Origin: Rhizobium sp. WYJ-E13
GTDB lineage: Bacteria > Pseudomonadota > Alphaproteobacteria > Rhizobiales > Rhizobiaceae
Assembly: GCF_018987265.1 (NCBI RefSeq)
Contig: NZ_CP076853.1
Span: 310,001 to 374,000 of the forward strand
Direction: 5' to 3'
DNA length: 64,000 bases
Each line of letters opens with the position of its first letter. The first letter of the stretch is position 1. Made by a program: the position numbers and the translations under genes. The notes below the pieces were generated by a model. The model searched no databases. It was not told the DNA's origin and saw nothing but the letters and a program-made list of their open reading frames with translations. Positions 1-64,000 of the stretch are shown in pieces.

Positions 1-785
1 TCGCGCGTAAGCGCTTCGCGCAGCGGCGTGCCGGGATTGACGAAGGAGGAGCCCGGCATATGGAAGCCCATGATCTCCATCAGCATCTGGTTGGAATTGG
101 CCGTGCCGTAGAAGGTGCAGGTGCCGGGACCGTGATAGGACTTGGATTCGGCTTCCAGAAGCTCGGCGCGGCCGACCTTGCCCTCAGCAAAGAGCTGGCG
201 CACGCGCGACTTCTCGTCATTCGGCAGGCCCGAGGTCATCGGCCCGGCCGGAATGAAGATCGCCGGCAGATGGCCGAAGGAAAGCGCTGCGATGACGAGG
301 CCGGGCACGATCTTGTCGCAGACGCCGAGGAAGAGGGCGGCATCGAACATGTTGTGCGATAAGCCGACACCGGCTGCCATCGCGATCAGGTCGCGCGAGA
401 AGAGCGACAGCTCCATGCCTGGCTGTCCCTGGGTGACGCCATCGCACATGGCCGGCACGCCGCCGGCGACCTGGGCGATACCGCCGGCCTGCGCAGCCGC
501 CTCGCGGATAACAGCTGGATAGGTCTCGAACGGCTGATGCGCCGAGAGCATATCGTTATAGGCGGTGATGATGCCGAGATTGGGCACGCGGTCGCCCGCA
601 AGTGCATCCTTCTCGGCGGGGGAACAGACGGCGAAGCCGTGGGCGAGATTGGCGCAGCCGAGAACCGAACGGTTGACGCCTTGAGAGGCGGCAGCGCGCA
701 GGCGCTCCAGATAGCGCTCGCGGGTCGGCTTCGAGCGTTCGACAATGCGATTCGTGATCGCAGCAATGCGTGCGTGAGCGGACAT
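1..785 (-). CDS. edd: Phosphogluconate dehydratase (Edd), 3' part missing
   Basis: Entner-Doudoroff dehydratase that converts 6-phosphogluconate to 2-keto-3-deoxy-6-phosphogluconate in the cytoplasm. Only the first 261 codons are inside the window; the rest lies beyond base 1. The translation starts [18 protein letters not shown] and contains the IlvD/Edd family signature [10 protein letters not shown], whose Cys is an iron-sulfur cluster ligand in the family, and the blocks [18 protein letters not shown] and [13 protein letters not shown]. The ATG at 785 has a CAGGGA-like ribosome site. It lies 68 bp after pgl on the same strand, so zwf-pgl-edd probably form one operon in pathway order. Confidence 0.95.
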
Positions 786-853
786 GGAAAATCCCTGCCT
801 TGTTCTGGTTCGTCTGTATCTGTTCGCCGGCTCCGGCGGCCTATCAGGCCGTG

Positions 854-1552
854 TCAGGGAGCCCAGTAAATCTCGACCGGGGAAGTGGCCCGGCGCAGAA
901 TGGCGCGGATCGGCATCTCTGCCTCTTCGCCTGTACCTTCTGCCTTGGCGAGAACGTTTTTTTTGCCTTCGCCCTCAATGTGGAGAATGAGCAGTTTGGC
1001 ATCTTCGAGAGCGGAGAAGGTGAAGGTCAGGCGCGGTTCGCCGGCTCCTTCCGCGTCCATGGTGATAATGCCACGCGGCGTCTTTGCGTCGAGCGCGACG
1101 CTCAAATTGTTGCCGCCCGGGAAGAATGAGGCCGTATGGCCGTCGCCGCCCATGCCGAGAATGACGACATCGAAGGGGATGCCGATCTCCGCACTCTTTA
1201 CCGTCGCAAGCTTTGCAGCCTCCTCGACCGAGGCCGCCGGCTGGTAAAGCGGCACGAAACGCGCCGCCTTAGCCTTGTTCTGGAGAAGATTGGCATCGAC
1301 CAGCAGATGGTTCGAGCGCGGATTGTCGGCAGGTACGAAGCGTTCGTCGACAAGCGTGATCGTCACCTTGGCCCAGTCGATATTGCGCGTCGAAAGCGCC
1401 TGGAAGAAGGCCTTCGGCGTGGAACCGCCGGAAACGGCAATGCTTGCCGCTCCGCGAGCTGCGATGGCTGCCGAGAGAGTTCCGGAAACCTTGTCAGCAA
1501 GGTTGGCGGCGAGTTCGGCGGCGTTCGCGAAGGAATGCAGTGTCGATGCCAT
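854..1552 (-). CDS. pgl: 6-phosphogluconolactonase
   Basis: Hydrolyses 6-phosphogluconolactone, made by Zwf, to 6-phosphogluconate. The 232-residue length is normal for the NagB/DevB-type enzyme. Family motifs are clear: AVSGGSTPK near residue 42, LVDERFVP near 90, and the phosphate-binding [14 protein letters not shown] near 155. It starts 16 bp after zwf and is followed by edd, so the three enzymes that take glucose-6-phosphate to KDPG are encoded in reaction order. Confidence 0.96.
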
Positions 1553-1568
1553 ATCTTCAGACCTCAGA

Positions 1569-3044
1569 CTAGATGTCGTCGTGCCAGGTGCGGCCGTCGC
1601 GTTCGATCAGCGCGATGGCCTGGCTCGGACCCCATGTGCCCGCCGTGTAGCCCTGCACTTGCTGGCCGGTCGATTCCCAACCCTTGAGGATCGGATCGAC
1701 CCACTGCCATGCGGCTTCGACTTCGTCGCGGCGCATGAACAGCGTCTGGTTGGAGCGGATGACGTCCATCAGCAGACGTTCGTAAGCGTCCGGATTGCGG
1801 ACGTTGAAGGCCTGGGCGAAGCTCATGTCGAGTGAGACGTTGCGCAGGCGCATGCCGCCCGGACCCGGATCCTTGATCATCAGCGACTGCTTGACGCCTT
1901 CGTCCGGCTGCAGGCGAATGATCAGCTGGTTCTGGCTGATGCGGCCGGCGGCCTGATCGAAGATCGCATGCGGGATCGGCTTGAAGGTGATGACGATTTC
2001 CGACATGCGGCCGGCGAGGCGCTTGCCGGTGCGGATGTAGAAGGGAACGCCCGCCCAGCGCCAGTTGTTGATCTCGGCCTTGATGGCGACGAAGGTTTCC
2101 GTATTGGAAACGCCACCTTCGAGCTCTTCCAGATAGCCCTTGACCGGGCCGCTGCCGGAAGCGCCGGCGCGGTACTGGCCGCGAACGGTGGCCTGCTCGA
2201 CGTTGGAGGCGTTGATCGGCTTCAGTGCGCGCAGAACTTTCAGCTTTTCGTCGCGGACGGCTTCCGAATCCATGGAGGAGGGCACTTCCATCGCGGTGAG
2301 GCAGAGGAGCTGCAGGATGTGGTTCTGCACCATGTCGCGCAGCGCACCGGCCGTATCGTAGTAACCGGCGCGGCCTTCGAGGCCGACGGCTTCGGCAACG
2401 GTGATCTGCACGTGGTCGATATAATTGGCGTTCCACAGCGGCTCATAGAGCGCGTTGGCGAAGCGCAGCGCCATCAGGTTCTGCACCGTTTCCTTGCCGA
2501 GATAGTGGTCGATGCGGAAGATCTGCTCTTCCTTGAAGACGCGGCCGATATTGTCGTTGAGCTGCAGGGCCGAAGCCAGATCACGGCCGATCGGCTTTTC
2601 GACGACGATGCGGGTCGATTTGGTGATCAGTTTGTGCTCATGGATCTTCTGCGAGATGTCACCGAAGATGCCGGGAGCGACGGCGAGGTAGAAGGCGCGA
2701 ACGCGGTCCTTGCCGTCGTCGAGCAGCTTCTTCAGATGATCCCAACCGGTGTCGGTGCGGGCGTCGACGGAAACGTAGTAGAGACGGGCGCAGAACTTCT
2801 CTACTTCGGCTTCGTCATATTCGCCCTTCTTCAGGTGCTCCTTGAGCGCGTCCTTGGCGAATTTGCGATATTCCTCATGTGACAGCGGGCTGCGCGAAGC
2901 GCCTATGATGCGGGTCGGTTCCGAGAACTGGCCCTCGATCTGGCGGTGATACAGCGCCGGCAGAAGCTTGCGCTCGGCAAGGTCGCCGCTGCCGCCGAAG
3001 ACGACACAATCAAAAGGATCAACGGGAATGATCTGGCTGCTCAT
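1569..3044 (-). CDS. zwf: Glucose-6-phosphate 1-dehydrogenase
   Basis: NADP-dependent oxidation of glucose-6-phosphate, the entry step of the Entner-Doudoroff and pentose phosphate routes. The 491 residues carry the dinucleotide-binding FGGSGDLAERKLLPALY at the N terminus and the catalytic block RIDHYLGKETVQN near residue 190. An in-frame TTG 15 bp upstream is possible, but the ATG at 3044 (MSSQIIPVDPFD) is better placed after GAGAGA. First gene of a zwf-pgl-edd operon; the 134-bp leader contains an AT-rich palindromic element. Confidence 0.97.
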   Translation of the reverse strand: MSSQIIPVDPFDCVVFGGSGDLAERKLLPALYHRQIEGQFSEPTRIIGASRSPLSHEEYRKFAKDALKEHLKKGEYDEAEVEKFCARLYYVSVDARTDTGWDHLKKLLDDGKDRVRAFYLAVAPGIFGDISQKIHEHKLITKSTRIVVEKPIGRDLASALQLNDNIGRVFKEEQIFRIDHYLGKETVQNLMALRFANALYEPLWNANYIDHVQITVAEAVGLEGRAGYYDTAGALRDMVQNHILQLLCLTAMEVPSSMDSEAVRDEKLKVLRALKPINASNVEQATVRGQYRAGASGSGPVKGYLEELEGGVSNTETFVAIKAEINNWRWAGVPFYIRTGKRLAGRMSEIVITFKPIPHAIFDQAAGRISQNQLIIRLQPDEGVKQSLMIKDPGPGGMRLRNVSLDMSFAQAFNVRNPDAYERLLMDVIRSNQTLFMRRDEVEAAWQWVDPILKGWESTGQQVQGYTAGTWGPSQAIALIERDGRTWHDDI

Positions 3045-3078
3045 GAGCTTGTCTCTCAATCAGGCTTGGTTGCGGCCG

Positions 3079-3100
3079 TTTTAATCTAATCGATTTAAAA
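3079..3100. promoter_or_regulatory. AT-rich imperfect palindrome upstream of zwf
   Basis: A 22-bp AT-rich block centred on ATCGAT, with TTTTAA at one end and TTAAAA at the other, lies about 35 bp upstream of the zwf start. Its position suits an operator of an RpiR/HexR-type regulator of Entner-Doudoroff genes or a core promoter. No regulator gene is adjacent, so the assignment is inference. Confidence 0.35.
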
Positions 3101-3178
3101 AAGCCAGTGTGCGGTGCAATGAATCTGTCAGTCGTCGGTTTTAAAGCGAATTGCCTGGAGAGGAAATCCGCAATCGAA

Positions 3179-4474
3179 CTAAAACTTGTCGCGAAGGGCG
3201 AACCACGACAAGGCAAGGAAAAGCAGCGGCGCCCGCATGCGCACGCCGCCCGGAAAGGCAGGGATATCGAGCGCCTTGAAGAGATCGAGATCGGCCGATT
3301 TGCCCAGCACCATTTCTGCGTAGAGCTTGCCACAGTAATTTGACAGCATGACGCCGTGGCCGGAATAACCGCCGATCGATGTGACACCAGGCATCACCTC
3401 GCGCACGAACGGCTGGCGCGGCATGGTGATGCCGACCGACCCACCCCAGGCATGGGTGATTTCGATATCCTTCAAGGCGGGATAGATCTCGGCGATCTGC
3501 CGGCGGATATGCTGTGAAATGTCCCGCGGATTGTCCGAAGTATAGGCCTCACGCCCGCCGAAGAGCAGCCGCCCGTCCTTCGACTTGCGGAAATAGCGCA
3601 CGACGAACCGCGAATCCGCCACCGCCTCGCCGCCCGGCAGCACATCGGGAAACCGCTCAAGCGGCACGGTCGCACCAATGAAGGAGCGAATCGGCATCAC
3701 ATGGCTTGCTGTGACCGGTTCCAGATTGCCGATATATCCGTTGCAGGCAATCAGCGCCCGGTTGGCGGTGATCGTGCCTCGTCCGGTCTCGATCATGACC
3801 TTGCTGCTGCCCTGGCTGATCGATTTCGCCTTCGTCATTTCGAAGATGTCTGCACCGGCATTGGCCGCCACCCTGCCAAGGCCGACCAGCAGCTTCAGCG
3901 GATGGATATGGCCGGTGCCGACGTCGCGAACGCCGCAGTAGAATCGTTTCGAGCCGAGGCGTTCCTGCGTCTCGTCACGGTCCATGAAACGCAGGTGCGG
4001 GTAGTCGTAGCGAAAGGCTGCGATTTCCGCATTCTCGTAATAGGCCCGCTTGTGGCTTTCCTTGTGGGAGACGTTGAGCTGGCCGGGCATATAGTCGATG
4101 TCGATCTGATGCTCGGCCGCAAAATCTAGAAGATGTCGCTTGGCATCTTCTGCAAGATCGAAGAGTGCCTTGGAGCGCTCATAACCGAACTTCTCCTCGA
4201 TCTCCTCCGGCCACCAGCGCTGGCCGGTGCCGAGCTGGCCGCCATTGCGCCCCGAGGCGCCGTCGCCAAGCCTGACGGCCTCGATGAGCGTTACCGAGAC
4301 CCCCGCTCTGGCGAGATTATAGGCCGCCTGAAGGCCGGTATAGCCGCCGCCGACGATGGCGACGTCACATTGCCTCGAGCCGTCGAGCGCCGGATAATCC
4401 GGGCGCTCGTCAACTGTTGCCTGATACCAGGATACGCCGGGTGCGATGGGGCTCTGCCATGTCTCTTTCGTCAT
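3179..4474 (-). CDS. FAD-dependent oxidoreductase, gamma-glutamylputrescine oxidase-like
   Basis: DAO-family flavoprotein of 431 residues. The ADP-binding fold is at residues 37-62 with VGGGYTGL, followed by SGRNGGQLGTGQRWW, which is typical of the PuuB/OrdL group that oxidises gamma-glutamylated amines. The C-terminal GGYSGHGVMLSNYCGKLYAE resembles the usual FAD-contacting end. It lies 9 bp after a glutamine-synthetase homologue. In the Puu pathway such a synthetase glutamylates putrescine and this oxidase acts next. The exact amine cannot be read from sequence. A putrescine transporter operon lies 14 kb away. Confidence 0.85.
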   Translation of the reverse strand: MTKETWQSPIAPGVSWYQATVDERPDYPALDGSRQCDVAIVGGGYTGLQAAYNLARAGVSVTLIEAVRLGDGASGRNGGQLGTGQRWWPEEIEEKFGYERSKALFDLAEDAKRHLLDFAAEHQIDIDYMPGQLNVSHKESHKRAYYENAEIAAFRYDYPHLRFMDRDETQERLGSKRFYCGVRDVGTGHIHPLKLLVGLGRVAANAGADIFEMTKAKSISQGSSKVMIETGRGTITANRALIACNGYIGNLEPVTASHVMPIRSFIGATVPLERFPDVLPGGEAVADSRFVVRYFRKSKDGRLLFGGREAYTSDNPRDISQHIRRQIAEIYPALKDIEITHAWGGSVGITMPRQPFVREVMPGVTSIGGYSGHGVMLSNYCGKLYAEMVLGKSADLDLFKALDIPAFPGGVRMRAPLLFLALSWFALRDKF

Positions 4475-4483
4475 GGCGGTCCC

Positions 4484-5920
4484 TTATACGTTCAGAAGGA
4501 GGAATTCCCGCTCCCAGGGGCTGATCACCTGCATGAAGGTTTCGAACTCGCCCCGCTTCACGCCGGCATAAAGCCCGATGAACTCCTTGCCGAAGACTTC
4601 CGCGAATGCCGGCTCGTCTTCAAGCAGCGCCACGGCTTCCAGAAGGCCGCGCGGCAAATCGATAGAGCCTTCATTGGCCGAATCCTCGGTCGGCGCCGTC
4701 GGCTCGATCTCTTTCTGGATGCCGAGTAGGCCTGAGGCCAGCGAGGCGGCAAGAGCGAGATAGGGATTGGCATCCGAACTCGGCAGGCGGTTTTCCACGC
4801 GCCGGGCCTGCGGATCGGAAACCGGCACGCGGAAGGCCGTCGTGCGGTTGTCGTAACCCCAGGCATTGTTGACCGGGCACGACATGTCCGGCTGCAGGCG
4901 GCGGTAGGAATTCACATAGGGCGCCAGCATGGCAAGCGCGCTCGGCACGTATTTCTGCATGCCACCGATGAAATGGAAGAATTCCTTTGAGGCAGAACCG
5001 TCATTGTTTGAAAAGACGTTCTTGCCGGTGTTGATGTCCACCACGGACTGGTGGATATGCATCGCCGAACCCGGCTGGCCCTGCATCGGCTTGGCCATGA
5101 AGGTGGCGTAGATGTCGTGCTTCAGCGCCGCCTCGCGGATCGTGCGCTTGAAGAGAAACACCTGGTCGGCAAGTTCGATCGGATTGCCGTGACGGAGGTT
5201 GATTTCGAGCTGCGCCGGTCCTTCCTCGTGGATCAGCGTATCGATCTCGAGACCCTGCTTTTCCGAGAAGTGGTAGATGTCGTCGATTAGTTCATCGAAC
5301 TCGTTGATGCCGGCGATCGAATAACCTTGGCCGCCGAGGATCGAACGACCCGAACGTCCCTTGGGTGGGTGCAGCGGATAGTCCGGGTCGTCATTCGTGG
5401 CGACCAGGTAGAATTCGATTTCCGGCGCTACGATCGGCTTCCAGCCGCGCTCGGCATAGAGGCTGAGAATGCGCTTCAATACGTTGCGCGGTGTATAGGG
5501 AACTTCCTGTCCGTCGGAATTGACGATGTCGCAGATGACCTGCGCAGTCGGGTCGGTTTCCCAAGGCACGACGGACAGGGTGGAAAGGTCGGGCACGAGC
5601 TTCAGGTCGCTGTCGCGCGGCTCGTAGCGGAAGCTTTCGGTCTCCTCTGGATATTCGCCTGATATCGTGTGGCGGTAGATCGCCGAAGGCAGTGCGAGCG
5701 ACGTGTTGGAGGTAAACTTGGAGGACGGCATCATCTTGCCGCGCGGCACGCCGGCAAGGTCCGGCGTGATGCATTCAATGTCTTCGATCCCGCGTGCCCT
5801 CAGCCACTGCGCCGCTTCCTTCCAATTCGCAACACCGCGCAGAGATCCGGGATCGGGAGGGGATTTCTTTGAGGCGGGTACGTTTCTGGCAGGCTTCAGC
5901 GTCGTCTTTTTTGGGGACAT
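4484..5920 (-). CDS. Glutamine synthetase family protein, gamma-glutamylpolyamine synthetase-like
   Basis: ATP-dependent ligase of the glutamine synthetase fold, about 478 residues. Visible blocks include EIEFYLVATNDD, the metal and glutamate site EEGPAQLEINLRHGNP, PGSAMHIHQSV and CPVNNAWGYDNRTTAFRVP. The sequence groups with the PuuA/GlnA-like branch rather than GlnA. Its pairing with the downstream FAD oxidase supports use of polyamine or amine substrates. The N terminus before GVANWKEAAQWL is Lys/Pro-rich. I chose ATG 5920 (MSPKK); an in-frame TTG at 5971 would add 17 residues. The ribosome site is weak for both. Confidence 0.85.
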   Translation of the reverse strand: MSPKKTTLKPARNVPASKKSPPDPGSLRGVANWKEAAQWLRARGIEDIECITPDLAGVPRGKMMPSSKFTSNTSLALPSAIYRHTISGEYPEETESFRYEPRDSDLKLVPDLSTLSVVPWETDPTAQVICDIVNSDGQEVPYTPRNVLKRILSLYAERGWKPIVAPEIEFYLVATNDDPDYPLHPPKGRSGRSILGGQGYSIAGINEFDELIDDIYHFSEKQGLEIDTLIHEEGPAQLEINLRHGNPIELADQVFLFKRTIREAALKHDIYATFMAKPMQGQPGSAMHIHQSVVDINTGKNVFSNNDGSASKEFFHFIGGMQKYVPSALAMLAPYVNSYRRLQPDMSCPVNNAWGYDNRTTAFRVPVSDPQARRVENRLPSSDANPYLALAASLASGLLGIQKEIEPTAPTEDSANEGSIDLPRGLLEAVALLEDEPAFAEVFGKEFIGLYAGVKRGEFETFMQVISPWEREFLLLNV

Positions 5921-6050
5921 GACACACCGGTTTGTGTTGATCGTAACGCCATCATAACCGGAGTTTGGCAATTGGCGAGGGGGTGGAAGGCGTTGACATC
6001 AGCCCTTTGATGGAAAAAGAAGACGCGACTTCAGCGGGGGAAAATAGATT

Positions 6051-7232
6051 TTGCAGCGCAAGAGCGATGTGATCGTCATCGGTGCGGGTGCCGCCGGCAT
6101 GATGTGCGCCATTCGCGCCGGCCAGCGCGGCCGTTCGGTCACCGTGCTCGACCATGCGCGCGCACCGGGTGAGAAGATCCGTATCTCCGGCGGCGGCCGC
6201 TGCAACTTCACCAATATCAATGCCGGCCCGAAGAACTTCCTCTCCGCCAATCCGCATTTCTGCAAGTCGGCGCTTGCCCGTTTCACGCCAGCGGATTTCA
6301 TTGCCATGGTCGACCGTCATGGGATCGCCTGGCATGAAAAGACGCTCGGGCAGCTCTTCTGCGACAACAGCGCCAAGGACATCATCTTCATGCTTCTCGA
6401 CGAGATGCGCGCGGCGGGTGCCGCCTGGCATCTCGGCATCGAAATCTCGGGCGTGGAGAAGACCGAAAGCGGCTTCCGTGTCTCCACATCGGAAGGCCTC
6501 TTCGAAGCTTCCTCGCTCGTCATCGCAACCGGTGGAAAATCCATTCCCAAGATGGGGGCGACGGGCTTTGCTTATCGCATTGCCGAGCAGTTCGGTCTTG
6601 CTCTCACCGAAACGCGCCCCGGTCTCGTGCCCGTGACGCTCGACCCGATCCTGCTTGAAAGCATTGCGCCGCTGTCAGGCATTTCCGCGCCAGCCGAGAT
6701 CCGCCACGGAAAGACTGCCTTCCGCGAAGCCCTGCTCTTCACCCACCGCGGTCTCAGCGGCCCCGCCATCCTGCAGATTTCCTCTTACTGGCGCGAAGGC
6801 GATGCCATCACGATCGATATCGAACCGGATGTCGATATCGCCGCCCATCTGAAGAGGGCCAAGCAGGCGAACGGACGCCAGTCGGCGCAGACAGCACTCG
6901 GCGAAATCCTGCCGAAGCGCCTGGCGCAGTATATTGTCGAACGCGAAGCGATCGGCGGCAATATGGCCGACCTCTCCGACAAGCTGCTGACCAGGCTTGC
7001 CGGCGCGGCGCAGAACTGGTCCGTCAGGCCCTCCGGTTCCGAAGGCTACCGCACGGCGGAAGTCACGCTCGGCGGCATCGACACGACGGCGCTCGATTCT
7101 CGCAGCATGCAGGCGAAGGCCGTTCCCGGTCTTTATTTCATCGGCGAATGCGTGGATGTAACCGGCTGGCTCGGCGGCTATAATTTCCAGTGGGCCTGGG
7201 CATCCGGTTTTGCGGCCGGCGAGACATTGTAA
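6051..7232 (+). CDS. BaiN/YhiN (HI0933) family flavoprotein
   Basis: NAD(P)/FAD-dependent oxidoreductase of the HI0933 family, 393 residues, function uncertain in most bacteria. The N terminus has VIGAGAAGMMCAI; the family mark EKIRISGGGRCNFTN lies near residue 42; the C-terminal FIGECVDVTGWLGGYNFQWA is also diagnostic. A stop codon at 6045-6047 precedes the TTG start at 6051, and there is no usable ATG until residue 17, so TTG is the likely start, preceded by a GGGGGA ribosome site. Divergent from the glutamine-synthetase-like gene, with no obvious operon partner. Confidence 0.9.
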   Translation: MQRKSDVIVIGAGAAGMMCAIRAGQRGRSVTVLDHARAPGEKIRISGGGRCNFTNINAGPKNFLSANPHFCKSALARFTPADFIAMVDRHGIAWHEKTLGQLFCDNSAKDIIFMLLDEMRAAGAAWHLGIEISGVEKTESGFRVSTSEGLFEASSLVIATGGKSIPKMGATGFAYRIAEQFGLALTETRPGLVPVTLDPILLESIAPLSGISAPAEIRHGKTAFREALLFTHRGLSGPAILQISSYWREGDAITIDIEPDVDIAAHLKRAKQANGRQSAQTALGEILPKRLAQYIVEREAIGGNMADLSDKLLTRLAGAAQNWSVRPSGSEGYRTAEVTLGGIDTTALDSRSMQAKAVPGLYFIGECVDVTGWLGGYNFQWAWASGFAAGETL

Positions 7233-7398
7233 ACGCTAATATTGATAGACGCGAAACCTTTGGGGCGATTCAAGACTTCTTAAGGTTGGCTGCGCCATCC
7301 TGTCTCAATGGCAGGTTGGCAAAGCCGTTCCTAAATTAAGCTTTACCGGCAAGCTGTTTTGTTGGATTGTTGTAGTTAGACAGAAGTGAGGTTTCGCA

Positions 7399-7542
7399 AT
7401 GAACAGAAACACTCGACGCGCCCGCGCCATCGCAATCGCCCAGGCAAAGCCTGATGCAAAGCTCGTAACTCTGCGCTATCTGATGCTCGCCGCCGGCGCG
7501 ACCGCCGCCAGCATTGCTGTTCTTCTTTCCCACTTCATCTGA
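7399..7542 (+). CDS. Small single-pass membrane protein, 47 aa
   Basis: Short open frame of 47 residues beginning MNRNTRRARAIAIAQ and ending in one hydrophobic helix (residues about 28-46, LMLAAGATAASIAVLLSHF). The basic N terminus suggests an inside-positive orientation. A GTGAGG ribosome site sits 7 bases upstream of the ATG. No family recognised. It stands alone between the BaiN-like gene and the first chemoreceptor. Confidence 0.6.
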   Translation: MNRNTRRARAIAIAQAKPDAKLVTLRYLMLAAGATAASIAVLLSHFI

Positions 7543-7849
7543 TCTTTCAGCAGTTGAAATGGAAGTTTTCGGTCTCGCGGCTGATCTGTCGCGTTCCGGC
7601 AGCGCGCAATTTGCAACTATTGCGCGGCATTGGCTAATCGAGTCTCACCGTTTATCCGAAAATTAACATCTAATCCGACACATTGTAGACTAATATTTGG
7701 GTGTTTCCGGTCTTGCCGGAAATGAACTGGCAATGATTGCCGCCCGCTCCAGGGTTTCCCCAACTGTCAGTAAATCAGCTCGATATGCACCCGGCTGGCG
7801 CCAGAAGGCTGCCGGCGGGAGGAGTGGTGTATGAAAGGCACGGCGCGCT
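7543..7849. other. Intergenic region with an 8-bp-arm inverted repeat
   Basis: The 307 bp between the 47-aa gene and the first chemoreceptor hold no credible gene. At 7603-7626, CGCGCAAT and ATTGCGCG form an inverted repeat with an 8-base loop. No T-tract follows, so it is more likely an operator or a weak transcription end than a classical terminator. The chemoreceptor promoter should lie between 7640 and 7840, but I cannot place its boxes. Confidence 0.4.
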
Positions 7850-10378
7850 ATGTTCATTGACAAGATTCTTTCTCGTTTCAAGATCCAGACCAAGGTTCTG
7901 ATTTTTGTCCTGCCATTCGTCATCACCATTTCCGCCGTTGGTCTGACCGGTCTTTATGCCTCCGGTCTGCTGCAGGGCCGAATGGAGATTTCCAACAGCG
8001 TTCTCCAGTCGCTGAGCGGGTTCAAGGATCTCTACGCGTCGATGGACGACTTCCTGCAGACGACCAACGAGCAGGCGCGCGATAAGCTCTACGCCGATAT
8101 CAAGACCCAGGGGCAGACGCTGAACGCCACCATGGCGCAGATCGGCGACAATGCCGGTCATGACAACCTGCAGGCTGCCATCGAGGGCACGAACGGCATT
8201 TCGGATACGGTCGGCAAGCTATGGACCCTGCACGAGCAGGAAGTGGCCCTCCGCAAGCAGATCGACGACGCCCAGAAAGTGATGATCACCAACCGCTTCA
8301 ACGTCAGCTACGACGCCAAGCAGTTGGAAGAGAACGTCCGCACCGACGAAGGCAACGCGACGGCGACCCTGCGCGCAGCCGACCGTCTGCTGAAGGGTGG
8401 CGATACACTGGCAAACGCCATGAACGATTTCAGCAAGGCGCAGGCTCCGGCTGACAAGCTGAAGGTCGTGACCGATGCGCTTCCCGCGATCGTCAAGGCG
8501 CAGCGCATGATCGAAATCTCCGTGCCGCAGAACCAGAAGAGCATGACCCAGTCGATGGCACAGACCGTGAGCGATCTGAAGGCTCAGGCGGCAGCACCCG
8601 ATGCCGGCACGGATGACGGCGTTGCCAATCTCGGCCGTCTCGTCTCCCGCTTCCGCCAGATGTCGACTTACACCCAGCTCACCGCCACGCAGATGATGCG
8701 TGAGGCAACGACGACCTTCGTGGAGCTCGACAGCCGTATCGCTCAGACCAACTCGGTGCTGGAGGATACGCGGCGGCTTGAAAGCTCCATCTATTCGCTA
8801 CAGCTCGTGCTTGCCGATTTCAATGCCAAGCCGAACAAGGAAAATCGCGTTCGCCTGAACCAGGAAATCGCCACGCTCAACACCATGCTGAACACCCTTC
8901 AGGCAAGTGCCAAGGGTATGAATTTCGCTGGTGACATCGTCGACGCGATTACGCCTGCTCTCGCTTCGATGGATAAGGGCGCACAATCCCTCGTCGATGT
9001 GATCAATCAGCGCACGAGCGATTATGTCGCCGCGCGACAGCAGCTTGACGGCGTCTGGCGCCAATTGACGAGCTTTGCGGAAGTGCAGAAGCAGACCGCC
9101 GGCACGGAGCGCGACCAGGCCAACAGCATCTCCGTCGGCACGACTGCGCTCGGCATCCTGGTGTCCATCGTCGGCGGCATCGCTCTGGTGCTGACGCTGC
9201 AGCGGCCGATCGCCCAGATCACCGCAGCCATGCGCCGCATCGCGGAAGGTGCGCTCGACACCAACATCTCCGGCGAGAAGCGTTCCGATGAAATCGGCGA
9301 CATTGCCCGCGCGCTCGGCATCTTCAAGGAAAATGCCATCTCCAAGATCCGTATCGAGGAGCAGAGTGACGAAGAGCGACAAGCCGCCGAGCATGAACGC
9401 CAGCGCAACGATGCTGAAAAACGCGAGATGGACAGGCAGATCGAATATGCCGTCAACCAGCTTGCCGCCGGGCTCGAGCGCATGTCTCAGGGCGATATCT
9501 CGACGACGATCGATACGCCCTTCATCGGTCGCCTCGAACAGCTCCGTCAGGATTTCAACGGCTCGATGATGCGTCTGCAGGCCACGATGAGCCAGATCCG
9601 CGACAACGTCCAGATGATCCAGGGCAACGGCAACCAGATGGCCCAGTCCGCCGAGGATCTCTCCAAGCGCACTGAGCAGCAGGCTGCGTCGCTGGAAGAA
9701 ACCGCCGCCGCCGTCGACCAGATCACCGTCACCGTCCGCTCGTCTGCCGAGCGCGCCAAGGATGCCGACCAGATCGTTCGTCAGGCCAAGCGCAGTGCCG
9801 ATGACTCGGCTGTCGTCGTCAACAATGCGATCGACGCCATGGGCCGCATCGAGGATGCGTCGCGCCAGATCGAGCAGATCATCGGCGTCATCGACGAGAT
9901 CGCCTTCCAGACCAACCTCCTGGCGCTCAATGCCGGCATCGAAGCCGCCCGTGCTGGTGAAGCCGGCAAGGGTTTTGCCGTCGTCGCCATGGAGGTCCGC
10001 GAGCTTGCCCAGCGCTCGGCCGCTGCCGCGCAGGAGATCAAGGGCCTCATCAACAAATCGACGAACGAGGTCAATTCCGGTTCGCAGTTCGTACAGGAAA
10101 CCGGAACGGTTCTCGCCAAGATCAGCGCTCAGATCGTCACGATCAGCCAGCACGTCGAAATGATCGCCCGCGCCAGCCACGACCAGTCGAGCGCGCTGCA
10201 GGGGGTCAATTCCACCGTCAACCAGATGGACCAGATGACCCAGCAGAATGCTGCGATGGTAGAAGAGACCACTGCCGCAAGCCGCGAGCTGGCAAACGAG
10301 GCTGACGCGCTGCTGCATCTCGTGCAGCAGTTTAAGATCGACGGCGGCAGCGACATGCACATCTACCGCGCAGCCTGA
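7850..10378 (+). CDS. Methyl-accepting chemotaxis protein, large helical sensor
   Basis: Chemoreceptor of 842 residues. One membrane helix lies at about residues 17-38, a large predicted-helical periplasmic part at about 39-420, and a second helix at about 426-448 (TTALGILVSIVGGIALVL). These are followed by a HAMP domain and a long cytoplasmic signalling coiled coil with the invariant tip region [20 protein letters not shown] at about 682-701. The periplasmic part could be a helical bimodular (HBM-type) sensor; the ligand is unknown. It ends in a strong terminator and precedes a second receptor with a very similar output region. The ribosome site before the ATG is weak. Confidence 0.93.
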   Translation: MFIDKILSRFKIQTKVLIFVLPFVITISAVGLTGLYASGLLQGRMEISNSVLQSLSGFKDLYASMDDFLQTTNEQARDKLYADIKTQGQTLNATMAQIGDNAGHDNLQAAIEGTNGISDTVGKLWTLHEQEVALRKQIDDAQKVMITNRFNVSYDAKQLEENVRTDEGNATATLRAADRLLKGGDTLANAMNDFSKAQAPADKLKVVTDALPAIVKAQRMIEISVPQNQKSMTQSMAQTVSDLKAQAAAPDAGTDDGVANLGRLVSRFRQMSTYTQLTATQMMREATTTFVELDSRIAQTNSVLEDTRRLESSIYSLQLVLADFNAKPNKENRVRLNQEIATLNTMLNTLQASAKGMNFAGDIVDAITPALASMDKGAQSLVDVINQRTSDYVAARQQLDGVWRQLTSFAEVQKQTAGTERDQANSISVGTTALGILVSIVGGIALVLTLQRPIAQITAAMRRIAEGALDTNISGEKRSDEIGDIARALGIFKENAISKIRIEEQSDEERQAAEHERQRNDAEKREMDRQIEYAVNQLAAGLERMSQGDISTTIDTPFIGRLEQLRQDFNGSMMRLQATMSQIRDNVQMIQGNGNQMAQSAEDLSKRTEQQAASLEETAAAVDQITVTVRSSAERAKDADQIVRQAKRSADDSAVVVNNAIDAMGRIEDASRQIEQIIGVIDEIAFQTNLLALNAGIEAARAGEAGKGFAVVAMEVRELAQRSAAAAQEIKGLINKSTNEVNSGSQFVQETGTVLAKISAQIVTISQHVEMIARASHDQSSALQGVNSTVNQMDQMTQQNAAMVEETTAASRELANEADALLHLVQQFKIDGGSDMHIYRAA

Positions 10379-10405
10379 TTCCAGCCTTCCATCCGCAATG
10401 CAAAT

Positions 10406-10431
10406 GGCCCCATTTTTCGGGGCCGTTTTTA
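10406..10431 (+). terminator. Rho-independent terminator after the first chemoreceptor
   Basis: GGCCCC and GGGGCC pair around a 7-base loop (10406-10424) and are followed by GTTTTTA. It lies 28 bp past the receptor stop codon. Confidence 0.85.
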
Positions 10432-10635
10432 TTTGCCGATTAAAACATGCTGAGGTTGTGAAAAAGGAGACGGATTGAAATTTTTCCGCCTTGATGACGG
10501 ATGATGCACGCATGAAGTCATACTAGATTTGAAAAAAGACAAGAAAAGAGGCAGCGTGAACCCTGTGTTAAGAGAAAATTTTCCCTAACGCAGTCTTATG
10601 AACGTCATAGAGGTTGTGTTCGCCAGAGGTTCCAG

Positions 10636-12477
10636 ATGCGTTTCTTTTCGACATCCATTGTGCGGCAGATCGTTGCTATCACGCTGCTTCTGCTTGCGGT
10701 CAGCACCGCAGCGATTGTCGGCGTGACCTATTACAATCTCGGCAGCTATGTCATGGACAGCGCGGTATCCGACGCGAAGGATGCAAGCCGCTCGATGGCG
10801 GTTCTCTATGGCGCAAGCGATGCTGACGCCCGCATCGATCTGAAGGACAACGTTCTGTCCGGCGTCACCGAAGACAAGATACCGGCCTTTGGCGACTATT
10901 CGCTTGTTGATCGCACGGCGCAATCGATCGCCGGCGTCGCCACCATCTTTGAAAAGCAGGGAGGCGATTACGTCCGCGTCTCCACCAATGTGAAGAAGGA
11001 AAATGGCGACCGTGCCGTCGGCACCAAGCTTGCCGCGGATCATCCCGCCCAGCCTGTGCTCGCACAGGGTAATGCCTATTACGGTCCGGCGGACCTGTTC
11101 AGCCGCAAGTTCATGACGGGTTATTTCCCGGTCAAGAATCCCTCGGGCGCCACAATCGGCATCCTCTTCATCGGCATACCCATGGAAGTCTATTACCAGC
11201 GTATGAACGAACTGCAGACGCTGGTTCTCAGTGTCGGCGCCGTGGTGATGCTGCTCGTCGGCGTGCTCGCTTTCTATGCGATCCGTCGTTCCGTCAGGCC
11301 GATGCAGGCGCTGACATCAAGCGTGCGTGCCATTTCGTCGGGCGATCTCGTAAGCGCCGTTCCCTGCGTCGAAAAGAAGAACGAATTCGGCGACATCGGC
11401 CGTGCCCTCGCTCTCTTCCGCGACAGCGCGGTAGCACGCCAGGAACTGGAAACACAGGCCGCCGAACAGCGCGCCCTGAACGATGCCGAGCGCAGCCGCA
11501 ACGATGCGGAGAAGCGCACGCTGGACGGCCAGATCGATTTTGCCGTCAATCAGCTTGCCGCCGGTCTCGGACGCCTGTCGCAGGGCGATGTCTCGCAGAC
11601 CATCGAAACGCCTTTCGTCGGCCGGCTCGAACAACTCCGCATGGACTTCAACACCTCGCTGCTGCGCCTCCAGGATACGCTCACGCGCATTCGGGCGAGC
11701 GCTGCTTCTATTCAACGCAACAGCGGTTCGGTTTCGGCTTCGGCTGACGAGCTTTCCAAGCGCACTGAATCCCAGGCCGCGAGCCTTGAGGAAACGGCAG
11801 CCGCCGTCGAAGAGATCACCGTCACCGTCCGCTCCTCGGCTGAGCGCGCGCACGAGGCAAACAATGTCGTCGCCGCAACCAAGCGGACGGCGGACAGTTC
11901 CGGTACTGTCGTCAATGATGCGGTCGCTGCGATGGGCCGCATCGAGAACGCCTCGCAGCGCATCGAACAGATCATCGTCGTCATCGACGATATCGCCTTT
12001 CAGACCAACCTGCTGGCGCTGAATGCCGGCGTCGAGGCAGCACGTGCCGGTGAGGCCGGTAAGGGCTTTGCGGTCGTCGCCCAGGAAGTGCGTGAGCTTG
12101 CCCAGCGCTCCGCAACCGCCGCCAAGGAAATCAAGGCGCTGATCGACCAGTCGACGCGCGAGGTCAATGCCGGTTCGGAGCTTGTACAGAAGACGGGCAG
12201 CGTGCTCGCCTCGATCAGCCATGAGATCATCGCGATCAGCGGTCATGTCGAAACCATCGCCACGGCAAGCCGTGACCAATCGGCCGCCCTCCAGGATGTC
12301 AACAGCTCCGTCAACGCCATGGACCAGATGACCCAGAAGAACGCCTCCATGGTTGCGGAAGCCACGCAGGCAAGCCGCCAGCTGGCGGAAGAGGCAGATA
12401 TGCTGATGGCGCTCATCGAGCAGTTCCGCCTCGCCGAAGGCGCTGCCAGTCATGGCCGCGTGAGACAGGCGGCTTGA
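10636..12477 (+). CDS. Methyl-accepting chemotaxis protein with Cache sensor
   Basis: Chemoreceptor of 613 residues. Membrane helices lie at about 11-33 ([19 protein letters not shown]) and about 193-214. Between them is a periplasmic domain of about 155 residues that resembles Cache_3-Cache_2 (block [21 protein letters not shown]). HAMP and MCP signalling domains follow, with the tip [20 protein letters not shown] near 450. From HAMP onward it closely parallels the preceding receptor, which suggests tandem duplication with a swapped sensor. It has its own 200-bp leader and is probably transcribed alone. Confidence 0.93.
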
Positions 12478-12692
12478 TATTTGCATTCATTTCTGCCGGG
12501 CTGCACTTTCGTGTGCCCGGCGCCTCGATTTCTCGGCTCTGTTAGCCAGGCGGCAAATCGCACCAAGGGGCTGCTTGCGACCGTATTGTAAAACGCGTCT
12601 TCGTCTTTAATCTGGTCGCGTCTCGTTCGCTGCAGCAATCTTGCCCGCTGCATCCGGCCAGCAATGTCGGCGATCAGGAAACTTTCGATCAT
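12450..12692 (-). CDS. Possible small protein divergent from LysR gene, 80 aa
   Basis: Open frame of 80 residues starting [20 protein letters not shown]. It has a clear AAAGGAC ribosome site 6 bases before the ATG at 12692. The N-terminal part is amphipathic and Arg-rich; no family is recognised. The last 28 bp overlap the end of the opposing chemoreceptor gene, so the real protein may be shorter or absent. It is transcribed away from the LysR gene at 12782, a typical position for a LysR target. Confidence 0.35.
12495..12521. terminator. Hairpin after second chemoreceptor
   Basis: GCCGGGC and GCCCGGC form a 7-bp stem whose interior CAC/GTG extends the pairing around TTTC. No U-tract follows, so its termination efficiency is uncertain. 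It lies inside the frame of the possible 80-aa protein. Confidence 0.5.
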
Positions 12693-12770
12693 CGTGATGT
12701 CCTTTCGTTTGTGGACATCAATTGATCTACACATCAAAAAACGCTTCTTAAACAGGCGAAATCCCATTAT

Positions 12771-12790
12771 GTTTTTCACTCATGAAAAAC
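12771..12790. promoter_or_regulatory. Inverted repeat spanning the LysR start codon
   Basis: GTTTTTCA (12771-12778) and TGAAAAAC (12783-12790) flank CTCA, and the ATG at 12782-12784 sits at the inner edge of the right arm. It could be an autoregulatory operator or an mRNA hairpin hiding the start codon. Confidence 0.5.
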
Positions 12791-13651
12791 AGTAATTGGG
12801 ATTCCTATCAACTTTTTCTGCAGGTCGCCCGCACTGGCGGCCTGACGGGCGCCAGCGCTACCACTGCTTTGAGCCCGGCTACGATCGGCCGGCGCATGCT
12901 TGATCTGGAGCAGGAACTCGGCCGCACGCTCTTTCACCGCAGCCAGACAGGCTACCGCCTGACATCAGATGGCCAGATCCTCGTCGATCATCTGCAGGAA
13001 ATGGAGGCTGCCGCCCGCAAGGTCGACGCATGGCGGCAATCGTCCGAGGGTGGGGGCACCGTCAGGATCACGGCCGGCACATGGATCTCCTGGCTGTTGA
13101 CGGAGAATTTTTCGGCAATCCGCATGCCGGCGGACACGTTTGCCATTTCCCTTGTTATCGGCGAAGCGCGGGCAAACCTGAATTACCGGGAAAGCGACAT
13201 CGGCATCCGCGCTTTCGAGCCGGAGGAAAGCAATCTTGCCGCCCGTCAACTGGGTGAAGTCGCCTATGCCGTCTATATCCGCCGCAATGCCAGCCAGGAC
13301 GACATCAGATGGATCGCCGTCGGCGAAGAGGATGCGATCTCCGCCTACCTGCGCTGGCCATATCAGCATGCTCGAGCCGCGATCGTCGCGACGGTCAATC
13401 GCCCGCGCTCTCTGCCGGATCTGGTGCGCACGGGTGCGGGCAAGGCGGTGCTGCCTTGCTTCGTCGGTGACCTCGATCCCGAACTGGAACGGTGCGGTGG
13501 CGAACTGCCGGAGCTGCGTCACCGCCAATGGATCGTGATGAATGCGGAGGATCGCCATCGCCCCGAAATCCGCACAGTTGCCGACCGCATGACGAAACTC
13601 TTGAAAAGCTACACCGACCTCTTCGCCGGCAAGCGCGCCACTCGCGGATAG
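12782..13651 (+). CDS. LysR-family transcriptional regulator
   Basis: DNA-binding regulator of 289 residues. The winged helix-turn-helix spans residues 4-63, from NWDSYQLFLQVARTGGLTGA through TIGRRMLDLEQELGRTLFHR. A shortened effector-binding part follows, with the usual second half GKAVLPCFVGDLDPELER. The ATG lies inside a perfect 8-bp inverted repeat (12771-12790), with no visible ribosome site. Likely autoregulated and paired with the divergent small gene. The effector is unknown. Confidence 0.92.
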   Translation: MKNSNWDSYQLFLQVARTGGLTGASATTALSPATIGRRMLDLEQELGRTLFHRSQTGYRLTSDGQILVDHLQEMEAAARKVDAWRQSSEGGGTVRITAGTWISWLLTENFSAIRMPADTFAISLVIGEARANLNYRESDIGIRAFEPEESNLAARQLGEVAYAVYIRRNASQDDIRWIAVGEEDAISAYLRWPYQHARAAIVATVNRPRSLPDLVRTGAGKAVLPCFVGDLDPELERCGGELPELRHRQWIVMNAEDRHRPEIRTVADRMTKLLKSYTDLFAGKRATRG

Positions 13652-13662
13652 TCGGAAATGCT

Positions 13663-14763
13663 CTACGGCATCAGCCGCCGCACGAGCCCCACCTGGCTGT
13701 TCACTCCGAGCTTCGAATAGATGTTCTTGAGATGCGAGCGCGCCGTCTCGTAGCTCACATCGTTCGTCCGCGCGACTTCGCGCAGCGACAGTCCCGCCGC
13801 GATGCCGGCGGCGATCCGCATTTCCGCCGCCGTTAGCTGGTCGATACGCAGCAGGGCATCATTGAGATCGGGGCGCAACGGCAGGCTCGCCCGCTCGATG
13901 ATCATCGCCACCGTCGGTCCCTCGAGAAATTCGGTGATGAAATCCGACTGCATTTTCACCAGCGTGCATTTGAAGCTGGTGTTCTTCATCCCAATCAGCG
14001 TGCTCGCCGGCGAAGCTGCCTGCAAGCGGTTGTGCAGCAGAGCAGACAGGCGGGAGGCGAGTTCTCCGTCATTGATCATGATCCGCCCGGTCGAGGTCGC
14101 ACCGATCGCCTCGCCCTCGGCGATCATCCGCTCCGCCGCGCTGTTCATCGAGCGGATATTCTGATCCTCGCCGATATAGACGATACCAACGCCGATCGCA
14201 TCGAAGAGTGCCAATCCGTTTTCATTGTCATGGGGGTCGCTGTGCTCGCGGCGGATGAAATCGAAGGCTCGGCGCAGATGCGGTGCGAGCTCGCTGAGCA
14301 ACTCGGCATTGCTGCGGTTGAAATCCGGATCTGCGGACGAGGTCAGCGTCGAAAGATTGAAGGAGCGTCCGCGTTCCCGCATGATCGTCACGCCGACACT
14401 GCTTTCGCAGCCTATCCATCTGATGTAATCGTTGTAGAATTCCGTCTTCAAAAGCTGCTCGCGCGGCAGCATCTGATCAGCGATCACGCCAAGGCCGATC
14501 GGCCGGGTGGTGGCGCGCGGCATCCATGGATTGATGGCCGCGTAATAGCGGCTATAGGCCTCTATTTCCGCGTTTTCGAGACCTGAGGACAGCGAGAGCC
14601 CGCCTGTTTTCGCGACGGCATCGTGGAAAAACAGCGTGGATTTGGCGTCCGGCATCGTCGCTGCCAGCGCATCGAGAAAGGCTTGCCACGACGTCTCGCC
14701 AAAAAGCGCGCCGTAGATCAGATCGGTCAGAACTTCGAGTTTTGCGTGCGGCGAACCGGGCAT
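13663..14763 (-). CDS. LuxR-type helix-turn-helix regulator
   Basis: Regulator of 366 residues. The N-terminal two thirds have no recognised ligand domain; a PAS-like stretch may lie near 190-230 (LFDAIGVGIVYIGEDQNIRSMN). The C-terminal LuxR domain (about 305-360) is clear: LTAAEMRIAAGIAAGLS, then VSYETARSHLKNIYSKLGV. It lacks an autoinducer-binding domain, so it is not a classical quorum-sensing receptor. It converges on the LysR gene with an 11-bp gap. No gene nearby indicates a target. Confidence 0.88.
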   Translation of the reverse strand: MPGSPHAKLEVLTDLIYGALFGETSWQAFLDALAATMPDAKSTLFFHDAVAKTGGLSLSSGLENAEIEAYSRYYAAINPWMPRATTRPIGLGVIADQMLPREQLLKTEFYNDYIRWIGCESSVGVTIMRERGRSFNLSTLTSSADPDFNRSNAELLSELAPHLRRAFDFIRREHSDPHDNENGLALFDAIGVGIVYIGEDQNIRSMNSAAERMIAEGEAIGATSTGRIMINDGELASRLSALLHNRLQAASPASTLIGMKNTSFKCTLVKMQSDFITEFLEGPTVAMIIERASLPLRPDLNDALLRIDQLTAAEMRIAAGIAAGLSLREVARTNDVSYETARSHLKNIYSKLGVNSQVGLVRRLMP

Positions 14764-14832
14764 ATGCAGTTCCGTTCGAAGAGATGCTCGATTATGCCGC
14801 GACTCCGCTGTGGTGACAATTGCGTCAAATAG

Positions 14833-14866
14833 CGTAGGTCCGGCGGCTTGTGCCGCCGGACCTACG
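14833..14866 (-). terminator. 15-bp-stem terminator of the aceA operon
   Basis: A perfect 15-bp stem (CGTAGGTCCGGCGGC paired with its complement) around a 4-base loop sits 3 bp past the stop of the small aceA-linked gene. On the minus strand it is followed by CTATTTG, a weak U-run. It also separates this operon from the LuxR gene. Confidence 0.8.
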
Positions 14867-14869
14867 GTG

Positions 14870-15106
14870 TCAATTCCTGTTGGCGACGATCACGGGTATC
14901 AGCAGATCGCCCCAGTTTCCGTCACCACCGTGATGCCGGGCAGAGCGCACCAGCTCGACCGAAACACCGGCTTCGACCGCCGTCATCACCGACTGGTTCA
15001 GCCTGTGCAGGTCGTTGGCGAGCATGCGGATCACCGTCTGTTGATTGTCCGTCATGCTGCTTGCCTGTTCTTCCGTCCGTTCACGGACGCGTGCAAGGGA
15101 TGCCAT
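14870..15106 (-). CDS. Small aceA-linked protein, 78 aa
   Basis: Protein of 78 residues, MASLARVRERTEEQASSMT, with a Met/Asn/Gln-rich middle and ending LIPVIVANRN. A GAGGAAA ribosome site is well spaced before the ATG at 15106. It starts 13 bp after the isocitrate lyase stop codon on the same strand and is followed by a long-stem terminator, so it is co-transcribed with aceA. No domain recognised. Context suggests a role linked to the glyoxylate bypass, but that is inference. Confidence 0.7.
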   Translation of the reverse strand: MASLARVRERTEEQASSMTDNQQTVIRMLANDLHRLNQSVMTAVEAGVSVELVRSARHHGGDGNWGDLLIPVIVANRN

Positions 15107-15119
15107 AGCGTTTCCTCCT

Positions 15120-16409
15120 CTATTCGGCAGCCGGTTTGAACTGCGCATGTTCGGTCGATTCCCCCATGGCCGTGGTCGAAGCCCGGCCGCCGGTGATTGC
15201 CAGCGACACGGCGTCGAAATAGCCCGTGCCGACTTCACGCTGATGCTTGGTTGCGGTATAGCCGCGCGCCTCGGCGGAGAATTCCGCCTGCTGCAGCTCG
15301 CAATAGGCTTCCATCTGCCGCTCGCGATAGCCGCTGGCCAGTTCATACATGCCGTAATTCAGCTGGTGGAAACCGGCGAGCGTGATGAACTGAAACTTGT
15401 AGCCCATGGCACCGAGTTCGCGCTGGAACTTGGCGATGGTCGCATCGTCGAGGTTTTTCTTCCAGTTGAAGGACGGCGAGCAATTATAGGCGAGCAGCTT
15501 GCCGGGATGCACCTTGTGTACGCCTTCGGCAAAGCGGCGCGCCTGCTCCAGATCCGGCTTCGACGTTTCGCACCAGATGAGGTCGCAATGCGGCGCGTAG
15601 GCAACGGCGCGTGCGATACAGGGCTCCAGCCCATTGCGTACCTGATAGAAGCCCTCGACCGTCCGCCCGGCATCATAGTCGACGAAAGGCTGGTCACGTT
15701 CGTCGATATCGGATGTCAGGAGCTTCGCCGCCTCGGCATCCGTGCGGGCAATCACGAGTGTTGCAACGCCCATGACATCGGCCGCAAGCCGTGCGGCATC
15801 GAGGTTGCGGATATGGGCTGCGGTCGGGATCAGAACCTTGCCGCCGAGATGGCCGCATTTCTTCTCGGACGCCAGTTGATCCTCGAAGTGAACGCCGGCT
15901 GCCCCCGCTTCGATATAGGCCTTCATGATCTCGAAAGCGTTGAGCGGACCGCCGAAGCCGGCCTCGGCATCGGCGACGATGGGCGCGAACCAGGTCGCGA
16001 CCGAAAGCCCGTTGCCTTCAGCCGTCTCGATCTGATCAGCGCGCTGCAGCGTGCGGTTGATGCGCTTTGCAAGCTCCGGCCCGGCATTGGCCGGATAGAG
16101 CGATTGGTCCGGATACATTGATGACGCCGTGTTGGCGTCGGCAGCGACCTGCCAGCCGGAGAGATAGATTGCCTTCAGCCCGGCGCGCACCATCTGCATG
16201 GCCTGGTTGCCCGAGAGCGCGCCGAGCGCGTTGACGAAATTCTCCTCATGCAGAAGCTGCCAGAGGCGCTGAGCTCCCATCTCTGCCAGTGTGTGGCGTA
16301 GCGTCACCGAGCCGCGCAGCCGTTTGACATCATCAGCGGAATAGGGCCGCTCGATGCCGTCGAAACGGTTAGACGGTGCATTGCGGATGAGTTTGTAAAA
16401 ATCTGTCAT
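15120..16409 (-). CDS. aceA: Isocitrate lyase
   Basis: Cleaves isocitrate to glyoxylate and succinate, the first step of the glyoxylate bypass used on acetate, fatty acids or polyhydroxybutyrate. The 429 residues show the family hallmark KKCGH at 183-187 (catalytic Cys185). Other blocks are [20 protein letters not shown] and [15 protein letters not shown]. It is divergent from a ScfR/RamB-type regulator, and the shared 181-bp region holds several TTTACA/TGTAAA boxes. No malate synthase gene is in the window. Confidence 0.97.
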
Positions 16410-16456
16410 GTCAATCTCCTCATTGCTTTCCCAACGCTTGAGCGCTGATGACAGGA

Positions 16457-16581
16457 TTTACAAGATCGGACGATTTATCCAGGAAAACCTTTGATTTAAG
16501 GCGAAGAAAGAGGTTAGGATGAGGAGAATTTACAGGCTATGTCTGTAATTTTGTAAAGGCTTGTAAATCGCATGGTGTAAA
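16457..16581. promoter_or_regulatory. TTTACA/TGTAAA operator array between aceA and its regulator
   Basis: Within 125 bp there are TTTACAA (16457-16463), TTACAG (16530-16535), CTGTAA (16543-16548), TTGTAAA (16551-16557), TTGTAAA (16561-16567) and GTGTAAA (16575-16581). TTACAG/CTGTAA form an inverted pair, and the two TTGTAAA copies start 10 bp apart, one helical turn. These are the natural candidates for binding by the adjacent ScfR/RamB-type protein. Confidence 0.6.
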
Positions 16582-16590
16582 GGATGTGAC

Positions 16591-17985
16591 ATGGTGGAAC
16601 GGAAGATATTCGCGGGGCCGAAAGTCAGGCGCATCCGCAATGCGCTGGCGCTGACGCAGACCGCCATGGCCGAGGCGTTGGAAATTTCCCCCTCCTACCT
16701 GAACCTCATCGAACGCAACCAGCGCCCGTTGACAGTACAGTTGCTGCTGAAGCTCTCAGCCGTTTACCGTATTGACCTGGAGGAGTTGCAGGGCGAAACC
16801 GCCGGTGGCCTTGGCCAGTTGAAGGAGGTGTTTGCCGATCCGTTGCTGTCAGGTGAACTGCCGGGCGATCAGGAGCTTGTCGAAGTGGCCGATGCCGCGC
16901 CAAATGCGGCAAGCGGGATGATCAAGCTCTATCGCGCCTATCGCGAACAGGCCGCCCGGCTTTCCGATCTGACGGCCCTGATGGTCGGGGAGGGGGTTGC
17001 AACTGTCGCTCCCGGCCGCTTGCCTCTGGACGAGGTTAGGGAGGTGCTGGAGCGCCGCTCCGCATATTTCGCGGATATCGAGGCGGCGGCGGAAAGCTTC
17101 ACCAACGGACTTGTCGCGGGAGCCAGTCTGAAGGATTGGCTGAAAAGCGAGCGCGGCATCAGTGTCCGCGTCCTGCCCGTCCATGTCATGCCGGATCTGC
17201 GTCGTCGTTTCGATCGCCACTCGATGCGTCTTTTCCTCTCCGAACGGCTTTCGGCGACCGATCAGGCGCAGGAAATCGCGATCGAGGTGGCAAGGCTCGC
17301 TCTGCGCCAGCAGATCGAAGCCGAACTCGAGGATCTGCCGCTGTCATCCGACGAGGCGCGGCGCATTGCCCGTTTCGAGCTGACGCGCAATGCCGCTCTG
17401 GCCTTGACGATGCCCTATGGCGCCTTTCTTCTGGCGGCGCAAAACACCCGCTATGATATCGATCTGATCCGCGCCCGTTTCAGCGTGTCCTTCGCGCAGG
17501 CTGCGGCGCGCCTCGTCATGCTGCAGCGTGCCGGTGCCGGCGGCATTCCATTTTTCCTCGTGGAGATCGATGCGGCAGGCCATGTCATCCGCAGGGCTGG
17601 AGCGCAGGGTTTTCCGCAGGCGCGCTTCGGCGGCAACTGTCCGAAGCTCAATATTCACGCGGCCTTTCTGGAGCCGGGCAGGGTATTGGCCGAGACGGTC
17701 GCCATGCCTGACGGTTCAACCTTTCTGACGGTGGCGCGCACGCTTGAAGGGCCAGTTGTGGAATTCGGCGAACGGGTGCGGCGCACGGCATTGCTGCTCG
17801 GCTGCGATGCCGCGCTGCGCGACAGCCTGGTCTACGGCCGAAGCGATGCTTCGCCGATCATGGTCGGCCCCGCCTGCCGCCTCTGCGAGAGGCGTGGTTG
17901 CCTTTCGCGCGCCGAGCCGCCGCTCACCCGTCCGCTCGCTCTGGACGAGACTTCTGCCGGCCTTGGAGCCTTCGATTTTCAGTGA
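16591..17985 (+). CDS. ScfR/RamB-type regulator of short-chain acyl metabolism
   Basis: Regulator of 464 residues. An XRE-type helix-turn-helix spans residues 8-62 (LTQTAMAEALEISPSYLNLI). A degenerate ImmA/IrrE-like region lies near 225-300, where FELTRNAALALTMPYGAFL replaces a protease active site. A DUF2083-type C terminus has a Cys cluster, PACRLCERRGCLS. Relatives (RamB, ScfR, MccR) sense acyl-CoA-type signals and control acetate or propionate genes. It is divergent from aceA, which strongly suggests control of the glyoxylate bypass. AAAGGA precedes the ATG. Confidence 0.88.
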   Translation: MVERKIFAGPKVRRIRNALALTQTAMAEALEISPSYLNLIERNQRPLTVQLLLKLSAVYRIDLEELQGETAGGLGQLKEVFADPLLSGELPGDQELVEVADAAPNAASGMIKLYRAYREQAARLSDLTALMVGEGVATVAPGRLPLDEVREVLERRSAYFADIEAAAESFTNGLVAGASLKDWLKSERGISVRVLPVHVMPDLRRRFDRHSMRLFLSERLSATDQAQEIAIEVARLALRQQIEAELEDLPLSSDEARRIARFELTRNAALALTMPYGAFLLAAQNTRYDIDLIRARFSVSFAQAAARLVMLQRAGAGGIPFFLVEIDAAGHVIRRAGAQGFPQARFGGNCPKLNIHAAFLEPGRVLAETVAMPDGSTFLTVARTLEGPVVEFGERVRRTALLLGCDAALRDSLVYGRSDASPIMVGPACRLCERRGCLSRAEPPLTRPLALDETSAGLGAFDFQ

Positions 17986-18006
17986 TTGTGAAATCATTGA
18001 CACTGC

Positions 18007-18038
18007 AGGATTTTGCGCTTGTAGGCGCTGAAAATCCT
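18007..18038. terminator. Hairpin between scfR-like gene and potF
   Basis: AGGATTTT plus GCGC pairs with GCGC plus AAAATCCT around a 6-base loop, with a 2-base bulge. It lies 22 bp past the regulator stop and 75 bp before potF. It can act as a terminator (TTCTTAAT follows) or as a potF operator. Confidence 0.55.
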
Positions 18039-18112
18039 TCTTAATCTGCGACGTAACCAGAGGGAAGAAGAGGCGTGCGGGCGCGCGATGCCTTTAAAAA
18101 ACAGGAGATATC

Positions 18113-19210
18113 ATGAGGTCAAGAATAGCCAATCTGACGGCGGTTGCCGTTGTTGCTCTCCTTGCCGCCGCGCCGGCTTTCGCCCAGGAGCGCGTCGTCA
18201 ACGTCTACAACTGGTCCGATTATATCGACAACTCGATCCTTGAGGACTTCACCAAGGAAACCGGCATCAAGGTTGTGTACGACACGTTCGATTCCAACGA
18301 AACCGTAGAAACCAAGCTGCTTGCCGGTGGCACCGGTTATGACGTCGTCGTTCCGACCGCCGACTTCCTGCAGCGCCAGATCCAAGCCGGCGTCTTCCAG
18401 AAGCTCGACAAGTCCAAGCTGCCGAACCTTTCCAATATGTGGGACGTGATTCAGCAGCGCACCGGCGAATATGATCCGGGCAATGAATATGCTGTCGACT
18501 ACATGTGGGGTACCGACGGTATCGGCTACAACGTCAAGAAGGTCGCCGAAATCCTCGGTCCCGATGTCAAGCCCGGCCTCGAAGTGATCTTCGATCCGAA
18601 GGTGGCCGAAAAGTTCAAGGACTGCGGCATCTACGTGCTCGACACGCCGAAGGATGTAATGACGACGGCGCTGCGTTATCTCGGCCTCGACCCGAACTCC
18701 ACCAAGCCGGAGGATTTCAAGAAGGTTGAGGATCTTCTGACGGCCGTTCGTCCCTATATCCGCAAGTTTCACTCGTCCGAATATATCAACGCCCTTGCCA
18801 ATGGCGATATTTGCATCGCCTTTGGTTATTCCGGCGACATGCTTCAGGCCCGCGATCGTGCATCCGAAGCCAAAAACGGCGTCGAGGTGAACTATTCGAT
18901 CCCGATACAGGGTGCGCAGATGTGGTTTGACATGATGGCGATCCCTGCCGATTCCAAGCATGTGGCCGAAGCACATGAATTCCTGAATTACATGATGAAG
19001 CCGGAAGTCATCGCCAAGGCGAGCGATTTCACATTCTATGCCAACGGCAACAAGGCCTCGCAGCAATTCGTCAGCAAGGACGTGCTGGAGGATCCGGCCA
19101 TCTATCCGACGGATGAGGTGATGAAGGGTCTTTTCACGGTGCGGCCGTGGGATCCGAAGACCCAGCGCACGGCGACGCGAATCTGGACCAAGGTCGTCAC
19201 TGGCCAGTAA
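18113..19210 (+). CDS. potF: Putrescine/spermidine ABC transporter, periplasmic binding protein
   Basis: Periplasmic receptor of 365 residues. A signal peptide at 1-24 ends in PAFAQE; the mature start VVNVYNWSDYIDNSILEDF is typical of the PotD/PotF family. The polyamine pocket contributes Asp, Trp and Tyr residues in the family. ACAGGAGA is well placed before the ATG. First gene of potFGHI. A 10-bp-stem hairpin separates it from potG, probably so that more receptor than transporter is made. Confidence 0.95.
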   Translation: MRSRIANLTAVAVVALLAAAPAFAQERVVNVYNWSDYIDNSILEDFTKETGIKVVYDTFDSNETVETKLLAGGTGYDVVVPTADFLQRQIQAGVFQKLDKSKLPNLSNMWDVIQQRTGEYDPGNEYAVDYMWGTDGIGYNVKKVAEILGPDVKPGLEVIFDPKVAEKFKDCGIYVLDTPKDVMTTALRYLGLDPNSTKPEDFKKVEDLLTAVRPYIRKFHSSEYINALANGDICIAFGYSGDMLQARDRASEAKNGVEVNYSIPIQGAQMWFDMMAIPADSKHVAEAHEFLNYMMKPEVIAKASDFTFYANGNKASQQFVSKDVLEDPAIYPTDEVMKGLFTVRPWDPKTQRTATRIWTKVVTGQ

Positions 19211-19220
19211 GTCGATACCA

Positions 19221-19244
19221 GGCCCGGACGGAAACGTCCGGGCC
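19221..19244 (+). terminator. Intra-operon hairpin between potF and potG
   Basis: GGCCCGGACG pairs perfectly with CGTCCGGGCC around a GAAA tetraloop, then TTTCAATT. It probably stabilises the potF mRNA end or stops part of the transcripts. Confidence 0.8.
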
Positions 19245-19298
19245 TTTCAATTCCCGGCCCGGGTGGAGGCCGGCTGAAACCTGTATTCGGGGAATAAT

Positions 19299-20441
19299 AT
19301 GAAGTCTCTCGGCAATATCCGCCGCGCTTTTGCGCCTTGGACCGATCCGTCTGCAAAACCCTTTATCGCTTTCAAGAATGTCACCAAGCGCTTCGGTGAT
19401 TTTACCGCCGTCAACGATCTGTCGTTGAATATCTATCATCGCGAATTCTTCGCACTGCTCGGCGCGTCCGGCTGCGGCAAGTCCACGCTGTTGCGCATGC
19501 TCGCCGGATTCGAACAGCCGACGGCGGGCGAGATCGTTCTCGACGGCACCAACCTCGCCGGTACGCCGCCCTACAAGCGGCCTGTCAACATGATGTTCCA
19601 GTCCTACGCTCTTTTCCCGCATATGACGGTCGAGAAGAACATTGCCTTCGGCCTGAGGCAGGACGGCATGCAGAAGGACGAGATCGCCGAGCGCGTGTCG
19701 CAGATGCTGAAACTCGTGAAACTCGAGCAATTCGCCTCCCGCAAGCCGAACCAGCTTTCGGGCGGTCAGCGCCAGCGCGTGGCGCTCGCACGCTCGCTCG
19801 CCAAGCGCCCGAAAGTGCTGCTGCTCGACGAACCGCTCGGTGCGCTCGACAAGAAACTGCGCGAGGAAACCCAGTTCGAACTGATGGACCTGCAGCAGAA
19901 CCTTGGCCTCACCTTTGTCGTCGTCACGCACGACCAGGAAGAGGCGATGACCATGGCCGATCGTATCGCCGTCATGAGCCATGGCAAGGTGGTGCAGGTG
20001 GCAACGCCTGCCGAGATCTATGAGGCGCCGAATTCACGCTTCGTGGCCGATTTCATCGGCGACGTGAACATCTTCGACGGCAAGGCGACAAGCACAGGAA
20101 GCGGCGCACTTGAGATATCAGTCGAAAGCGGCTTCTCGATCCGCATCGCCACCACCGAGGCGCTTGCTGTCGGCGACACGGTCGGCTTTGCCATTCGCCC
20201 GGAAAAGATCCGCGTCACGCGCGCAGCACCAGCCAATGCCTCGTTCAATGCTGCCAAGGGCGAGATCTGGGATATCGGCTATCTCGGCGACATGACCGTC
20301 TTCCATATCAAGCTGCCGAGCGGCAAATTCGTCAGAGCTTCCTCTCTTAACGCACAGCGTTCCGTCGACGACCCCTTCACCTATGATCAGGAAGTCTGGG
20401 TCTCTTTCGACGAGGATGCCGGCGTGCTGCTGAAGGATTGA
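19299..20441 (+). CDS. potG: Polyamine ABC transporter, ATP-binding protein
   Basis: ATPase of the putrescine importer, 380 residues. It has Walker A GASGCGKST, Q-loop MMFQSYALFPHMT, signature LSGGQRQRVALARSL, Walker B VLLLDEPLGAL and switch His VVTHDQEEAM. A C-terminal TOBE-type region (about 285-375) is usual for PotA/PotG. It sits at the membrane with PotH and PotI, the latter genes beginning 4 and then 3 bp after the preceding stop. Confidence 0.95.
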   Translation: MKSLGNIRRAFAPWTDPSAKPFIAFKNVTKRFGDFTAVNDLSLNIYHREFFALLGASGCGKSTLLRMLAGFEQPTAGEIVLDGTNLAGTPPYKRPVNMMFQSYALFPHMTVEKNIAFGLRQDGMQKDEIAERVSQMLKLVKLEQFASRKPNQLSGGQRQRVALARSLAKRPKVLLLDEPLGALDKKLREETQFELMDLQQNLGLTFVVVTHDQEEAMTMADRIAVMSHGKVVQVATPAEIYEAPNSRFVADFIGDVNIFDGKATSTGSGALEISVESGFSIRIATTEALAVGDTVGFAIRPEKIRVTRAAPANASFNAAKGEIWDIGYLGDMTVFHIKLPSGKFVRASSLNAQRSVDDPFTYDQEVWVSFDEDAGVLLKD

Positions 20442-20445
20442 GCCG

Positions 20446-21357
20446 ATGGAAACATTTGCCTCACGCTTCTACAGCCGTCTTGTCATCATCATTCCCTATG
20501 CGTGGCTGCTGCTCTTTTTCCTGGCGCCGTTCTTCATCGTCTTTCGGATTTCGCTGTCGACGACGGCGATCGCCATACCGCCTTACGAGCCGGTGTTTTC
20601 ACTTGCCGATGGCTGGAGCGGTTTCTGGAGCAAGGTGGCGACCTTCTCCTTCGACAATTACGGCTATCTGACGGACGATCCGCTTTATTTCAACGCCTAT
20701 CTGTCGAGCGTCATCATTGCTGGGATTTCCACTTTCCTGATGCTGTTGATCGCCTATCCGATCGCCTACGGCATGGCGCAGGCGCCGCGTACTATCAGAC
20801 CGACGCTGCTGATGCTCGTCATCCTGCCCTTCTGGACAAGCTTCCTGATCCGCGTCTATTCCTGGATCGCAATCCTGAAGCCGGAGGGATTGCTCAATCA
20901 GCTTCTCCTGTCGCTACACATCATCGACAGCCCGCTGATCATCCTCAACACCAATACGGCCGTCTATATCGGCATCGTCTATTCCTATCTGCCCTTCATG
21001 GTGCTGCCGCTCTATTCGGCTCTCGAAAAGATGGATGGCACGCTGATCGAGGCGGCGCAGGACCTCGGCTGCACGCCGATCCGGGCCTTCTGGCGCGTCA
21101 CTTTCCCACTGTCGATCCCCGGTGTGATTGCCGGCTGCATGCTGGTCTTCATCCCGGCTGTCGGTGAGTTCGTCATCCCCGATCTTCTCGGCGGCTCGCA
21201 GACGCTGATGATCGGTAAGACACTCTGGAGCGAATTCAATTCCAACCGCGACTGGCCGGTCTCTTCGGCCGTAGCAACGATCCTGTTGCTGATCCTGGTG
21301 ATCCCGATAGTCTTCTTCCAGAACGCGCAGGCCAAAGCCGAAGAGCGGGGGAGATAA
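20446..21357 (+). CDS. potH: Polyamine ABC transporter permease
   Basis: Inner-membrane permease of 303 residues with six predicted helices. The first is SRLVIIIPYAWLLLFFLAPF. The EAA loop that contacts the ATPase reads EAAQDLGCTPIRAFWRVTFP near 203-222. It starts 4 bp after potG and is followed by potI 3 bp later. PotH and PotI form the heterodimeric channel. Confidence 0.94.
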   Translation: METFASRFYSRLVIIIPYAWLLLFFLAPFFIVFRISLSTTAIAIPPYEPVFSLADGWSGFWSKVATFSFDNYGYLTDDPLYFNAYLSSVIIAGISTFLMLLIAYPIAYGMAQAPRTIRPTLLMLVILPFWTSFLIRVYSWIAILKPEGLLNQLLLSLHIIDSPLIILNTNTAVYIGIVYSYLPFMVLPLYSALEKMDGTLIEAAQDLGCTPIRAFWRVTFPLSIPGVIAGCMLVFIPAVGEFVIPDLLGGSQTLMIGKTLWSEFNSNRDWPVSSAVATILLLILVIPIVFFQNAQAKAEERGR

Positions 21358-21360
21358 GTC

Positions 21361-22179
21361 ATGCTGAGGTGGACCCGCTTCAATATCATCTCCGTGGTGC
21401 TCGGCTTTGCCTTCCTCTACTTGCCGATCGTGCTTCTTGTCGTCTTCTCGTTCAATGAGTCGAAGCTCGTCACCGTCTGGGGTGGCTTCTCCGCCAAATG
21501 GTATGTTTCGCTGCTCTCGAACCAGGCTTTGCTCGATGCCGCATGGGTGACGATCCGCGTCGGTCTGCTTTCGGCCACGTTCGCGACCGTCCTCGGTACG
21601 ATGGCGGCGCTGACGCTGGTGCGCTACACGCGCTTCCGGGGCCGCATGCTTTTCTCGGGAATGGTCTATGCGCCGCTTGTCATGCCCGAAGTCATCACCG
21701 GCCTGTCGCTGTTGCTCCTCTTTGTGGCAATCGGCCTTGACCGCGGCTTCTGGACCATCACGCTGGCGCACACGACGCTGACCATGTGCTTCGTTGCCGT
21801 CGTCGTGCAGTCACGGCTTCTGAGCTTCGACCAGTCGATCGAGGAAGCTGCTCAGGATCTCGGTGCCCCACCGGTCAGGACCTTCTTCGAGGTGACGCTG
21901 CCGATCATCTCGCCGGCCGTCTTTTCCGGCTGGGTCCTTGCCTTCACCTTATCGCTCGATGACCTTGTGATCGCGAGCTTCACATCGGGACCGGGCGCAA
22001 CCACGCTGCCGATGAAGATCTACAGCCAGGTGCGTCTCGGCGTCACGCCCGAAATCAACGCGGTCTGCACCATCCTGATTGCAATCGTGGCGATAGGCGT
22101 CATCTGCGCATCTGTCGTCACCAAGCGCCGCGAAGTGCAGCGCGAGCGCGATGAGAGGGCTGCGGCCGCGACTGCATAG
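21361..22179 (+). CDS. potI: Polyamine ABC transporter permease
   Basis: Second permease subunit, 272 residues with six predicted helices and the coupling loop EEAAQDLGAPPVRTFFEVTL near 161-180. The C terminus is charged (KRREVQRERDERAAA). Last gene of potFGHI; the next gene is convergent and ends 18 bp away, with no clear terminator in between. Confidence 0.94.
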   Translation: MLRWTRFNIISVVLGFAFLYLPIVLLVVFSFNESKLVTVWGGFSAKWYVSLLSNQALLDAAWVTIRVGLLSATFATVLGTMAALTLVRYTRFRGRMLFSGMVYAPLVMPEVITGLSLLLLFVAIGLDRGFWTITLAHTTLTMCFVAVVVQSRLLSFDQSIEEAAQDLGAPPVRTFFEVTLPIISPAVFSGWVLAFTLSLDDLVIASFTSGPGATTLPMKIYSQVRLGVTPEINAVCTILIAIVAIGVICASVVTKRREVQRERDERAAAATA

Positions 22180-22197
22180 AACTGAGCGGGAAAGGTT

Positions 22198-24096
22198 TTA
22201 AGGCTGGATTTTCGTCGGCGCGTCGAGCAGCGGCACCGGCGAAATGACCGGGTTCGGCCATGAACCGCCGATGAAGAAGGGCAGGAGCGGCAGATCGACC
22301 GCTCTTGCCGGATCGGTCGCTTCCAGCGAGCCGGAGAGCGCAAGTCCGTTCGACTGATAGGTGATGACGCCTGACAGCGTCAGTGTCTGGTCGGAGCCGG
22401 CAAATCGCGCATCGTGGATTTCCGCAGTACCATTGGCAAAATCGGCTTGAAGATCGAGCTTGCTGAAGGCGAAGGATCCGTTTGCGGCGGCACTTAGCGG
22501 GAAGAACGGCTTCTGCGCTGCCTGCGTGCGAAGTGCGTAGATATCGACGCCGGGAAGGGAGCCGGCTGTCGTCCAGAATCTGAGCTTGCCGGTCACATCG
22601 GCAAGTCCCGTCGTCCAGATCGCTTTCGGCGTTTCCAGCGAAAGATCGAGTGAGCCGCTCGCATGCGGCAGCGGCCCCTTGAGCTGCAGCTTTTCGGCAA
22701 GTGCATTGAAATCCGCATCACGGATCGAAAGCTGCAATTTGCCGCCACCATCGAAATCGCGGCGGGTCGCCTCCAGATGGGCAGTCATTTCGCCGCCCTC
22801 GAACTGGCTGTCGCCGATATCGAACTTCGCTTCCTCGCCGGCGACGATCACGCTGGCGCCGACATCCGCAAGCGAGAAGATACCCATCTGCGCCTGTCGC
22901 GCGGAAAGCCGCACATCGAGATCGAGAAGTTGCAGCGGTCCGAGAGGGCTCGGTAGCAGCATGTCGCCCAGGCCGCCGGCGGCAAGCCTGAGCGCAAAGG
23001 CATCGAGGAACGGCTTGAGGTTCATCTGGTCGAAGGCAAGCGTCCCGCCGATCTTCGGCCGCTTGCCGGGTGCGACGGTGAAATCCATCACACCGGTGGC
23101 GCTCGCATCGTTCAGCGTCATGCTGACGTTGTTGAAGCGGAAGCCGTTTGATACCGACGACACATCCGAGGTCATCGAGGCACTCTTCAGCGACTCGATC
23201 CCCGGGATCGATCTGCCGGACCATTTCAGAAGGGCCGGCACATCCGGAAAGCTGGCGTTGATATTGCCTGAGACCGAGGAAAGGCTCACCATGCTGCCGA
23301 CACCCTGGAAACGCGCGGTCATCAGATTGGAAGCGATCGAGGCCTTCATCTCGGCATTCCTGCCGGCGAAGACGAGCAGTGGTGCGGCCGAGGCAAAATC
23401 GACCTTCAGGTCCTCACCGTTGAAACGGGCGATGAGGACAGCCGAAATTGGTCTCGACAGCTTCGGCCAGGTGATATCGGCTGCGACGCTGTCGAAGTGG
23501 TAGATATTGCCCGTCCGTGTATCGGTCAGGGTCAGCGTGCCGTCTTCGACCGTCACGGCGCCGATATCGGCGTCGAACTTCGGAGCAAGAATCTCGGTGC
23601 CGTTGCTGTCCTGCACACCTGCGATGGCCCGCGCCAGAAGGCCGGCATAGCTCCAGTCGATCAGGCCGTTCTCATCGCGCGTCAGCGAGAGGCTGGGCCG
23701 CAGCAGGTGAAATTCGTGGAAGCGAGTGCGGCCGCGCAGCGCATCGATCAGGCTGAAATCGGCTGAAAGGCTCTCGATGCGGCCGAGCAGTTTGTCGCCG
23801 CTTCCGCGCGGCTGGCGAATGGTGACGTCGTTGAGCGTGATACGCGGTGTCGGCCAGAATTCGAGGACCGGATTACCCTTGATCTCGGCGTGATAGCCTG
23901 TCCACTTCGACAGGGCATCCTCCATGCCGGAGCGCACGAAGCCGGTTGAGATGAGATAGGGGGCGGCGAGCCTGAGCGAGAGGAAGAAGGCAAGCCCGAT
24001 CAGCAGCACGATAGTGGAGATACGGGCAAATGCCGGCAGCCAGCGCGAGACGGGGCCGATCCTTTTTCGCCATCTGCCTTGTCTTGACGTACCCAT
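22198..24096 (-). CDS. AsmA-family protein
   Basis: Envelope protein of 632 residues. One N-terminal membrane helix (about 22-47, IVLLIGLAFFLSLRLAAPYLI) anchors a long periplasmic beta-rich part. The AsmA start is recognisable in FVRSGMEDALSKWTGY and PTPRITLNDVTIRQP; the AsmA_2 end runs LTLSGVITYQSNGLALSGSL. AsmA-like proteins are proposed to bridge inner and outer membranes for lipid transport; the role of this paralogue is unknown. Divergent from acsA2. Confidence 0.85.
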   Translation of the reverse strand: MGTSRQGRWRKRIGPVSRWLPAFARISTIVLLIGLAFFLSLRLAAPYLISTGFVRSGMEDALSKWTGYHAEIKGNPVLEFWPTPRITLNDVTIRQPRGSGDKLLGRIESLSADFSLIDALRGRTRFHEFHLLRPSLSLTRDENGLIDWSYAGLLARAIAGVQDSNGTEILAPKFDADIGAVTVEDGTLTLTDTRTGNIYHFDSVAADITWPKLSRPISAVLIARFNGEDLKVDFASAAPLLVFAGRNAEMKASIASNLMTARFQGVGSMVSLSSVSGNINASFPDVPALLKWSGRSIPGIESLKSASMTSDVSSVSNGFRFNNVSMTLNDASATGVMDFTVAPGKRPKIGGTLAFDQMNLKPFLDAFALRLAAGGLGDMLLPSPLGPLQLLDLDVRLSARQAQMGIFSLADVGASVIVAGEEAKFDIGDSQFEGGEMTAHLEATRRDFDGGGKLQLSIRDADFNALAEKLQLKGPLPHASGSLDLSLETPKAIWTTGLADVTGKLRFWTTAGSLPGVDIYALRTQAAQKPFFPLSAAANGSFAFSKLDLQADFANGTAEIHDARFAGSDQTLTLSGVITYQSNGLALSGSLEATDPARAVDLPLLPFFIGGSWPNPVISPVPLLDAPTKIQP

Positions 24097-24213
24097 GAGC
24101 TCCGCCGGAACTTCAGCCGGTTACCCGTTATTTTCTGATTTTGCCGGATATATGAAATACCGGGCATATGCAAATCCCACGCGCGGTGGATCGCGTCGCT
24201 GCACACTTTATAA

Positions 24214-24228
24214 TGCAATGCAGCATGC
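24214..24228. promoter_or_regulatory. TGCA-type box upstream of acsA2
   Basis: The 15-mer TGCAATGCAGCATGC lies 31-45 bp upstream of the acsA2 ATG, flanked by TATAA on the left and CTATAA on the right. It resembles the TGCA boxes before phaP at 30332-30364. A PhaR/AniA-type PHB regulator is the natural candidate; the assignment is inference. Confidence 0.5.
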
Positions 24229-24258
24229 TATAAGTTCCGCATTGGGGAGGAGGATTGA

Positions 24259-26211
<1,953 letters not shown>

Positions 26212-26239
26212 CAGAGGACGCTAAACTACAAGCTTTTGC

Positions 26240-26424
26240 CGTTGATCAATTCTGTCTCTTGGAAACCTTTCGTTAAGAAAGGTTTGTCAAAGGTGAAGCC
26301 AACTTGGAGACCATACATGAAGAGATGGTCTGGAACTGCGGTTCCCGAAACATGACGTTCTCAGACTAAGCTCTTGTTTTACCAGCACCAACTCTCGAAG
26401 GCAGCCACTGGCTGCCTTTTCTTT
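26240..26424 (+). ncRNA. Candidate structured small RNA with terminator
   Basis: A gene-free stretch after acsA2 contains four separate perfect hairpins: AAACCTTTC/GAAAGGTTT (26263-26285), GACCAT/ATGGTC (26309-26330), GGAAC/GTTCC (26332-26345) and a final AAGGCAGCC/GGCTGCCTT stem with TTTTCTTT (26398-26424), a textbook intrinsic terminator. The terminator is 187 bp from the acsA2 stop, too far for a simple mRNA end. This suggests an independent trans-acting RNA or a long 3' untranslated region. No promoter could be fixed, so the 5' end is approximate. Confidence 0.5.
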
Positions 26425-26427
26425 GGC

Positions 26428-26487
26428 GAGCAATTCCGGCAAAAATGTCCAGCGGTTTTGCGTCCGGAAGCGCCTGGAAACAAATGC
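26428..26487. repeat. Palindromic intergenic repeat, copy A
   Basis: First of three copies of an element of about 55 bp with core CAGCGGTTTTGCGTCCGG. It begins GAGCAATTCC and is followed by GGCAAAAATGTC. The right arm has diverged (GGAAGCGCCTGG instead of GGAATTGCGT). It lies between the RNA terminator and the end of cbrA. Confidence 0.8.
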
Positions 26488-26488
26488 C

Positions 26489-29400
26489 TTAGCCAGCAAG
26501 CACCCGCTGTGACGGAAAAGTGATCTCCACCAGCGTGCCCTCGTTCGGTGCCGAATTGATCGAGAAGATCGCCCTGTTGGCGTCGACCATTGCCTTGGTC
26601 AGCGGCAGGCCAAGACCGGTGCCGTCGCCGCGATGGCGTGACTGCGTGGACGACACCTGGCGGAATGGTTTCATCGCCTGGTCGAGCTCGCTGCGCGTCA
26701 TGCCAATGCCGGTATCCCGCACCCGCATCGCCACGCTGCCATTCGCCTCATAGGAGGTGGAAACGACGATCTGCCCGCCCGACGGCGTGAAGCGGATGGC
26801 GTTCGACAGGATGTTCAGTGCGATCTGCTTGATCGAACGCAAGTCGGCAACGACATCGGGCACCGACTGCGAAAGGGCAGTGCGGATGATGACACGCTGG
26901 CTGTTGGCCTGCGGCTGCACCAGTGCAACCGCTTCCGAGATCGCCTCGTTGAGGCCGACGGAGGCGAAGTCGAGATCCATCTTGCCCGCCTCGATCTTGG
27001 AAATATCGAGGAGGTCGTTGACGATATCGAGAACATGCCGTCCGGAACGGCCGATGTCGTTTGCATATTCGATATAGCGCGGATGGCCGATCGGCCCGAA
27101 GCGTTCGCTCGCCATCATATCCGAAAAGCCGATGATGGCGTTGAGCGGCGTGCGGATCTCATGGCTGACACGCGCAAGGAAATCAGTCTTATGCGCGTTG
27201 GCGGTTTCAGCCGCACCCTTGGCGTTGCGCAATTCGTCTTCGGTGCGCTTCCACTGGGTGATGTCGCGGATGACAGCGCAATAGCCGTTGGATGACGTCA
27301 GGCGGCCCATGGTCATGAACAGCGGCACGAAACCGCCGGCAGCCTCGCGGCCGATCACCTCGCGTCCGTCGTTCAGCACGCTTGCCACACCATGACCGGA
27401 AAGCCCATGCAGATAGTCGAGCACCGCCTTCTGGCTCTCATGGGCAAACAGCATGACGAAGGGTTTGCCGCGCGTTTCCTGTTCGTCGTAGTTGAAGAGG
27501 GCGCTTGCCGAGCGGTTCATCGAGCGGATATCGCCTTCCGTGCCGATGACGACGACACCATCGGTTGCCGTCTCCAGAATCGAGCGCAACTCCTCCACCT
27601 CGACCTGCAGCTTGGCGACCTTTTCCACCATCCGGTCGGAGCGCTGGTCGAGCCGGATAACCTCGCCTCTGCCTTCTTCCCGGTTTTCGACTGGCATCAG
27701 CGCCAGCATGAGGGCATTGGAATCTTCCCAGCGAACCGATTGCAGGCGGGCCGTGACCGGCACAAGCCTGTCGTCGGCTTTGACGAGCATCATCGTGCCC
27801 GAACCGTTTTCGAGGTCGTGGCGCTGCAGCAATGCATCGATGCCGCCGACTTCGGAGAGGGCCTCGACGGAATCGTAGCCCGTCAGCCGCAGGAATTCCG
27901 GATTGCCATGGATCAGCTGATCGCCGGCATGGATCAGCACGGCAACAGGCAGCAGATCGACGGTCGCAGCCGAGAGCCCGTCCGTCATCTTCACGCGCGG
28001 CGGAATGAAACTGGTCAGAACCTCGATCTGGCTGACAGTCTCCTGCAGACCCTCGGTTACGTCGTCTTCGGCTAGGGGGATCTCCCCGGCCTTTGCATCA
28101 GCCTCCTCCGCGACCTCGAAAATCGTCTCTTGGGGAACTGTCTGCTCGGCGACAGGCGTTTCGGCAACGGTCTCTTCCGCGACCGGCGGCTTCTCGACAT
28201 CAGATTCCGGCTGCGATGTGGCCGGCTCCTCGCCGCGCGCACCGAAGGCTTCGAGGCGTTTGGCGATCTCGCGGAAATTCGCCTGCTCGGCAGCCGTCAG
28301 GCCGTTGCCGGCGCCGTGAAGCTGCACGATCTTGTCGGTGGAGCGGCGGTTCGGCGTTTCGGAAATGCGAAGCGCCGGCGGTTCGTCCTGTGTGTCGCGC
28401 GGCTGCAGTTCTTCCTGCTGTTCAGCGACATCGGGCTCGAAGGCGGACTGCTCTTCGGCGACAGGTTCCGGAGCTATCGTCTCTTCCGGAACGGTTACTT
28501 CCGTCGCCGCTTTCACTTCCGACACGGTGTCGTCTTCGACATCCGGCTCCGGATTCACCGCTTCTTCGGCCTGCGGCGCAGCTTCGGCAATCGCTTCAGT
28601 CTGCTCCTCCGGCTGTTTAGGCGGTTTCTGTGCCATTTCTTCCGGAGCGGTTTCATTGGCCGGGCCGAGATAGGAGGCATCGTGGCCGATGCCGTCAGGT
28701 CCGAGCGTCAGGCCGAGAGCGAGGGGATCTTCCTGGGCGTCTGACAGGCGCACCACGCCGAAGCCGCGGAAACCATCGAAGTCGCGGTTGCGCGTATAGG
28801 TCGGCAGGGCGGCCAGATCGACGGGTACGACGAGGCTTGTGCCCTCGATCGGCCAGTAGATCGTCTTTCCGGACCAGGTATCGCGCCGCGCTAAGGCCTC
28901 GGAAAGCTTGGCTTCCGGATCGAGGTTGAAGAGGGCTGCGACATCGGAAAAAGCGCTGCCGATGATGTTACTCGCGTGCGGGCCGACGGCCTCGGCAAAT
29001 TCATGAGAAACTTCGCTGAAGCGGCCACCCGCGTCGATCTTCCAGACGAAGCGGGTGGCACGGCTGTTCGGTTTGAAGACGAAGCTGCTCTTCCTCGGGG
29101 CGGCTGCAGACTCTCCGGGCGCGACAGGAGTTGCCGCGAAGTTTTCGGCGGCGGAGGCGGCCGGCTGCTCCACCTGTTCGTCGACCGAAGCCCCTGCGTT
29201 TGCCTCTACGGTTTCTTCCTCGGCAACAGACGCTTCGGTCGGCTGCTCGACTTGCTCGCTGGCGCCCTCGACGACGACTGCTTCTGGTTCGGAAATGCTC
29301 TGATTTGCCGGCTGCTCGGACTGGGCTTCGACTGGTTCGCTCACCTCAACGGTGTCCCCGGTCTCGCCGGTGATCTCCTCCAGCGTCTCCTCAACCTCTT

Positions 29401-30223
29401 CAATGCCGGAGACTGCGTCGATGGCCTCCGCTTCCGTAAAGCCTGCCACAGGTGCTGCAACATCAGGAATTTCACGCGCTGCGGCTTCTGCTGGCGCAGT
29501 TTCCTGCGGCGCAGTCTCTTCAGTATTGGCAGAGGGTTCGATCGGGTCGAGGTGACCGATCGCCGTTTCGACCGCGAAGAGAAGATGGAGTGCCGGATCG
29601 TCGTGGAGTTTACCAACGGCAGCCGGCAAATAACCACGGCCGGTCGCAACCGGGCGCTTCACCAGGCGGTCCGGTTGGGCGCCGGCAAGCCTGATGAGTG
29701 TCCTTGCCGCCTGCTGTGTGATGCCGAGCGAGGCAAAACCTGGCGAAGCGGCAATGACTTCGCCTTCCGCTCCGATCACGGCCATATGCGTATCCGGGTC
29801 ATCGAGGCCCTGAAGCATCTGCGCAGCACTTGCGCCGGCCGTCAGCGAGTGCGCGGAGACCGGAACGGAAAACAAGATGGCCTTCTCGCCTGAAGCGAGA
29901 CGGATGAGCTCCGATGACGCCGGCGCCTGAACGCGCTGGAAGCCCTTGGCGATGCGGATGATGAAGGTTTTCTGGTCGCCGACCTCGCCAAGCTGGCGGG
30001 CAGCCGCCTCGAGCTGGCGGAAGGTGATGTCGGCATGGCCGACGCCCTGATCGAGCAGGTCATAAACCTCTGCATGGCCAAACAGTTCGGCGCCGGCACC
30101 ATTCGCCCAGAGCAAACGTGTGAGATCTGCAGAGAAAAGCACCATGGCCTCGCCACGCGAGAATCGTTCACGCACCCGCGCATGCACAGCAATGTCGATG
30201 AACGGATACTGGACTGCGGGCAT
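26489..30223 (-). CDS. cbrA: CbrA-like PAS-domain sensor histidine kinase
   Basis: Hybrid-length kinase of 1244 residues. An N-terminal sensory part with PAS-like segments is followed by a long Glu/Ala/Pro/Val-rich low-complexity linker (about 230-700). A second PAS region lies at about 880-990 (ILETATDGVVVIGTEGDIRSMN). The kinase core has the phospho-acceptor His1021 in ARVSHEIRTPLNAIIGFSDM, N-box NILSNAIRFTP and G-boxes DTGIGM and GTGLGLPL. No membrane helix is seen. In S. meliloti, CbrA acts on DivK and so on CtrA, linking cell cycle, envelope and symbiosis. Divergent from phaP. Confidence 0.87.
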   Translation of the reverse strand: MPAVQYPFIDIAVHARVRERFSRGEAMVLFSADLTRLLWANGAGAELFGHAEVYDLLDQGVGHADITFRQLEAAARQLGEVGDQKTFIIRIAKGFQRVQAPASSELIRLASGEKAILFSVPVSAHSLTAGASAAQMLQGLDDPDTHMAVIGAEGEVIAASPGFASLGITQQAARTLIRLAGAQPDRLVKRPVATGRGYLPAAVGKLHDDPALHLLFAVETAIGHLDPIEPSANTEETAPQETAPAEAAAREIPDVAAPVAGFTEAEAIDAVSGIEEVEETLEEITGETGDTVEVSEPVEAQSEQPANQSISEPEAVVVEGASEQVEQPTEASVAEEETVEANAGASVDEQVEQPAASAAENFAATPVAPGESAAAPRKSSFVFKPNSRATRFVWKIDAGGRFSEVSHEFAEAVGPHASNIIGSAFSDVAALFNLDPEAKLSEALARRDTWSGKTIYWPIEGTSLVVPVDLAALPTYTRNRDFDGFRGFGVVRLSDAQEDPLALGLTLGPDGIGHDASYLGPANETAPEEMAQKPPKQPEEQTEAIAEAAPQAEEAVNPEPDVEDDTVSEVKAATEVTVPEETIAPEPVAEEQSAFEPDVAEQQEELQPRDTQDEPPALRISETPNRRSTDKIVQLHGAGNGLTAAEQANFREIAKRLEAFGARGEEPATSQPESDVEKPPVAEETVAETPVAEQTVPQETIFEVAEEADAKAGEIPLAEDDVTEGLQETVSQIEVLTSFIPPRVKMTDGLSAATVDLLPVAVLIHAGDQLIHGNPEFLRLTGYDSVEALSEVGGIDALLQRHDLENGSGTMMLVKADDRLVPVTARLQSVRWEDSNALMLALMPVENREEGRGEVIRLDQRSDRMVEKVAKLQVEVEELRSILETATDGVVVIGTEGDIRSMNRSASALFNYDEQETRGKPFVMLFAHESQKAVLDYLHGLSGHGVASVLNDGREVIGREAAGGFVPLFMTMGRLTSSNGYCAVIRDITQWKRTEDELRNAKGAAETANAHKTDFLARVSHEIRTPLNAIIGFSDMMASERFGPIGHPRYIEYANDIGRSGRHVLDIVNDLLDISKIEAGKMDLDFASVGLNEAISEAVALVQPQANSQRVIIRTALSQSVPDVVADLRSIKQIALNILSNAIRFTPSGGQIVVSTSYEANGSVAMRVRDTGIGMTRSELDQAMKPFRQVSSTQSRHRGDGTGLGLPLTKAMVDANRAIFSINSAPNEGTLVEITFPSQRVLAG

Positions 30224-30331
30224 GATCGAACCTGTCGCTTTCGGCCTCTTGAAATTAACTGCTTATTAATAACTGCAGGTCTGCGACCGGTCCAGAAGAG
30301 TGGAGAGCTTTCGGCCGGCAAGGTTAACGTA

Positions 30332-30380
30332 TTGTGCAGTGCACAATGATGTTGCAATGCACAATAAGATGCGCTATATA
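30332..30380 (+). promoter_or_regulatory. phaP promoter with two TGCA operator-like boxes
   Basis: A perfect inverted repeat TTGTGC-AGT-GCACAA (30332-30346) is followed by TTGCAATGCACAA (30352-30364). A rhizobial -10 CTATAT lies at 30374-30379; TTGCAA at 30352-30357, inside the second box, is 16 bp upstream of it and can serve as the -35. A repressor bound here would block polymerase. PhaR/AniA is the likely regulator, by analogy with other phasin promoters. Confidence 0.6.
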
Positions 30381-30436
30381 AGACTTATCCAATTTATCGC
30401 GGCAGGAGATCTGCCCATCTCAAAGGACGCTATCCG

Positions 30437-30886
30437 ATGGCTACCATAAAGACCGACGACGTTTTTTCAATTGCCTCTTTCGACCCGAGCAAGCTGGCTG
30501 AGTCCTTCCGCGACTTCGCCGAAAAGGGTGCTCAGCAGTCCAAGGAAGCCTATGCCAAATTGAAGTCTGCAGGCGAAGAAGCCGGCAAGACGCTGGAAGC
30601 AACTGTTCAGACCGCGCAGGCCGGCAGCGTTGAAATCGGCCTCAAGGCGATCGACGCGCTCCGCGTCAATGCAGAAAGCTCGCTCTCCCACATGGAAGCG
30701 CTTCTCGGTGTTAAGTCCGTCGCCGAGTTCTTTGAACTGCAGACCTCTTTTCTGCGCAAGCAGGCTGAACTGACCGTCGAACAGGCGAAGTCGCTGCAGG
30801 AAACCACCAAGCAGGTTGCCGAGAAGGTTGCAAAGCCTTCCAAGGAAGCTGCTGAAAAGGCCATGGCATCCTTCAAGGTTGCCTGA
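30437..30886 (+). CDS. phaP: Phasin
   Basis: Granule-coating protein of 149 residues, almost wholly helical, that covers polyhydroxybutyrate inclusions in the cytoplasm. The Phasin_2-type pattern is clear: FRDFAEKGAQQSKEAYAKLK near 24, VEIGLKAIDALRVNAE near 69 and FELQTSFLRKQAELTVEQAK near 98, with a Lys/Ala-rich C-terminal tail. It is divergent from cbrA, close to acsA2, and ends in an intrinsic terminator. Confidence 0.93.
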   Translation: MATIKTDDVFSIASFDPSKLAESFRDFAEKGAQQSKEAYAKLKSAGEEAGKTLEATVQTAQAGSVEIGLKAIDALRVNAESSLSHMEALLGVKSVAEFFELQTSFLRKQAELTVEQAKSLQETTKQVAEKVAKPSKEAAEKAMASFKVA

Positions 30887-30908
30887 TCTCCTATGCTCGG
30901 TACGCAAC

Positions 30909-30937
30909 AAAGGCTGGACTGCGCGTTCAGCCTTTTT
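30909..30937 (+). terminator. Terminator after phaP
   Basis: AAAGGCTG(G)A pairs with T(T)CAGCCTTT around a GC-rich loop, ending in TTTTT. It starts 23 bp past the phaP stop. Confidence 0.85.
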
Positions 30938-31017
30938 GTATACTGAGTGCAAATCGGGGCTTGAATTAAAGTTCAAGTCCTCGTATGTGACCCCCGTCGC
31001 GCCGAGCGCGGCATTGT

Positions 31018-31094
31018 GCGGTTGTAGCTCAGTTGGTTAGAGCGCAGGTTTGTGGCACCTGAGGTCGGAGGTTCGAGACCCCCCAACCGTACCA
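31018..31094 (+). tRNA. tRNA-His (anticodon GTG)
   Basis: A 77-nt cloverleaf with encoded CCA. The anticodon stem is CAGGT/ACCTG around TTGTGGC, giving GTG. The acceptor arm is GCGGTTG paired with CAACCGT, so the first pair is G1:U72 and the discriminator is A73, with no complementary G-1/C73. This unusual His tRNA form is known for a group of alphaproteobacteria. The T stem (GGAGG with CCCCC) has one A:C mismatch. A TTGAAT/GTATGT promoter may lie at 30961-30988. Confidence 0.95.
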
Positions 31095-31148
31095 TTCTCT
31101 CCCATAAGTTGGTTTTCCTCTTCGGCAATGCACGGCATCGGCGCTTTT

Positions 31149-31166
31149 TGATGCCAAAATGATGCC
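31149..31166. repeat. Tandem TGATGCC motifs downstream of tRNA-His
   Basis: TGATGCC occurs at 31149-31155 and again at 31160-31166, 55 bp past the tRNA 3' end. The same heptamer, in the same orientation relative to the tRNA, is repeated past tRNA-Gln at 58511-58544. This could be a recombinase arm-site scar. Confidence 0.4.
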
Positions 31167-31318
31167 TGCTCGCATTTTGCTATTGCCGTTAACATTCGTT
31201 TACCTATTTATGTGCGGTGCGATGCAGCAATTGCCCAATGTTTTCGTTGCATTGCGAAATGCTGGCGGCCTGCCGCCTGGGGGTAGGGACAATCCACCGA
31301 GGCATTAAGGAGAATTTG

Positions 31319-31558
31319 ATGTCCATTTCTGTTCAGAACATAGAGGAATCGACCGCTGTTTCCCCGATCGACGTGGCAGCTGCGGTTAAGGGCGCGCGCA
31401 GTGCGGTTGGCTACAGCATTGAAGATCTCGCAGTGACCTGCGGTCTGGCCAATGGCGAAATCCTTGAAATCGAAAATGGCGAAAGTGTCGATCCGGCAAA
31501 GCTTAGGCGTATTGCTGCGGCCCTGCAGGTTCCGATTTCCGCCTTTCTGCATATCTGA
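31319..31558 (+). CDS. Small XRE-type helix-turn-helix protein, 79 aa
   Basis: Predicted cytoplasmic DNA-binding protein of 79 residues. The helix-turn-helix covers about 22-77: VKGARSAVGYSIEDLAVTCG, then IENGESVDPAKLRRIAAALQ. This is the usual Cro/C1 layout without an extra domain. I chose the ATG at 31319 because AAGGAGAA precedes it; an upstream in-frame start lacks a ribosome site. The leader contains several TGC-rich words (TTGCATTGCGAA), reminiscent of the phaP boxes. Target unknown. Confidence 0.75.
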   Translation: MSISVQNIEESTAVSPIDVAAAVKGARSAVGYSIEDLAVTCGLANGEILEIENGESVDPAKLRRIAAALQVPISAFLHI

Positions 31559-31569
31559 CGAGGCGACAG

Positions 31570-31610
31570 GGCCGATCGGCATTTTCTGATCGGCCGTCGT
31601 CCCCTTTTTA
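31570..31610 (+). terminator. Terminator-like hairpin after the small XRE gene
   Basis: GGCCGATC and GATCGGCC (8 bp) surround a 10-base loop; a CCCCTTTTTA run follows 9 bases later. The distance to the T-run makes it a moderate candidate. Confidence 0.5.
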
Positions 31611-31656
31611 CGGGACATGGTTGGAACTCTTGCGCCTGCCGCGCCGTTCAACGTGT

Positions 31657-32058
31657 ATGTCCAAGACCCTTCTCTACGGCGCGACGAAGATCGATGAGAC
31701 GAATGCCGTCTATGCGGCTGTCGCAAGTCTCGAACAGTTCCAATGTAAGAGCCGCGTCTTCATTGTGATTGCCGATCGGGACAATTCCCGCGCCGCTCTT
31801 GAGGAGCGGGATATGGTTATTCTCAGGTTTGCCGGATCGAGCATAAAGCCGCTCTTCGGAAGCGGCGATGAACTGGACGGCAAGGCGCTCCGACAAGAGC
31901 TGGACGCGCCGGACACGGGCGAATTTGCCCCCTTCCTGCTTGGCAAGGATGGCATCGTGAAGCTGAAGGCCAGCGAGCCAATCAGTGCAGGCGAACTTTT
32001 CGCCATCATCGACAGCATGCCGGTGCGCGCTGCCGAAGCCATCAGGCAAGACCAGTAA
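31657..32058 (+). CDS. DUF4174-domain protein
   Basis: Protein of about 133 residues matching the DUF4174 pattern: LEQFQCKSRVFIVIADRDNS near 25, an ERDMVILRF strand near 50, and the ending FAPFLLGKDGIVKLKASEP, as in thioredoxin-fold-like members. Function unknown. No signal peptide is visible with this start. The ATG at 31657 lacks a ribosome site; a TTG at 31621 in the same frame is an alternative. It is followed by a small Pro-rich gene. Confidence 0.65.
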   Translation: MSKTLLYGATKIDETNAVYAAVASLEQFQCKSRVFIVIADRDNSRAALEERDMVILRFAGSSIKPLFGSGDELDGKALRQELDAPDTGEFAPFLLGKDGIVKLKASEPISAGELFAIIDSMPVRAAEAIRQDQ

Positions 32059-32088
32059 TTCAATATTGCACTCGTAAAGGAGCCGGTC

Positions 32089-32247
32089 ATGTCCGTCCCG
32101 AACGAACCTATCCCCGACCAGCCGCCGATGCCCCTGCCAGGCTGGAAACCGGAGCCGCCGATCAAGGAGCCGGAACCTGATCGCCTGCCGGATGAAACGC
32201 CGTTTCCCAATCCTGATGAGAACGAGGAACCGGCAAGGCATCTCTAA
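32089..32247 (+). CDS. Proline/glutamate-rich small protein, 52 aa
   Basis: A 52-residue frame, MSVPNEPIPDQPPMPLPGW and onward, with 14 prolines and many acidic residues. It should be extended and soluble. A strong AAAGGAG site precedes the ATG, which supports translation. It starts 30 bp after the DUF4174 gene, probably in the same operon, and its stop codon abuts repeat copy B. No family recognised. Confidence 0.6.
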   Translation: MSVPNEPIPDQPPMPLPGWKPEPPIKEPEPDRLPDETPFPNPDENEEPARHL

Positions 32248-32300
32248 AGCAATTCCAGCAAAAGTGTGCAGCGGTTTTGGGTCCGGAATTGCGTAAAACA
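32247..32300. repeat. Palindromic intergenic repeat, copy B
   Basis: Best-preserved copy. The outer arms GCAATTCC and GGAATTGC are inverted, as are the inner GCAAAA and TTTTG. It fills the 59-bp gap between the convergent 52-aa gene and the LysR gene end. Confidence 0.85.
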
Positions 32301-32306
32301 TATGTG

Positions 32307-33188
32307 CTAAAGGAAGATCTGTCTTTCCTCATCGACGAGTTCCCGAAGGAAATCGATGACGCTGTGCACGCGCACCAGGTCGCGGGCGCTTTCGTGGTAG
32401 GTCGTCCAATAGGCGCGGCGAATGGACACCTGCGGCAGGATGCGCACCAGTTCCTGGTATTGCCGGGCGATATAGTCGTGCAGGATACCGATGCCGGCGC
32501 CGGAGCGTACGGCCTCGGTCTGGCCGATCGCCGTCGAGATTTCGAAACCCGCATCCCAGCTGCGCATCACCTCGCCAGAGAAATTCAGGGAAGCAGTGAA
32601 GATCAGGTCTTCCACGTAGCCAATGCGCGGATGGGCCTTCAAGGCGTCGATATCCTCGGGCTTTCCTTGCCGCGCCAGGTAATCCCCCGATGCGTAGAGG
32701 CCGAGCGTATAGTCGGTGAGCTTGGACGAGACGAGCCGTCCCTGTTCCGGCCGTTCCAGCGTGATGGCGATATCCGCCTCACGCTGCGACAACGAGAAGG
32801 AGCGCGGTACCGGCACGAGCTGGATCTTCAATTCCGGATGGCGCTCGATCAGCCGGCCCATGCGCGGCGCAAGAAAGGAGACTCCGAACCCGTCGGGTGC
32901 GCCGACGCGCACCGTTCCGGCAATGGCCGTATCCGTTTGGCCGAGATTGGCCTGCGCGGCGAGCATTTCCGTTTCCATCCGTTCTGCCGACGCAAGAAAG
33001 ACTGCGCCTTCGGCGGTGAGCTCGCAGCCATTCGTCCGGCGGATGAAAAGCCGCGTCTTCAGCGCCTCTTCCAGTGACGTCAGCCGGCGCGAGAGCGTGG
33101 CGTGATTAAGCCCCAGCCTCTTCGACGCGGCGAGGATCTGCCCGGTGCGGGCGACGGCCAGGAAAATGCGAACGTCATCCCAGTTCAT
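32307..33188 (-). CDS. LysR-family transcriptional regulator
   Basis: Regulator of 293 residues. Winged helix-turn-helix at 1-60 (MNWDDVRIFLAVARTGQILA, then LNHATLSRRLTSLEEALKTR), then a LysR substrate domain. The gene begins inside the last codons of the preceding monooxygenase (4-bp overlap), so the two are co-transcribed. The divergent gene is mmsA; an ATTTG-TG-CAAAT repeat at 33614-33625 in the shared region could be its site. Confidence 0.93.
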   Translation of the reverse strand: MNWDDVRIFLAVARTGQILAASKRLGLNHATLSRRLTSLEEALKTRLFIRRTNGCELTAEGAVFLASAERMETEMLAAQANLGQTDTAIAGTVRVGAPDGFGVSFLAPRMGRLIERHPELKIQLVPVPRSFSLSQREADIAITLERPEQGRLVSSKLTDYTLGLYASGDYLARQGKPEDIDALKAHPRIGYVEDLIFTASLNFSGEVMRSWDAGFEISTAIGQTEAVRSGAGIGILHDYIARQYQELVRILPQVSIRRAYWTTYHESARDLVRVHSVIDFLRELVDEERQIFL

Positions 33189-33499
33189 AGCTTTGAATGC
33201 ATCGCAATCGGATCGACGTCGATGAGGGCCAGTGATGTCACCATGCCTGATGTTTCGTTTTTATATTTGAGGAAATGCGGTGTCTGCAGATGAGTTTCAT
33301 ATGCTTCCTTATTGGCATAGACTTCGAGAATGCGGATCCTGTTCGGATGATCCCTGATGGAGACGGCATTCAGCGAAAGGACACCGTCTTCCAGCCTGAT
33401 GGATGCTTCGATTTCCTCGGTCAGCAGCGCGCGATAAGTTTTGATCGTGCCCGGATCGATCTCCAGTTCCGCCATCCTGACGACAGGTTTCCCGCTCAT
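33185..33499 (-). CDS. Antibiotic biosynthesis monooxygenase (ABM)-domain protein
   Basis: Small dimeric ferredoxin-like-fold protein of 104 residues, probably a YgiN-type quinol monooxygenase or related enzyme. Visible ABM pattern: VVRMAELEIDPGTIKTYRAL at the start, EASIRLEDGVLSLNAV in the middle, and ILEVYANKEAYETHLQTPHF with the typical H-L-x-T-x-H-F. It overlaps the LysR start by 4 bp (ATGA). Substrate unknown. Confidence 0.85.
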   Translation of the reverse strand: MSGKPVVRMAELEIDPGTIKTYRALLTEEIEASIRLEDGVLSLNAVSIRDHPNRIRILEVYANKEAYETHLQTPHFLKYKNETSGMVTSLALIDVDPIAMHSKL

Positions 33500-33670
33500 C
33501 GGTTTGACCTCCCTTTGACTTGTCCGCGTGCCGTTCCAGTTTTGATGCAGGAGCGCAGGTTATCGCGGCAGAACTATAATATACGCACAACGGTTGCTTA
33601 CTCCAGCGCATTGATTTGTGCAAATTGAAGTGCGATGGTTGAGCCATTCAAAAGATCAGGAGGAACACCC

Positions 33671-35167
33671 ATGCGTGAGATTGGTCATTTCATCGGCGGC
33701 AAGAAGGTTGCAGGCACCAGCGGCCGCACCAGCGATGTCTTCAACCCGGCGACCGGAGAAGTGCAGGCAAAGGTCGCGCTCGCAAGCGTCGAGGAACTGC
33801 GCGCCGCTGTCGAAAACGCCAAGGCTGCGCAGCCGAAGTGGGCGGCCACCAACCCGCAGCGCCGCGCCCGCGTCTTCTTCAAGTTCGTCGATCTCCTGAA
33901 CCAGCACATGGATGAGCTTGCGACGCTGCTTTCCAGCGAGCATGGCAAGACGGTCGAGGATTCCAAGGGCGATGTCATCCGCGGCCTCGAAGTCTGCGAA
34001 TTCGTCTGCGGCATCCCGCATCTTGCCAAGGGTGAGTTTACCGAGGGTGCCGGCCCGGCCATCGATATGTATTCTATCCGTCAGCCGGTCGGTATCGGCG
34101 CCGGCATCACGCCCTTCAACTTCCCGGGCATGATCCCGATGTGGATGTTTGCCCCTGCAATCGCCTGCGGCAACGCCTTCATCCTCAAGCCTTCCGAGCG
34201 CGATCCGTCTCTGCCGATCCGTCTTGCCGAACTGATGATCGAGGCCGGTCTGCCGGCTGGCATCCTCAATGTCGTCAACGGCGACAAGACCGCCGTCGAT
34301 GCGATCCTCACTGATCCCGATATCGGCGCTGTCTCCTTCGTTGGCTCCACGCCGATTGCCCGCTACGTCTACGGCACGGCTGCCATGAACGGCAAGCGCG
34401 CCCAGTGCTTCGGCGGCGCCAAGAACCACATGATCATCATGCCCGATGCCGATATGGACCAGGCCGTCAACGCCCTTATGGGTGCGGGCTACGGTTCGGC
34501 TGGCGAGCGCTGCATGGCTGTCTCGGTTGCCGTGCCGGTCGGCGAGGAAACCGCTAACCGTCTCGTCGAGAAGCTGGTACCGAAGATCGAATCCCTGCGC
34601 ATCGGTCCTTACACCGACGACAAGGCAGACATGGGTCCTGTTGTCACCAAGGACGCCTATAACCGCATTCAGGGCCTGATCAACAAGGGCATCGAAGAAG
34701 GCGCCAAGCTCGTCGTCGACGGCCGCGATTTCAAGCTTCAGGGTTATGAGGACGGCTATTTCGTCGGCGGCTGCCTGTTCGATCACGTCACGCCGGAGAT
34801 GGAAATCTACAAGACCGAGATCTTCGGGCCGGTCCTGTCGGTTGTTCGCGCCCATAATTATGAGGAAGCGCTCTCCCTGCCGATGAAGCATGAATATGGC
34901 AATGGTGTTGCGATCTTCACCCGTGACGGCGACGCCGCCCGCGACTTCGCCTCCCGCATCAATATCGGCATGATCGGCATCAATGTTCCGATCCCGGTGC
35001 CGCTCGCCTACCATTCCTTTGGCGGCTGGAAAGCCTCGAGCTTCGGCGACCTCAACCAGCATGGCACTGACGCCATCAAGTTCTGGACCCGGACCAAGAC
35101 CATTACCGCGCGCTGGCCGTCCGGCATCAAGGGCGGCGCCGAATTCGTCATGCCGACGATGAAGTGA
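33671..35167 (+). CDS. mmsA: Methylmalonate-semialdehyde dehydrogenase (CoA-acylating)
   Basis: Oxidises methylmalonate or malonate semialdehyde to propionyl- or acetyl-CoA in valine and myo-inositol breakdown. The 498-residue aldehyde dehydrogenase has TPFNFPGMIPMWMFAPAIAC near 146, FVGSTPIARYVY near 232 and catalytic Cys in GYGSAGERCMAVS near 287. The enzyme family is also called IolA. The ATG at 33671 follows AGGAGG; an upstream in-frame start at 33635 lacks a ribosome site. Transcribed alone and ended by a terminator. Confidence 0.95.
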   Translation: MREIGHFIGGKKVAGTSGRTSDVFNPATGEVQAKVALASVEELRAAVENAKAAQPKWAATNPQRRARVFFKFVDLLNQHMDELATLLSSEHGKTVEDSKGDVIRGLEVCEFVCGIPHLAKGEFTEGAGPAIDMYSIRQPVGIGAGITPFNFPGMIPMWMFAPAIACGNAFILKPSERDPSLPIRLAELMIEAGLPAGILNVVNGDKTAVDAILTDPDIGAVSFVGSTPIARYVYGTAAMNGKRAQCFGGAKNHMIIMPDADMDQAVNALMGAGYGSAGERCMAVSVAVPVGEETANRLVEKLVPKIESLRIGPYTDDKADMGPVVTKDAYNRIQGLINKGIEEGAKLVVDGRDFKLQGYEDGYFVGGCLFDHVTPEMEIYKTEIFGPVLSVVRAHNYEEALSLPMKHEYGNGVAIFTRDGDAARDFASRINIGMIGINVPIPVPLAYHSFGGWKASSFGDLNQHGTDAIKFWTRTKTITARWPSGIKGGAEFVMPTMK

Positions 35168-35191
35168 TCCGAATAACCTTCCCCATTGTGG

Positions 35192-35223
35192 AAACGGGCC
35201 TGAGAAGGGCCCGTTTTCGTTTT
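35192..35223 (+). terminator. Terminator after mmsA
   Basis: AACGGGCC and GGCCCGTT pair around TGAGAAG and are followed by TTCGTTTT. It begins 25 bp past the stop codon. Confidence 0.88.
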
Positions 35224-35253
35224 AAATGCTGCGGCGAGCAGTCGCGGGAAACG

Positions 35254-35306
35254 TGAATGTGAATTTCATATTTTGGAATTGTTCAAAACTGCGAAAGCCA
35301 CTATAT
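35254..35306 (+). promoter_or_regulatory. rirA promoter with candidate RirA and Irr sites
   Basis: A -10 CTATAT lies at 35301-35306 and a -35 TTGTTC at 35279-35284 (16-bp spacer). TTTTGGAATTGTTCAAAA at 35271-35288 differs from the Irr iron-control element TTTAGAA-N3-TTCTAAA at two positions and covers the -35. TGA-N9-TCA, the pattern described for the RirA iron-responsive operator, lies at 35254-35268. Confidence 0.55.
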
Positions 35307-35337
35307 ACGCTTTGTAAAGACGATTCAGGAGATTGGC

Positions 35338-35817
35338 ATGCGGTTGACGAAGCAGACCAACTATGCGGTTCGCATGTTGATGTATTGTGCAGCCAATGAA
35401 GGACATTTGAGCCGGATTCCGGAAATTGCCAGGGCATACGGAGTTTCCGAGCTCTTCCTTTTCAAGATTTTGCAGCCGCTCAACAAGGCGGGCCTTGTCG
35501 AAACCGTGCGCGGCCGCAATGGCGGTGTGCGCCTTGGCAAGCCAGCGACGGATATCAGCCTCTTCGACGTGGTGAGGGTTACCGAGGACAGCTTCGCCAT
35601 GGCGGAATGTTTTGAAGACGGCGCGATCGAGTGCCCGCTGGTTGACAGTTGCGGCCTGAACTCGGCGCTGCGCAAGGCGCTGAACGCTTTTTTCGATGTG
35701 CTGACCGAATATTCGATCGACGACCTGGTCAAGGCGCGGCCGCAGATCAATTTCCTGCTCGGCCTTACCGGCGACCACGATTATCGCAAGCCCGCTGTTC
35801 CGGCACCGGCCGCCTGA
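35338..35817 (+). CDS. rirA: Rhizobial iron regulator RirA (Rrf2 family)
   Basis: Iron-sulfur-cluster-containing repressor of iron uptake genes, 159 residues. The Rrf2 winged helix starts MRLTKQTNYAVRMLMYCA, and the recognition segment reads VRGRNGGVRLGKPA. The three cluster-ligand cysteines are present at 91, 99 and 105. The sequence closely follows RirA of Rhizobium as I remember it. CAGGAGATTGGC precedes the ATG. A single-gene unit ended by a terminator. Confidence 0.96.
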   Translation: MRLTKQTNYAVRMLMYCAANEGHLSRIPEIARAYGVSELFLFKILQPLNKAGLVETVRGRNGGVRLGKPATDISLFDVVRVTEDSFAMAECFEDGAIECPLVDSCGLNSALRKALNAFFDVLTEYSIDDLVKARPQINFLLGLTGDHDYRKPAVPAPAA

Positions 35818-35845
35818 TATCGGAATGCTCTGATAGCCTCCTAGA

Positions 35846-35876
35846 CCACGGTCATTTTCGATGGCCGTGGTTTTTC
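35846..35876 (+). terminator. Terminator after rirA
   Basis: CCACGGTC and GGCCGTGG pair (one G:U) around a 9-base loop, then TTTTTC. The rest of the 336-bp gap up to dppA is AT-rich, with several A and T tracts, and probably contains the dpp promoter; I cannot fix its boxes. Confidence 0.85.
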
Positions 35877-36153
35877 ATTGGTCCTTAGGTGCGTTGATAT
35901 ATCAGAGTGCGTTGAAACCGTTTTCATGGCGCGAAATTATACCAAAAGCGACGAGAATCGGATTAAATCTGCCTCAATCTTGCAAATTTTGGCCTATTTT
36001 TGACCGAAAATTTCTAAAATTGCTTTTCTGGAAAAATTTTCTGCGGATCCCGTTGCTTTCAGCAAATAAATATCGTTCCATCGGCCCGCTGATCGGGGTA
36101 ATGAGCGCCCGATCTCTAAAGATCAAAAAAGAACAAACCTGGGAAACGATATC

Positions 36154-37749
36154 ATGAAAAAGTTCTCTGTCCTGCTCGCAGCGACAGCCCTGGCTTCGGT
36201 CATGGCTACCGCCGCGTATTCCAAGACGCTTGTCTATTGCGCCGAAGGATCGCCGGAAGGCTTCGATCCGAGCCTTTACACGGCAGGCACAACCTTCGAC
36301 GCGTCTTCGCGTACGGTCTATAGCCGCCTCGTTGAATTCAAGCACGGTGGTACGGAGATCGAGCCGGGTGTCGCCGACAGTTGGACGGTTTCTCCCGACG
36401 GTAAGGAATACACCTTCAAGCTGCATCCCGGCGTGAAATTCCAGACGACCGACTTCTTCACCCCTTCGCGTGATCTCACCGCCGACGACGTGGTTTTCTC
36501 GTTCGAGCGCCAGATCAAGTCGGACAATCCGTGGAACAAATATGTCGAAGGCGGCTCCTATGAATATGCTGCCGGCATGGGCTTCCCTGACCTCATCAAG
36601 TCGGTCGAGAAAGTTGACGATCTGACCGTCAAGTTCACGCTGAACAATCCGGAAGCGCCGTTCTTGGCCGACCTCGCCATGGACTTCGCCTCCATCGTTT
36701 CCAAGGAATATGCCGACAAGCTCGCTGCTGACCGCAAGATGGCTCAGCTCAACCAGCAGCCGCTCGGCACCGGCCCGTTCACTTTCGTTGCCTACCAGAC
36801 GGATGCCGTCATCCGCTACAAGGCGAACGAAAGCTACTTCAAGGGCAAGGAAAAGATCGACGATCTCGTTTTCGCGATCACCCCGGACGCCGCTGTCCGT
36901 GCCCAGAAGCTGAAGGCCGGCGAATGCCACCTCGTCCCGTATCCGAACGCTGCTGACGTTGCCGACCTCAAGAAGGATCCGAACCTCACGGTCATGGAAC
37001 AGGCTGGCCTGAACGTCGGCTTCCTCGCCTACAACACCCAGCAGGCTCCGTTCGACAAGCCGGAAGTCCGCCGCGCACTGAACATGGCGATCAACAAGCA
37101 GGCGATCATAGACGCCGTCTTCCAGGGCGCCGCCCAGGTTGCCAAGAACCCGATCCCGCCGACCATGTGGTCCTATAACGACAAGATCCAGGACGACAAG
37201 TACGATCCGGAAGGTGCCAAGAAGGCTCTCGAAGCCGCTGGCGTCAAGGACCTGTCGATGAAGGTCTGGGCAATGCCGGTTTCGCGTCCGTACATGCTGA
37301 ACGCTCGCCGCGCCGCCGAACTGATCCAGGCAGACTTTGCCAAGGTTGGCGTCAACGTCGAGATCGTCACCCATGAATGGGCCGAATACCTGAAGCTCTC
37401 CTCCGACGTGAAGCGAGATGGCGCCGTCATCCTCGGCTGGACGGGCGACAATGGCGACCCGGACAACTTCATGGACACGCTGCTCGGCTGCGACGCTGTC
37501 GGCGGTAATAACCGCGCTCAGTGGTGCAACAAGGACTACGACGCGCTGATGACGAAGGCCAAGGAAACGGCTGACGTTGCTGCCCGCACGAAATTCTACG
37601 AAGAAGCACAGGAAATCTTCAAGAAGGAAGCTCCCTGGGCTCCGCTCGACCACTCGCTGGTCTTCGTTCCGGTCAGCAAGAAGGTGTCGGGCTTCCACAT
37701 GGACCCGCTCGGCATCCATCGCTTCGACGGCGTTGATATCGCCGAATAA
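36154..37749 (+). CDS. dppA: Dipeptide ABC transporter, periplasmic binding protein
   Basis: Periplasmic peptide receptor of 531 residues. Signal peptide 1-24 (MKKFSVLLAATALASVMATA). The SBP_bac_5 fold shows the start LVYCAEGSPEGFDPSLYTAG, the block NQQPLGTGPFTFVAYQTDAV near 206 and EWAEYLKLSSDV near 406. DppA relatives bind dipeptides and, in some bacteria, heme or 5-aminolevulinate. First gene of dppABCDF; two strong hairpins separate it from dppB. Confidence 0.94.
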   Translation: MKKFSVLLAATALASVMATAAYSKTLVYCAEGSPEGFDPSLYTAGTTFDASSRTVYSRLVEFKHGGTEIEPGVADSWTVSPDGKEYTFKLHPGVKFQTTDFFTPSRDLTADDVVFSFERQIKSDNPWNKYVEGGSYEYAAGMGFPDLIKSVEKVDDLTVKFTLNNPEAPFLADLAMDFASIVSKEYADKLAADRKMAQLNQQPLGTGPFTFVAYQTDAVIRYKANESYFKGKEKIDDLVFAITPDAAVRAQKLKAGECHLVPYPNAADVADLKKDPNLTVMEQAGLNVGFLAYNTQQAPFDKPEVRRALNMAINKQAIIDAVFQGAAQVAKNPIPPTMWSYNDKIQDDKYDPEGAKKALEAAGVKDLSMKVWAMPVSRPYMLNARRAAELIQADFAKVGVNVEIVTHEWAEYLKLSSDVKRDGAVILGWTGDNGDPDNFMDTLLGCDAVGGNNRAQWCNKDYDALMTKAKETADVAARTKFYEEAQEIFKKEAPWAPLDHSLVFVPVSKKVSGFHMDPLGIHRFDGVDIAE

Positions 37750-37764
37750 GAAAAATGATAAACT

Positions 37765-37815
37765 GCCCGGCTGAAACCGGGCTTGACCGGCGGTCAGGTT
37801 CCACCTGACCGCCGG
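37765..37815 (+). terminator. Tandem hairpins between dppA and dppB
   Basis: GCCCGG-CTGAAA-CCGGGC (37765-37782) is followed by a perfect 13-bp stem with loop TCC (37787-37815). There is no T-run, so read-through is expected. The likely effect is a stable dppA mRNA and less permease message. Confidence 0.8.
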
Positions 37816-37835
37816 AAACTATTGGACAACCTGCT

Positions 37836-38840
37836 ATGTTGCGATTTTTCATCGGGCGCCTCGCGGTCCTGATACCGACCTTCCTAGGCGTTTCGCTCAT
37901 TGCCTTCTCGTTCATCCGCCTGCTTCCCGGCGATCCCGTCATGCTGTTGTCGGGCGAACGAACGATGGCACCCGAACGTCACGCCCAGATCATGCATGAT
38001 CTCGGTTTCGACCGGCCCATGTATGTGCAGTATTTCGATTATCTCGGCAAAGTGCTGCACGGCGATCTCGGCACCTCGATCGTCACCAAGCGCCCCGTTC
38101 TCGGCGAATTCTTCACGCTTTTCCCGGCAACGCTTGAGCTCTCGCTCTGCGCCATCCTCTTGGCAATCCTTCTCGGCGTGCCGGCCGGCGTCTTCGCTGC
38201 CGTCAAGCGCGGAACCTGGTTCGATCAGAGCGTGATGGGCGTCGCCCTGATCGGCTACTCGATGCCGATTTTCTGGTGGGGCCTGCTGCTCATCATCTTC
38301 TTCTCCGGCTATCTTGGCTGGACGCCCGTTTCCGGCCGCATCTCGCTGATGTATTTCTTCAAGCCGGTCACCGGCCTCATGCTGATCGACAGTCTTCTCT
38401 CCGGCCAGAAGGGCGCCTTCGCCTCGGCCGTCAGCTATCTCATCCTGCCGACCGTGGTGCTCGCCACCATTCCGCTTGCCGTCATCGCCCGCCAGACGCG
38501 CTCGGCCATGCTCGAAGTGCTGGGCGAGGACTATGTGCGCACGGCCCGCTCCAAGGGTCTCTCACCACTGCGCGTCGTCGGCGTTCATGCGCTCAGAAAC
38601 GCCATGATCCCGGTCATCACCACGATCGGCCTGCAGGTCGGCGTGTTGCTCGCAGGCGCCATTCTTACCGAAACGATCTTCTCCTGGCCGGGCATCGGCA
38701 AGTGGATGGTCGATGCTGTCTTCAAGCGCGATTATGCAGTCGTCCAGGGCGGTCTTCTATTGATTGCCGGCATCATTATGCTGGTGAACCTGATCGTCGA
38801 CCTGACCTACGGCTTCATCAATCCGCGTATCAGGCACTAG
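37836..38840 (+). CDS. dppB: Dipeptide ABC transporter permease
   Basis: Inner-membrane permease of 334 residues. The first helix is LAVLIPTFLGVSLIAFSFIR, and the conserved loop RLLPGDPVMLLSGERTM follows. The EAA-type loop reads DYVRTARSKGLSPLRVVGVH near 230, where it contacts the DppD/DppF ATPases. It is 21 bp after the second hairpin and 9 bp before dppC. Confidence 0.94.
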   Translation: MLRFFIGRLAVLIPTFLGVSLIAFSFIRLLPGDPVMLLSGERTMAPERHAQIMHDLGFDRPMYVQYFDYLGKVLHGDLGTSIVTKRPVLGEFFTLFPATLELSLCAILLAILLGVPAGVFAAVKRGTWFDQSVMGVALIGYSMPIFWWGLLLIIFFSGYLGWTPVSGRISLMYFFKPVTGLMLIDSLLSGQKGAFASAVSYLILPTVVLATIPLAVIARQTRSAMLEVLGEDYVRTARSKGLSPLRVVGVHALRNAMIPVITTIGLQVGVLLAGAILTETIFSWPGIGKWMVDAVFKRDYAVVQGGLLLIAGIIMLVNLIVDLTYGFINPRIRH

Positions 38841-38849
38841 GAGCGGTCC

Positions 38850-39740
38850 ATGAGCACGGTTACTGCAAAATCCGACCAGCCCTCCGCCCTGACGGAATTC
38901 TGGTACTACTTTTCACGAAACAAAGGCGCCGTCATCGGTCTCTTCGTTTTCCTCATCATCCTTCTGGTAGCGATCTTCGCACCGCTCGTCTCGCCGCACG
39001 CGCCGACCGAGCAGAACCGACAGCTTCTCCTGTCCGTCCCTTTCTGGATGGATGGCGGCAGTCTCTCCTATCCGCTCGGAACGGATGCCGTCGGCCGCGA
39101 TATTCTCTCGCGTCTGATCTTTGGTGCACGCTTCTCGCTGTTCATCGGTCTCGTGGTCGTCACGCTGTCGGTGGTTGCGGGTGTCTTGATCGGCCTCGTT
39201 GCCGGCTATTTCCGTGGCCGCGTCGATATCGTCATCATGCGTCTCATGGATATCATCCTGGCCTTCCCGTCGCTGCTTCTGGCGCTCGTGCTCGTCGCGG
39301 TGCTGGGGCCTGGCCTGCTCAATGCCATGATCGCGATCTCGATCGTCAACCAGCCGCATTTCGTGCGCCTGACACGCGCCGCCGTGATGGGCGAGCGTGA
39401 GAAGGAATATGTCGTGGCCTCCCGCGTTGCCGGTGCCGGTACCTTCCGGCTGATGTTCAAGACGATCCTGCCGAACTGCCTCGGACCGCTGATCGTCCAG
39501 GCAACGCTCGCCTTCTCCGCAGCGATCCTCGATGCAGCCGCCCTCGGCTTCCTCGGTATGGGCGCTCAACCGCCAACACCTGAATGGGGCACGATGCTTG
39601 CCGAATCCCGCGAGTTCATATCGCGCGCCTGGTGGGTTGTTACATTTCCGGGTCTTGCCATTCTCATCACCGTTCTCGCCATCAACCTGATGGGCGATGG
39701 GCTGCGTGATGCGCTCGACCCCAAGATGAAGAGGTCCTGA
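38850..39740 (+). CDS. dppC: Dipeptide ABC transporter permease
   Basis: Second permease subunit, 296 residues. An N-terminal OppC-type extension (FWYYFSRNKGAVIGLFVFLI) precedes five further helices. The conserved YPLGTDAVGRDILSRLIFGA lies near 72, and the coupling loop EYVVASRVAGAGTFRLMFKT near 188. It is followed by dppD with one base between the stop and the ATG. Confidence 0.94.
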   Translation: MSTVTAKSDQPSALTEFWYYFSRNKGAVIGLFVFLIILLVAIFAPLVSPHAPTEQNRQLLLSVPFWMDGGSLSYPLGTDAVGRDILSRLIFGARFSLFIGLVVVTLSVVAGVLIGLVAGYFRGRVDIVIMRLMDIILAFPSLLLALVLVAVLGPGLLNAMIAISIVNQPHFVRLTRAAVMGEREKEYVVASRVAGAGTFRLMFKTILPNCLGPLIVQATLAFSAAILDAAALGFLGMGAQPPTPEWGTMLAESREFISRAWWVVTFPGLAILITVLAINLMGDGLRDALDPKMKRS

Positions 39741-39741
39741 G

Positions 39742-40593
39742 ATGGCGCTTCTCGAAATTGAAAATCTCGTCGTCGAATTTCAGACCTCGACCGGACCTTT
39801 CCGCGCCGTCGATGGCGTTTCGCTGAAGGTCGATGCCGGCGAGGTTCTGGCGATCGTCGGCGAATCCGGTTCCGGCAAGTCGGTCTCGATGCTCGCTGCC
39901 ATGGGCCTTCTGCCCTGGACGGCGAAGGTGACCGCCGACAAGATGGTCTTTGACGGCCAGAACCTGCTCGGCATGTCCGGCGCCAAGCGGCGAGAAATCA
40001 TCGGCAAGGATATGTCGATGATCTTCCAGGAGCCAATCGCGAGCCTCAATCCCTGCTTCACCGTCGGCTTCCAGATCGAAGAGGTGCTGAGAATTCATCT
40101 CGGTCTCGACAAGGCGGCGCGGCGCAAGCGCGCAATCGAGCTTTTCCAGGCGGTCGGCATTCCCGATCCTGCCGAGCGGCTGGGCCACTTCCCGCATCAG
40201 ATGTCGGGCGGCCAGTGCCAGCGCGTCATGATCGCCATCGCGATTGCCTGCAACCCGAAGCTCCTGATCGCCGACGAACCGACCACGGCACTCGACGTGA
40301 CCATCCAGAAGCAGATCCTCGATCTGCTGATGCGCCTGCAGACGGAGCATCGCATGGGCCTGATCATGATCACGCACAATATGGGTGTGGTCGCCGAAAC
40401 GGCCGACCGCGTGATTGTCCAGTACAAGGGCCGCAAGATGGAAGAGGCCGACGTGCTGTCGCTCTTCGAATCCCCGAAGAGCGATTACACGCGGGCACTG
40501 CTCGCCGCCCTTCCGGAAAACGCGACGGGCGACCGGCTGCCGACCATCGGCGAGCTTTTCAATCCGAACAAGACTGTGGAGGGAGCGGCCTGA
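39742..40593 (+). CDS. dppD: Dipeptide ABC transporter ATP-binding protein, short form
   Basis: ATPase of 283 residues. Walker A GESGSGKS near 40, Q-loop [11 protein letters not shown], Walker [13 protein letters not shown] and switch His [11 protein letters not shown] are normal. The signature reads [12 protein letters not shown], with Cys where Gln/Met-Arg is usual. It is about 40 residues shorter than typical DppD and lacks most of the C-terminal oligopeptide-transporter extension. Its TGA overlaps the dppF ATG by one base. Confidence 0.92.
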
Positions 40594-41435
40594 TGACGCC
40601 AGTTCTCGAAGGAAAGAACATCGTCCGCGACTATTACCTGCCGGGCGGCCTCTTCAAGAAGGCGCGAACGGTCCATGCTGTCAAGGGTGTGAGCTTCAGC
40701 GTGGAGCAGGGCAAGACGCTTGCGATCGTCGGCGAAAGCGGCTGCGGCAAGTCGACGCTTGCCCGTATCGTGACGATGATCGACCCGGCCACATCAGGCG
40801 AACTCTTCATCGACGGCAAGAAGGTCGATATCTTCGAGGGCGATTTGACGCCGGAAATTCGCCGGAAGGTCCAGATCGTCTTCCAGAATCCCTACGGATC
40901 TCTGAACCCGCGCAAGAAGATCGGCGACATCCTGATGGAACCGCTGATCATCAACACCAATACGCCGGCTGCCGAGCGACGCGACCTGGCGATGGCGATG
41001 CTGAAGAAGGTCGGCCTGCAGGACGTTCACTTCAACCGCTTTCCGCATATGTTCTCGGGCGGTCAGCGCCAGCGTATCGCCATTGCGCGCGCACTGATGC
41101 TGAAGCCCCGGCTTCTGGTTCTCGACGAGCCGGTCTCCGCACTTGATCTGTCGGTGCAGGCGCAGGTGCTGAACCTGCTCGCGGACCTGCAGGACGAACT
41201 GAACCTCACCTATGTCTTCATCAGCCACGACCTTTCGGTCGTTCGCTACATGGCAGACGAGGTGATGGTGATGTATTTCGGCGAAGCGGTCGAATACGGC
41301 ACGCGCGACCAGGTTTTCAACGATCCGCAGCACAGCTATACGAAGACCCTGTTTGCAGCGACGCCGCGTGCAGATGTCGATACCATCAAGGCACGCCTTG
41401 CACGCAAGAATGCTGCCCTGTCTGCGGCCTCCTGA
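40593..41435 (+). CDS. dppF: Dipeptide ABC transporter ATP-binding protein
   Basis: Partner ATPase of DppD, 280 residues. Walker A GESGCGKST near 49, Q-loop IVFQNPYGSLNPRKKIGDIL, signature FSGGQRQRIAIARAL, Walker B LLVLDEPVSALD, switch His FISHDLSVVRYMADE. Starts at the ATG that shares its A with the dppD stop codon (TGATG), a translational-coupling arrangement. A longer upstream frame in this phase is only a shadow inside dppD. Confidence 0.93.
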   Translation: MTPVLEGKNIVRDYYLPGGLFKKARTVHAVKGVSFSVEQGKTLAIVGESGCGKSTLARIVTMIDPATSGELFIDGKKVDIFEGDLTPEIRRKVQIVFQNPYGSLNPRKKIGDILMEPLIINTNTPAAERRDLAMAMLKKVGLQDVHFNRFPHMFSGGQRQRIAIARALMLKPRLLVLDEPVSALDLSVQAQVLNLLADLQDELNLTYVFISHDLSVVRYMADEVMVMYFGEAVEYGTRDQVFNDPQHSYTKTLFAATPRADVDTIKARLARKNAALSAAS

Positions 41436-41477
41436 GGCCGCAGATTTCCAGTGCCGGAACGATCAGCGAGATGAGCA

Positions 41478-42014
41478 ATGACAGAGCATAACGGAACTCT
41501 CCATGCGATCATCGTCATGGGCGTCAGCGGTTCCGGTAAATCCTCTATCGGCGAAGAGATAGCCAGGGGCTTGCGCCTTCAGTTTGTCGAGGGTGATGCT
41601 CTTCACCCCGCATCCAACGTCGAGAAAATGTCGAAGGGTATTCCGCTCACCGATGAGGACCGGATGCCCTGGCTCGACCGCATCGGCGAGACAATGAAGG
41701 CCTCGCTTGCAAAGGGCGAAGGCATCATCGTTTCCTGCTCGGCGCTGAGGCGCATCTATCGTGAAAGGCTGCGCTCTGCTGTCGGCGGCAACCTCTATTT
41801 TGTCTATCTCGAAGGCTCGAAAGAACTGCTGACGGACCGCATGGCGCACCGCAAGGGCCATTTCATGCCCACCTCGCTGCTCGAGAGCCAACTGCAGACG
41901 CTGGAAGTACCGACAGGCGAAAAGGGCGTCGTCACAGTCGATATCGACAACACCGTTGAGAGGATCGCGGCGGAAGCCTTGAAGGATCTCGCCGCTCTCG
42001 GTGTTACGGGTTGA
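41478..42014 (+). CDS. gntK: Gluconokinase
   Basis: Phosphorylates gluconate to 6-phosphogluconate, the substrate of Edd. The 178 residues have a P-loop MGVSGSGKSSIG at 14-25, the gluconate-site region FVEGDALHPASNVEKMSKG near 35, LTDEDRMPWL near 56 and VSCSALRRIYRERLR near 80. It is 42 bp past dppF, perhaps with read-through. Its end overlaps the convergent DadA-like gene by 11 bp. Confidence 0.95.
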   Translation: MTEHNGTLHAIIVMGVSGSGKSSIGEEIARGLRLQFVEGDALHPASNVEKMSKGIPLTDEDRMPWLDRIGETMKASLAKGEGIIVSCSALRRIYRERLRSAVGGNLYFVYLEGSKELLTDRMAHRKGHFMPTSLLESQLQTLEVPTGEKGVVTVDIDNTVERIAAEALKDLAALGVTG

Positions 42015-43251
42015 ACCTGTTGGGCGAATAGGCCGCGATATTGATGAAAGGCGTCTCGCCGGTCATCAACTCCGCCAGCACTCGTCCCGTTACCGGTCCA
42101 AGAGTCAGCCCATGATGGGCATGGCCGAAGGCAAACCACAGGCCTTGATGGCGCGGCGCTTTACCGATGATGGGCATCATGTCGGGCGTGCAGGGGCGGG
42201 CGCCCATCCACGGTTCCGGATCGAGCCTCTCTCCCAGCGGAAATATCGTGCGTGCCACGGCTTCGGCCCGGTCTAGCTGCACCGGGGTCTTCGGCGCGTC
42301 CAGCGCTGCGAATTCCGCACCCGTCGTCAGGCGCACACCCCGGTTCATAGGCGCCAGGAAATAGCCGCGCTCGGAATCGAGTGTCCAGTTGTTGAGCACC
42401 GCATTGCCCTGGATACCGTAATGCATGTGGTAGCCGCGCTTGACGCCGAGCGGGAAGGAATAGCCGAGGCGACGGGTCGCGACTGCCGCCCAGGGACCGA
42501 GCGCCATGACAGCGTCGTCGGCCTCCAGCGATCCCTCTGCCGTCATGATCTTCCAGCCGGAGCCGGCCTGCCCGAGCGAAGCTGCATCCCCGGTCACGAA
42601 TCTGCCGCCGAGGCTTTCGAAATAGCTGCGGTAGGCGCGCGTCAGCGCATGCGGATCGAGAACCGACCACGGGTCGATCCAGCGCAGGCCGCCGACGAAA
42701 TCGCCCATGATGTTTGGTTCCAGGCGAGCGATATCAGATGAGGTCAGGCTCTCGTAGCTGACGCCGAACTGATCCTTCCAGAGGGCCGCTTCCGCAAAGG
42801 CCTCGTCACGCTTGGCTTCTGTGCGGAAGATCTTCATCCAGCCGTCCTTGCGGATCAGTGCTTCGGCGTGCGAGGCCTCGATCAGGTCCTTGTGCTCGCT
42901 GATCGAATTCTCGATCAGCGGCGCATAGGCCTTGGTGATCATCTCATGCCGCTTCGGATTGGAGTTCCACCAGTAGCGGGCGAGGAAGGCAAGCTGGCTC
43001 GGCAATGCCTTCAGGTGATAATGCGCATCGATGCGGTTGTTCAGCGCGTAGCGCAGCAAAAGGCCGAACTGCTGCGGAAAACCGTAGGGCATGACGCCTT
43101 CGCGCTGGATCAGACCGGCATTGCCGAAAGAGGTCTCGTTACCCGGCTCCCTGCGGTCGATAAGCGTCACCTGACGGCCGCGGCGTTGAAGATGGATGGC
43201 CGTCGAAACCCCGACGATACCGGCGCCGAGCACGATTGCGTTTTTTGTCAT
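42004..43251 (-). CDS. D-amino-acid dehydrogenase-like FAD oxidoreductase
   Basis: DAO-family flavoenzyme of about 415 residues, probably membrane-associated, that oxidises D-amino acids or a related amine. N-terminal IVLGAGIVGVSTAIHLQRRG binds FAD; RREPGNETSFGNAGLIQ follows as in DadA. The C-terminal GLWFAFGHAHHGLTLGPVTG is the usual FAD-site end. The ATG at 43251 (MTKNAIV) follows AGGGGAA; an in-frame ATG at 43263 would add four residues. No alanine racemase gene is adjacent, so the DadA name is tentative. Confidence 0.82.
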   Translation of the reverse strand: MTKNAIVLGAGIVGVSTAIHLQRRGRQVTLIDRREPGNETSFGNAGLIQREGVMPYGFPQQFGLLLRYALNNRIDAHYHLKALPSQLAFLARYWWNSNPKRHEMITKAYAPLIENSISEHKDLIEASHAEALIRKDGWMKIFRTEAKRDEAFAEAALWKDQFGVSYESLTSSDIARLEPNIMGDFVGGLRWIDPWSVLDPHALTRAYRSYFESLGGRFVTGDAASLGQAGSGWKIMTAEGSLEADDAVMALGPWAAVATRRLGYSFPLGVKRGYHMHYGIQGNAVLNNWTLDSERGYFLAPMNRGVRLTTGAEFAALDAPKTPVQLDRAEAVARTIFPLGERLDPEPWMGARPCTPDMMPIIGKAPRHQGLWFAFGHAHHGLTLGPVTGRVLAELMTGETPFINIAAYSPNRFNP

Positions 43252-43327
43252 TTTCCCCTGCATTCCGCTATGTCTTAGGCCCTAAAATGCCCATCTCAAT
43301 GCTGCGGTGCAAACGAAAAATCGCATT

Positions 43328-43831
43328 TCATTTCAAAATCATTGCGCTTTTCAGTGCGGCATTTTCGGCCCTGATGCGGATCGTCAGAATGGCGGCATTG
43401 AGGAGCGAAAAGACCAGCGCATAAAGCGGCATGCCGAAGGCAAGCGGCAGGGCGGCGATCTCGCCTGTCACGATCATGTAGTTCGGATGTTTGAAGAAGC
43501 GGTAGGGGCCGTCTTCGACGAGCGGGGCGCCGGGAAGGATGATGATACGCGTCGTCCAGCGCGGCCCGAGCGTCATCAGCACCCATAGCCGCAACACTTG
43601 CAACAGCATGAAGAGACCGAACCAGAAGAGCTGGATCGGCTGTCCGGCGGCCAGCATCCAGAGCCCAACGAGCCAGCCCGTATGGAGCGCCACCATATAG
43701 GGATAATGATCGGGCGCGATTTCGCGCGCCCCTTTTGCAAAAAGCGCCATCGTGTTGCGGCGCGCGATCACCAGTTCGGAGAGCCGCTGGGCGGTCACGA
43801 AGGCGAGAAGAGCGATGGAGGGCCACATCAT
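43328..43831 (-). CDS. ICMT-type membrane methyltransferase (BpsB-like)
   Basis: Membrane protein of 167 residues with four or five predicted helices and the isoprenylcysteine-methyltransferase core DGPYRFFKHPNYMIVTGEI near 105-123, where SAM binds. It overlaps the type III polyketide synthase start by 4 bp. In Bacillus subtilis the equivalent pair BpsA-BpsB makes alkylpyrones and methylates them, so this protein probably O-methylates the neighbouring enzyme's product. True prenyl-Cys substrates are unlikely here. Confidence 0.85.
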   Translation of the reverse strand: MMWPSIALLAFVTAQRLSELVIARRNTMALFAKGAREIAPDHYPYMVALHTGWLVGLWMLAAGQPIQLFWFGLFMLLQVLRLWVLMTLGPRWTTRIIILPGAPLVEDGPYRFFKHPNYMIVTGEIAALPLAFGMPLYALVFSLLNAAILTIRIRAENAALKSAMILK

Positions 43832-44880
43832 GCGACCCTCCGCAATGTCACGCAGCTTGCTGTAAAGCCCGGACCCATGGCGATCATCGCCGCGCGGTCC
43901 GGCAGTCCTGCGCGGATGGCCCGCTCCAGAACGAAAAGCACTGTTGGCGAGGACATATTGCCATAATCTGCAAGCACCGACCTCTCGATGTCGAGTGTAT
44001 AAGGCGCCATGGAAAGCGTGCTCTCCATCGCCGCCAGTACCTTGGTGCCGCCGGGATGGCAGATGAAACGGTCGATATCGTTGCGCTCGAGCCCGCTGTG
44101 CGCCAGAATGCCGTCAATTGCCGGGCCAAGCTCCTTTTCCGCAAAGGGCGGCAGCCCCTGCGCCAGCAGGATGCCGAGCCCGGTATCGTCGATCTTCCAG
44201 CCCATGATGTCGAGCGTATCCGGAAACAGGTGATCGCCCGCCGATTCCACTTCTGCCATGCCGCCTTGGCCTGATCGCATCACACAGGCTGCAGCCCCGT
44301 CGCCGAAAAGTGCGGTAGCGATGATGTTCGGCTTGGTCAGCTCATCCAGCCGGAAGGCCAGCGTGCAGAGCTCGATGGCGACGAAGAGCACCACAGCGCC
44401 CGGACGGCTGCGCGCCAGCCGCGAAGCGATGCCGAAGCCGGAAACGCCTGCAGCGCACCCAAGCCCGAAGACGGGCACGCGCTCGATATCCGCGCGAAAC
44501 CCGAGCCGACCGGCAAGCCGCGCATCGATGCTCGGCGTGGTGATGCCGGTAGAGGAAACCGCAACGACGCAATCGACTTCACCAGCCGTCAGCCCGGCCT
44601 GCTCGAGCGCCCGGGTTGCCGTCTCGACAAACAGCGAACCGGCGACCTCCTCATAGGCCTTCATCCTGTCTTGCCAGCCATGCGTCTCTTCGAACCAGGA
44701 GAGGGGACGGGCGGCATGCCGCTTTCCGATACCGGCATTGTCGAACACGCGCGCGAGGTGGCGGAATTCCTTGAAGCGATCGGCAAAGAGGCGCGCGGAG
44801 GCCTCGGCGGCTTGGCTCTGGGTGATGATATGGTCAGGCACTGCAGTGGCGAGACTTAAAAGTCTGACGGATTGAGTCAC
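43828..44880 (-). CDS. Type III polyketide synthase (chalcone-synthase-like)
   Basis: Iterative condensing enzyme of 350 residues. The triad is complete: Cys142 in FGLGCAAGVSG, His275 in FICHPGGTKVL and Asn308 in ADYGNMSSPTVLF. It probably extends a fatty acyl starter with malonyl-CoA to an alkylpyrone or alkylresorcinol, by analogy with BpsA and ArsB-type enzymes; product length cannot be read here. The GTG at 44880 has an AAGGAG site; a start at 44922 would add 14 residues without one. Translationally coupled to the ICMT-like gene. Confidence 0.92.
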   Translation of the reverse strand: MTQSVRLLSLATAVPDHIITQSQAAEASARLFADRFKEFRHLARVFDNAGIGKRHAARPLSWFEETHGWQDRMKAYEEVAGSLFVETATRALEQAGLTAGEVDCVVAVSSTGITTPSIDARLAGRLGFRADIERVPVFGLGCAAGVSGFGIASRLARSRPGAVVLFVAIELCTLAFRLDELTKPNIIATALFGDGAAACVMRSGQGGMAEVESAGDHLFPDTLDIMGWKIDDTGLGILLAQGLPPFAEKELGPAIDGILAHSGLERNDIDRFICHPGGTKVLAAMESTLSMAPYTLDIERSVLADYGNMSSPTVLFVLERAIRAGLPDRAAMIAMGPGFTASCVTLRRVA

Positions 44881-45052
44881 GGTATGCTCCTTGTCGTTCC
44901 CGGCGGAACGAGTGGAAAACACGCGGGCGCGAAAGTTTATTCGGCGCCGCTCTTCACGAAGCAGTGATCAGAAAAAATGCGAAAGCCCGTCGAATAAAGC
45001 TGGAGGCAGCGGTGTTCACTCCTCGCAACGTCATTTTCTGAGGAGTTATCCC

Positions 45053-45589
45053 ATGACGACCAAGACTGTCCGCATCGCTTCCCTCGTGCTCGGCAGCTGC
45101 ATTGCCGCCTCCGTCTTCTCCAGCCCCGTCTTCGCGATTGGCGATGATAGCAGCACCATGCCGGTCTGCAAGAAGGGTGAGATCTACGACAAGAAGGCAA
45201 AGAAGTGCGTCAAGCAGCAGAGCGCCAACGTGACGGACGAAAACCGTACCGATTACGCCTACTCGCTCGCCAAGGCCGGCCGCTATGAAGAAGCGCTCGC
45301 CATGCTCGACACCGTCAAGGATCAGAACAATGCCGAATGGCTGAACTATCGCGGTTACGCCACCCGCAAGCTCGGCCGCACGGATGAAGGCATCTCCTAC
45401 TATCTGCAGTCGGTCAAGCTCGATCCGCAATATGCCAAGGTCCGCGAATATCTCGGCGAAGCCTATGTCATCAAGGGCGAGCTCGACCTCGCCAAGGAGC
45501 AGTTGACCACCATCAAGGCGATCTGCGGCACCGGCTGCGAGGAATATCAGGACCTCAACGCCGCGATCCTCGATCCGTCGAAGATCTAG
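45053..45589 (+). CDS. Periplasmic TPR protein
   Basis: Exported protein of 178 residues. Signal peptide 1-30 (IASLVLGSCIAASVFSSPVFA), then a short Lys/Cys segment (VCKKGEIYDKKAKKCVK) and about three tetratricopeptide units from residue 65 on (YSLAKAGRYEEALAMLD, YRGYATRKLGRTDEGISYY, YLGEAYVIKGELDLAKEQL). CTGAGGAG precedes the ATG at 45053; the longer upstream frame has no ribosome site. Function unknown. Repeat copy C begins at its stop codon. Confidence 0.85.
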   Translation: MTTKTVRIASLVLGSCIAASVFSSPVFAIGDDSSTMPVCKKGEIYDKKAKKCVKQQSANVTDENRTDYAYSLAKAGRYEEALAMLDTVKDQNNAEWLNYRGYATRKLGRTDEGISYYLQSVKLDPQYAKVREYLGEAYVIKGELDLAKEQLTTIKAICGTGCEEYQDLNAAILDPSKI

Positions 45590-45645
45590 AGCAATTCCCA
45601 GCAAAAGTGTGCAGCGGTTTTGCGTCCGGATTGCGTGAAACAAAG
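45589..45645. repeat. Palindromic intergenic repeat, copy C
   Basis: Third copy, with the left arm expanded by one C (GCAATTCCCAGC) and the right arm short of one A (CCGGATTGCGTG). The middle AGCAAAAGTGTGCAGCGG is identical to copy B. It starts at the last base of the TPR stop codon and ends 55 bp before the sigma factor. Confidence 0.85.
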
Positions 45646-45700
45646 CTGTACAGCTGCGTGGGGCGGGAGAGAGATAAGGTTGATTGAAGGGTATTTCCGG

Positions 45701-46306
45701 ATGTCGGTCGCACACACCACATTTCCTGCCTATAGTCGCGCCAGAACGGAATCGCCGGCCCGGCCGGCGGTTCCGAAACAGCCAATACGCGCGGAGGCGG
45801 CCATCGCGAGCGAAGCGGATATCAGGAGCGGCCTGACGGAACATCTTGCCCGTCTGTGGCGCTATGGCCTCGTTCTTTCGCATCAGCGCGATGTGGCCGA
45901 CGATCTCGTACAGGCGACCTGCGTTCGCGCGCTGGAACGGGCCGATCAATTTGTCGCAGGCACGCGGCTCGACCGCTGGCTGTTTTCGATCCTGCATTCG
46001 ATCTGGCTGAATGAGATCCGCGCCCGCCGCGTCCGCCAGGGGCAGGGCTTCGTCGATGCCCAGGATACGCTGAGTTTCGATGGCGCCCGCGACACCGAAA
46101 CGCATGTCATGGCCAACCAGGTCTTGAAAGAGGTGAATGCGCTGCCGGAGGCGCAGCGATCGGCGATTTTCCTCGCCTATGTGGAAGGGCTTTCCTATCG
46201 CGAGGTCGCCATCATACTGGATGTTCCGATCGGCACCGTGATGAGCCGGCTGGCAGCCGCCCGCGCGAAGCTCTCCGAAACTATATCGGCAGGAGGATTT
46301 GAATGA
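45701..46306 (+). CDS. ECF-family RNA polymerase sigma factor
   Basis: Alternative sigma factor of about 201 residues. Region 2 lies at about 45-110 (HLARLWRYGLVLSHQRDVAD, then LVQATCVRALERADQF) and region 4 at about 140-195 (LPEAQRSAIFLAYVEGLSYR, then VPIGTVMSRLAAARAKL). The 40-residue N-terminal extension is Pro/Ala/Arg-rich. GAAGGG precedes the ATG at 45701. It overlaps the anti-sigma gene by 4 bp (ATGA), the standard layout for a signal-controlled pair. Confidence 0.92.
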   Translation: MSVAHTTFPAYSRARTESPARPAVPKQPIRAEAAIASEADIRSGLTEHLARLWRYGLVLSHQRDVADDLVQATCVRALERADQFVAGTRLDRWLFSILHSIWLNEIRARRVRQGQGFVDAQDTLSFDGARDTETHVMANQVLKEVNALPEAQRSAIFLAYVEGLSYREVAIILDVPIGTVMSRLAAARAKLSETISAGGFE

Positions 46307-47097
46307 GCACGAAGCACATTATGCCCTCCGACGAGGAATTGACCGCCTTCATCGATGGTGAACTCGGCGCGGAAGAGACTGCCCGGATCGAGGCGATGAT
46401 CGAAGCCGATGGGGCTGTCGCCGAACGGCTGGAGTTTCTGGCGCGTGCAAGCCTGCCTTACAAGCAAGCCTTCGCGCCGCTGCTTGATGCCGCTCCGCAG
46501 GCAAAGCTCGAAGCCATGCTGTCGGCCATTCCCGCCGCCCGGTCTGCAAGACCGGCTGCCTTCATGAGCCGTCGAGGCTTTTTCGGCGCGCTTGCCGCTT
46601 CGGTCGTTGCCGGCATCGCCGTCGATCGCGCCATGATCGGTGTCGGTGCAAGTTTCTCGGGCAAGGATGAAAACAGCGAATGGCGCGCCGTCGTTGCCGA
46701 ATATATCTCGCTCTATACACCGGAGACGCTCGCCGGTCCCGTTCCGCCGAGAGATGTGCAGGCAGCGCAACTCGCCAGTCTGGATGGCGACCTCCGCCTG
46801 CAACTCTCGCCAGAGCAGGTCGCCCTGCCGGATATCGATTTCAAGCGCGCCCAGATCCTGCAATATGATGGCAAGCCGCTCGCACAGATCGCCTATCTGG
46901 ATCCCGAGACCGGCCCCATGGCGCTCTGCATCGTCGCCTCCGACGGCGGCCCCAAGGCCCCCGATATCGAAGGCCGCAAGGGCATGAATGTCGTCTACTG
47001 GGCAAACGCCACCCACGCCTTCATGCTGATCGGCCACGCCCCGGTCGACCGTATGACGGAGATCGCAGACGCGGTGCGGAGCAAGATTTCCGTTTAG
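46303..47097 (+). CDS. Membrane anti-sigma factor
   Basis: Regulator of 264 residues that probably holds the adjacent ECF sigma factor inactive. The cytoplasmic part (about 1-85) shows the zinc-finger-like anti-sigma pattern DEELTAFIDGELGAEETARI, without the His-x3-Cys-x2-Cys set. A single hydrophobic segment (about 92-113) is preceded by SRRGFF, a twin-arginine-like motif. The remaining 150 residues would be periplasmic. Its end overlaps a convergent gene by 4 bp. Confidence 0.85.
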   Translation: MSTKHIMPSDEELTAFIDGELGAEETARIEAMIEADGAVAERLEFLARASLPYKQAFAPLLDAAPQAKLEAMLSAIPAARSARPAAFMSRRGFFGALAASVVAGIAVDRAMIGVGASFSGKDENSEWRAVVAEYISLYTPETLAGPVPPRDVQAAQLASLDGDLRLQLSPEQVALPDIDFKRAQILQYDGKPLAQIAYLDPETGPMALCIVASDGGPKAPDIEGRKGMNVVYWANATHAFMLIGHAPVDRMTEIADAVRSKISV

Positions 47098-47651
47098 AAC
47101 GGCTGGGTCTTATCGGAAACCGGGCTGACCTGATTGGCAGGAACGAGGCGGTTCAGGCAATTGACATAGGTCGTATACATCTGCTGAAGCCGCGAGAGCG
47201 GCACCACCCAATGCCCTTCATTTCCGGCAAAATCCAGTTCCATATCCGGTGTGCCGACAAAGGAATTCTTGAGGATCTTCTTGATCTGCGCCACACCCGT
47301 CTTCTCGGCGGCTGGCAAGATGCGAAGCGTCTTGCCGTCGAAGAATTCGGCCGGTACGGCCTTGGTGCCGGAATAGCCGACGAGCGTTACCTTGGTCGTG
47401 GTACCCTCGGGGATCTCCCAGCCATCCTTCGAGACGAGCCACATGACGCTGTCGAGGCTCTGGCGGAATTCGACCGTCTTCCCGAGCTCATCGTTCCAGA
47501 TCAGCCGGCAGTAGGACGGCTTCTCGCCGACGAACCCGACCGACCACTGCCGCGCATCGCCCATCCATTCCGTCCCGCCAGGGGCCGTCTCGCTCCGTGA
47601 GGTTGCCGGAATGAGGAGTGCCGTCAGCAACAGGGCAGAAAAGGTCTTCAT
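47094..47651 (-). CDS. Exported protein of unknown function
   Basis: Predicted periplasmic protein of 185 residues. The signal peptide (MKTFSALLLTALLIPATSRS) is followed by a beta-rich part (QWSVGFVGEKPSYCRLIWND, FRQSLDSVMWLVSKDGWEIP) and a C-terminal helix (LSRLQQMYTTYVNCLNRLV). Two cysteines could form a disulfide. No family recognised. The start is uncertain: ATG 47651 is used; a TTG at 47669 or ATG at 47663 is in frame. Convergent with the anti-sigma gene, overlapping 4 bp. Confidence 0.65.
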   Translation of the reverse strand: MKTFSALLLTALLIPATSRSETAPGGTEWMGDARQWSVGFVGEKPSYCRLIWNDELGKTVEFRQSLDSVMWLVSKDGWEIPEGTTTKVTLVGYSGTKAVPAEFFDGKTLRILPAAEKTGVAQIKKILKNSFVGTPDMELDFAGNEGHWVVPLSRLQQMYTTYVNCLNRLVPANQVSPVSDKTQPF

Positions 47652-47739
47652 GGCTCGAATCATCTCCAAGGAGCTGAGGTGATTCTAGCGGCGGAAGATT
47701 GAAGTTTTGCTACCACGGCGGGTCAAAGCCATGTTCATT

Positions 47740-50700
47740 TCATCGTGCAACCCTCTGGATCGGCGAAGAAGATCGCAGGGAACGAAGGAATTCTTCGGCA
47801 TCGACAGTTTCCAGAGCGCCGGCGACGTCCCTGAAATACGGCATGGCTTCCCAAAAGTTCCGGTCCGCAACGATATGAAAACGCCGCTGGGCGCGGGTTA
47901 GAGCTACGTTCAGCAGATTGAGCTTTGATGAAGCCCAGGCGGCTGCGCCGGCGTGTGCCTTGTCGGCGCCAAGGATCATGAAGACCGTGTCTCTTTCCTT
48001 GCCCTGAAAGGTATGAACAGTCCCGACCCTGTCTTTCAGCCACTTCTTCAGTTGCGGAGGCGATGTACGAGGAGAGCCGGTGTCATTGACCCATCGGGCC
48101 TTTTTCAGCGCCGTCTTCAGCGCATTCTTGATCTCCTTGAATGGAGAAATGACATAAAGATCGGGCAGTGCTCCGTCCCGGCGGTAAGTCGCGACCAGGA
48201 CATCGACGATGAATTCGATCTGTTCGGGAACGCGCTGCCGGCCGGAAACCTTGCCCCCAACGTCGATCCAGACGCTGTCGCCATAAAATGGCGGAGCATC
48301 GTCGGCCGGCCATCGTTCCTTCAATCCGAATACCATCTTGTCCCGATAGGCGATCCGGTTGGCGAGTGAGAACATCGGGTCGATGCAGCGGCGGTGCACA
48401 CGCAGCGGACTGCCGATCCAAAGTCCATTGCCATCTTCCGACGGCAGCGCCGTTCCATAGCAGTTTGCTGCGTCGGCGAGCCCCTGTACTGAAACGCGGT
48501 TGGGCGAATAACTCTCCGCGGAGGTGTATGGCGACAGGCGACTGAGGGCCCTTATGAGCGCGCCGGGCAGGGTAAAAACCGGCTCGATCTGCAAGGGGTC
48601 GCCGATCGCCATCAGGCGGCGTGCCCGCATCAGGGCGCCGACGGCTGCCTGCGGCACGGCCTGACCGGCCTCATCGACGAAAACCCAGCCGATCGACGCC
48701 GGTCCGAGCCCTGCGAACTGACGAGCGAAAGAGGCAAACGTCGTCGAAACGACGGGAACGATCATGAAGAGGCTCTGCCATATGGGTGGGATATCCGCCC
48801 CGTCGTCAGGAGCATTTCCGGAGAGCAGCTTCGTGATGGCGACGATGTTTCCGCCAAAACCTCCGCTCGGCCTGCTGACTTCCGCCAGCCATGCCTCATG
48901 CAGCGTCAGCGCCGTCTCCAGCAAGGCGGAGCGCAGGCCAGCCAGCCTGTCGGAGTGCCAAAGCCCTTCGATCTGAAAACGGTCGGTTTCGAGATCGTCA
49001 ATGTTTGCGGGCAGTGCCGGCCCGTCCAATCTCTGCCGCAGCTCTTCGAACCTTGCGGACTTCTCGGACCAGGTTTCCTGTCTCGCATGCAGTTCCCGTT
49101 CGGCCTGCTCCCGGTGCCGAAGAGCCTTCTCCAGGGAAAGCCGGTACCTTCCCGCAAGATCTCGTTCGCAGTTGGCGAGCGTCTTGCGGAGGGCGATTTG
49201 CTCCCGGGCATTCGATTTCACATTGTCCCTGTGCCGTTGGTTTTCACTGTTCGGCAGCATCCTTTTCCACCAGACCGGCGTCGAACGGTCGAGAAGCCGC
49301 TCCTCTTCCCTGAGCCGGTCCAATTCGGTACGGACGGCGAGGGTTTCGGCCTCGGCCGCTGCATACCGATCCCGAGCCAACCCAACTGCCGTCTCTGCTG
49401 TCTCCAGTGCCTCACGCGCCAGGGCACAGAAAGCGTCGAATGAGGTCAAGGCAATTTCGCCGTATAGATCGGCGAAATGCCCGTATTCGTCGATCATGGA
49501 GCGAACCGCTTCGTCGGCATTGCGAAATCGCTCGCCTGCCTCGGCGAATGTTGGCCCGCCGTAGCTGTCTCGCCATTCCCAGATCGTCTGAGGCCTGTCG
49601 AGACCGGACCAGTCGGGCTTCGCCCTATCTTCCCTGGCCTTGTCTTCCTTTGCCGGCATGAAGGCGAAGCGCTCCTTGAATGCGCGCCGGTTCCCGCTTT
49701 TTCCGAGTGCACAGGCGATCAATCCCCACGGGCGGTTTTCATCCGTCAGCGCGGTGAAGCTGCCATTGTCTTTTTGCGCGGCGATCTTGTGGGCAACGGT
49801 CTGCAAATAGCCGAATGTCTTGCCTTTCGTAATCGAGCTTTGCTTGGGAAGGTCGCGCGAGATATTCTCGACGGCAGCGTTGTTGGACGAGGCGACGACC
49901 ATCTCGAAGCCGGTGAGGCTGGCGTTCAGGCTCGATATCCACGCGGTGCTGCCGTCCTTGAAATTGACCTTTCTCGATGCGCCGTCGAAGGCATCCCGCG
50001 CGGTTCTCAAGGCGGCGAGCACCCGCGCCCGCCGGACGATATTGTCCGCAAAGATATCACGCAGCAGTGTCGTCTTGCCGGTGCCCGGTGGGCCGTTGAC
50101 CGAAAAGAGCCCGGTTTCCGAGAGGGTTTCCAAGGCGGTATTGATCGCGAATTGCTGCATCAGGCTCATGGCATGATGGGCTTCTGCCAGCCAGCGCCCG
50201 GCATTGAGGTTTCGCGGATGCAGTGACCGGATGAGGGCGCGGCGGCCTGTTTCCGTATAAAGGTCGATCCGCGCGTTGGAAGCGAGCGGCGTCAAATATT
50301 GTCGCAGCGGCTCGGGAATCGTGCCGCTGCGAATGCAGTCCATGGCCTTTTCGATGTCCTCGATGAAGAAGCTGTTCAGAATCCCGATTTCCTGTTCGGG
50401 AGTACCATCTTCCTCGTCATCGTCGTCACCCGCCGCGTTATGCTGAAGCGGCGCAGGCAGGAGCTTTGCCGTCGGCCTCGACGGCTTGTCCCTGTAGCGG
50501 ATTTCAACGAGAGCGACAGGCCTGTCTGCATCAGGCGCGAAGCCTGCCCAGTCGCAAAGCAAGGCATGAAGGGCGCGAATTTCAGCAGGCGTGAGCGGCT
50601 GGTCGTCGGTATCCTCAGATTTTTGATGGTGCAGACGTCGCTGGGCTTGGAAATTTCCCAGCAATTCCTGCAGGCGCTGTCTGCCATCGGCAAATGCTTC

Positions 50701-51156
50701 CGAGCTCAGCGCGGCAAGGCCACGTTTCCGGACTTGCCCAAGCGCCCAGGGAAGCGTCGAGATGGAAAACGCCGTAAAAATCGGATTGCCGTGAGCGTCG
50801 AGTTCCAGGCTTGCAAAGCAGGTATCGCCATCCAGATCGCCGCGCTCTGCATCCTCGAATTCCGTCATGCCGTTGGTGGCGCTGGCGAAATTCCTGCTGA
50901 CCTTGGAGATCTCCGATTTGCTGAAAACGCCGAGGAAAAGGGTAAGTCCGGTGATCTCCTTGTGCTCGGGGACAATTGGACGCTTCACGGCGTCGCTGTC
51001 ATCCTCAAGTGTTTCGGCATGCAACCAAAGAGCCTTCTTGTTTTCGTCTTCCGTTGCCCGCTTGGAAAGGTCGTACGGGATGAAGAACTCGATCTTGTGC
51101 CAGAGGTCGAGGATTGCCAGCAGCCGCTCGCGTTCGTTACCTGTAGGGATCTGCAT
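47740..51156 (-). CDS. Large SF1 (UPF1/COG1112-like) helicase
   Basis: Stand-alone helicase of 1138 residues. The N-terminal 350 residues have no recognised domain and include an acidic stretch (GDDDDEEDGTPEQE). Walker A GPPGTGKTTLLRDIF lies near 355. A charged, Arg/Glu-rich coiled-coil-like insertion spans about 560-720. Walker B WVFVDEAGQAVPQAA lies near 825, with GDPLQIEPV after it and motifs VGTVHTFQGKERDTVF and LLNVALTRAQRRFHIV near the end. No nuclease domain is seen. The layout resembles helicases in defence islands, but no partner gene is present. ATG 51156 is preferred; TTG 51198 is possible. Confidence 0.85.
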   Translation of the reverse strand: MQIPTGNERERLLAILDLWHKIEFFIPYDLSKRATEDENKKALWLHAETLEDDSDAVKRPIVPEHKEITGLTLFLGVFSKSEISKVSRNFASATNGMTEFEDAERGDLDGDTCFASLELDAHGNPIFTAFSISTLPWALGQVRKRGLAALSSEAFADGRQRLQELLGNFQAQRRLHHQKSEDTDDQPLTPAEIRALHALLCDWAGFAPDADRPVALVEIRYRDKPSRPTAKLLPAPLQHNAAGDDDDEEDGTPEQEIGILNSFFIEDIEKAMDCIRSGTIPEPLRQYLTPLASNARIDLYTETGRRALIRSLHPRNLNAGRWLAEAHHAMSLMQQFAINTALETLSETGLFSVNGPPGTGKTTLLRDIFADNIVRRARVLAALRTARDAFDGASRKVNFKDGSTAWISSLNASLTGFEMVVASSNNAAVENISRDLPKQSSITKGKTFGYLQTVAHKIAAQKDNGSFTALTDENRPWGLIACALGKSGNRRAFKERFAFMPAKEDKAREDRAKPDWSGLDRPQTIWEWRDSYGGPTFAEAGERFRNADEAVRSMIDEYGHFADLYGEIALTSFDAFCALAREALETAETAVGLARDRYAAAEAETLAVRTELDRLREEERLLDRSTPVWWKRMLPNSENQRHRDNVKSNAREQIALRKTLANCERDLAGRYRLSLEKALRHREQAERELHARQETWSEKSARFEELRQRLDGPALPANIDDLETDRFQIEGLWHSDRLAGLRSALLETALTLHEAWLAEVSRPSGGFGGNIVAITKLLSGNAPDDGADIPPIWQSLFMIVPVVSTTFASFARQFAGLGPASIGWVFVDEAGQAVPQAAVGALMRARRLMAIGDPLQIEPVFTLPGALIRALSRLSPYTSAESYSPNRVSVQGLADAANCYGTALPSEDGNGLWIGSPLRVHRRCIDPMFSLANRIAYRDKMVFGLKERWPADDAPPFYGDSVWIDVGGKVSGRQRVPEQIEFIVDVLVATYRRDGALPDLYVISPFKEIKNALKTALKKARWVNDTGSPRTSPPQLKKWLKDRVGTVHTFQGKERDTVFMILGADKAHAGAAAWASSKLNLLNVALTRAQRRFHIVADRNFWEAMPYFRDVAGALETVDAEEFLRSLRSSSPIQRVAR

Positions 51157-51322
51157 GGCGTTTCTCGGTACAGATAAATTCGCTGAATGTTCTATCAACG
51201 ATCACCTGTTCGGGAAACCCGGTGCCGGAAACTCGGTCTACCCCGGGACCCTTCGGTGCCTCTGGATTGGCATGTTCGCGGCGATGTGGGCGGCAAGCCT
51301 TTCGCGGCCGACCGGCAGAATT

Positions 51323-51588
51323 GCTTACGGTGCTTACGATTGCTTACACACATTTTGTAAGCGAGTTTCCGTAATGATTTCAGTGATTTATTGTTTCGCT
51401 TACGGACTTACAAAGATAATGGTGAAACTCAGCTGGAGAGACAGCGGGCATTTCAAGGGGCTGTGGGCTATGCCCATGAGAGTTTGAGACAGGCCGTAAT
51501 TTCGTAAGTTTGTAAGCGTGGTCGTTAAGGTTGTGATTTTGTTATGTAATCACGCTTACGAAATTTGCCGGCGAATGGCAGCGCTTAC
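51323..51588. repeat. Array of eight GCTTAC motifs in direct and inverted order
   Basis: GCTTAC starts at 51323, 51332, 51342, 51398, 51554 and 51583; its complement GTAAGC starts at 51357 and 51512. The first three are 9 and 10 bp apart. GCTTACA/TGTAAGC (51342-51362) form a hairpin. ATTTCGTAAG (51499-51508) and GTAAGCGTG (51512-51520) are mirrored by CACGCTTAC (51551-51559) and CTTACGAAAT (51555-51564). The array lies upstream of the helicase gene in DNA that looks AT-richer than its surroundings. It could be an operator cluster, iterons or a recombination site. The rest of 51199-51891 shows no convincing gene. Confidence 0.75.
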
Positions 51589-51787
51589 AATTTTCGGGCA
51601 TCACGCCGATGACGCCCAGCGGCTTGCGGATGATCTCGGCGCCGATATCAGGACGAACGGCCATTACCAGCGCCTCACGACGATTGACGTCAGGCGCGCT
51701 CCAATCGCTGTCGATGGGCGGGGCGATTACCGAAACGGCCGACCGATCGTCGATTTTCCCTCTGTTTTTCCGATCGCGAGCGACCAT
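51542..51787 (-). CDS. Possible small or remnant protein, 81 aa
   Basis: A frame of 81 residues starting MVARDRKNRGKIDDRSAVSV, with an AAAGGTGG ribosome site 5 bases upstream. The segment EIIRKPLGVIGVMP is followed by a CKRCH motif. No family recognised with confidence. Its 3' end overlaps the GCTTAC array, and overlapping frames exist upstream, so it may be a remnant rather than a working gene. Confidence 0.25.
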   Translation of the reverse strand: MVARDRKNRGKIDDRSAVSVIAPPIDSDWSAPDVNRREALVMAVRPDIGAEIIRKPLGVIGVMPENCKRCHSPANFVSVIT

Positions 51788-51891
51788 GGATGCCACCTTT
51801 GTGCTCTGGCTTTGGGTCCCAGTCAACAGGGGCGAAGCGGCAGTTATTTCCGCGAAATGTCTCCTTCAATTCGTCCGCCATCTCAGGGCCA

Positions 51892-52872
51892 TCAGCAGGC
51901 AGCATTCTTTCGGCTGCGCATGTCGCGCTTATCATCGGCGAAGACGCCACATCCTGTTCCGCCTGGCTGGCCGTGCCACAGGAAGAGTACGGAGAGGCCC
52001 AGCTTTTCCGCTAATTTCAGTCCTTCCTGTTCGCCAAGAACCATCATCGCCGTCGCCCAGGCATCGGCACTCATGCAATCGCGAGCGATTACTGTGGCCG
52101 AGGCGGGCGGTTTTCTGAGCGGCATGCCGAGACGCGGATCTATGGTGTGGGAGAGCCGGTGTCCGCCGATATCCACCCAGTGGCGGTAATCCCCGGACGT
52201 CGCGATGGCTGAATCCTCGAGCTCGATGATGGAATGCGGCGCGCGTTCGTGAAGATCGGGTTTCTCGACCGCAATCGCCCAGCCCGAGCCGTCCGGCTGC
52301 GCGCCGAGTGCGCGCAGCTCGCCGTCGATAGCGAAGAGGCCCGCTTCGATGCTGTGCAGACCTGCGGTTTCCGCCAGCCGATCGACACCGTAGCCCTTGG
52401 CGATGCCGTTAAGGTCGAAGCGCATGTCGGCATGCTTTCGTGCTCTCCCATTGGCGGGATCAAGCTCAAGGATGTCATGAGCCGAGTTGCGGCGTGCGAG
52501 GCGGGCAGCCCTTATTGCCGCCTCGTCGGCTTCCACAGCACCGAAACCCCAGGCGGCGACGGCGTCGCCCACACCGATGTCAAAGGCTCCGCACGAGGCT
52601 TCGCCGATGGCAAGGCCTGCCTGGAGCACCTTCATCAGTTGTTCAGGAAGGACGATCCATTCGCCGGGACAGGCGGCGTTCAGGCGATTGAGATCGCTTT
52701 GGGGCTTCCATGTGGACATCTGCTGATCGACCTCTGCGACGGCGTCCGCCATGGCGGCGTGGACCCTCACGGTTTCGAAATCGCCTCGCATGTGGAAGAG
52801 CGCGGACCAGCGTGTGCCCATGGTGGGACCGTTCAGGGCATGGCGGGTGAGATCAGTAAACGTCTTCGGCAT
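51892..52872 (-). CDS. ApbE-family FAD:protein FMN transferase
   Basis: Attaches FMN covalently to Thr or Ser of extracytoplasmic proteins, using FAD and a metal ion. The 326 residues show GPTMGTRWSA near 15, the substrate block DLNGIAKGYGVDRLAE near 153, SGDYRHWVDIGGHRLSHTID near 226 and the metal-site end SADAWATAMMVLG near 268. No clear signal peptide is seen, which is unusual for periplasmic ApbE. The gene overlaps the upstream flavoreductase by 20 bp and ends the operon. GAGGG precedes the ATG. Confidence 0.9.
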   Translation of the reverse strand: MPKTFTDLTRHALNGPTMGTRWSALFHMRGDFETVRVHAAMADAVAEVDQQMSTWKPQSDLNRLNAACPGEWIVLPEQLMKVLQAGLAIGEASCGAFDIGVGDAVAAWGFGAVEADEAAIRAARLARRNSAHDILELDPANGRARKHADMRFDLNGIAKGYGVDRLAETAGLHSIEAGLFAIDGELRALGAQPDGSGWAIAVEKPDLHERAPHSIIELEDSAIATSGDYRHWVDIGGHRLSHTIDPRLGMPLRKPPASATVIARDCMSADAWATAMMVLGEQEGLKLAEKLGLSVLFLWHGQPGGTGCGVFADDKRDMRSRKNAAC

Positions 52873-55051
52873 AGCGGCCCTCTAACTTGAGTGTCGCAAG
52901 ACTCACGCCCTGCGGCATGAGAATGTCGGAGAGAGCGGCGGCCACGCCCGCCGCCATGTCACGGCCGCCGCAGACGAGGATCTGGCTGCCTGCCGCGATG
53001 AGTTTGCCGATCCTGGCGGCATCCTCGCGCAGGATGTCCTGGACATAGGCCGGGTTTGCCGTTCGCGAGAAAGCTGTGGAGACGCCGGCCAGTCGACCGT
53101 CCTCCTTCCAGTCCGACAATTCCTCCGCATAGAGTGCGTCGCTCTCCGGATGGCGGGTCCCGAAATAGAGATACATGGGTTGGTGCGCCTTATTCGCGCG
53201 GGCGAATCCCGCAAGGGGGCCGATGCCGGTGCCCGCGCCGATCAGGATGACGGGCTTGCCGCTGTGGGCAGGCCGGAAGCGCGGATTGGAGCGAACGAAG
53301 GCCGTCACCGTTTGTCCGGGTTCGAGAGCCGTGAGCTGCCCGGAGCAGAGCCCGCCCGGTTGCTTGCGGACGCAGATTTCGACGAACCCGTCCTTCGTGC
53401 TCGAAGCGAGCGAATAGAAGCGCGGCACTTGCGAACCTTCGGGCAATATGCCGACCAGGTCGCCCGCTTCGAACTGCGGAAATGCGTTTCCGGTCAGACG
53501 CTGCCAGAAAGACATCTTCGGCAGGGCGAAGCGCAGGATCACAGTCGTGGCCTGAACGCTTGCGCCATAGTCGCGGCGCGAGATCAGTGAAAGCTCCCAG
53601 GTCTTCGGTCTGGTCGGCAGGTGGTTGAGTTCGAAGGCGAGCCCGAGCGTCTCCGCCAGATCACGACCCCAGCGGGCAAAGTCCTGCGGCGACTGGCGAT
53701 CCACGGTGTCGTACGGCAGCAGCGCAACCCAGCCCCTTTCTTCCGCCAGCCGTGCGACGTCAGCGGCGAAACCGCAATAGGCGGGGAAGCTGCGGTCGCC
53801 GAAGCCGAGCACGGCAAGCGAAGGACCCCGCTTTACAGGAGTGCGCCGGAAGCGTTCCAGAAAGCCTTGCGCGGATGCCGGGGCTTCGCCGTCGCCATAG
53901 GTCGCGGCAAGCAGGATGAGCCGTTGCGCCATGGGCCAACGTGCGGGGTCGAAGCCGGACATCGGACCGACATGGACACGCATGCCCTGTTCGCAGAGCG
54001 ATTTTCTCAGGGTCTCGGCAAAGCCCCAGGTCGTGCCGCCCTCGCTGCCGACAAGGACGATGATGTCAGCCTCGCCTGCGGGAACAGAACGCCCCTTCTT
54101 CACGCCACGACCCCTGAACCAGACGGCGAGGCCGGTCCAGCTCATGACGGGAACGGCAAGTGCGGAAACACCGAGAAACAGGCCGAGCCATGCGATGCCC
54201 CGACCAGTGTGCAGCATGGTGAGGAAGTCCGTCAGGCGGTCGACCCAGTTTGAAGCCTTCCAAGCGAGCAGGTCGCCGTTGCCCTGGTCGATGTAGCCCT
54301 GGCCAGCGTCCGTCTTGAGGGTAAACGCGTCGGTTGCATCTGCGGCAGCCGGAAAGCTGAGCGAGCGAAGTGTGTCGACCGGGGTCTCCTGCAGAACGGT
54401 TATGGAGGCGACCTGGACGCCCGTAGCGCCGCTGACCTCCGAGGGGAAGGGCGGGACGCCGGCACCTTCGGGCAAAATGTCGTACGTTGCGGCGGTCATC
54501 CAGAGCGCGGTCAGCGACGACAGAAGTAGGCCGGGCAAGGCAAGGCGCGAGATGACAGCATGAAGGCGTACATCGCCCGTGCCTTTTGCAGGCTTCAGGA
54601 TGGAGCGCCAGCCGCCCGCTCGGCGCGCCAGCAGGAAAAGACCGGAGAGGGTCAACGCCAGCATGGCGCCCGCGCCGCCGGCGGCGATGAGGCGGCCGCT
54701 GTCGTCGAGGAGCAGCGAACGATGAAGATTGGTGAGCCAACGCTCGACGGCCGACGTGTCAGCGCTGCCGACGGGCGTGCCCGTTGCCGGATCGATGATG
54801 GAAGATGCGGGCTGGTCGCCCTCGAAATAGTATGCCGTAATCCGGCCGGACGGCGCGCGCCTGATCTGCTCCACCGAGGGTTCCGCCGACTGGATCCGTG
54901 CCGCGAGTTCCGCGACACTGATGTCCTGTGCCACAGGGATGGTGAGCCCCTCGGAGGCCGGGAAGACCGAGAGGGCTGTACCGCTCAGGGCGATGACGGT
55001 GAGAAGCGCAGCGGCGATCAGCCCAAACCAGCGGTGGAGCGACCGGATCAT
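52853..55051 (-). CDS. PepSY membrane protein fused to flavodoxin and ferredoxin-reductase domains
   Basis: Predicted transmembrane electron carrier of 732 residues. The first 330 hold PepSY-type segments and about four helices (LHRWFGLIAAALLTVIALSG and onward). A flavodoxin domain covers about 330-475 (LVGSEGGTTWGFAETL, AATYGDGEAPASAQGF). A sulfite-reductase-like FAD/NADPH module covers about 490-725 (PRFYSLASSTKDG; GAGTGIGPLAGF; QILVCGGRDMAAGV). It should pass electrons from NADPH in the cytoplasm to an acceptor outside. It is followed by ApbE and preceded by DUF2271, matching known flavinylation clusters. Confidence 0.9.
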   Translation of the reverse strand: MIRSLHRWFGLIAAALLTVIALSGTALSVFPASEGLTIPVAQDISVAELAARIQSAEPSVEQIRRAPSGRITAYYFEGDQPASSIIDPATGTPVGSADTSAVERWLTNLHRSLLLDDSGRLIAAGGAGAMLALTLSGLFLLARRAGGWRSILKPAKGTGDVRLHAVISRLALPGLLLSSLTALWMTAATYDILPEGAGVPPFPSEVSGATGVQVASITVLQETPVDTLRSLSFPAAADATDAFTLKTDAGQGYIDQGNGDLLAWKASNWVDRLTDFLTMLHTGRGIAWLGLFLGVSALAVPVMSWTGLAVWFRGRGVKKGRSVPAGEADIIVLVGSEGGTTWGFAETLRKSLCEQGMRVHVGPMSGFDPARWPMAQRLILLAATYGDGEAPASAQGFLERFRRTPVKRGPSLAVLGFGDRSFPAYCGFAADVARLAEERGWVALLPYDTVDRQSPQDFARWGRDLAETLGLAFELNHLPTRPKTWELSLISRRDYGASVQATTVILRFALPKMSFWQRLTGNAFPQFEAGDLVGILPEGSQVPRFYSLASSTKDGFVEICVRKQPGGLCSGQLTALEPGQTVTAFVRSNPRFRPAHSGKPVILIGAGTGIGPLAGFARANKAHQPMYLYFGTRHPESDALYAEELSDWKEDGRLAGVSTAFSRTANPAYVQDILREDAARIGKLIAAGSQILVCGGRDMAAGVAAALSDILMPQGVSLATLKLEGRYAEDVY

Positions 55052-55069
55052 GGTAATTTTCCTTGGTGA

Positions 55070-55546
55070 TCAACGTGCATAGGTGAAGTCGGCGATGTAG
55101 CGGCTACCCGTGGCCGCCTGGCCGGAGCCGGCAGAGGTGAGCGGTACGACGATTTCGTTGGGGCTGTCGCGCATGTCTTCGACGGCCGAGTCGATGTGCA
55201 GCTCATAACCGGCATCAAAAAGGGTATCGGCAAGGTCGAGTGTGATCTTGAGCGAGCGGCCGGAACCGACGCTGGCCCCGGTAATGCCGTTGATTTCGCC
55301 GGTGTCGCCACCTGTGGCCCGATACCAGCCGCTCAGATGCTCGTAGTAGCGCGCCTTGCCGCCCGCCATCCACAGACTGCCGACATATTTGCCCTGCGCA
55401 TCGGTCACGTAATAGGCAAGATAGGCTCCATCTCCACCATAGTTGCGCAGGTTGGTGGTGAAGGTCACTTCGCTTGCGAGTGCAAGACCGGGCACCGTCA
55501 GTGCCGTCGTGACGGCCAGCATGGCCAAGAAGGACTTCATCCTCAT
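55070..55546 (-). CDS. DUF2271 periplasmic protein, probable flavinylation substrate
   Basis: Exported protein of 158 residues. Signal peptide about 1-25 (LAMLAVTTALTVPGLALA). The DUF2271 core starts VTFTTNLRNYGGDGAYLAYY. Residues 86-92, NGITGAS, resemble the flavin-attachment pattern of ApbE substrates, where the last Ser/Thr carries FMN, so Ser92 is the candidate site. AAGGAG precedes the ATG. It sits 18 bp before the PepSY-flavoreductase gene. Confidence 0.85.
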   Translation of the reverse strand: MRMKSFLAMLAVTTALTVPGLALASEVTFTTNLRNYGGDGAYLAYYVTDAQGKYVGSLWMAGGKARYYEHLSGWYRATGGDTGEINGITGASVGSGRSLKITLDLADTLFDAGYELHIDSAVEDMRDSPNEIVVPLTSAGSGQAATGSRYIADFTYAR

Positions 55547-55570
55547 TGTTCATCTCCTTTTCTGGTGCGG

Positions 55571-55918
55571 TCAGTTCATCTGGGCGCGCGGCTTGCTGCC
55601 GGGCGTGAACAGGCTGTTGGTCGGGGGCGATCCGTTCTGTGGCATGGGGCCATTGCGATCGCCGCACCCACCGCGGCCATCATCGTCGTCGTCATCGTCG
55701 CCTTGCCCGCCACAGCCGTTAGCAGCGTAGCGGCCATCCTCGTCGCCACGACGGTGATGTCCTTCGCGATGGCCTTTGCCCTCATGTTCGCGGTAATTTG
55801 CCTTCACGATATCGGTGCCACCGAGCTTCGGGGGATCGAGCGGTAAGGCCATACTGGCGAAGGCGGCGAGAATGCCGGTGCCGGCAACCGCGGTGAGAAG
55901 AAGCTTGCGGTGTTTCAT
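55571..55918 (-). CDS. Exported Asp- and His-rich small protein, 115 aa
   Basis: Protein of 115 residues with a signal peptide (MKHRKLLLTAVAGTGILAAF), a His-rich patch (EHEGKGHREGHHRRGDE), a Gly/Asp tract of seven Asp near residue 76, and a Pro-rich tail. Two cysteines flank the Asp tract. The composition suggests metal or cation binding in the periplasm, but no family is recognised. AAAGGAGA precedes the ATG. It is 24 bp before DUF2271 in the same operon. Confidence 0.75.
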   Translation of the reverse strand: MKHRKLLLTAVAGTGILAAFASMALPLDPPKLGGTDIVKANYREHEGKGHREGHHRRGDEDGRYAANGCGGQGDDDDDDDGRGGCGDRNGPMPQNGSPPTNSLFTPGSKPRAQMN

Positions 55919-55967
55919 GGGTGTGTCTCCTTTGGGATTGGCAAGAGGGGATTGGCGAGGGTGAGGA

Positions 55968-56246
55968 TCACCGATGGTTGTGGTGTTCCTCGATTTCGAT
56001 GACATCGAGTGTCACGGGGTCGATCTTCGCTTCGAAGCGACGTCCGGTTTCATCCGTCCCGTAGACTTCGTAGCAACCGTCATCGATCTTGATGCGTCTC
56101 AGCCTCCAGCCGCGCTCCTCGGCAAGCGCGCGAACCGCCTCGCGCCCTTTCCAGTCACGGATCGGAGCGTTGCAGTCTTCCTCTGCCTGGGCAGATGTTA
56201 CCGCCATGATCACAAGGGCCAGGGTTGGCAGGATGCCGGTCTTCAT
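55968..56246 (-). CDS. Small periplasmic PepSY-domain protein, 92 aa
   Basis: Exported protein of 92 residues. The signal peptide (TGILPTLALVIMAVTSAQA) is followed by one PepSY unit: VRALAEERGWRLRRIKIDDG, then YEVYGTDETGRRFEAKIDP and VTLDVIEIEEHHNHR. Small PepSY proteins are common next to OmpR/QseC-type pairs and may modulate the sensor or a redox partner. GAGAGGAAA precedes the ATG at 56246. First gene of the minus-strand redox operon, divergent from the response regulator. Confidence 0.85.
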   Translation of the reverse strand: MKTGILPTLALVIMAVTSAQAEEDCNAPIRDWKGREAVRALAEERGWRLRRIKIDDGCYEVYGTDETGRRFEAKIDPVTLDVIEIEEHHNHR

Positions 56247-56325
56247 CAATCGTTTCCTCTCGTCGTCGGACCGTAAACTCATGCCGCAGACTGACCTCCA
56301 CCTGACAGATGCAGAGACTTTGCTT

Positions 56326-56342
56326 CAGCTTCCCGTAAGCTG
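56326..56342. promoter_or_regulatory. Inverted repeat in the divergent redox/two-component promoter
   Basis: CAGCTT-CCCGT-AAGCTG lies 37 bp before the response-regulator ATG and 80 bp from the small PepSY start. It is a candidate site for the encoded OmpR-type regulator. Confidence 0.4.
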
Positions 56343-56378
56343 GCGGGTGGACTACAGAAGAGGGCAAAGGGAGAAATC

Positions 56379-57034
<656 letters not shown>

Positions 57035-57038
<4 letters not shown>

Positions 57039-58408
57039 AGATCAACAAGGTGATGTCTTCGCTTCAGGCGCGGCTGGCAATCGCGGTCGGCGTTTCCGTA
57101 ACCATCCTGTGGCTCGCGGCCGCCGTCGCCACCGCGCACCGCCTCGGACGAGAGCTGGAGCAGGTCTATGACGACGGGCTGAAAGCCACTGCGGAGCGTA
57201 TCCTGCCGATCGCTCGGCATGACCTGCGCGAGGGAAATCCGAGACGTGAACGAGCCGATGATGATGAGGACGAAGACGACGTCCGCCGTGAAGCGCGGCC
57301 TGTACGCGAGGCTCGCTATGGTGAGGATGTCACGTTTATTCTGCGTGATAAACAAGGCGGCGTGCTGCTGAGTTCGAAGGGAGCGGACGTCGCGATCTTC
57401 CCTCCGTTCGAGAAGACGGGGTTTTCCCGCACCGACACGCATCGGCTCTATTATGCGACAAGCGCCGACGGAAATCTGGTCATCGCCGTGGCCGAACCGC
57501 TGGATCACCGCCAGGAGCTGTCGAACAAGATGCTGCTCGGTCTGTTGTTGCCGCTGCTGGTTGTCATTCCGCTGAGCCTTGTGGTGATTGCGTTCGCGGT
57601 CCGGTATTCGCTGCGTCCGGTCCGCGCTCTTCAGCAGGGGCTTTCCCATCGCGGCGCGCAGGATCTATCACCTTTGCCGGACAGCGGCTTGCCGAGTGAA
57701 CTCCGGCCGATTTCCGCGGGGATCAATCAGCTTCTCGGCCGCCTCACGGCCGCGTTCGACGCGGAGCGGGCCTTTGCCGCACACGCGGCGCATGAACTCC
57801 GCACGCCTGTTGCCGGTGCGATTGCACAGGCGCAACGTATCCGCTCCGAGACGAAGGAAGAACTGACTGCACAGCGCACAAATGAGATCGAGACGACGCT
57901 CAAGCGGCTGATGCGCATGTCGGAAAAGCTGATGCAACTCGCCCGCGCCGAAGGCGCGCGGCTGCGCGCCGACGAACCGTCCGATCTGAGGACGGTCCTG
58001 CTCATGATTGTCCAGGATTTCGAACGCACCGGAGAGCGGAAAGTTGAACTAACCATGCCGGAAAAGCCAGTCTATTCGCCGCTCGACCCTGATGCGGTCG
58101 GAATTCTCTCCCGCAATCTCATCGAAAACGCGTTGAAGCACGGGGCACAAGGCAGCCCAGTCGAGGTGGCTCTTGATACTGAAGGGGTTCTTTGTGTTGC
58201 CAACGAGGGGGCGACGCTGCCGCCAGAGGCGATGGACCGTCTGATGCGCCAGTTCGAGCGAGGCAACGTCAAGATTGGCGGATCGGGTCTTGGACTCGCC
58301 ATCGTCAAGGCGATCGCAGACCGTGTCGGAGCCGCTGTAGAAGTCGTGTCTCCTCGTTCCGGGAGGAGTGAAGGGGTCGAGGTGCGCGTACGCTTGCCTA
58401 TCACGTAG
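57035..58408 (+). CDS. Sensor histidine kinase with acidic periplasmic patch
   Basis: QseC/PmrB-like inner-membrane kinase of 457 residues. Helices lie at about 14-34 and 168-190. The periplasmic loop contains a run RADDDEDEDDVRRE (about 74-87), suited to binding cations. HAMP-like region, then the phospho-acceptor His253 in AHAAHELRTPVAGAIAQAQ, N-box NLIENALKHG, and G2 GSGLGLAIVKAIADRVG. Translationally coupled to the response regulator. The Asp-rich exported protein in the divergent operon has a comparable patch. Confidence 0.92.
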
Positions 58409-58510
58409 GAGTTCGACCTTGTATACGGATCAACTTGCGATCCTAGCTCTGTGCCCATGACGAATGCCCTGTCATTTCCCGGAGGATCGTCCATCGCGCT
58501 CGATCGGCGT

Positions 58511-58560
58511 GGGCATCACCTTCGGGCATCAGTTCTGGGCATCAGGTCCCCAATGATGCC
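58511..58560. repeat. Three 13-bp-period GGGCATCA repeats plus one inverted copy near tRNA-Gln
   Basis: GGGCATCA starts at 58511, 58524 and 58537, exactly 13 bp apart; the reverse TGATGCC lies at 58554-58560. They stand 57-106 bp from the 3' end of tRNA-Gln, on the side of the accessory region. Spacing and position fit arm-type sites of a tyrosine recombinase, but no integrase gene is present. Confidence 0.6.
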
Positions 58561-58616
58561 AAAACGGGATGCGGCACGACTGGAAAATCAAGGAATTGAG
58601 GGAATTTAGCGAGAAT

Positions 58617-58690
58617 TGGCTGGGGAACCTGGATTCGAACCAAGATCGACGGAGTCAGAGTCCGCTGTTCTACCATTGAACTATTCCCCA
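58617..58690 (-). tRNA. tRNA-Gln (anticodon CTG)
   Basis: A 74-nt cloverleaf on the minus strand beginning TGGGGAATAGTTCAATGG and ending GTTCCCCAGCCA with encoded CCA. The anticodon stem GCGGA/TCCGT encloses CTCTGAC, giving CTG. The T loop is TTCGAAT. Its 3' end faces the accessory region. Confidence 0.95.
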
Positions 58691-58882
58691 GCAGCTGTGA
58701 ACCCAAGTTGGCTCGGCTGGTGTGCGGCGCTTATAAACAAAAGCTGGCGGATTGCAAATACCCGTTTTGAAAAAATTCGACCCTTCCGATCCGGATGAAA
58801 ATTTCAGATTTAAAATGTGGAATCAAAAAGAATTTGGTGATTTCGCCGGTCACTGATATTCTCGCCGCAACGCAAAAATCGA

Positions 58883-60490
58883 ATGAGCGCCTGCTGCATA
58901 CCTTTCTGGACTTGCGCGGCGCGGTGGAAAAAGAACGTGGAAGACCCCGAAGGCGGCGCAAGGCCGCAATTTGACGGGGCGTCGGCGGCAGGGCGCAAGG
59001 ACGGCAAGAAGTCCAAGCGCCGCAAGGGCAAGCGAGGCGGGCAATCCCGCAGCGCCGCCCATCCCGCTTCGCATGATCTCTCCGGCCATGCCGGCGAGGC
59101 GGCGCGCCCGAAGGAAGACACGGAAAGCCCGGCCCGCAAGCGGAAACGCCGCCGGCGTGGGGGACATGGTTCATCACAGACGGATATTGCTGCGCAGTCT
59201 CAGGCTGCCGTTCAGACCGGCAATCATGTTCAAGCGTCGCGTCCGGACGGCGATTCGCCCTCCAGCCGCCGCAACCGGCGCAAGCATCGCAACAAGCGAG
59301 GTCTGCAGGGCAGGCCGCTTGCCCCCGTCCAGTCGCCACCATGCGCCAGGCCCGAACATCGTGCCGATACGGCTCCGCGTTCTGTCCCGCAGCAAGCGCA
59401 AGACGCCGAAGCGGCAAATCGCAGGAACCGCCAGGCTGGGCATGAAGATGAGCGGGCAGGGAGTGAACACCCCTGGTCGGATGAGTTCTATGCCGCGCTC
59501 GATCTCGGCACCAACAATTGCCGCCTGCTGATCGCCCAACCGACGCGCCCCGGCCAGTTTCGTGTCGTCGATGCCTTTTCCCGTATCGTGCGTCTTGGCG
59601 AAGGGCTTGCCGCCAGCGGCAGACTGTCGGACGAGGCGATGGAAAGGGCGGTCGATGCGCTCAGAATCTGTGCCTCCAAGCTCCGGAACCGTGAGATCCG
59701 CCGCATGCGGCTGATTGCGACCGAGGCCTGCCGTCAGGCGGCCAATGGCGAGGAATTCCTGAAGCGGGTCGTGGCCGAGACCGGGCTGGAGCTCGAAATC
59801 ATCGATCGCGAAACCGAGGCGCGGCTTGCCGTTTCCGGCTGTTCCTCGCTTGTCGGCCGCGAGACGCGCTCCGTCGTCCTCTTCGATATCGGCGGCGGTT
59901 CCTCGGAAATTGCCGTCATCCGCATCGGTGATAGCCGTTTCGCCCGTCTCGCCAATCACATCACGCACTGGACCTCATTGCCCGTCGGTGTGGTCACCTT
60001 GTCGGAGCGCCATGGCGGCCGCGATGTGACGCCGGAGGTTTTCGAGGGCATGGTGAGCGAAGTCGCGGGCATGTTGTCGAGTTTCGACTGCCCTGAAATC
60101 GAGATTGCCGAGGATGGCGATTTCCATCTGATCGGCACGTCAGGCACGGTGACGACGCTTGCCGGCGTGCACCTCGATCTGCCGCGTTACGACCGCCGCA
60201 AGGTCGATGGCATATGGCTGTCGGATGATGAAGTCTCCGCCATGCAGGCGAAGCTTCTCTCCTGGAATTTCGAGAGCCGCGCCGCCAATCCCTGCATCGG
60301 GCCGGATCGTGCCGATCTGGTGCTGGCCGGCTGCGCCATTCTGGAGGCAATCCGCCGCCGCTGGCCAAGCCCGCGCATGCGTGTCGCCGATCGTGGCTTG
60401 AGAGAAGGCCTGCTCACCGACATGATGGCCGATGACGGCGTCTGGCGGCGGCATCGCAATCGCCGCGGCCAGCGGGGAAACAAGGGGTAG
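58883..60490 (+). CDS. ppx: Exopolyphosphatase / Ppx-GppA family protein
   Basis: Hydrolase of polyphosphate or pppGpp, up to 535 residues. The N-terminal 195 residues are very Lys/Arg-rich ([16 protein letters not shown] and similar) and probably disordered. The catalytic part begins [16 protein letters not shown] and contains [34 protein letters not shown] and [16 protein letters not shown]. It ends [16 protein letters not shown]. Length after the extension matches short Ppx enzymes. The start is uncertain: a GTG at 58937 (VEDPEGG) is a credible alternative. rlmE follows 3 bp later, a pairing I recall as common in rhizobia. Confidence 0.9.
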
Positions 60491-60492
60491 GC

Positions 60493-61212
60493 ATGACCAA
60501 GCCAACGATCGCGGGAAACCGTACCGGCCGCAAGCTCGGCCAGCGCGTCAAGAAAAAGAAAATGAAGGCCTCGTCACGCCAGTGGCTGGAGCGCCATATC
60601 AACGATCCCTATGTGCAGCGCGCCCAACTCGAAGGTTATCGCGCCCGCGCGGCCTTCAAGCTGCTGGAGATCGACGAGAAGCACCACATCCTGAAGGGCG
60701 CCAGGCGCATCATTGACCTCGGGGCCGCTCCCGGAAGCTGGTCGCAGATCGCCGCGAAGGTGACGGGGTCGACGGATGAGGATATCCGCGTTGCAGCAAT
60801 CGACTTTCTGGAAATGACGCAGCTACCCGGCGTCACGGTACTGCAGCTCGATTTCCTTGATCCCACAGCCCCGGAAAAGCTGATGGCGGCCGTCGGCGGC
60901 ACGCCGGATCTGGTGCTCTCGGACATGGCGGCACCGACGACCGGCCATCATCGCACCGATCACCTGCGCACCATGCATCTCTGCGAGGTTGCGGCCCATT
61001 TCGCCGTCGAGGTGCTGGGTGAGGGTGGGCATTTCCTGGCCAAGACCTTCCAGGGCGGCACCGAGCGGGATCTGCTCGCCATGCTGAAGCAGCACTTCCG
61101 TCAGGTCGTGCACGTCAAGCCTGCCTCGTCGCGCGCCGAATCGGTGGAGATGTTTCTGCTCGCAAAGGGTTTCAAAGGCCGCAAGGCCGAGGCGGAGCCC
61201 GAGGACGCTTGA
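60493..61212 (+). CDS. rlmE: 23S rRNA (uridine2552-2'-O)-methyltransferase RlmE
   Basis: SAM-dependent methyltransferase (FtsJ/RrmJ) of 239 residues acting on the large ribosomal subunit. The K-D-K-E set is visible in [31 protein letters not shown] and [11 protein letters not shown]. The SAM site is [18 protein letters not shown] basic N-terminal extension ([16 protein letters not shown]) is typical of alphaproteobacterial forms. Starts 3 bp after the ppx stop codon, so it is translated from the same mRNA. Confidence 0.96.
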
Positions 61213-61267
61213 TCTTTGCGCCAGTCCTGCGGATGATGATTTCCCAGGACTGGATACCATCGATCCC

Positions 61268-61666
61268 ATGCTTCTTTACGTTACACTCGGAACCAACGAT
61301 CTCTATCGCGCCCGGCACTTCTATGATGCCGTTCTGCCGGTGCTCGGCTACCGCGGCCAGCGCTATTCGGAGGAGGAGATCGGCTATGCCGCCGATGGCG
61401 ATACGCGCTGCCGCTTCTGGGTCGTAACCCCGTTCAACAGGCGCCGGGCGACGAATGGCAACGGCTCCATGGTCGCCTTTGAGGCGGAAACGCGGGCGGC
61501 GGTCGATGCCTTCCATGCAGCGGCGATTGCGGCCGGCGCTGTCGATGAAGGCAAGCCGGGGCTGCGCTCCTATCACGCGCATTTCTACGCAGCCTATGTC
61601 AGGGATCTCGACGGCAACAAACTATGCGCCGTCTGCGAGAAGGCCGAAGAACCGCCCTTTATTTGA
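61268..61666 (+). CDS. VOC-family (glyoxalase-like) protein
   Basis: Small metal-dependent fold protein of 132 residues: LLYVTLGTNDLYRARHFYDA at the start, FWVVTPFNRRRATNGNGSMV in the middle, and AHFYAAYVRDLDGNKLCAVC near the end, as in lactoylglutathione-lyase relatives. Substrate unknown. It ends 8 bp inside the convergent exporter gene. Confidence 0.85.
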   Translation: MLLYVTLGTNDLYRARHFYDAVLPVLGYRGQRYSEEEIGYAADGDTRCRFWVVTPFNRRRATNGNGSMVAFEAETRAAVDAFHAAAIAAGAVDEGKPGLRSYHAHFYAAYVRDLDGNKLCAVCEKAEEPPFI

Positions 61667-63083
61667 CCGGCTGTTGCTCGGCGTTGATCGCCGTCGGCGG
61701 CACGCGCTTGGCACGGTGGCCGGACACGGAAGCGCCGGCGTCCTTGGCCATGCGGACGAAGGGGATGGTGGCGACGACAGTCAGCCCGGCAATGACGAAG
61801 AAGGCAATGTGGAAATCGATAACCTGCAGCTCGGCTCCGCGGAAATAGATTGAGGTTTCCAGGATTGAGGCGGCAAGGGCGACGCCGAGCGCCAGGCTGA
61901 TCTGCTGCATGACCGAGGCCATGGATGTCGCCTGGCTTGCCTGCGCATCGTCGATATCCGCAAAGGCCAGCGCATTGACGCCGGTGAACATGAAGGAGCG
62001 GGAGAAGCCGCCGAGCAGCAGCACGCCGATGATGACAAGATGGGGCGTATCCGGCGTGAAGAGGCCGGTCATGGCGGTAACGACCGTCGTCACCGCACCG
62101 GCGCAGAGAAGCGTGGTGCGGAAGCCGATCGCCTTATAGACGCGTCGCGCGATGAACTTCGTTGTGATCGCGCCGATCGCGCCGGCAAACGTAATGAGGC
62201 CCGACTGAAAAGGCGTAAGCCCAAATCCGAGTTGCAGCATCAGCGGCGTCAGAAACGGCATGGCGCCGACACAGATGCGAAACAGCGTGCCGCCGCTCGT
62301 CGAGGCCCGGAAGGTCGAATTCCTGAACAGGTTGAGATCGAGGATCGGCGTGGGGTAACGCCTGGCGTGGCGCACATAGAGCACGCCGCAGAGGATGCCG
62401 ATGGCGGTGGCCGCAATGCCGATGATCGGCGGCAGGGCCGGAAGGCTGACGACCGAGAGGCCGAAGACGACGCCGGCCGCCGCCAGGCTGGTCAGGATAA
62501 AACCGTTGAAGTCGAGTTTCGGCGGGGCTGTCGCGTCTATTTCCGGCAGATAGATCGTCGCGAGCCACACGCCGGCGACGCCGACCGGCACGTTGATCAG
62601 GAAGATCCAGTGCCAGCTGAAATAGGTGGTGATGAAGCCGCCAAGTGGCGGGCCGGCAAGCGGGCCGACAAGGGCCGGGATCGTCAAGAGCGCCATGGCC
62701 GAGACCAGTTCGCTCTTCTGCGTCGTTCGTACCAGCACAAGGCGTCCGACGGGCGTCATCATAGCGCCGCCCATGCCCTGCAGGAAACGTGCGAAGACGA
62801 ATTCGATGAGATTGGACGAGAAGGCGCAGAAGATAGAGCCGACGACGAAGACGCAGATTGCAAGCCGGAAGATATTCTTGGCGCCGAAGCGGTCCGCCAT
62901 CCAGCCGCTGATCGGAATGAACACTGCGAGCGCCACCATGTAGGACGTAAGCGCCAGTTTCAGAGTGATCGGCCCGACATGCAGATCGGCCGCAATCGCC
63001 GGCAGGGCCGTCGCGATCACGGTCGAGTCCATCTGTTCCATGAAGAGGGCGACGGCGAGGATCAGCGGGACAATGCGGTTCAT
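61659..63083 (-). CDS. MFS multidrug exporter, DHA2 (EmrB/QacA) family
   Basis: Inner-membrane proton antiporter of about 474 residues with 14 predicted helices. It starts MNRIVPLILAVALFMEQMDS, then TVIATALPAIAADL. Motif A is GWMADRFGAKNIF, and motif C lies in LLTIPALVGPLAGPPLGGFI. No EmrA-like membrane-fusion gene is adjacent, so it may work alone. ATG 63083 is preferred over 63158, whose extra 25 residues (His/Pro-rich) look non-coding. Confidence 0.9.
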   Translation of the reverse strand: MNRIVPLILAVALFMEQMDSTVIATALPAIAADLHVGPITLKLALTSYMVALAVFIPISGWMADRFGAKNIFRLAICVFVVGSIFCAFSSNLIEFVFARFLQGMGGAMMTPVGRLVLVRTTQKSELVSAMALLTIPALVGPLAGPPLGGFITTYFSWHWIFLINVPVGVAGVWLATIYLPEIDATAPPKLDFNGFILTSLAAAGVVFGLSVVSLPALPPIIGIAATAIGILCGVLYVRHARRYPTPILDLNLFRNSTFRASTSGGTLFRICVGAMPFLTPLMLQLGFGLTPFQSGLITFAGAIGAITTKFIARRVYKAIGFRTTLLCAGAVTTVVTAMTGLFTPDTPHLVIIGVLLLGGFSRSFMFTGVNALAFADIDDAQASQATSMASVMQQISLALGVALAASILETSIYFRGAELQVIDFHIAFFVIAGLTVVATIPFVRMAKDAGASVSGHRAKRVPPTAINAEQQPVK

Positions 63084-63658
63084 AGGCGAATGCCTTGATG
63101 GATGCAGATGGGGCTTGGGAAGCCCGTGCTGTGTAGTCCCAGTTACAGGCTCTGCCAATCCCCCAATCGGGTTCCATCAGACGTTTGGATCACGACTGCG
63201 TGAGACGGTTGCTCGACACTTTTGCCTCTCAAGATTGAAAGATACTTACCCGGCCGAGGCAAGAAATCCGGCTACGTCGAATTCGACGACAAGCGGCTGG
63301 TTATGACTGGCGACACGGCAAACCACTCCTTCCTGTCGCCGCGGCCGCCGGACCGGGTCGGACTGGGACGTGCGCTTCGATATGGACAAGTGCAGGCGGC
63401 GGCAACTTCCGGCGGTCGGTTTCGTCGAGAAACAGGGCATCGGTTATCGTTTCGTGCCGAAGACTGGCCGGTTCGACATTTGAGCCATGCGCATGGCTCC
63501 TATACCGAGCCCGGCCGCATGCCGGGCCTTTTTGCTATTTCCTTCCTGTCATAGACGTGTTACCAGCCCTCGCCAACTTCCATAAACTCATGCACACCGC
63601 CGGTGCGGACGATTCGTACCGGGTGGGTCGCATTTTTCTTTCTTGAAGGAATTTGGCC
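63084..63658. other. Gene-poor 575-bp region before guaB, with a possible regulator remnant
   Basis: No convincing gene. A plus-strand frame at 63364-63483 reads VEKQGIGYRFVPK near its end, like the last strand of an OmpR winged helix, but has no start or receiver domain; it may be a relic or chance. GAGCCATGC/GCATGGCTC (63482-63499) is a perfect 18-bp palindrome. The guaB promoter should lie at about 63535-63640. Confidence 0.4.
63509..63534 (+). terminator. Intrinsic terminator upstream of guaB
   Basis: GCCCGGC-CGCAT-GCCGGGC followed by CTTTTTG. It implies a transcript that ends here, although no clear gene lies before it on the plus strand. Confidence 0.8.
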
Positions 63659-64000
63659 ATGGCTCGCATCATAGAAACGCCGACCGGACTGGACGCACTC
63701 ACCTTCGATGATGTGCTGCTGCAACCCGGTCATTCCGAAGTCCTGCCAGGTCAGACGAGTGTTGCAACGCGTCTCGCACCCGACTTCGAGCTGAATATCC
63801 CGATCATATCAGCTGCTATGGATACGGTGACTGAGGGCCGTCTGGCGATCGCCATGGCGCAGGCCGGTGGCCTTGGCGTCATTCACAAGAACCTGACACC
63901 GATCGAGCAGGCCGAGCAGGTCCGCCAGGTCAAGAAATTCGAGAGCGGCATGGTCGTCAATCCGGTGACGATCGGTCCGGACGCAACGCTTGCCGATGCC
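63659..64000 (+). CDS. guaB: IMP dehydrogenase, 5' part
   Basis: Converts IMP to XMP, the first step of GMP synthesis. 114 codons are present and the gene runs off the window. The start [20 protein letters not shown] is followed by [16 protein letters not shown] and the conserved [20 protein letters not shown], then [25 protein letters not shown] precedes the ATG. The CBS and catalytic Cys regions lie outside. Confidence 0.95.

What the first reader, a model, noticed from the sequence alone, without database searches (positions are those of the whole stretch)
51323..51588. Dense GCTTAC motif array upstream of a lone helicase
Eight exact GCTTAC hexamers (six forward, two reverse) lie in 266 bp, where chance would give far fewer than one. 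Three are 9-10 bp apart in tandem, two form a hairpin, and a nested mirror of ATTTCGTAAG/CTTACGAAAT with GTAAGCGTG/CACGCTTAC spans 51499-51564. The array lies upstream of the 1138-aa helicase gene and in a stretch without a solid gene. It may be an operator cluster controlling the helicase, replication iterons of a lost element, or a recombination target. The unit does not match any rhizobial repeat I know.
Basis: seen in the sequence. Interest (0 to 1): 0.72.

Follow-up and report, generated by a model that had tools for sequence, protein, structure and literature searches.

The report
Orphaned satellite replication-origin repeat array
The dense repeat cluster is most likely the replication-start site of a virus-satellite-like element, left on a Rhizobium chromosome without the gene that recognises it, and its repeats still change together as if a protein made elsewhere in the cell kept reading them.

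Summary
The array is real and is the densest hexamer cluster scanned in the window. It is one of three copies of a ~290-bp noncoding element in this Rhizobium genome. In five relatives a copy directly follows a vapE gene (PF05272, a SaPI-Rep-like AAA+ helicase). The window copy keeps only a ~30-bp stub of a vapE 3' end, inside a tRNA-Gln integration hotspot. Among VapE loci from several phyla, 42 of 79 have an over-represented 7-mer at the stop codon, against 1 of 80 inside the gene and 1 of 80 upstream. Control of the helicase is not: intact helicase orthologs at the same locus in two relatives lack the array.

What is unusual: orphan arrays occur for two VapE families; the iterons of an array can switch together (GCTTAC to GATTAC; ACCTCCTCC to ACCCCGTCC), and the residues separating the two VapE types lie in the C-terminus; and iterons of orphan arrays vary less than their spacers, although at locus I vapE was already truncated before four lineages split. 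That hints at reading in trans. No binding or replication was measured.

The parts
51305..51600 (+). Orphan VapE-class iteron array, ten sites (51323 +, 51332 +, 51342 +, 51357 -, 51398 +, 51406 +, 51504 -, 51512 -, 51554 +, 51583 +)
51272..51301 (+). Stub of a vapE 3' end (frame reads VRGDVGGKPF)
   Evidence: 90% over 30 bp to the vapE of G033, E 1.3e-5; weaker to GATTAC-type vapE genes
58617..58690 (-). tRNA-Gln(CTG), right border of the integration hotspot (locus I)
   Evidence: empty sites and integrase-bearing islands beside the same tRNA in relatives
47094..47669 (-). 191-aa gene, left border of the hotspot
   Evidence: Orthologs at locus I in the 12 relatives compared
47740..51198 (-). 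AAA_11/AAA_12 helicase (1152-codon ORF), a separate occupant of the hotspot

Best explanation
The array is the cis part, the iteron set of a replication origin, of a replicon whose initiator is a VapE-type AAA+ helicase related to the Rep of staphylococcal pathogenicity islands. In the complete unit the vapE gene is followed directly by the array; the C-terminal part of VapE reads each GCTTAC, helicase rings assemble on the two iteron groups and open the DNA. In the window the unit stands in a tRNA-Gln integration hotspot; its initiator gene is gone except for a short 3' stub, so this copy is an orphan origin. Shown by sequence: homology to vapE-linked arrays, the stub, the hotspot with empty sites, the general vapE-array linkage, concerted motif change and the matching C-terminal differences of VapE. 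Inferred from SaPI Rep and not tested: binding, ring loading, origin activity, and that this copy no longer replicates by itself.
For: Three copies in the own genome, 21 matches in 10 of 148 genus genomes. Array directly after the vapE stop in G187, G033, G158, G014 and G175 (broken gene). vapE stub beside the window copy. Over-represented 7-mer at the vapE stop in 42 of 79 loci vs 1 of 80 and 1 of 80 controls; 33 of the 41 with five or more copies are outside Rhizobium. VapE profile matches PDB 7PDS over 421 of 430 positions. Published: ori immediately 3' of rep with two iteron sets (PMC6092414, passages and section 11); SaPI Rep reads it with its C-terminal domain (PMC7581432, passages). Eleven of 448 columns separate VapEs with GCTTAC from GATTAC arrays, all at residues 417-460.
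Against: 37 of 79 VapE loci did not reach the strict level, and of 30 genus VapE loci 12 reached 0/300. In the own genome and in G130 no array stands at the vapE stop; the nearest is 1.8 kb away in the own genome. The stretch between the two iteron groups is not the most AT-rich part (50% GC vs 39% and 44% in the groups). No integrase gene and no copy of the tRNA end in the window. Only two intact GATTAC VapEs entered the column count. The C2 copy has no tRNA and no vapE stub beside it, so how it got there is unexplained.
Confidence: 0.87

Rival explanations
1. Addition to the best explanation: orphan arrays are kept as chromosomal binding sites for a VapE made elsewhere in the cell, as decoys that titrate or handcuff the initiator (self-limitation, or incompatibility towards incoming relatives).
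For: Hexamer columns vary less than the rest in orphan arrays: locus II 3/60 vs 43/202, locus I GCTTAC 6/60 vs 48/203, locus I GATTAC 7/60 vs 59/203; mask shifts as low 0, 4 and 0 of 267. The vapE stub junction is shared by G000, G059, G178 and G158, and both motif types occur among these four, so the switch came after vapE was lost in cis. The own and most relatives' vapE is intact and under purifying selection. A lambda origin fragment in trans silences lambda replication (PMC3349717, abstract).
Against: G187 has a GCTTAC-type VapE but a GATTAC orphan; G178 has an orphan array but only a VapE stub; G130 has VapE-2-type orphans but no VapE-2 hit. By hand count 9 of 11 orphans match the resident VapE type, which is not more than the common type predicts. 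L012 and L014, used in the locus I tests, do not show the shared junction. No binding data.
Confidence: 0.35
2. Within the best explanation: orphan arrays are inert fossils of decayed insertions.
For: vapE stub, hotspot, broken vapE genes in G175 and G059; orphans without a fitting VapE (above).
Against: Hexamers more conserved than spacers and concerted switching after loss of vapE in cis.
Confidence: 0.5
3. Operator cluster controlling the helicase.
For: Position upstream of the helicase; remnants show that both shared the island earlier in G059, G178 and G130.
Against: Two of three intact helicases at this locus lack the array. Copies at other loci stand by vapE or between convergent genes.
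Confidence: 0.03
4. A small mobile repeat or a structured RNA gene rather than protein-binding sites.
For: The strand folds better than shuffles (z -3.1, 2 of 200 as good; z -0.2 to -12.7 over 23 arrays). Sites 4-9, 5-8 and 6-7 pair fully. One to three copies per genome.
Against: No Rfam family; one sub-threshold match at E 0.85. Sites 1, 2, 3 and 10 do not pair site to site, yet site 10 switches too in L012, L013 and L009, and different pairs need not change to the same letter. One VapE array is nearly one-directional (L120, 12 of 14). No target duplication or terminal repeat seen where filled and empty sites were aligned.
Confidence: 0.05

Closest known systems
Replication origins of PICIs / SaPIs (rep-ori module; solved VapE-family chain PDB 7PDS)
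   Same: VapE-family helicase gene followed at once by an array of short iterons in two groups; C-terminal reading published for SaPI Rep (PMC6092414, PMC7581432, passages)
   Different: Window copy has no initiator gene and no integrase; orphan copies sit at several chromosomal loci; central stretch not the most AT-rich. That 7PDS is SaPI5 Rep is my recollection; the call names it 'Similar to D. nodosus vapE'.
PLE RepA and its origin, Vibrio cholerae (PMC8263062, passages)
   Same: The DNA-binding part of the initiator co-varies with its origin; iterons are read by the initiator
   Different: Different initiator family; co-variation there by domain swapping and block replacement, here by the same base changing at many sites; no orphan origins described in the passages seen
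SCCmec Cch2 and its putative origin (PMC7581432, passages)
   Same: Rep-like helicase whose isolated C-terminal domain binds repeats downstream of its operon
   Different: Complete mobile element with recombinase; three iterons
Lambda origin fragment causing replicative inhibition (PMC3349717, abstract)
   Same: An origin fragment in trans silences replication of the related phage
   Different: Plasmid experiment that needs the oop RNA; not a natural chromosomal orphan origin

Membership tests
PICI / SaPI rep-ori module | Iteron array immediately 3' of the initiator gene | tested here: met
   Met by copies in G187, G033, G158, G014, G175; the window copy itself has only a vapE stub
PICI / SaPI rep-ori module | Initiator is a Rep/VapE-type AAA+ helicase | tested here: met
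   PF05272 at 1e-64, 7PDS at 8e-41 and 1.4e-123 with a profile; the gene is elsewhere in the own genome
[quoted passage not shown]
   Two groups, 51323-51411 and 51504-51588; the 92 bp between are 50% GC, below the window mean of 60% but above both groups
PICI (whole element) | Integrase and attachment sites | tested here: not met
   Six Phage_integrase matches in the own genome, none in the window; no exact repeat of 12 or more bases of the tRNA 3' half in the window. Relatives' islands at this tRNA have integrases
PICI (whole element) | Phage-dependent induction, replication and packaging | not testable with these tools
   Needs experiments
Helicase operator | Array beside orthologous helicases | tested here: not met
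   Present at one of three intact orthologs at locus I
Rfam RNA families | Match above the curated threshold | tested here: not met
   51200-51800 searched; one match far below threshold, E 0.85

The most novel reading that the evidence does not exclude
Rhizobium chromosomes carry a dispersed set of orphan origin arrays that are read in trans by resident VapE initiators under selection. The set of sites is retuned by concerted substitution when the initiator's specificity shifts, and the orphans act as decoys or incompatibility sites against satellites with the same initiator.
Probability: 0.3. Interest if true: 0.8.

Novelty: new variant of a known kind. Interest (0 to 1): 0.58.

Why it matters
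If right, it identifies a class of intergenic repeats as orphan origins of satellite-type replicons. It offers natural allelic series (GCTTAC/GATTAC; ACCTCCTCC/ACCCCGTCC) paired with a short VapE segment, which makes origin recognition by VapE/Rep helicases directly testable. It raises the possibility that bacteria keep copies of a parasite's origin as a brake or defence. And the simple rule 'look just past the vapE stop' predicts candidate origins for many uncharacterised VapE elements.

Tried and rejected
Rejected: helicase operator (two array-free orthologs). An aldehyde-dehydrogenase remnant right of the array: my first impression from a translated stretch, no domain found. Sites of the neighbouring OmpR-type regulator (56379-57038): a different two-component pair lies near locus II (L004:10737-12781), but I saw none in the ORFs of L005 (5-14.5 kb) or L013; not checked at every copy. 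Known RNA family. Relatives of the array DNA in the plasmid or phage collections: none. A high-copy repeat: 1-3 copies per genome; a motif-pair pattern in the own genome has 10 hits, nine in the three arrays and one at C2:18487, while the reversed control pattern has 22, so the pair is not enriched genome-wide.

Led nowhere: structure prediction of VapE. Literature: ('VapE', 'helicase', 'phage satellite') found no paper; the listings (10, 12 and 10 titles of 12, 175 and 94 papers) show none on VapE origins or orphan origins in rhizobia by title; one search did not bring up a paper on 7PDS. The library lacks most subscription journals, so I do not claim that none exists.

Weak spots: only two intact GATTAC VapEs entered; a broken third (L042, pieces read apart) and an IMG/VR contig (L196) agree by eye. 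For VapE-2 the ten positions unique to the ACCCC-type protein are spread, five of ten in the last 30 of 350 columns. In one search two of the 11 scored columns are not true sites and one true site is missing. The 80 loci are the best 80 of 124 and include 12 close Rhizobium relatives; one was too short. In one search the GATTAC arrays scored weakly (2, 39 and 28 of 300 shuffles as high), and L041 2 of 300. I first took tRNA genes to adjoin all loci: at locus III a tRNA-Arg is 4-10 kb away in four of six stretches, at loci II and IV none was found.

Full report
WHAT IS THERE. The window lies in a Rhizobium-type genome (G000; its near relatives found by VapE are Rhizobium species and unnamed Rhizobiales). 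Eight exact GCTTAC lie in 51323-51588; two near-sites make ten. The DNA from about 51305 to 51600 recurs twice in this genome, at C2:1358976 (82%) and C1:2854102 (74%). In the genus 10 of 148 genomes, the own included, have a match, 21 matches in all, two of them partial. Of 40 genomes from other families of the order none has one. The plasmid and phage collections have none.

WHERE THE COPIES SIT. By flanking similarity the 21 matches fall into five loci. Locus I (window; seven genomes) is the 3' side of tRNA-Gln(CTG). Locus II (three genomes) lies between the 3' ends of an IclR-type regulator and a methyltransferase (own genome). Locus III (nine genomes) is the vapE locus; a tRNA-Arg(CCG) is 4-10 kb away in four of six fetched stretches. 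Loci IV and V have one genome each; V is 0.3 kb from tRNA-Thr. Empty sites exist: at locus I G168, G027 and G175 have ~64 bp where G178 has ~760 bp, and at locus II G159 lacks 443 bp. I saw no target duplication. At locus I G159 and G172 carry inserts of ~24 and ~16 kb, each with a DUF6538/Phage_integrase gene close to the tRNA. So locus I is an integrase-type tRNA hotspot.

THE LINK TO VapE. The left outer flank of locus I and III copies is the 3' end of a VapE-like gene (PF05272). In G187, G033, G158, G014 and G175 the array follows the vapE stop; in G175 the gene is broken. The own genome has two VapE genes. One, C1:2856176-2857561, belongs to locus III, with its array 1.8 kb away. The other, VapE-2 at C1:136 kb, is 40% identical in the core and carries a DnaG-type zinc ribbon. 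The window has only a stub, 51272-51301, 90% identical over 30 bp to the vapE of G033.

A GENERAL RULE. For 80 VapE loci from several phyla (the best 80 of 124) I asked whether one 7-mer is over-represented in the 650 bp at the stop codon, against dinucleotide shuffles. It is in 42 of 79 (0 of 100 shuffles as high), against 1 of 80 for an equal stretch inside the gene and 1 of 80 upstream. Of the 41 with at least five copies, 33 are outside the Rhizobium genomes. Motifs differ from locus to locus. This is the published SaPI/PICI anatomy (PMC6092414; PMC7581432; passages). The VapE profile matches the solved chain 7PDS at E 1.4e-123 over positions 1-421 of 430.

CONCERTED MOTIF CHANGE. Of 23 arrays tabulated, 17 carry mainly GCTTAC; L012, L013 and L009 (orphans) and L035, L040 and L042 (vapE-linked) carry GATTAC or close variants at most sites. 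Between the window copy and L012, 8 of 11 scored motif positions differ against 31 of 299 elsewhere (p 4e-6); with L013 7 of 11 against 37 of 298, with L009 8 of 11 against 64 of 300. With L014 or L002 none of 11 differ although 18-22% of other positions do. Replacement of whole arrays would have changed the spacers too. In VapE, 11 of 448 columns separate the six GCTTAC proteins from the two intact GATTAC proteins, all at residues 417-460 and ten at 417-439. The tail of broken L042, read apart, and an IMG/VR contig with a GATTAC array show the same C-terminal type by eye. The second family does likewise: orthologous VapE-2 arrays carry ACCTCC-type repeats in six genomes but ACCCCGTCC in the own genome, though there the protein differences are less focused.

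ORPHANS. VapE-2-type arrays away from a VapE-2 gene occur in G130, G158, G033 and G059 (seven copies); a copy in G178 lies at a contig end and cannot be judged. For the first family the own orphans are the window and C2 copies. At locus I the stub junction (LDWH before VRGD or its variant) is shared by G000, G059, G178 and G158, so vapE was truncated there before these lineages split; both motif types occur among the four. Hexamer columns vary less than the rest: locus II 3/60 vs 43/202, locus I GCTTAC 6/60 vs 48/203, locus I GATTAC 7/60 vs 59/203 (mask shifts as low 0, 4 and 0 of 267). The last two tests include L014 and L012, which do not show the junction. These facts point to a reader in trans. 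Against it stand G187 (GCTTAC VapE, GATTAC orphan), G178 (orphan, VapE only as a stub) and G130 (VapE-2-type orphans, no VapE-2 hit). vapE is under purifying selection: dN/dS 0.19-0.36 over 21 pairs, VapE-2 0.15-0.32 over 15 pairs.

THE HELICASE. It is another occupant of the hotspot. Orthologs stand at locus I in G159 (95%) and G014 (83%) with no motif-like site in the 438 and 301 bp examined upstream. Remnants beside arrays in G059, G178 and G130, and one in G172 where no array was found, show that helicase and array once shared the island; each persists without the other.

MECHANISM AND NOVELTY. I commit to an orphan VapE-class origin array (0.87 for identity). C-terminal reading of iterons, ring loading on two groups and opening are inferred from SaPI Rep. 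Whether orphans are fossils (0.5) or read in trans (0.35) is open. The array also folds as a long imperfect hairpin (z -3.1): sites 4-9, 5-8 and 6-7 pair, which fits head-to-head iterons; pairing does not explain the switch of site 10. The kind is known; the orphan state, its recurrence in two families and the concerted retuning are the new aspects, as far as reach. The nearest precedent for co-variation is PLE RepA and its origin (PMC8263062, passages).

Noticed in passing
51892-58408: Cargo between array and tRNA-Gln: ApbE, PepSY_TM-flavodoxin reductase, DUF2271, an unassigned ORF, PepSY_2, and a divergent OmpR-type regulator with a histidine kinase. In G178 and G187 the array lies about 200 bp from the tRNA, so this block is absent there.
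   Followed up: partly
G159:C2:680899-704580 and G172:C85:29089-44945: Large islands in the same tRNA-Gln hotspot; G159 carries the helicase, an HNH protein, Mob_Pre, RelA_SpoT and an integrase; G172 carries two cytosine methylases, an EcoRII-C protein and an integrase.
   Followed up: partly
G000:C1:136197-137580 (outside the window): VapE-2: CHC2 zinc ribbon fused to VapE domain, followed by its own ACCCCGTCC array; orthologs in relatives have ACCTCC-type arrays.
   Followed up: partly
43828-44922: Type III polyketide synthase-like gene, minus strand.
   Followed up: no
L004:9625-9776: Between the IclR gene and the C2 array of the own genome and G187 lies a further ~150-bp insert absent from G130; it resembles a rhizobial intergenic repeat by my recollection only.
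   Followed up: no
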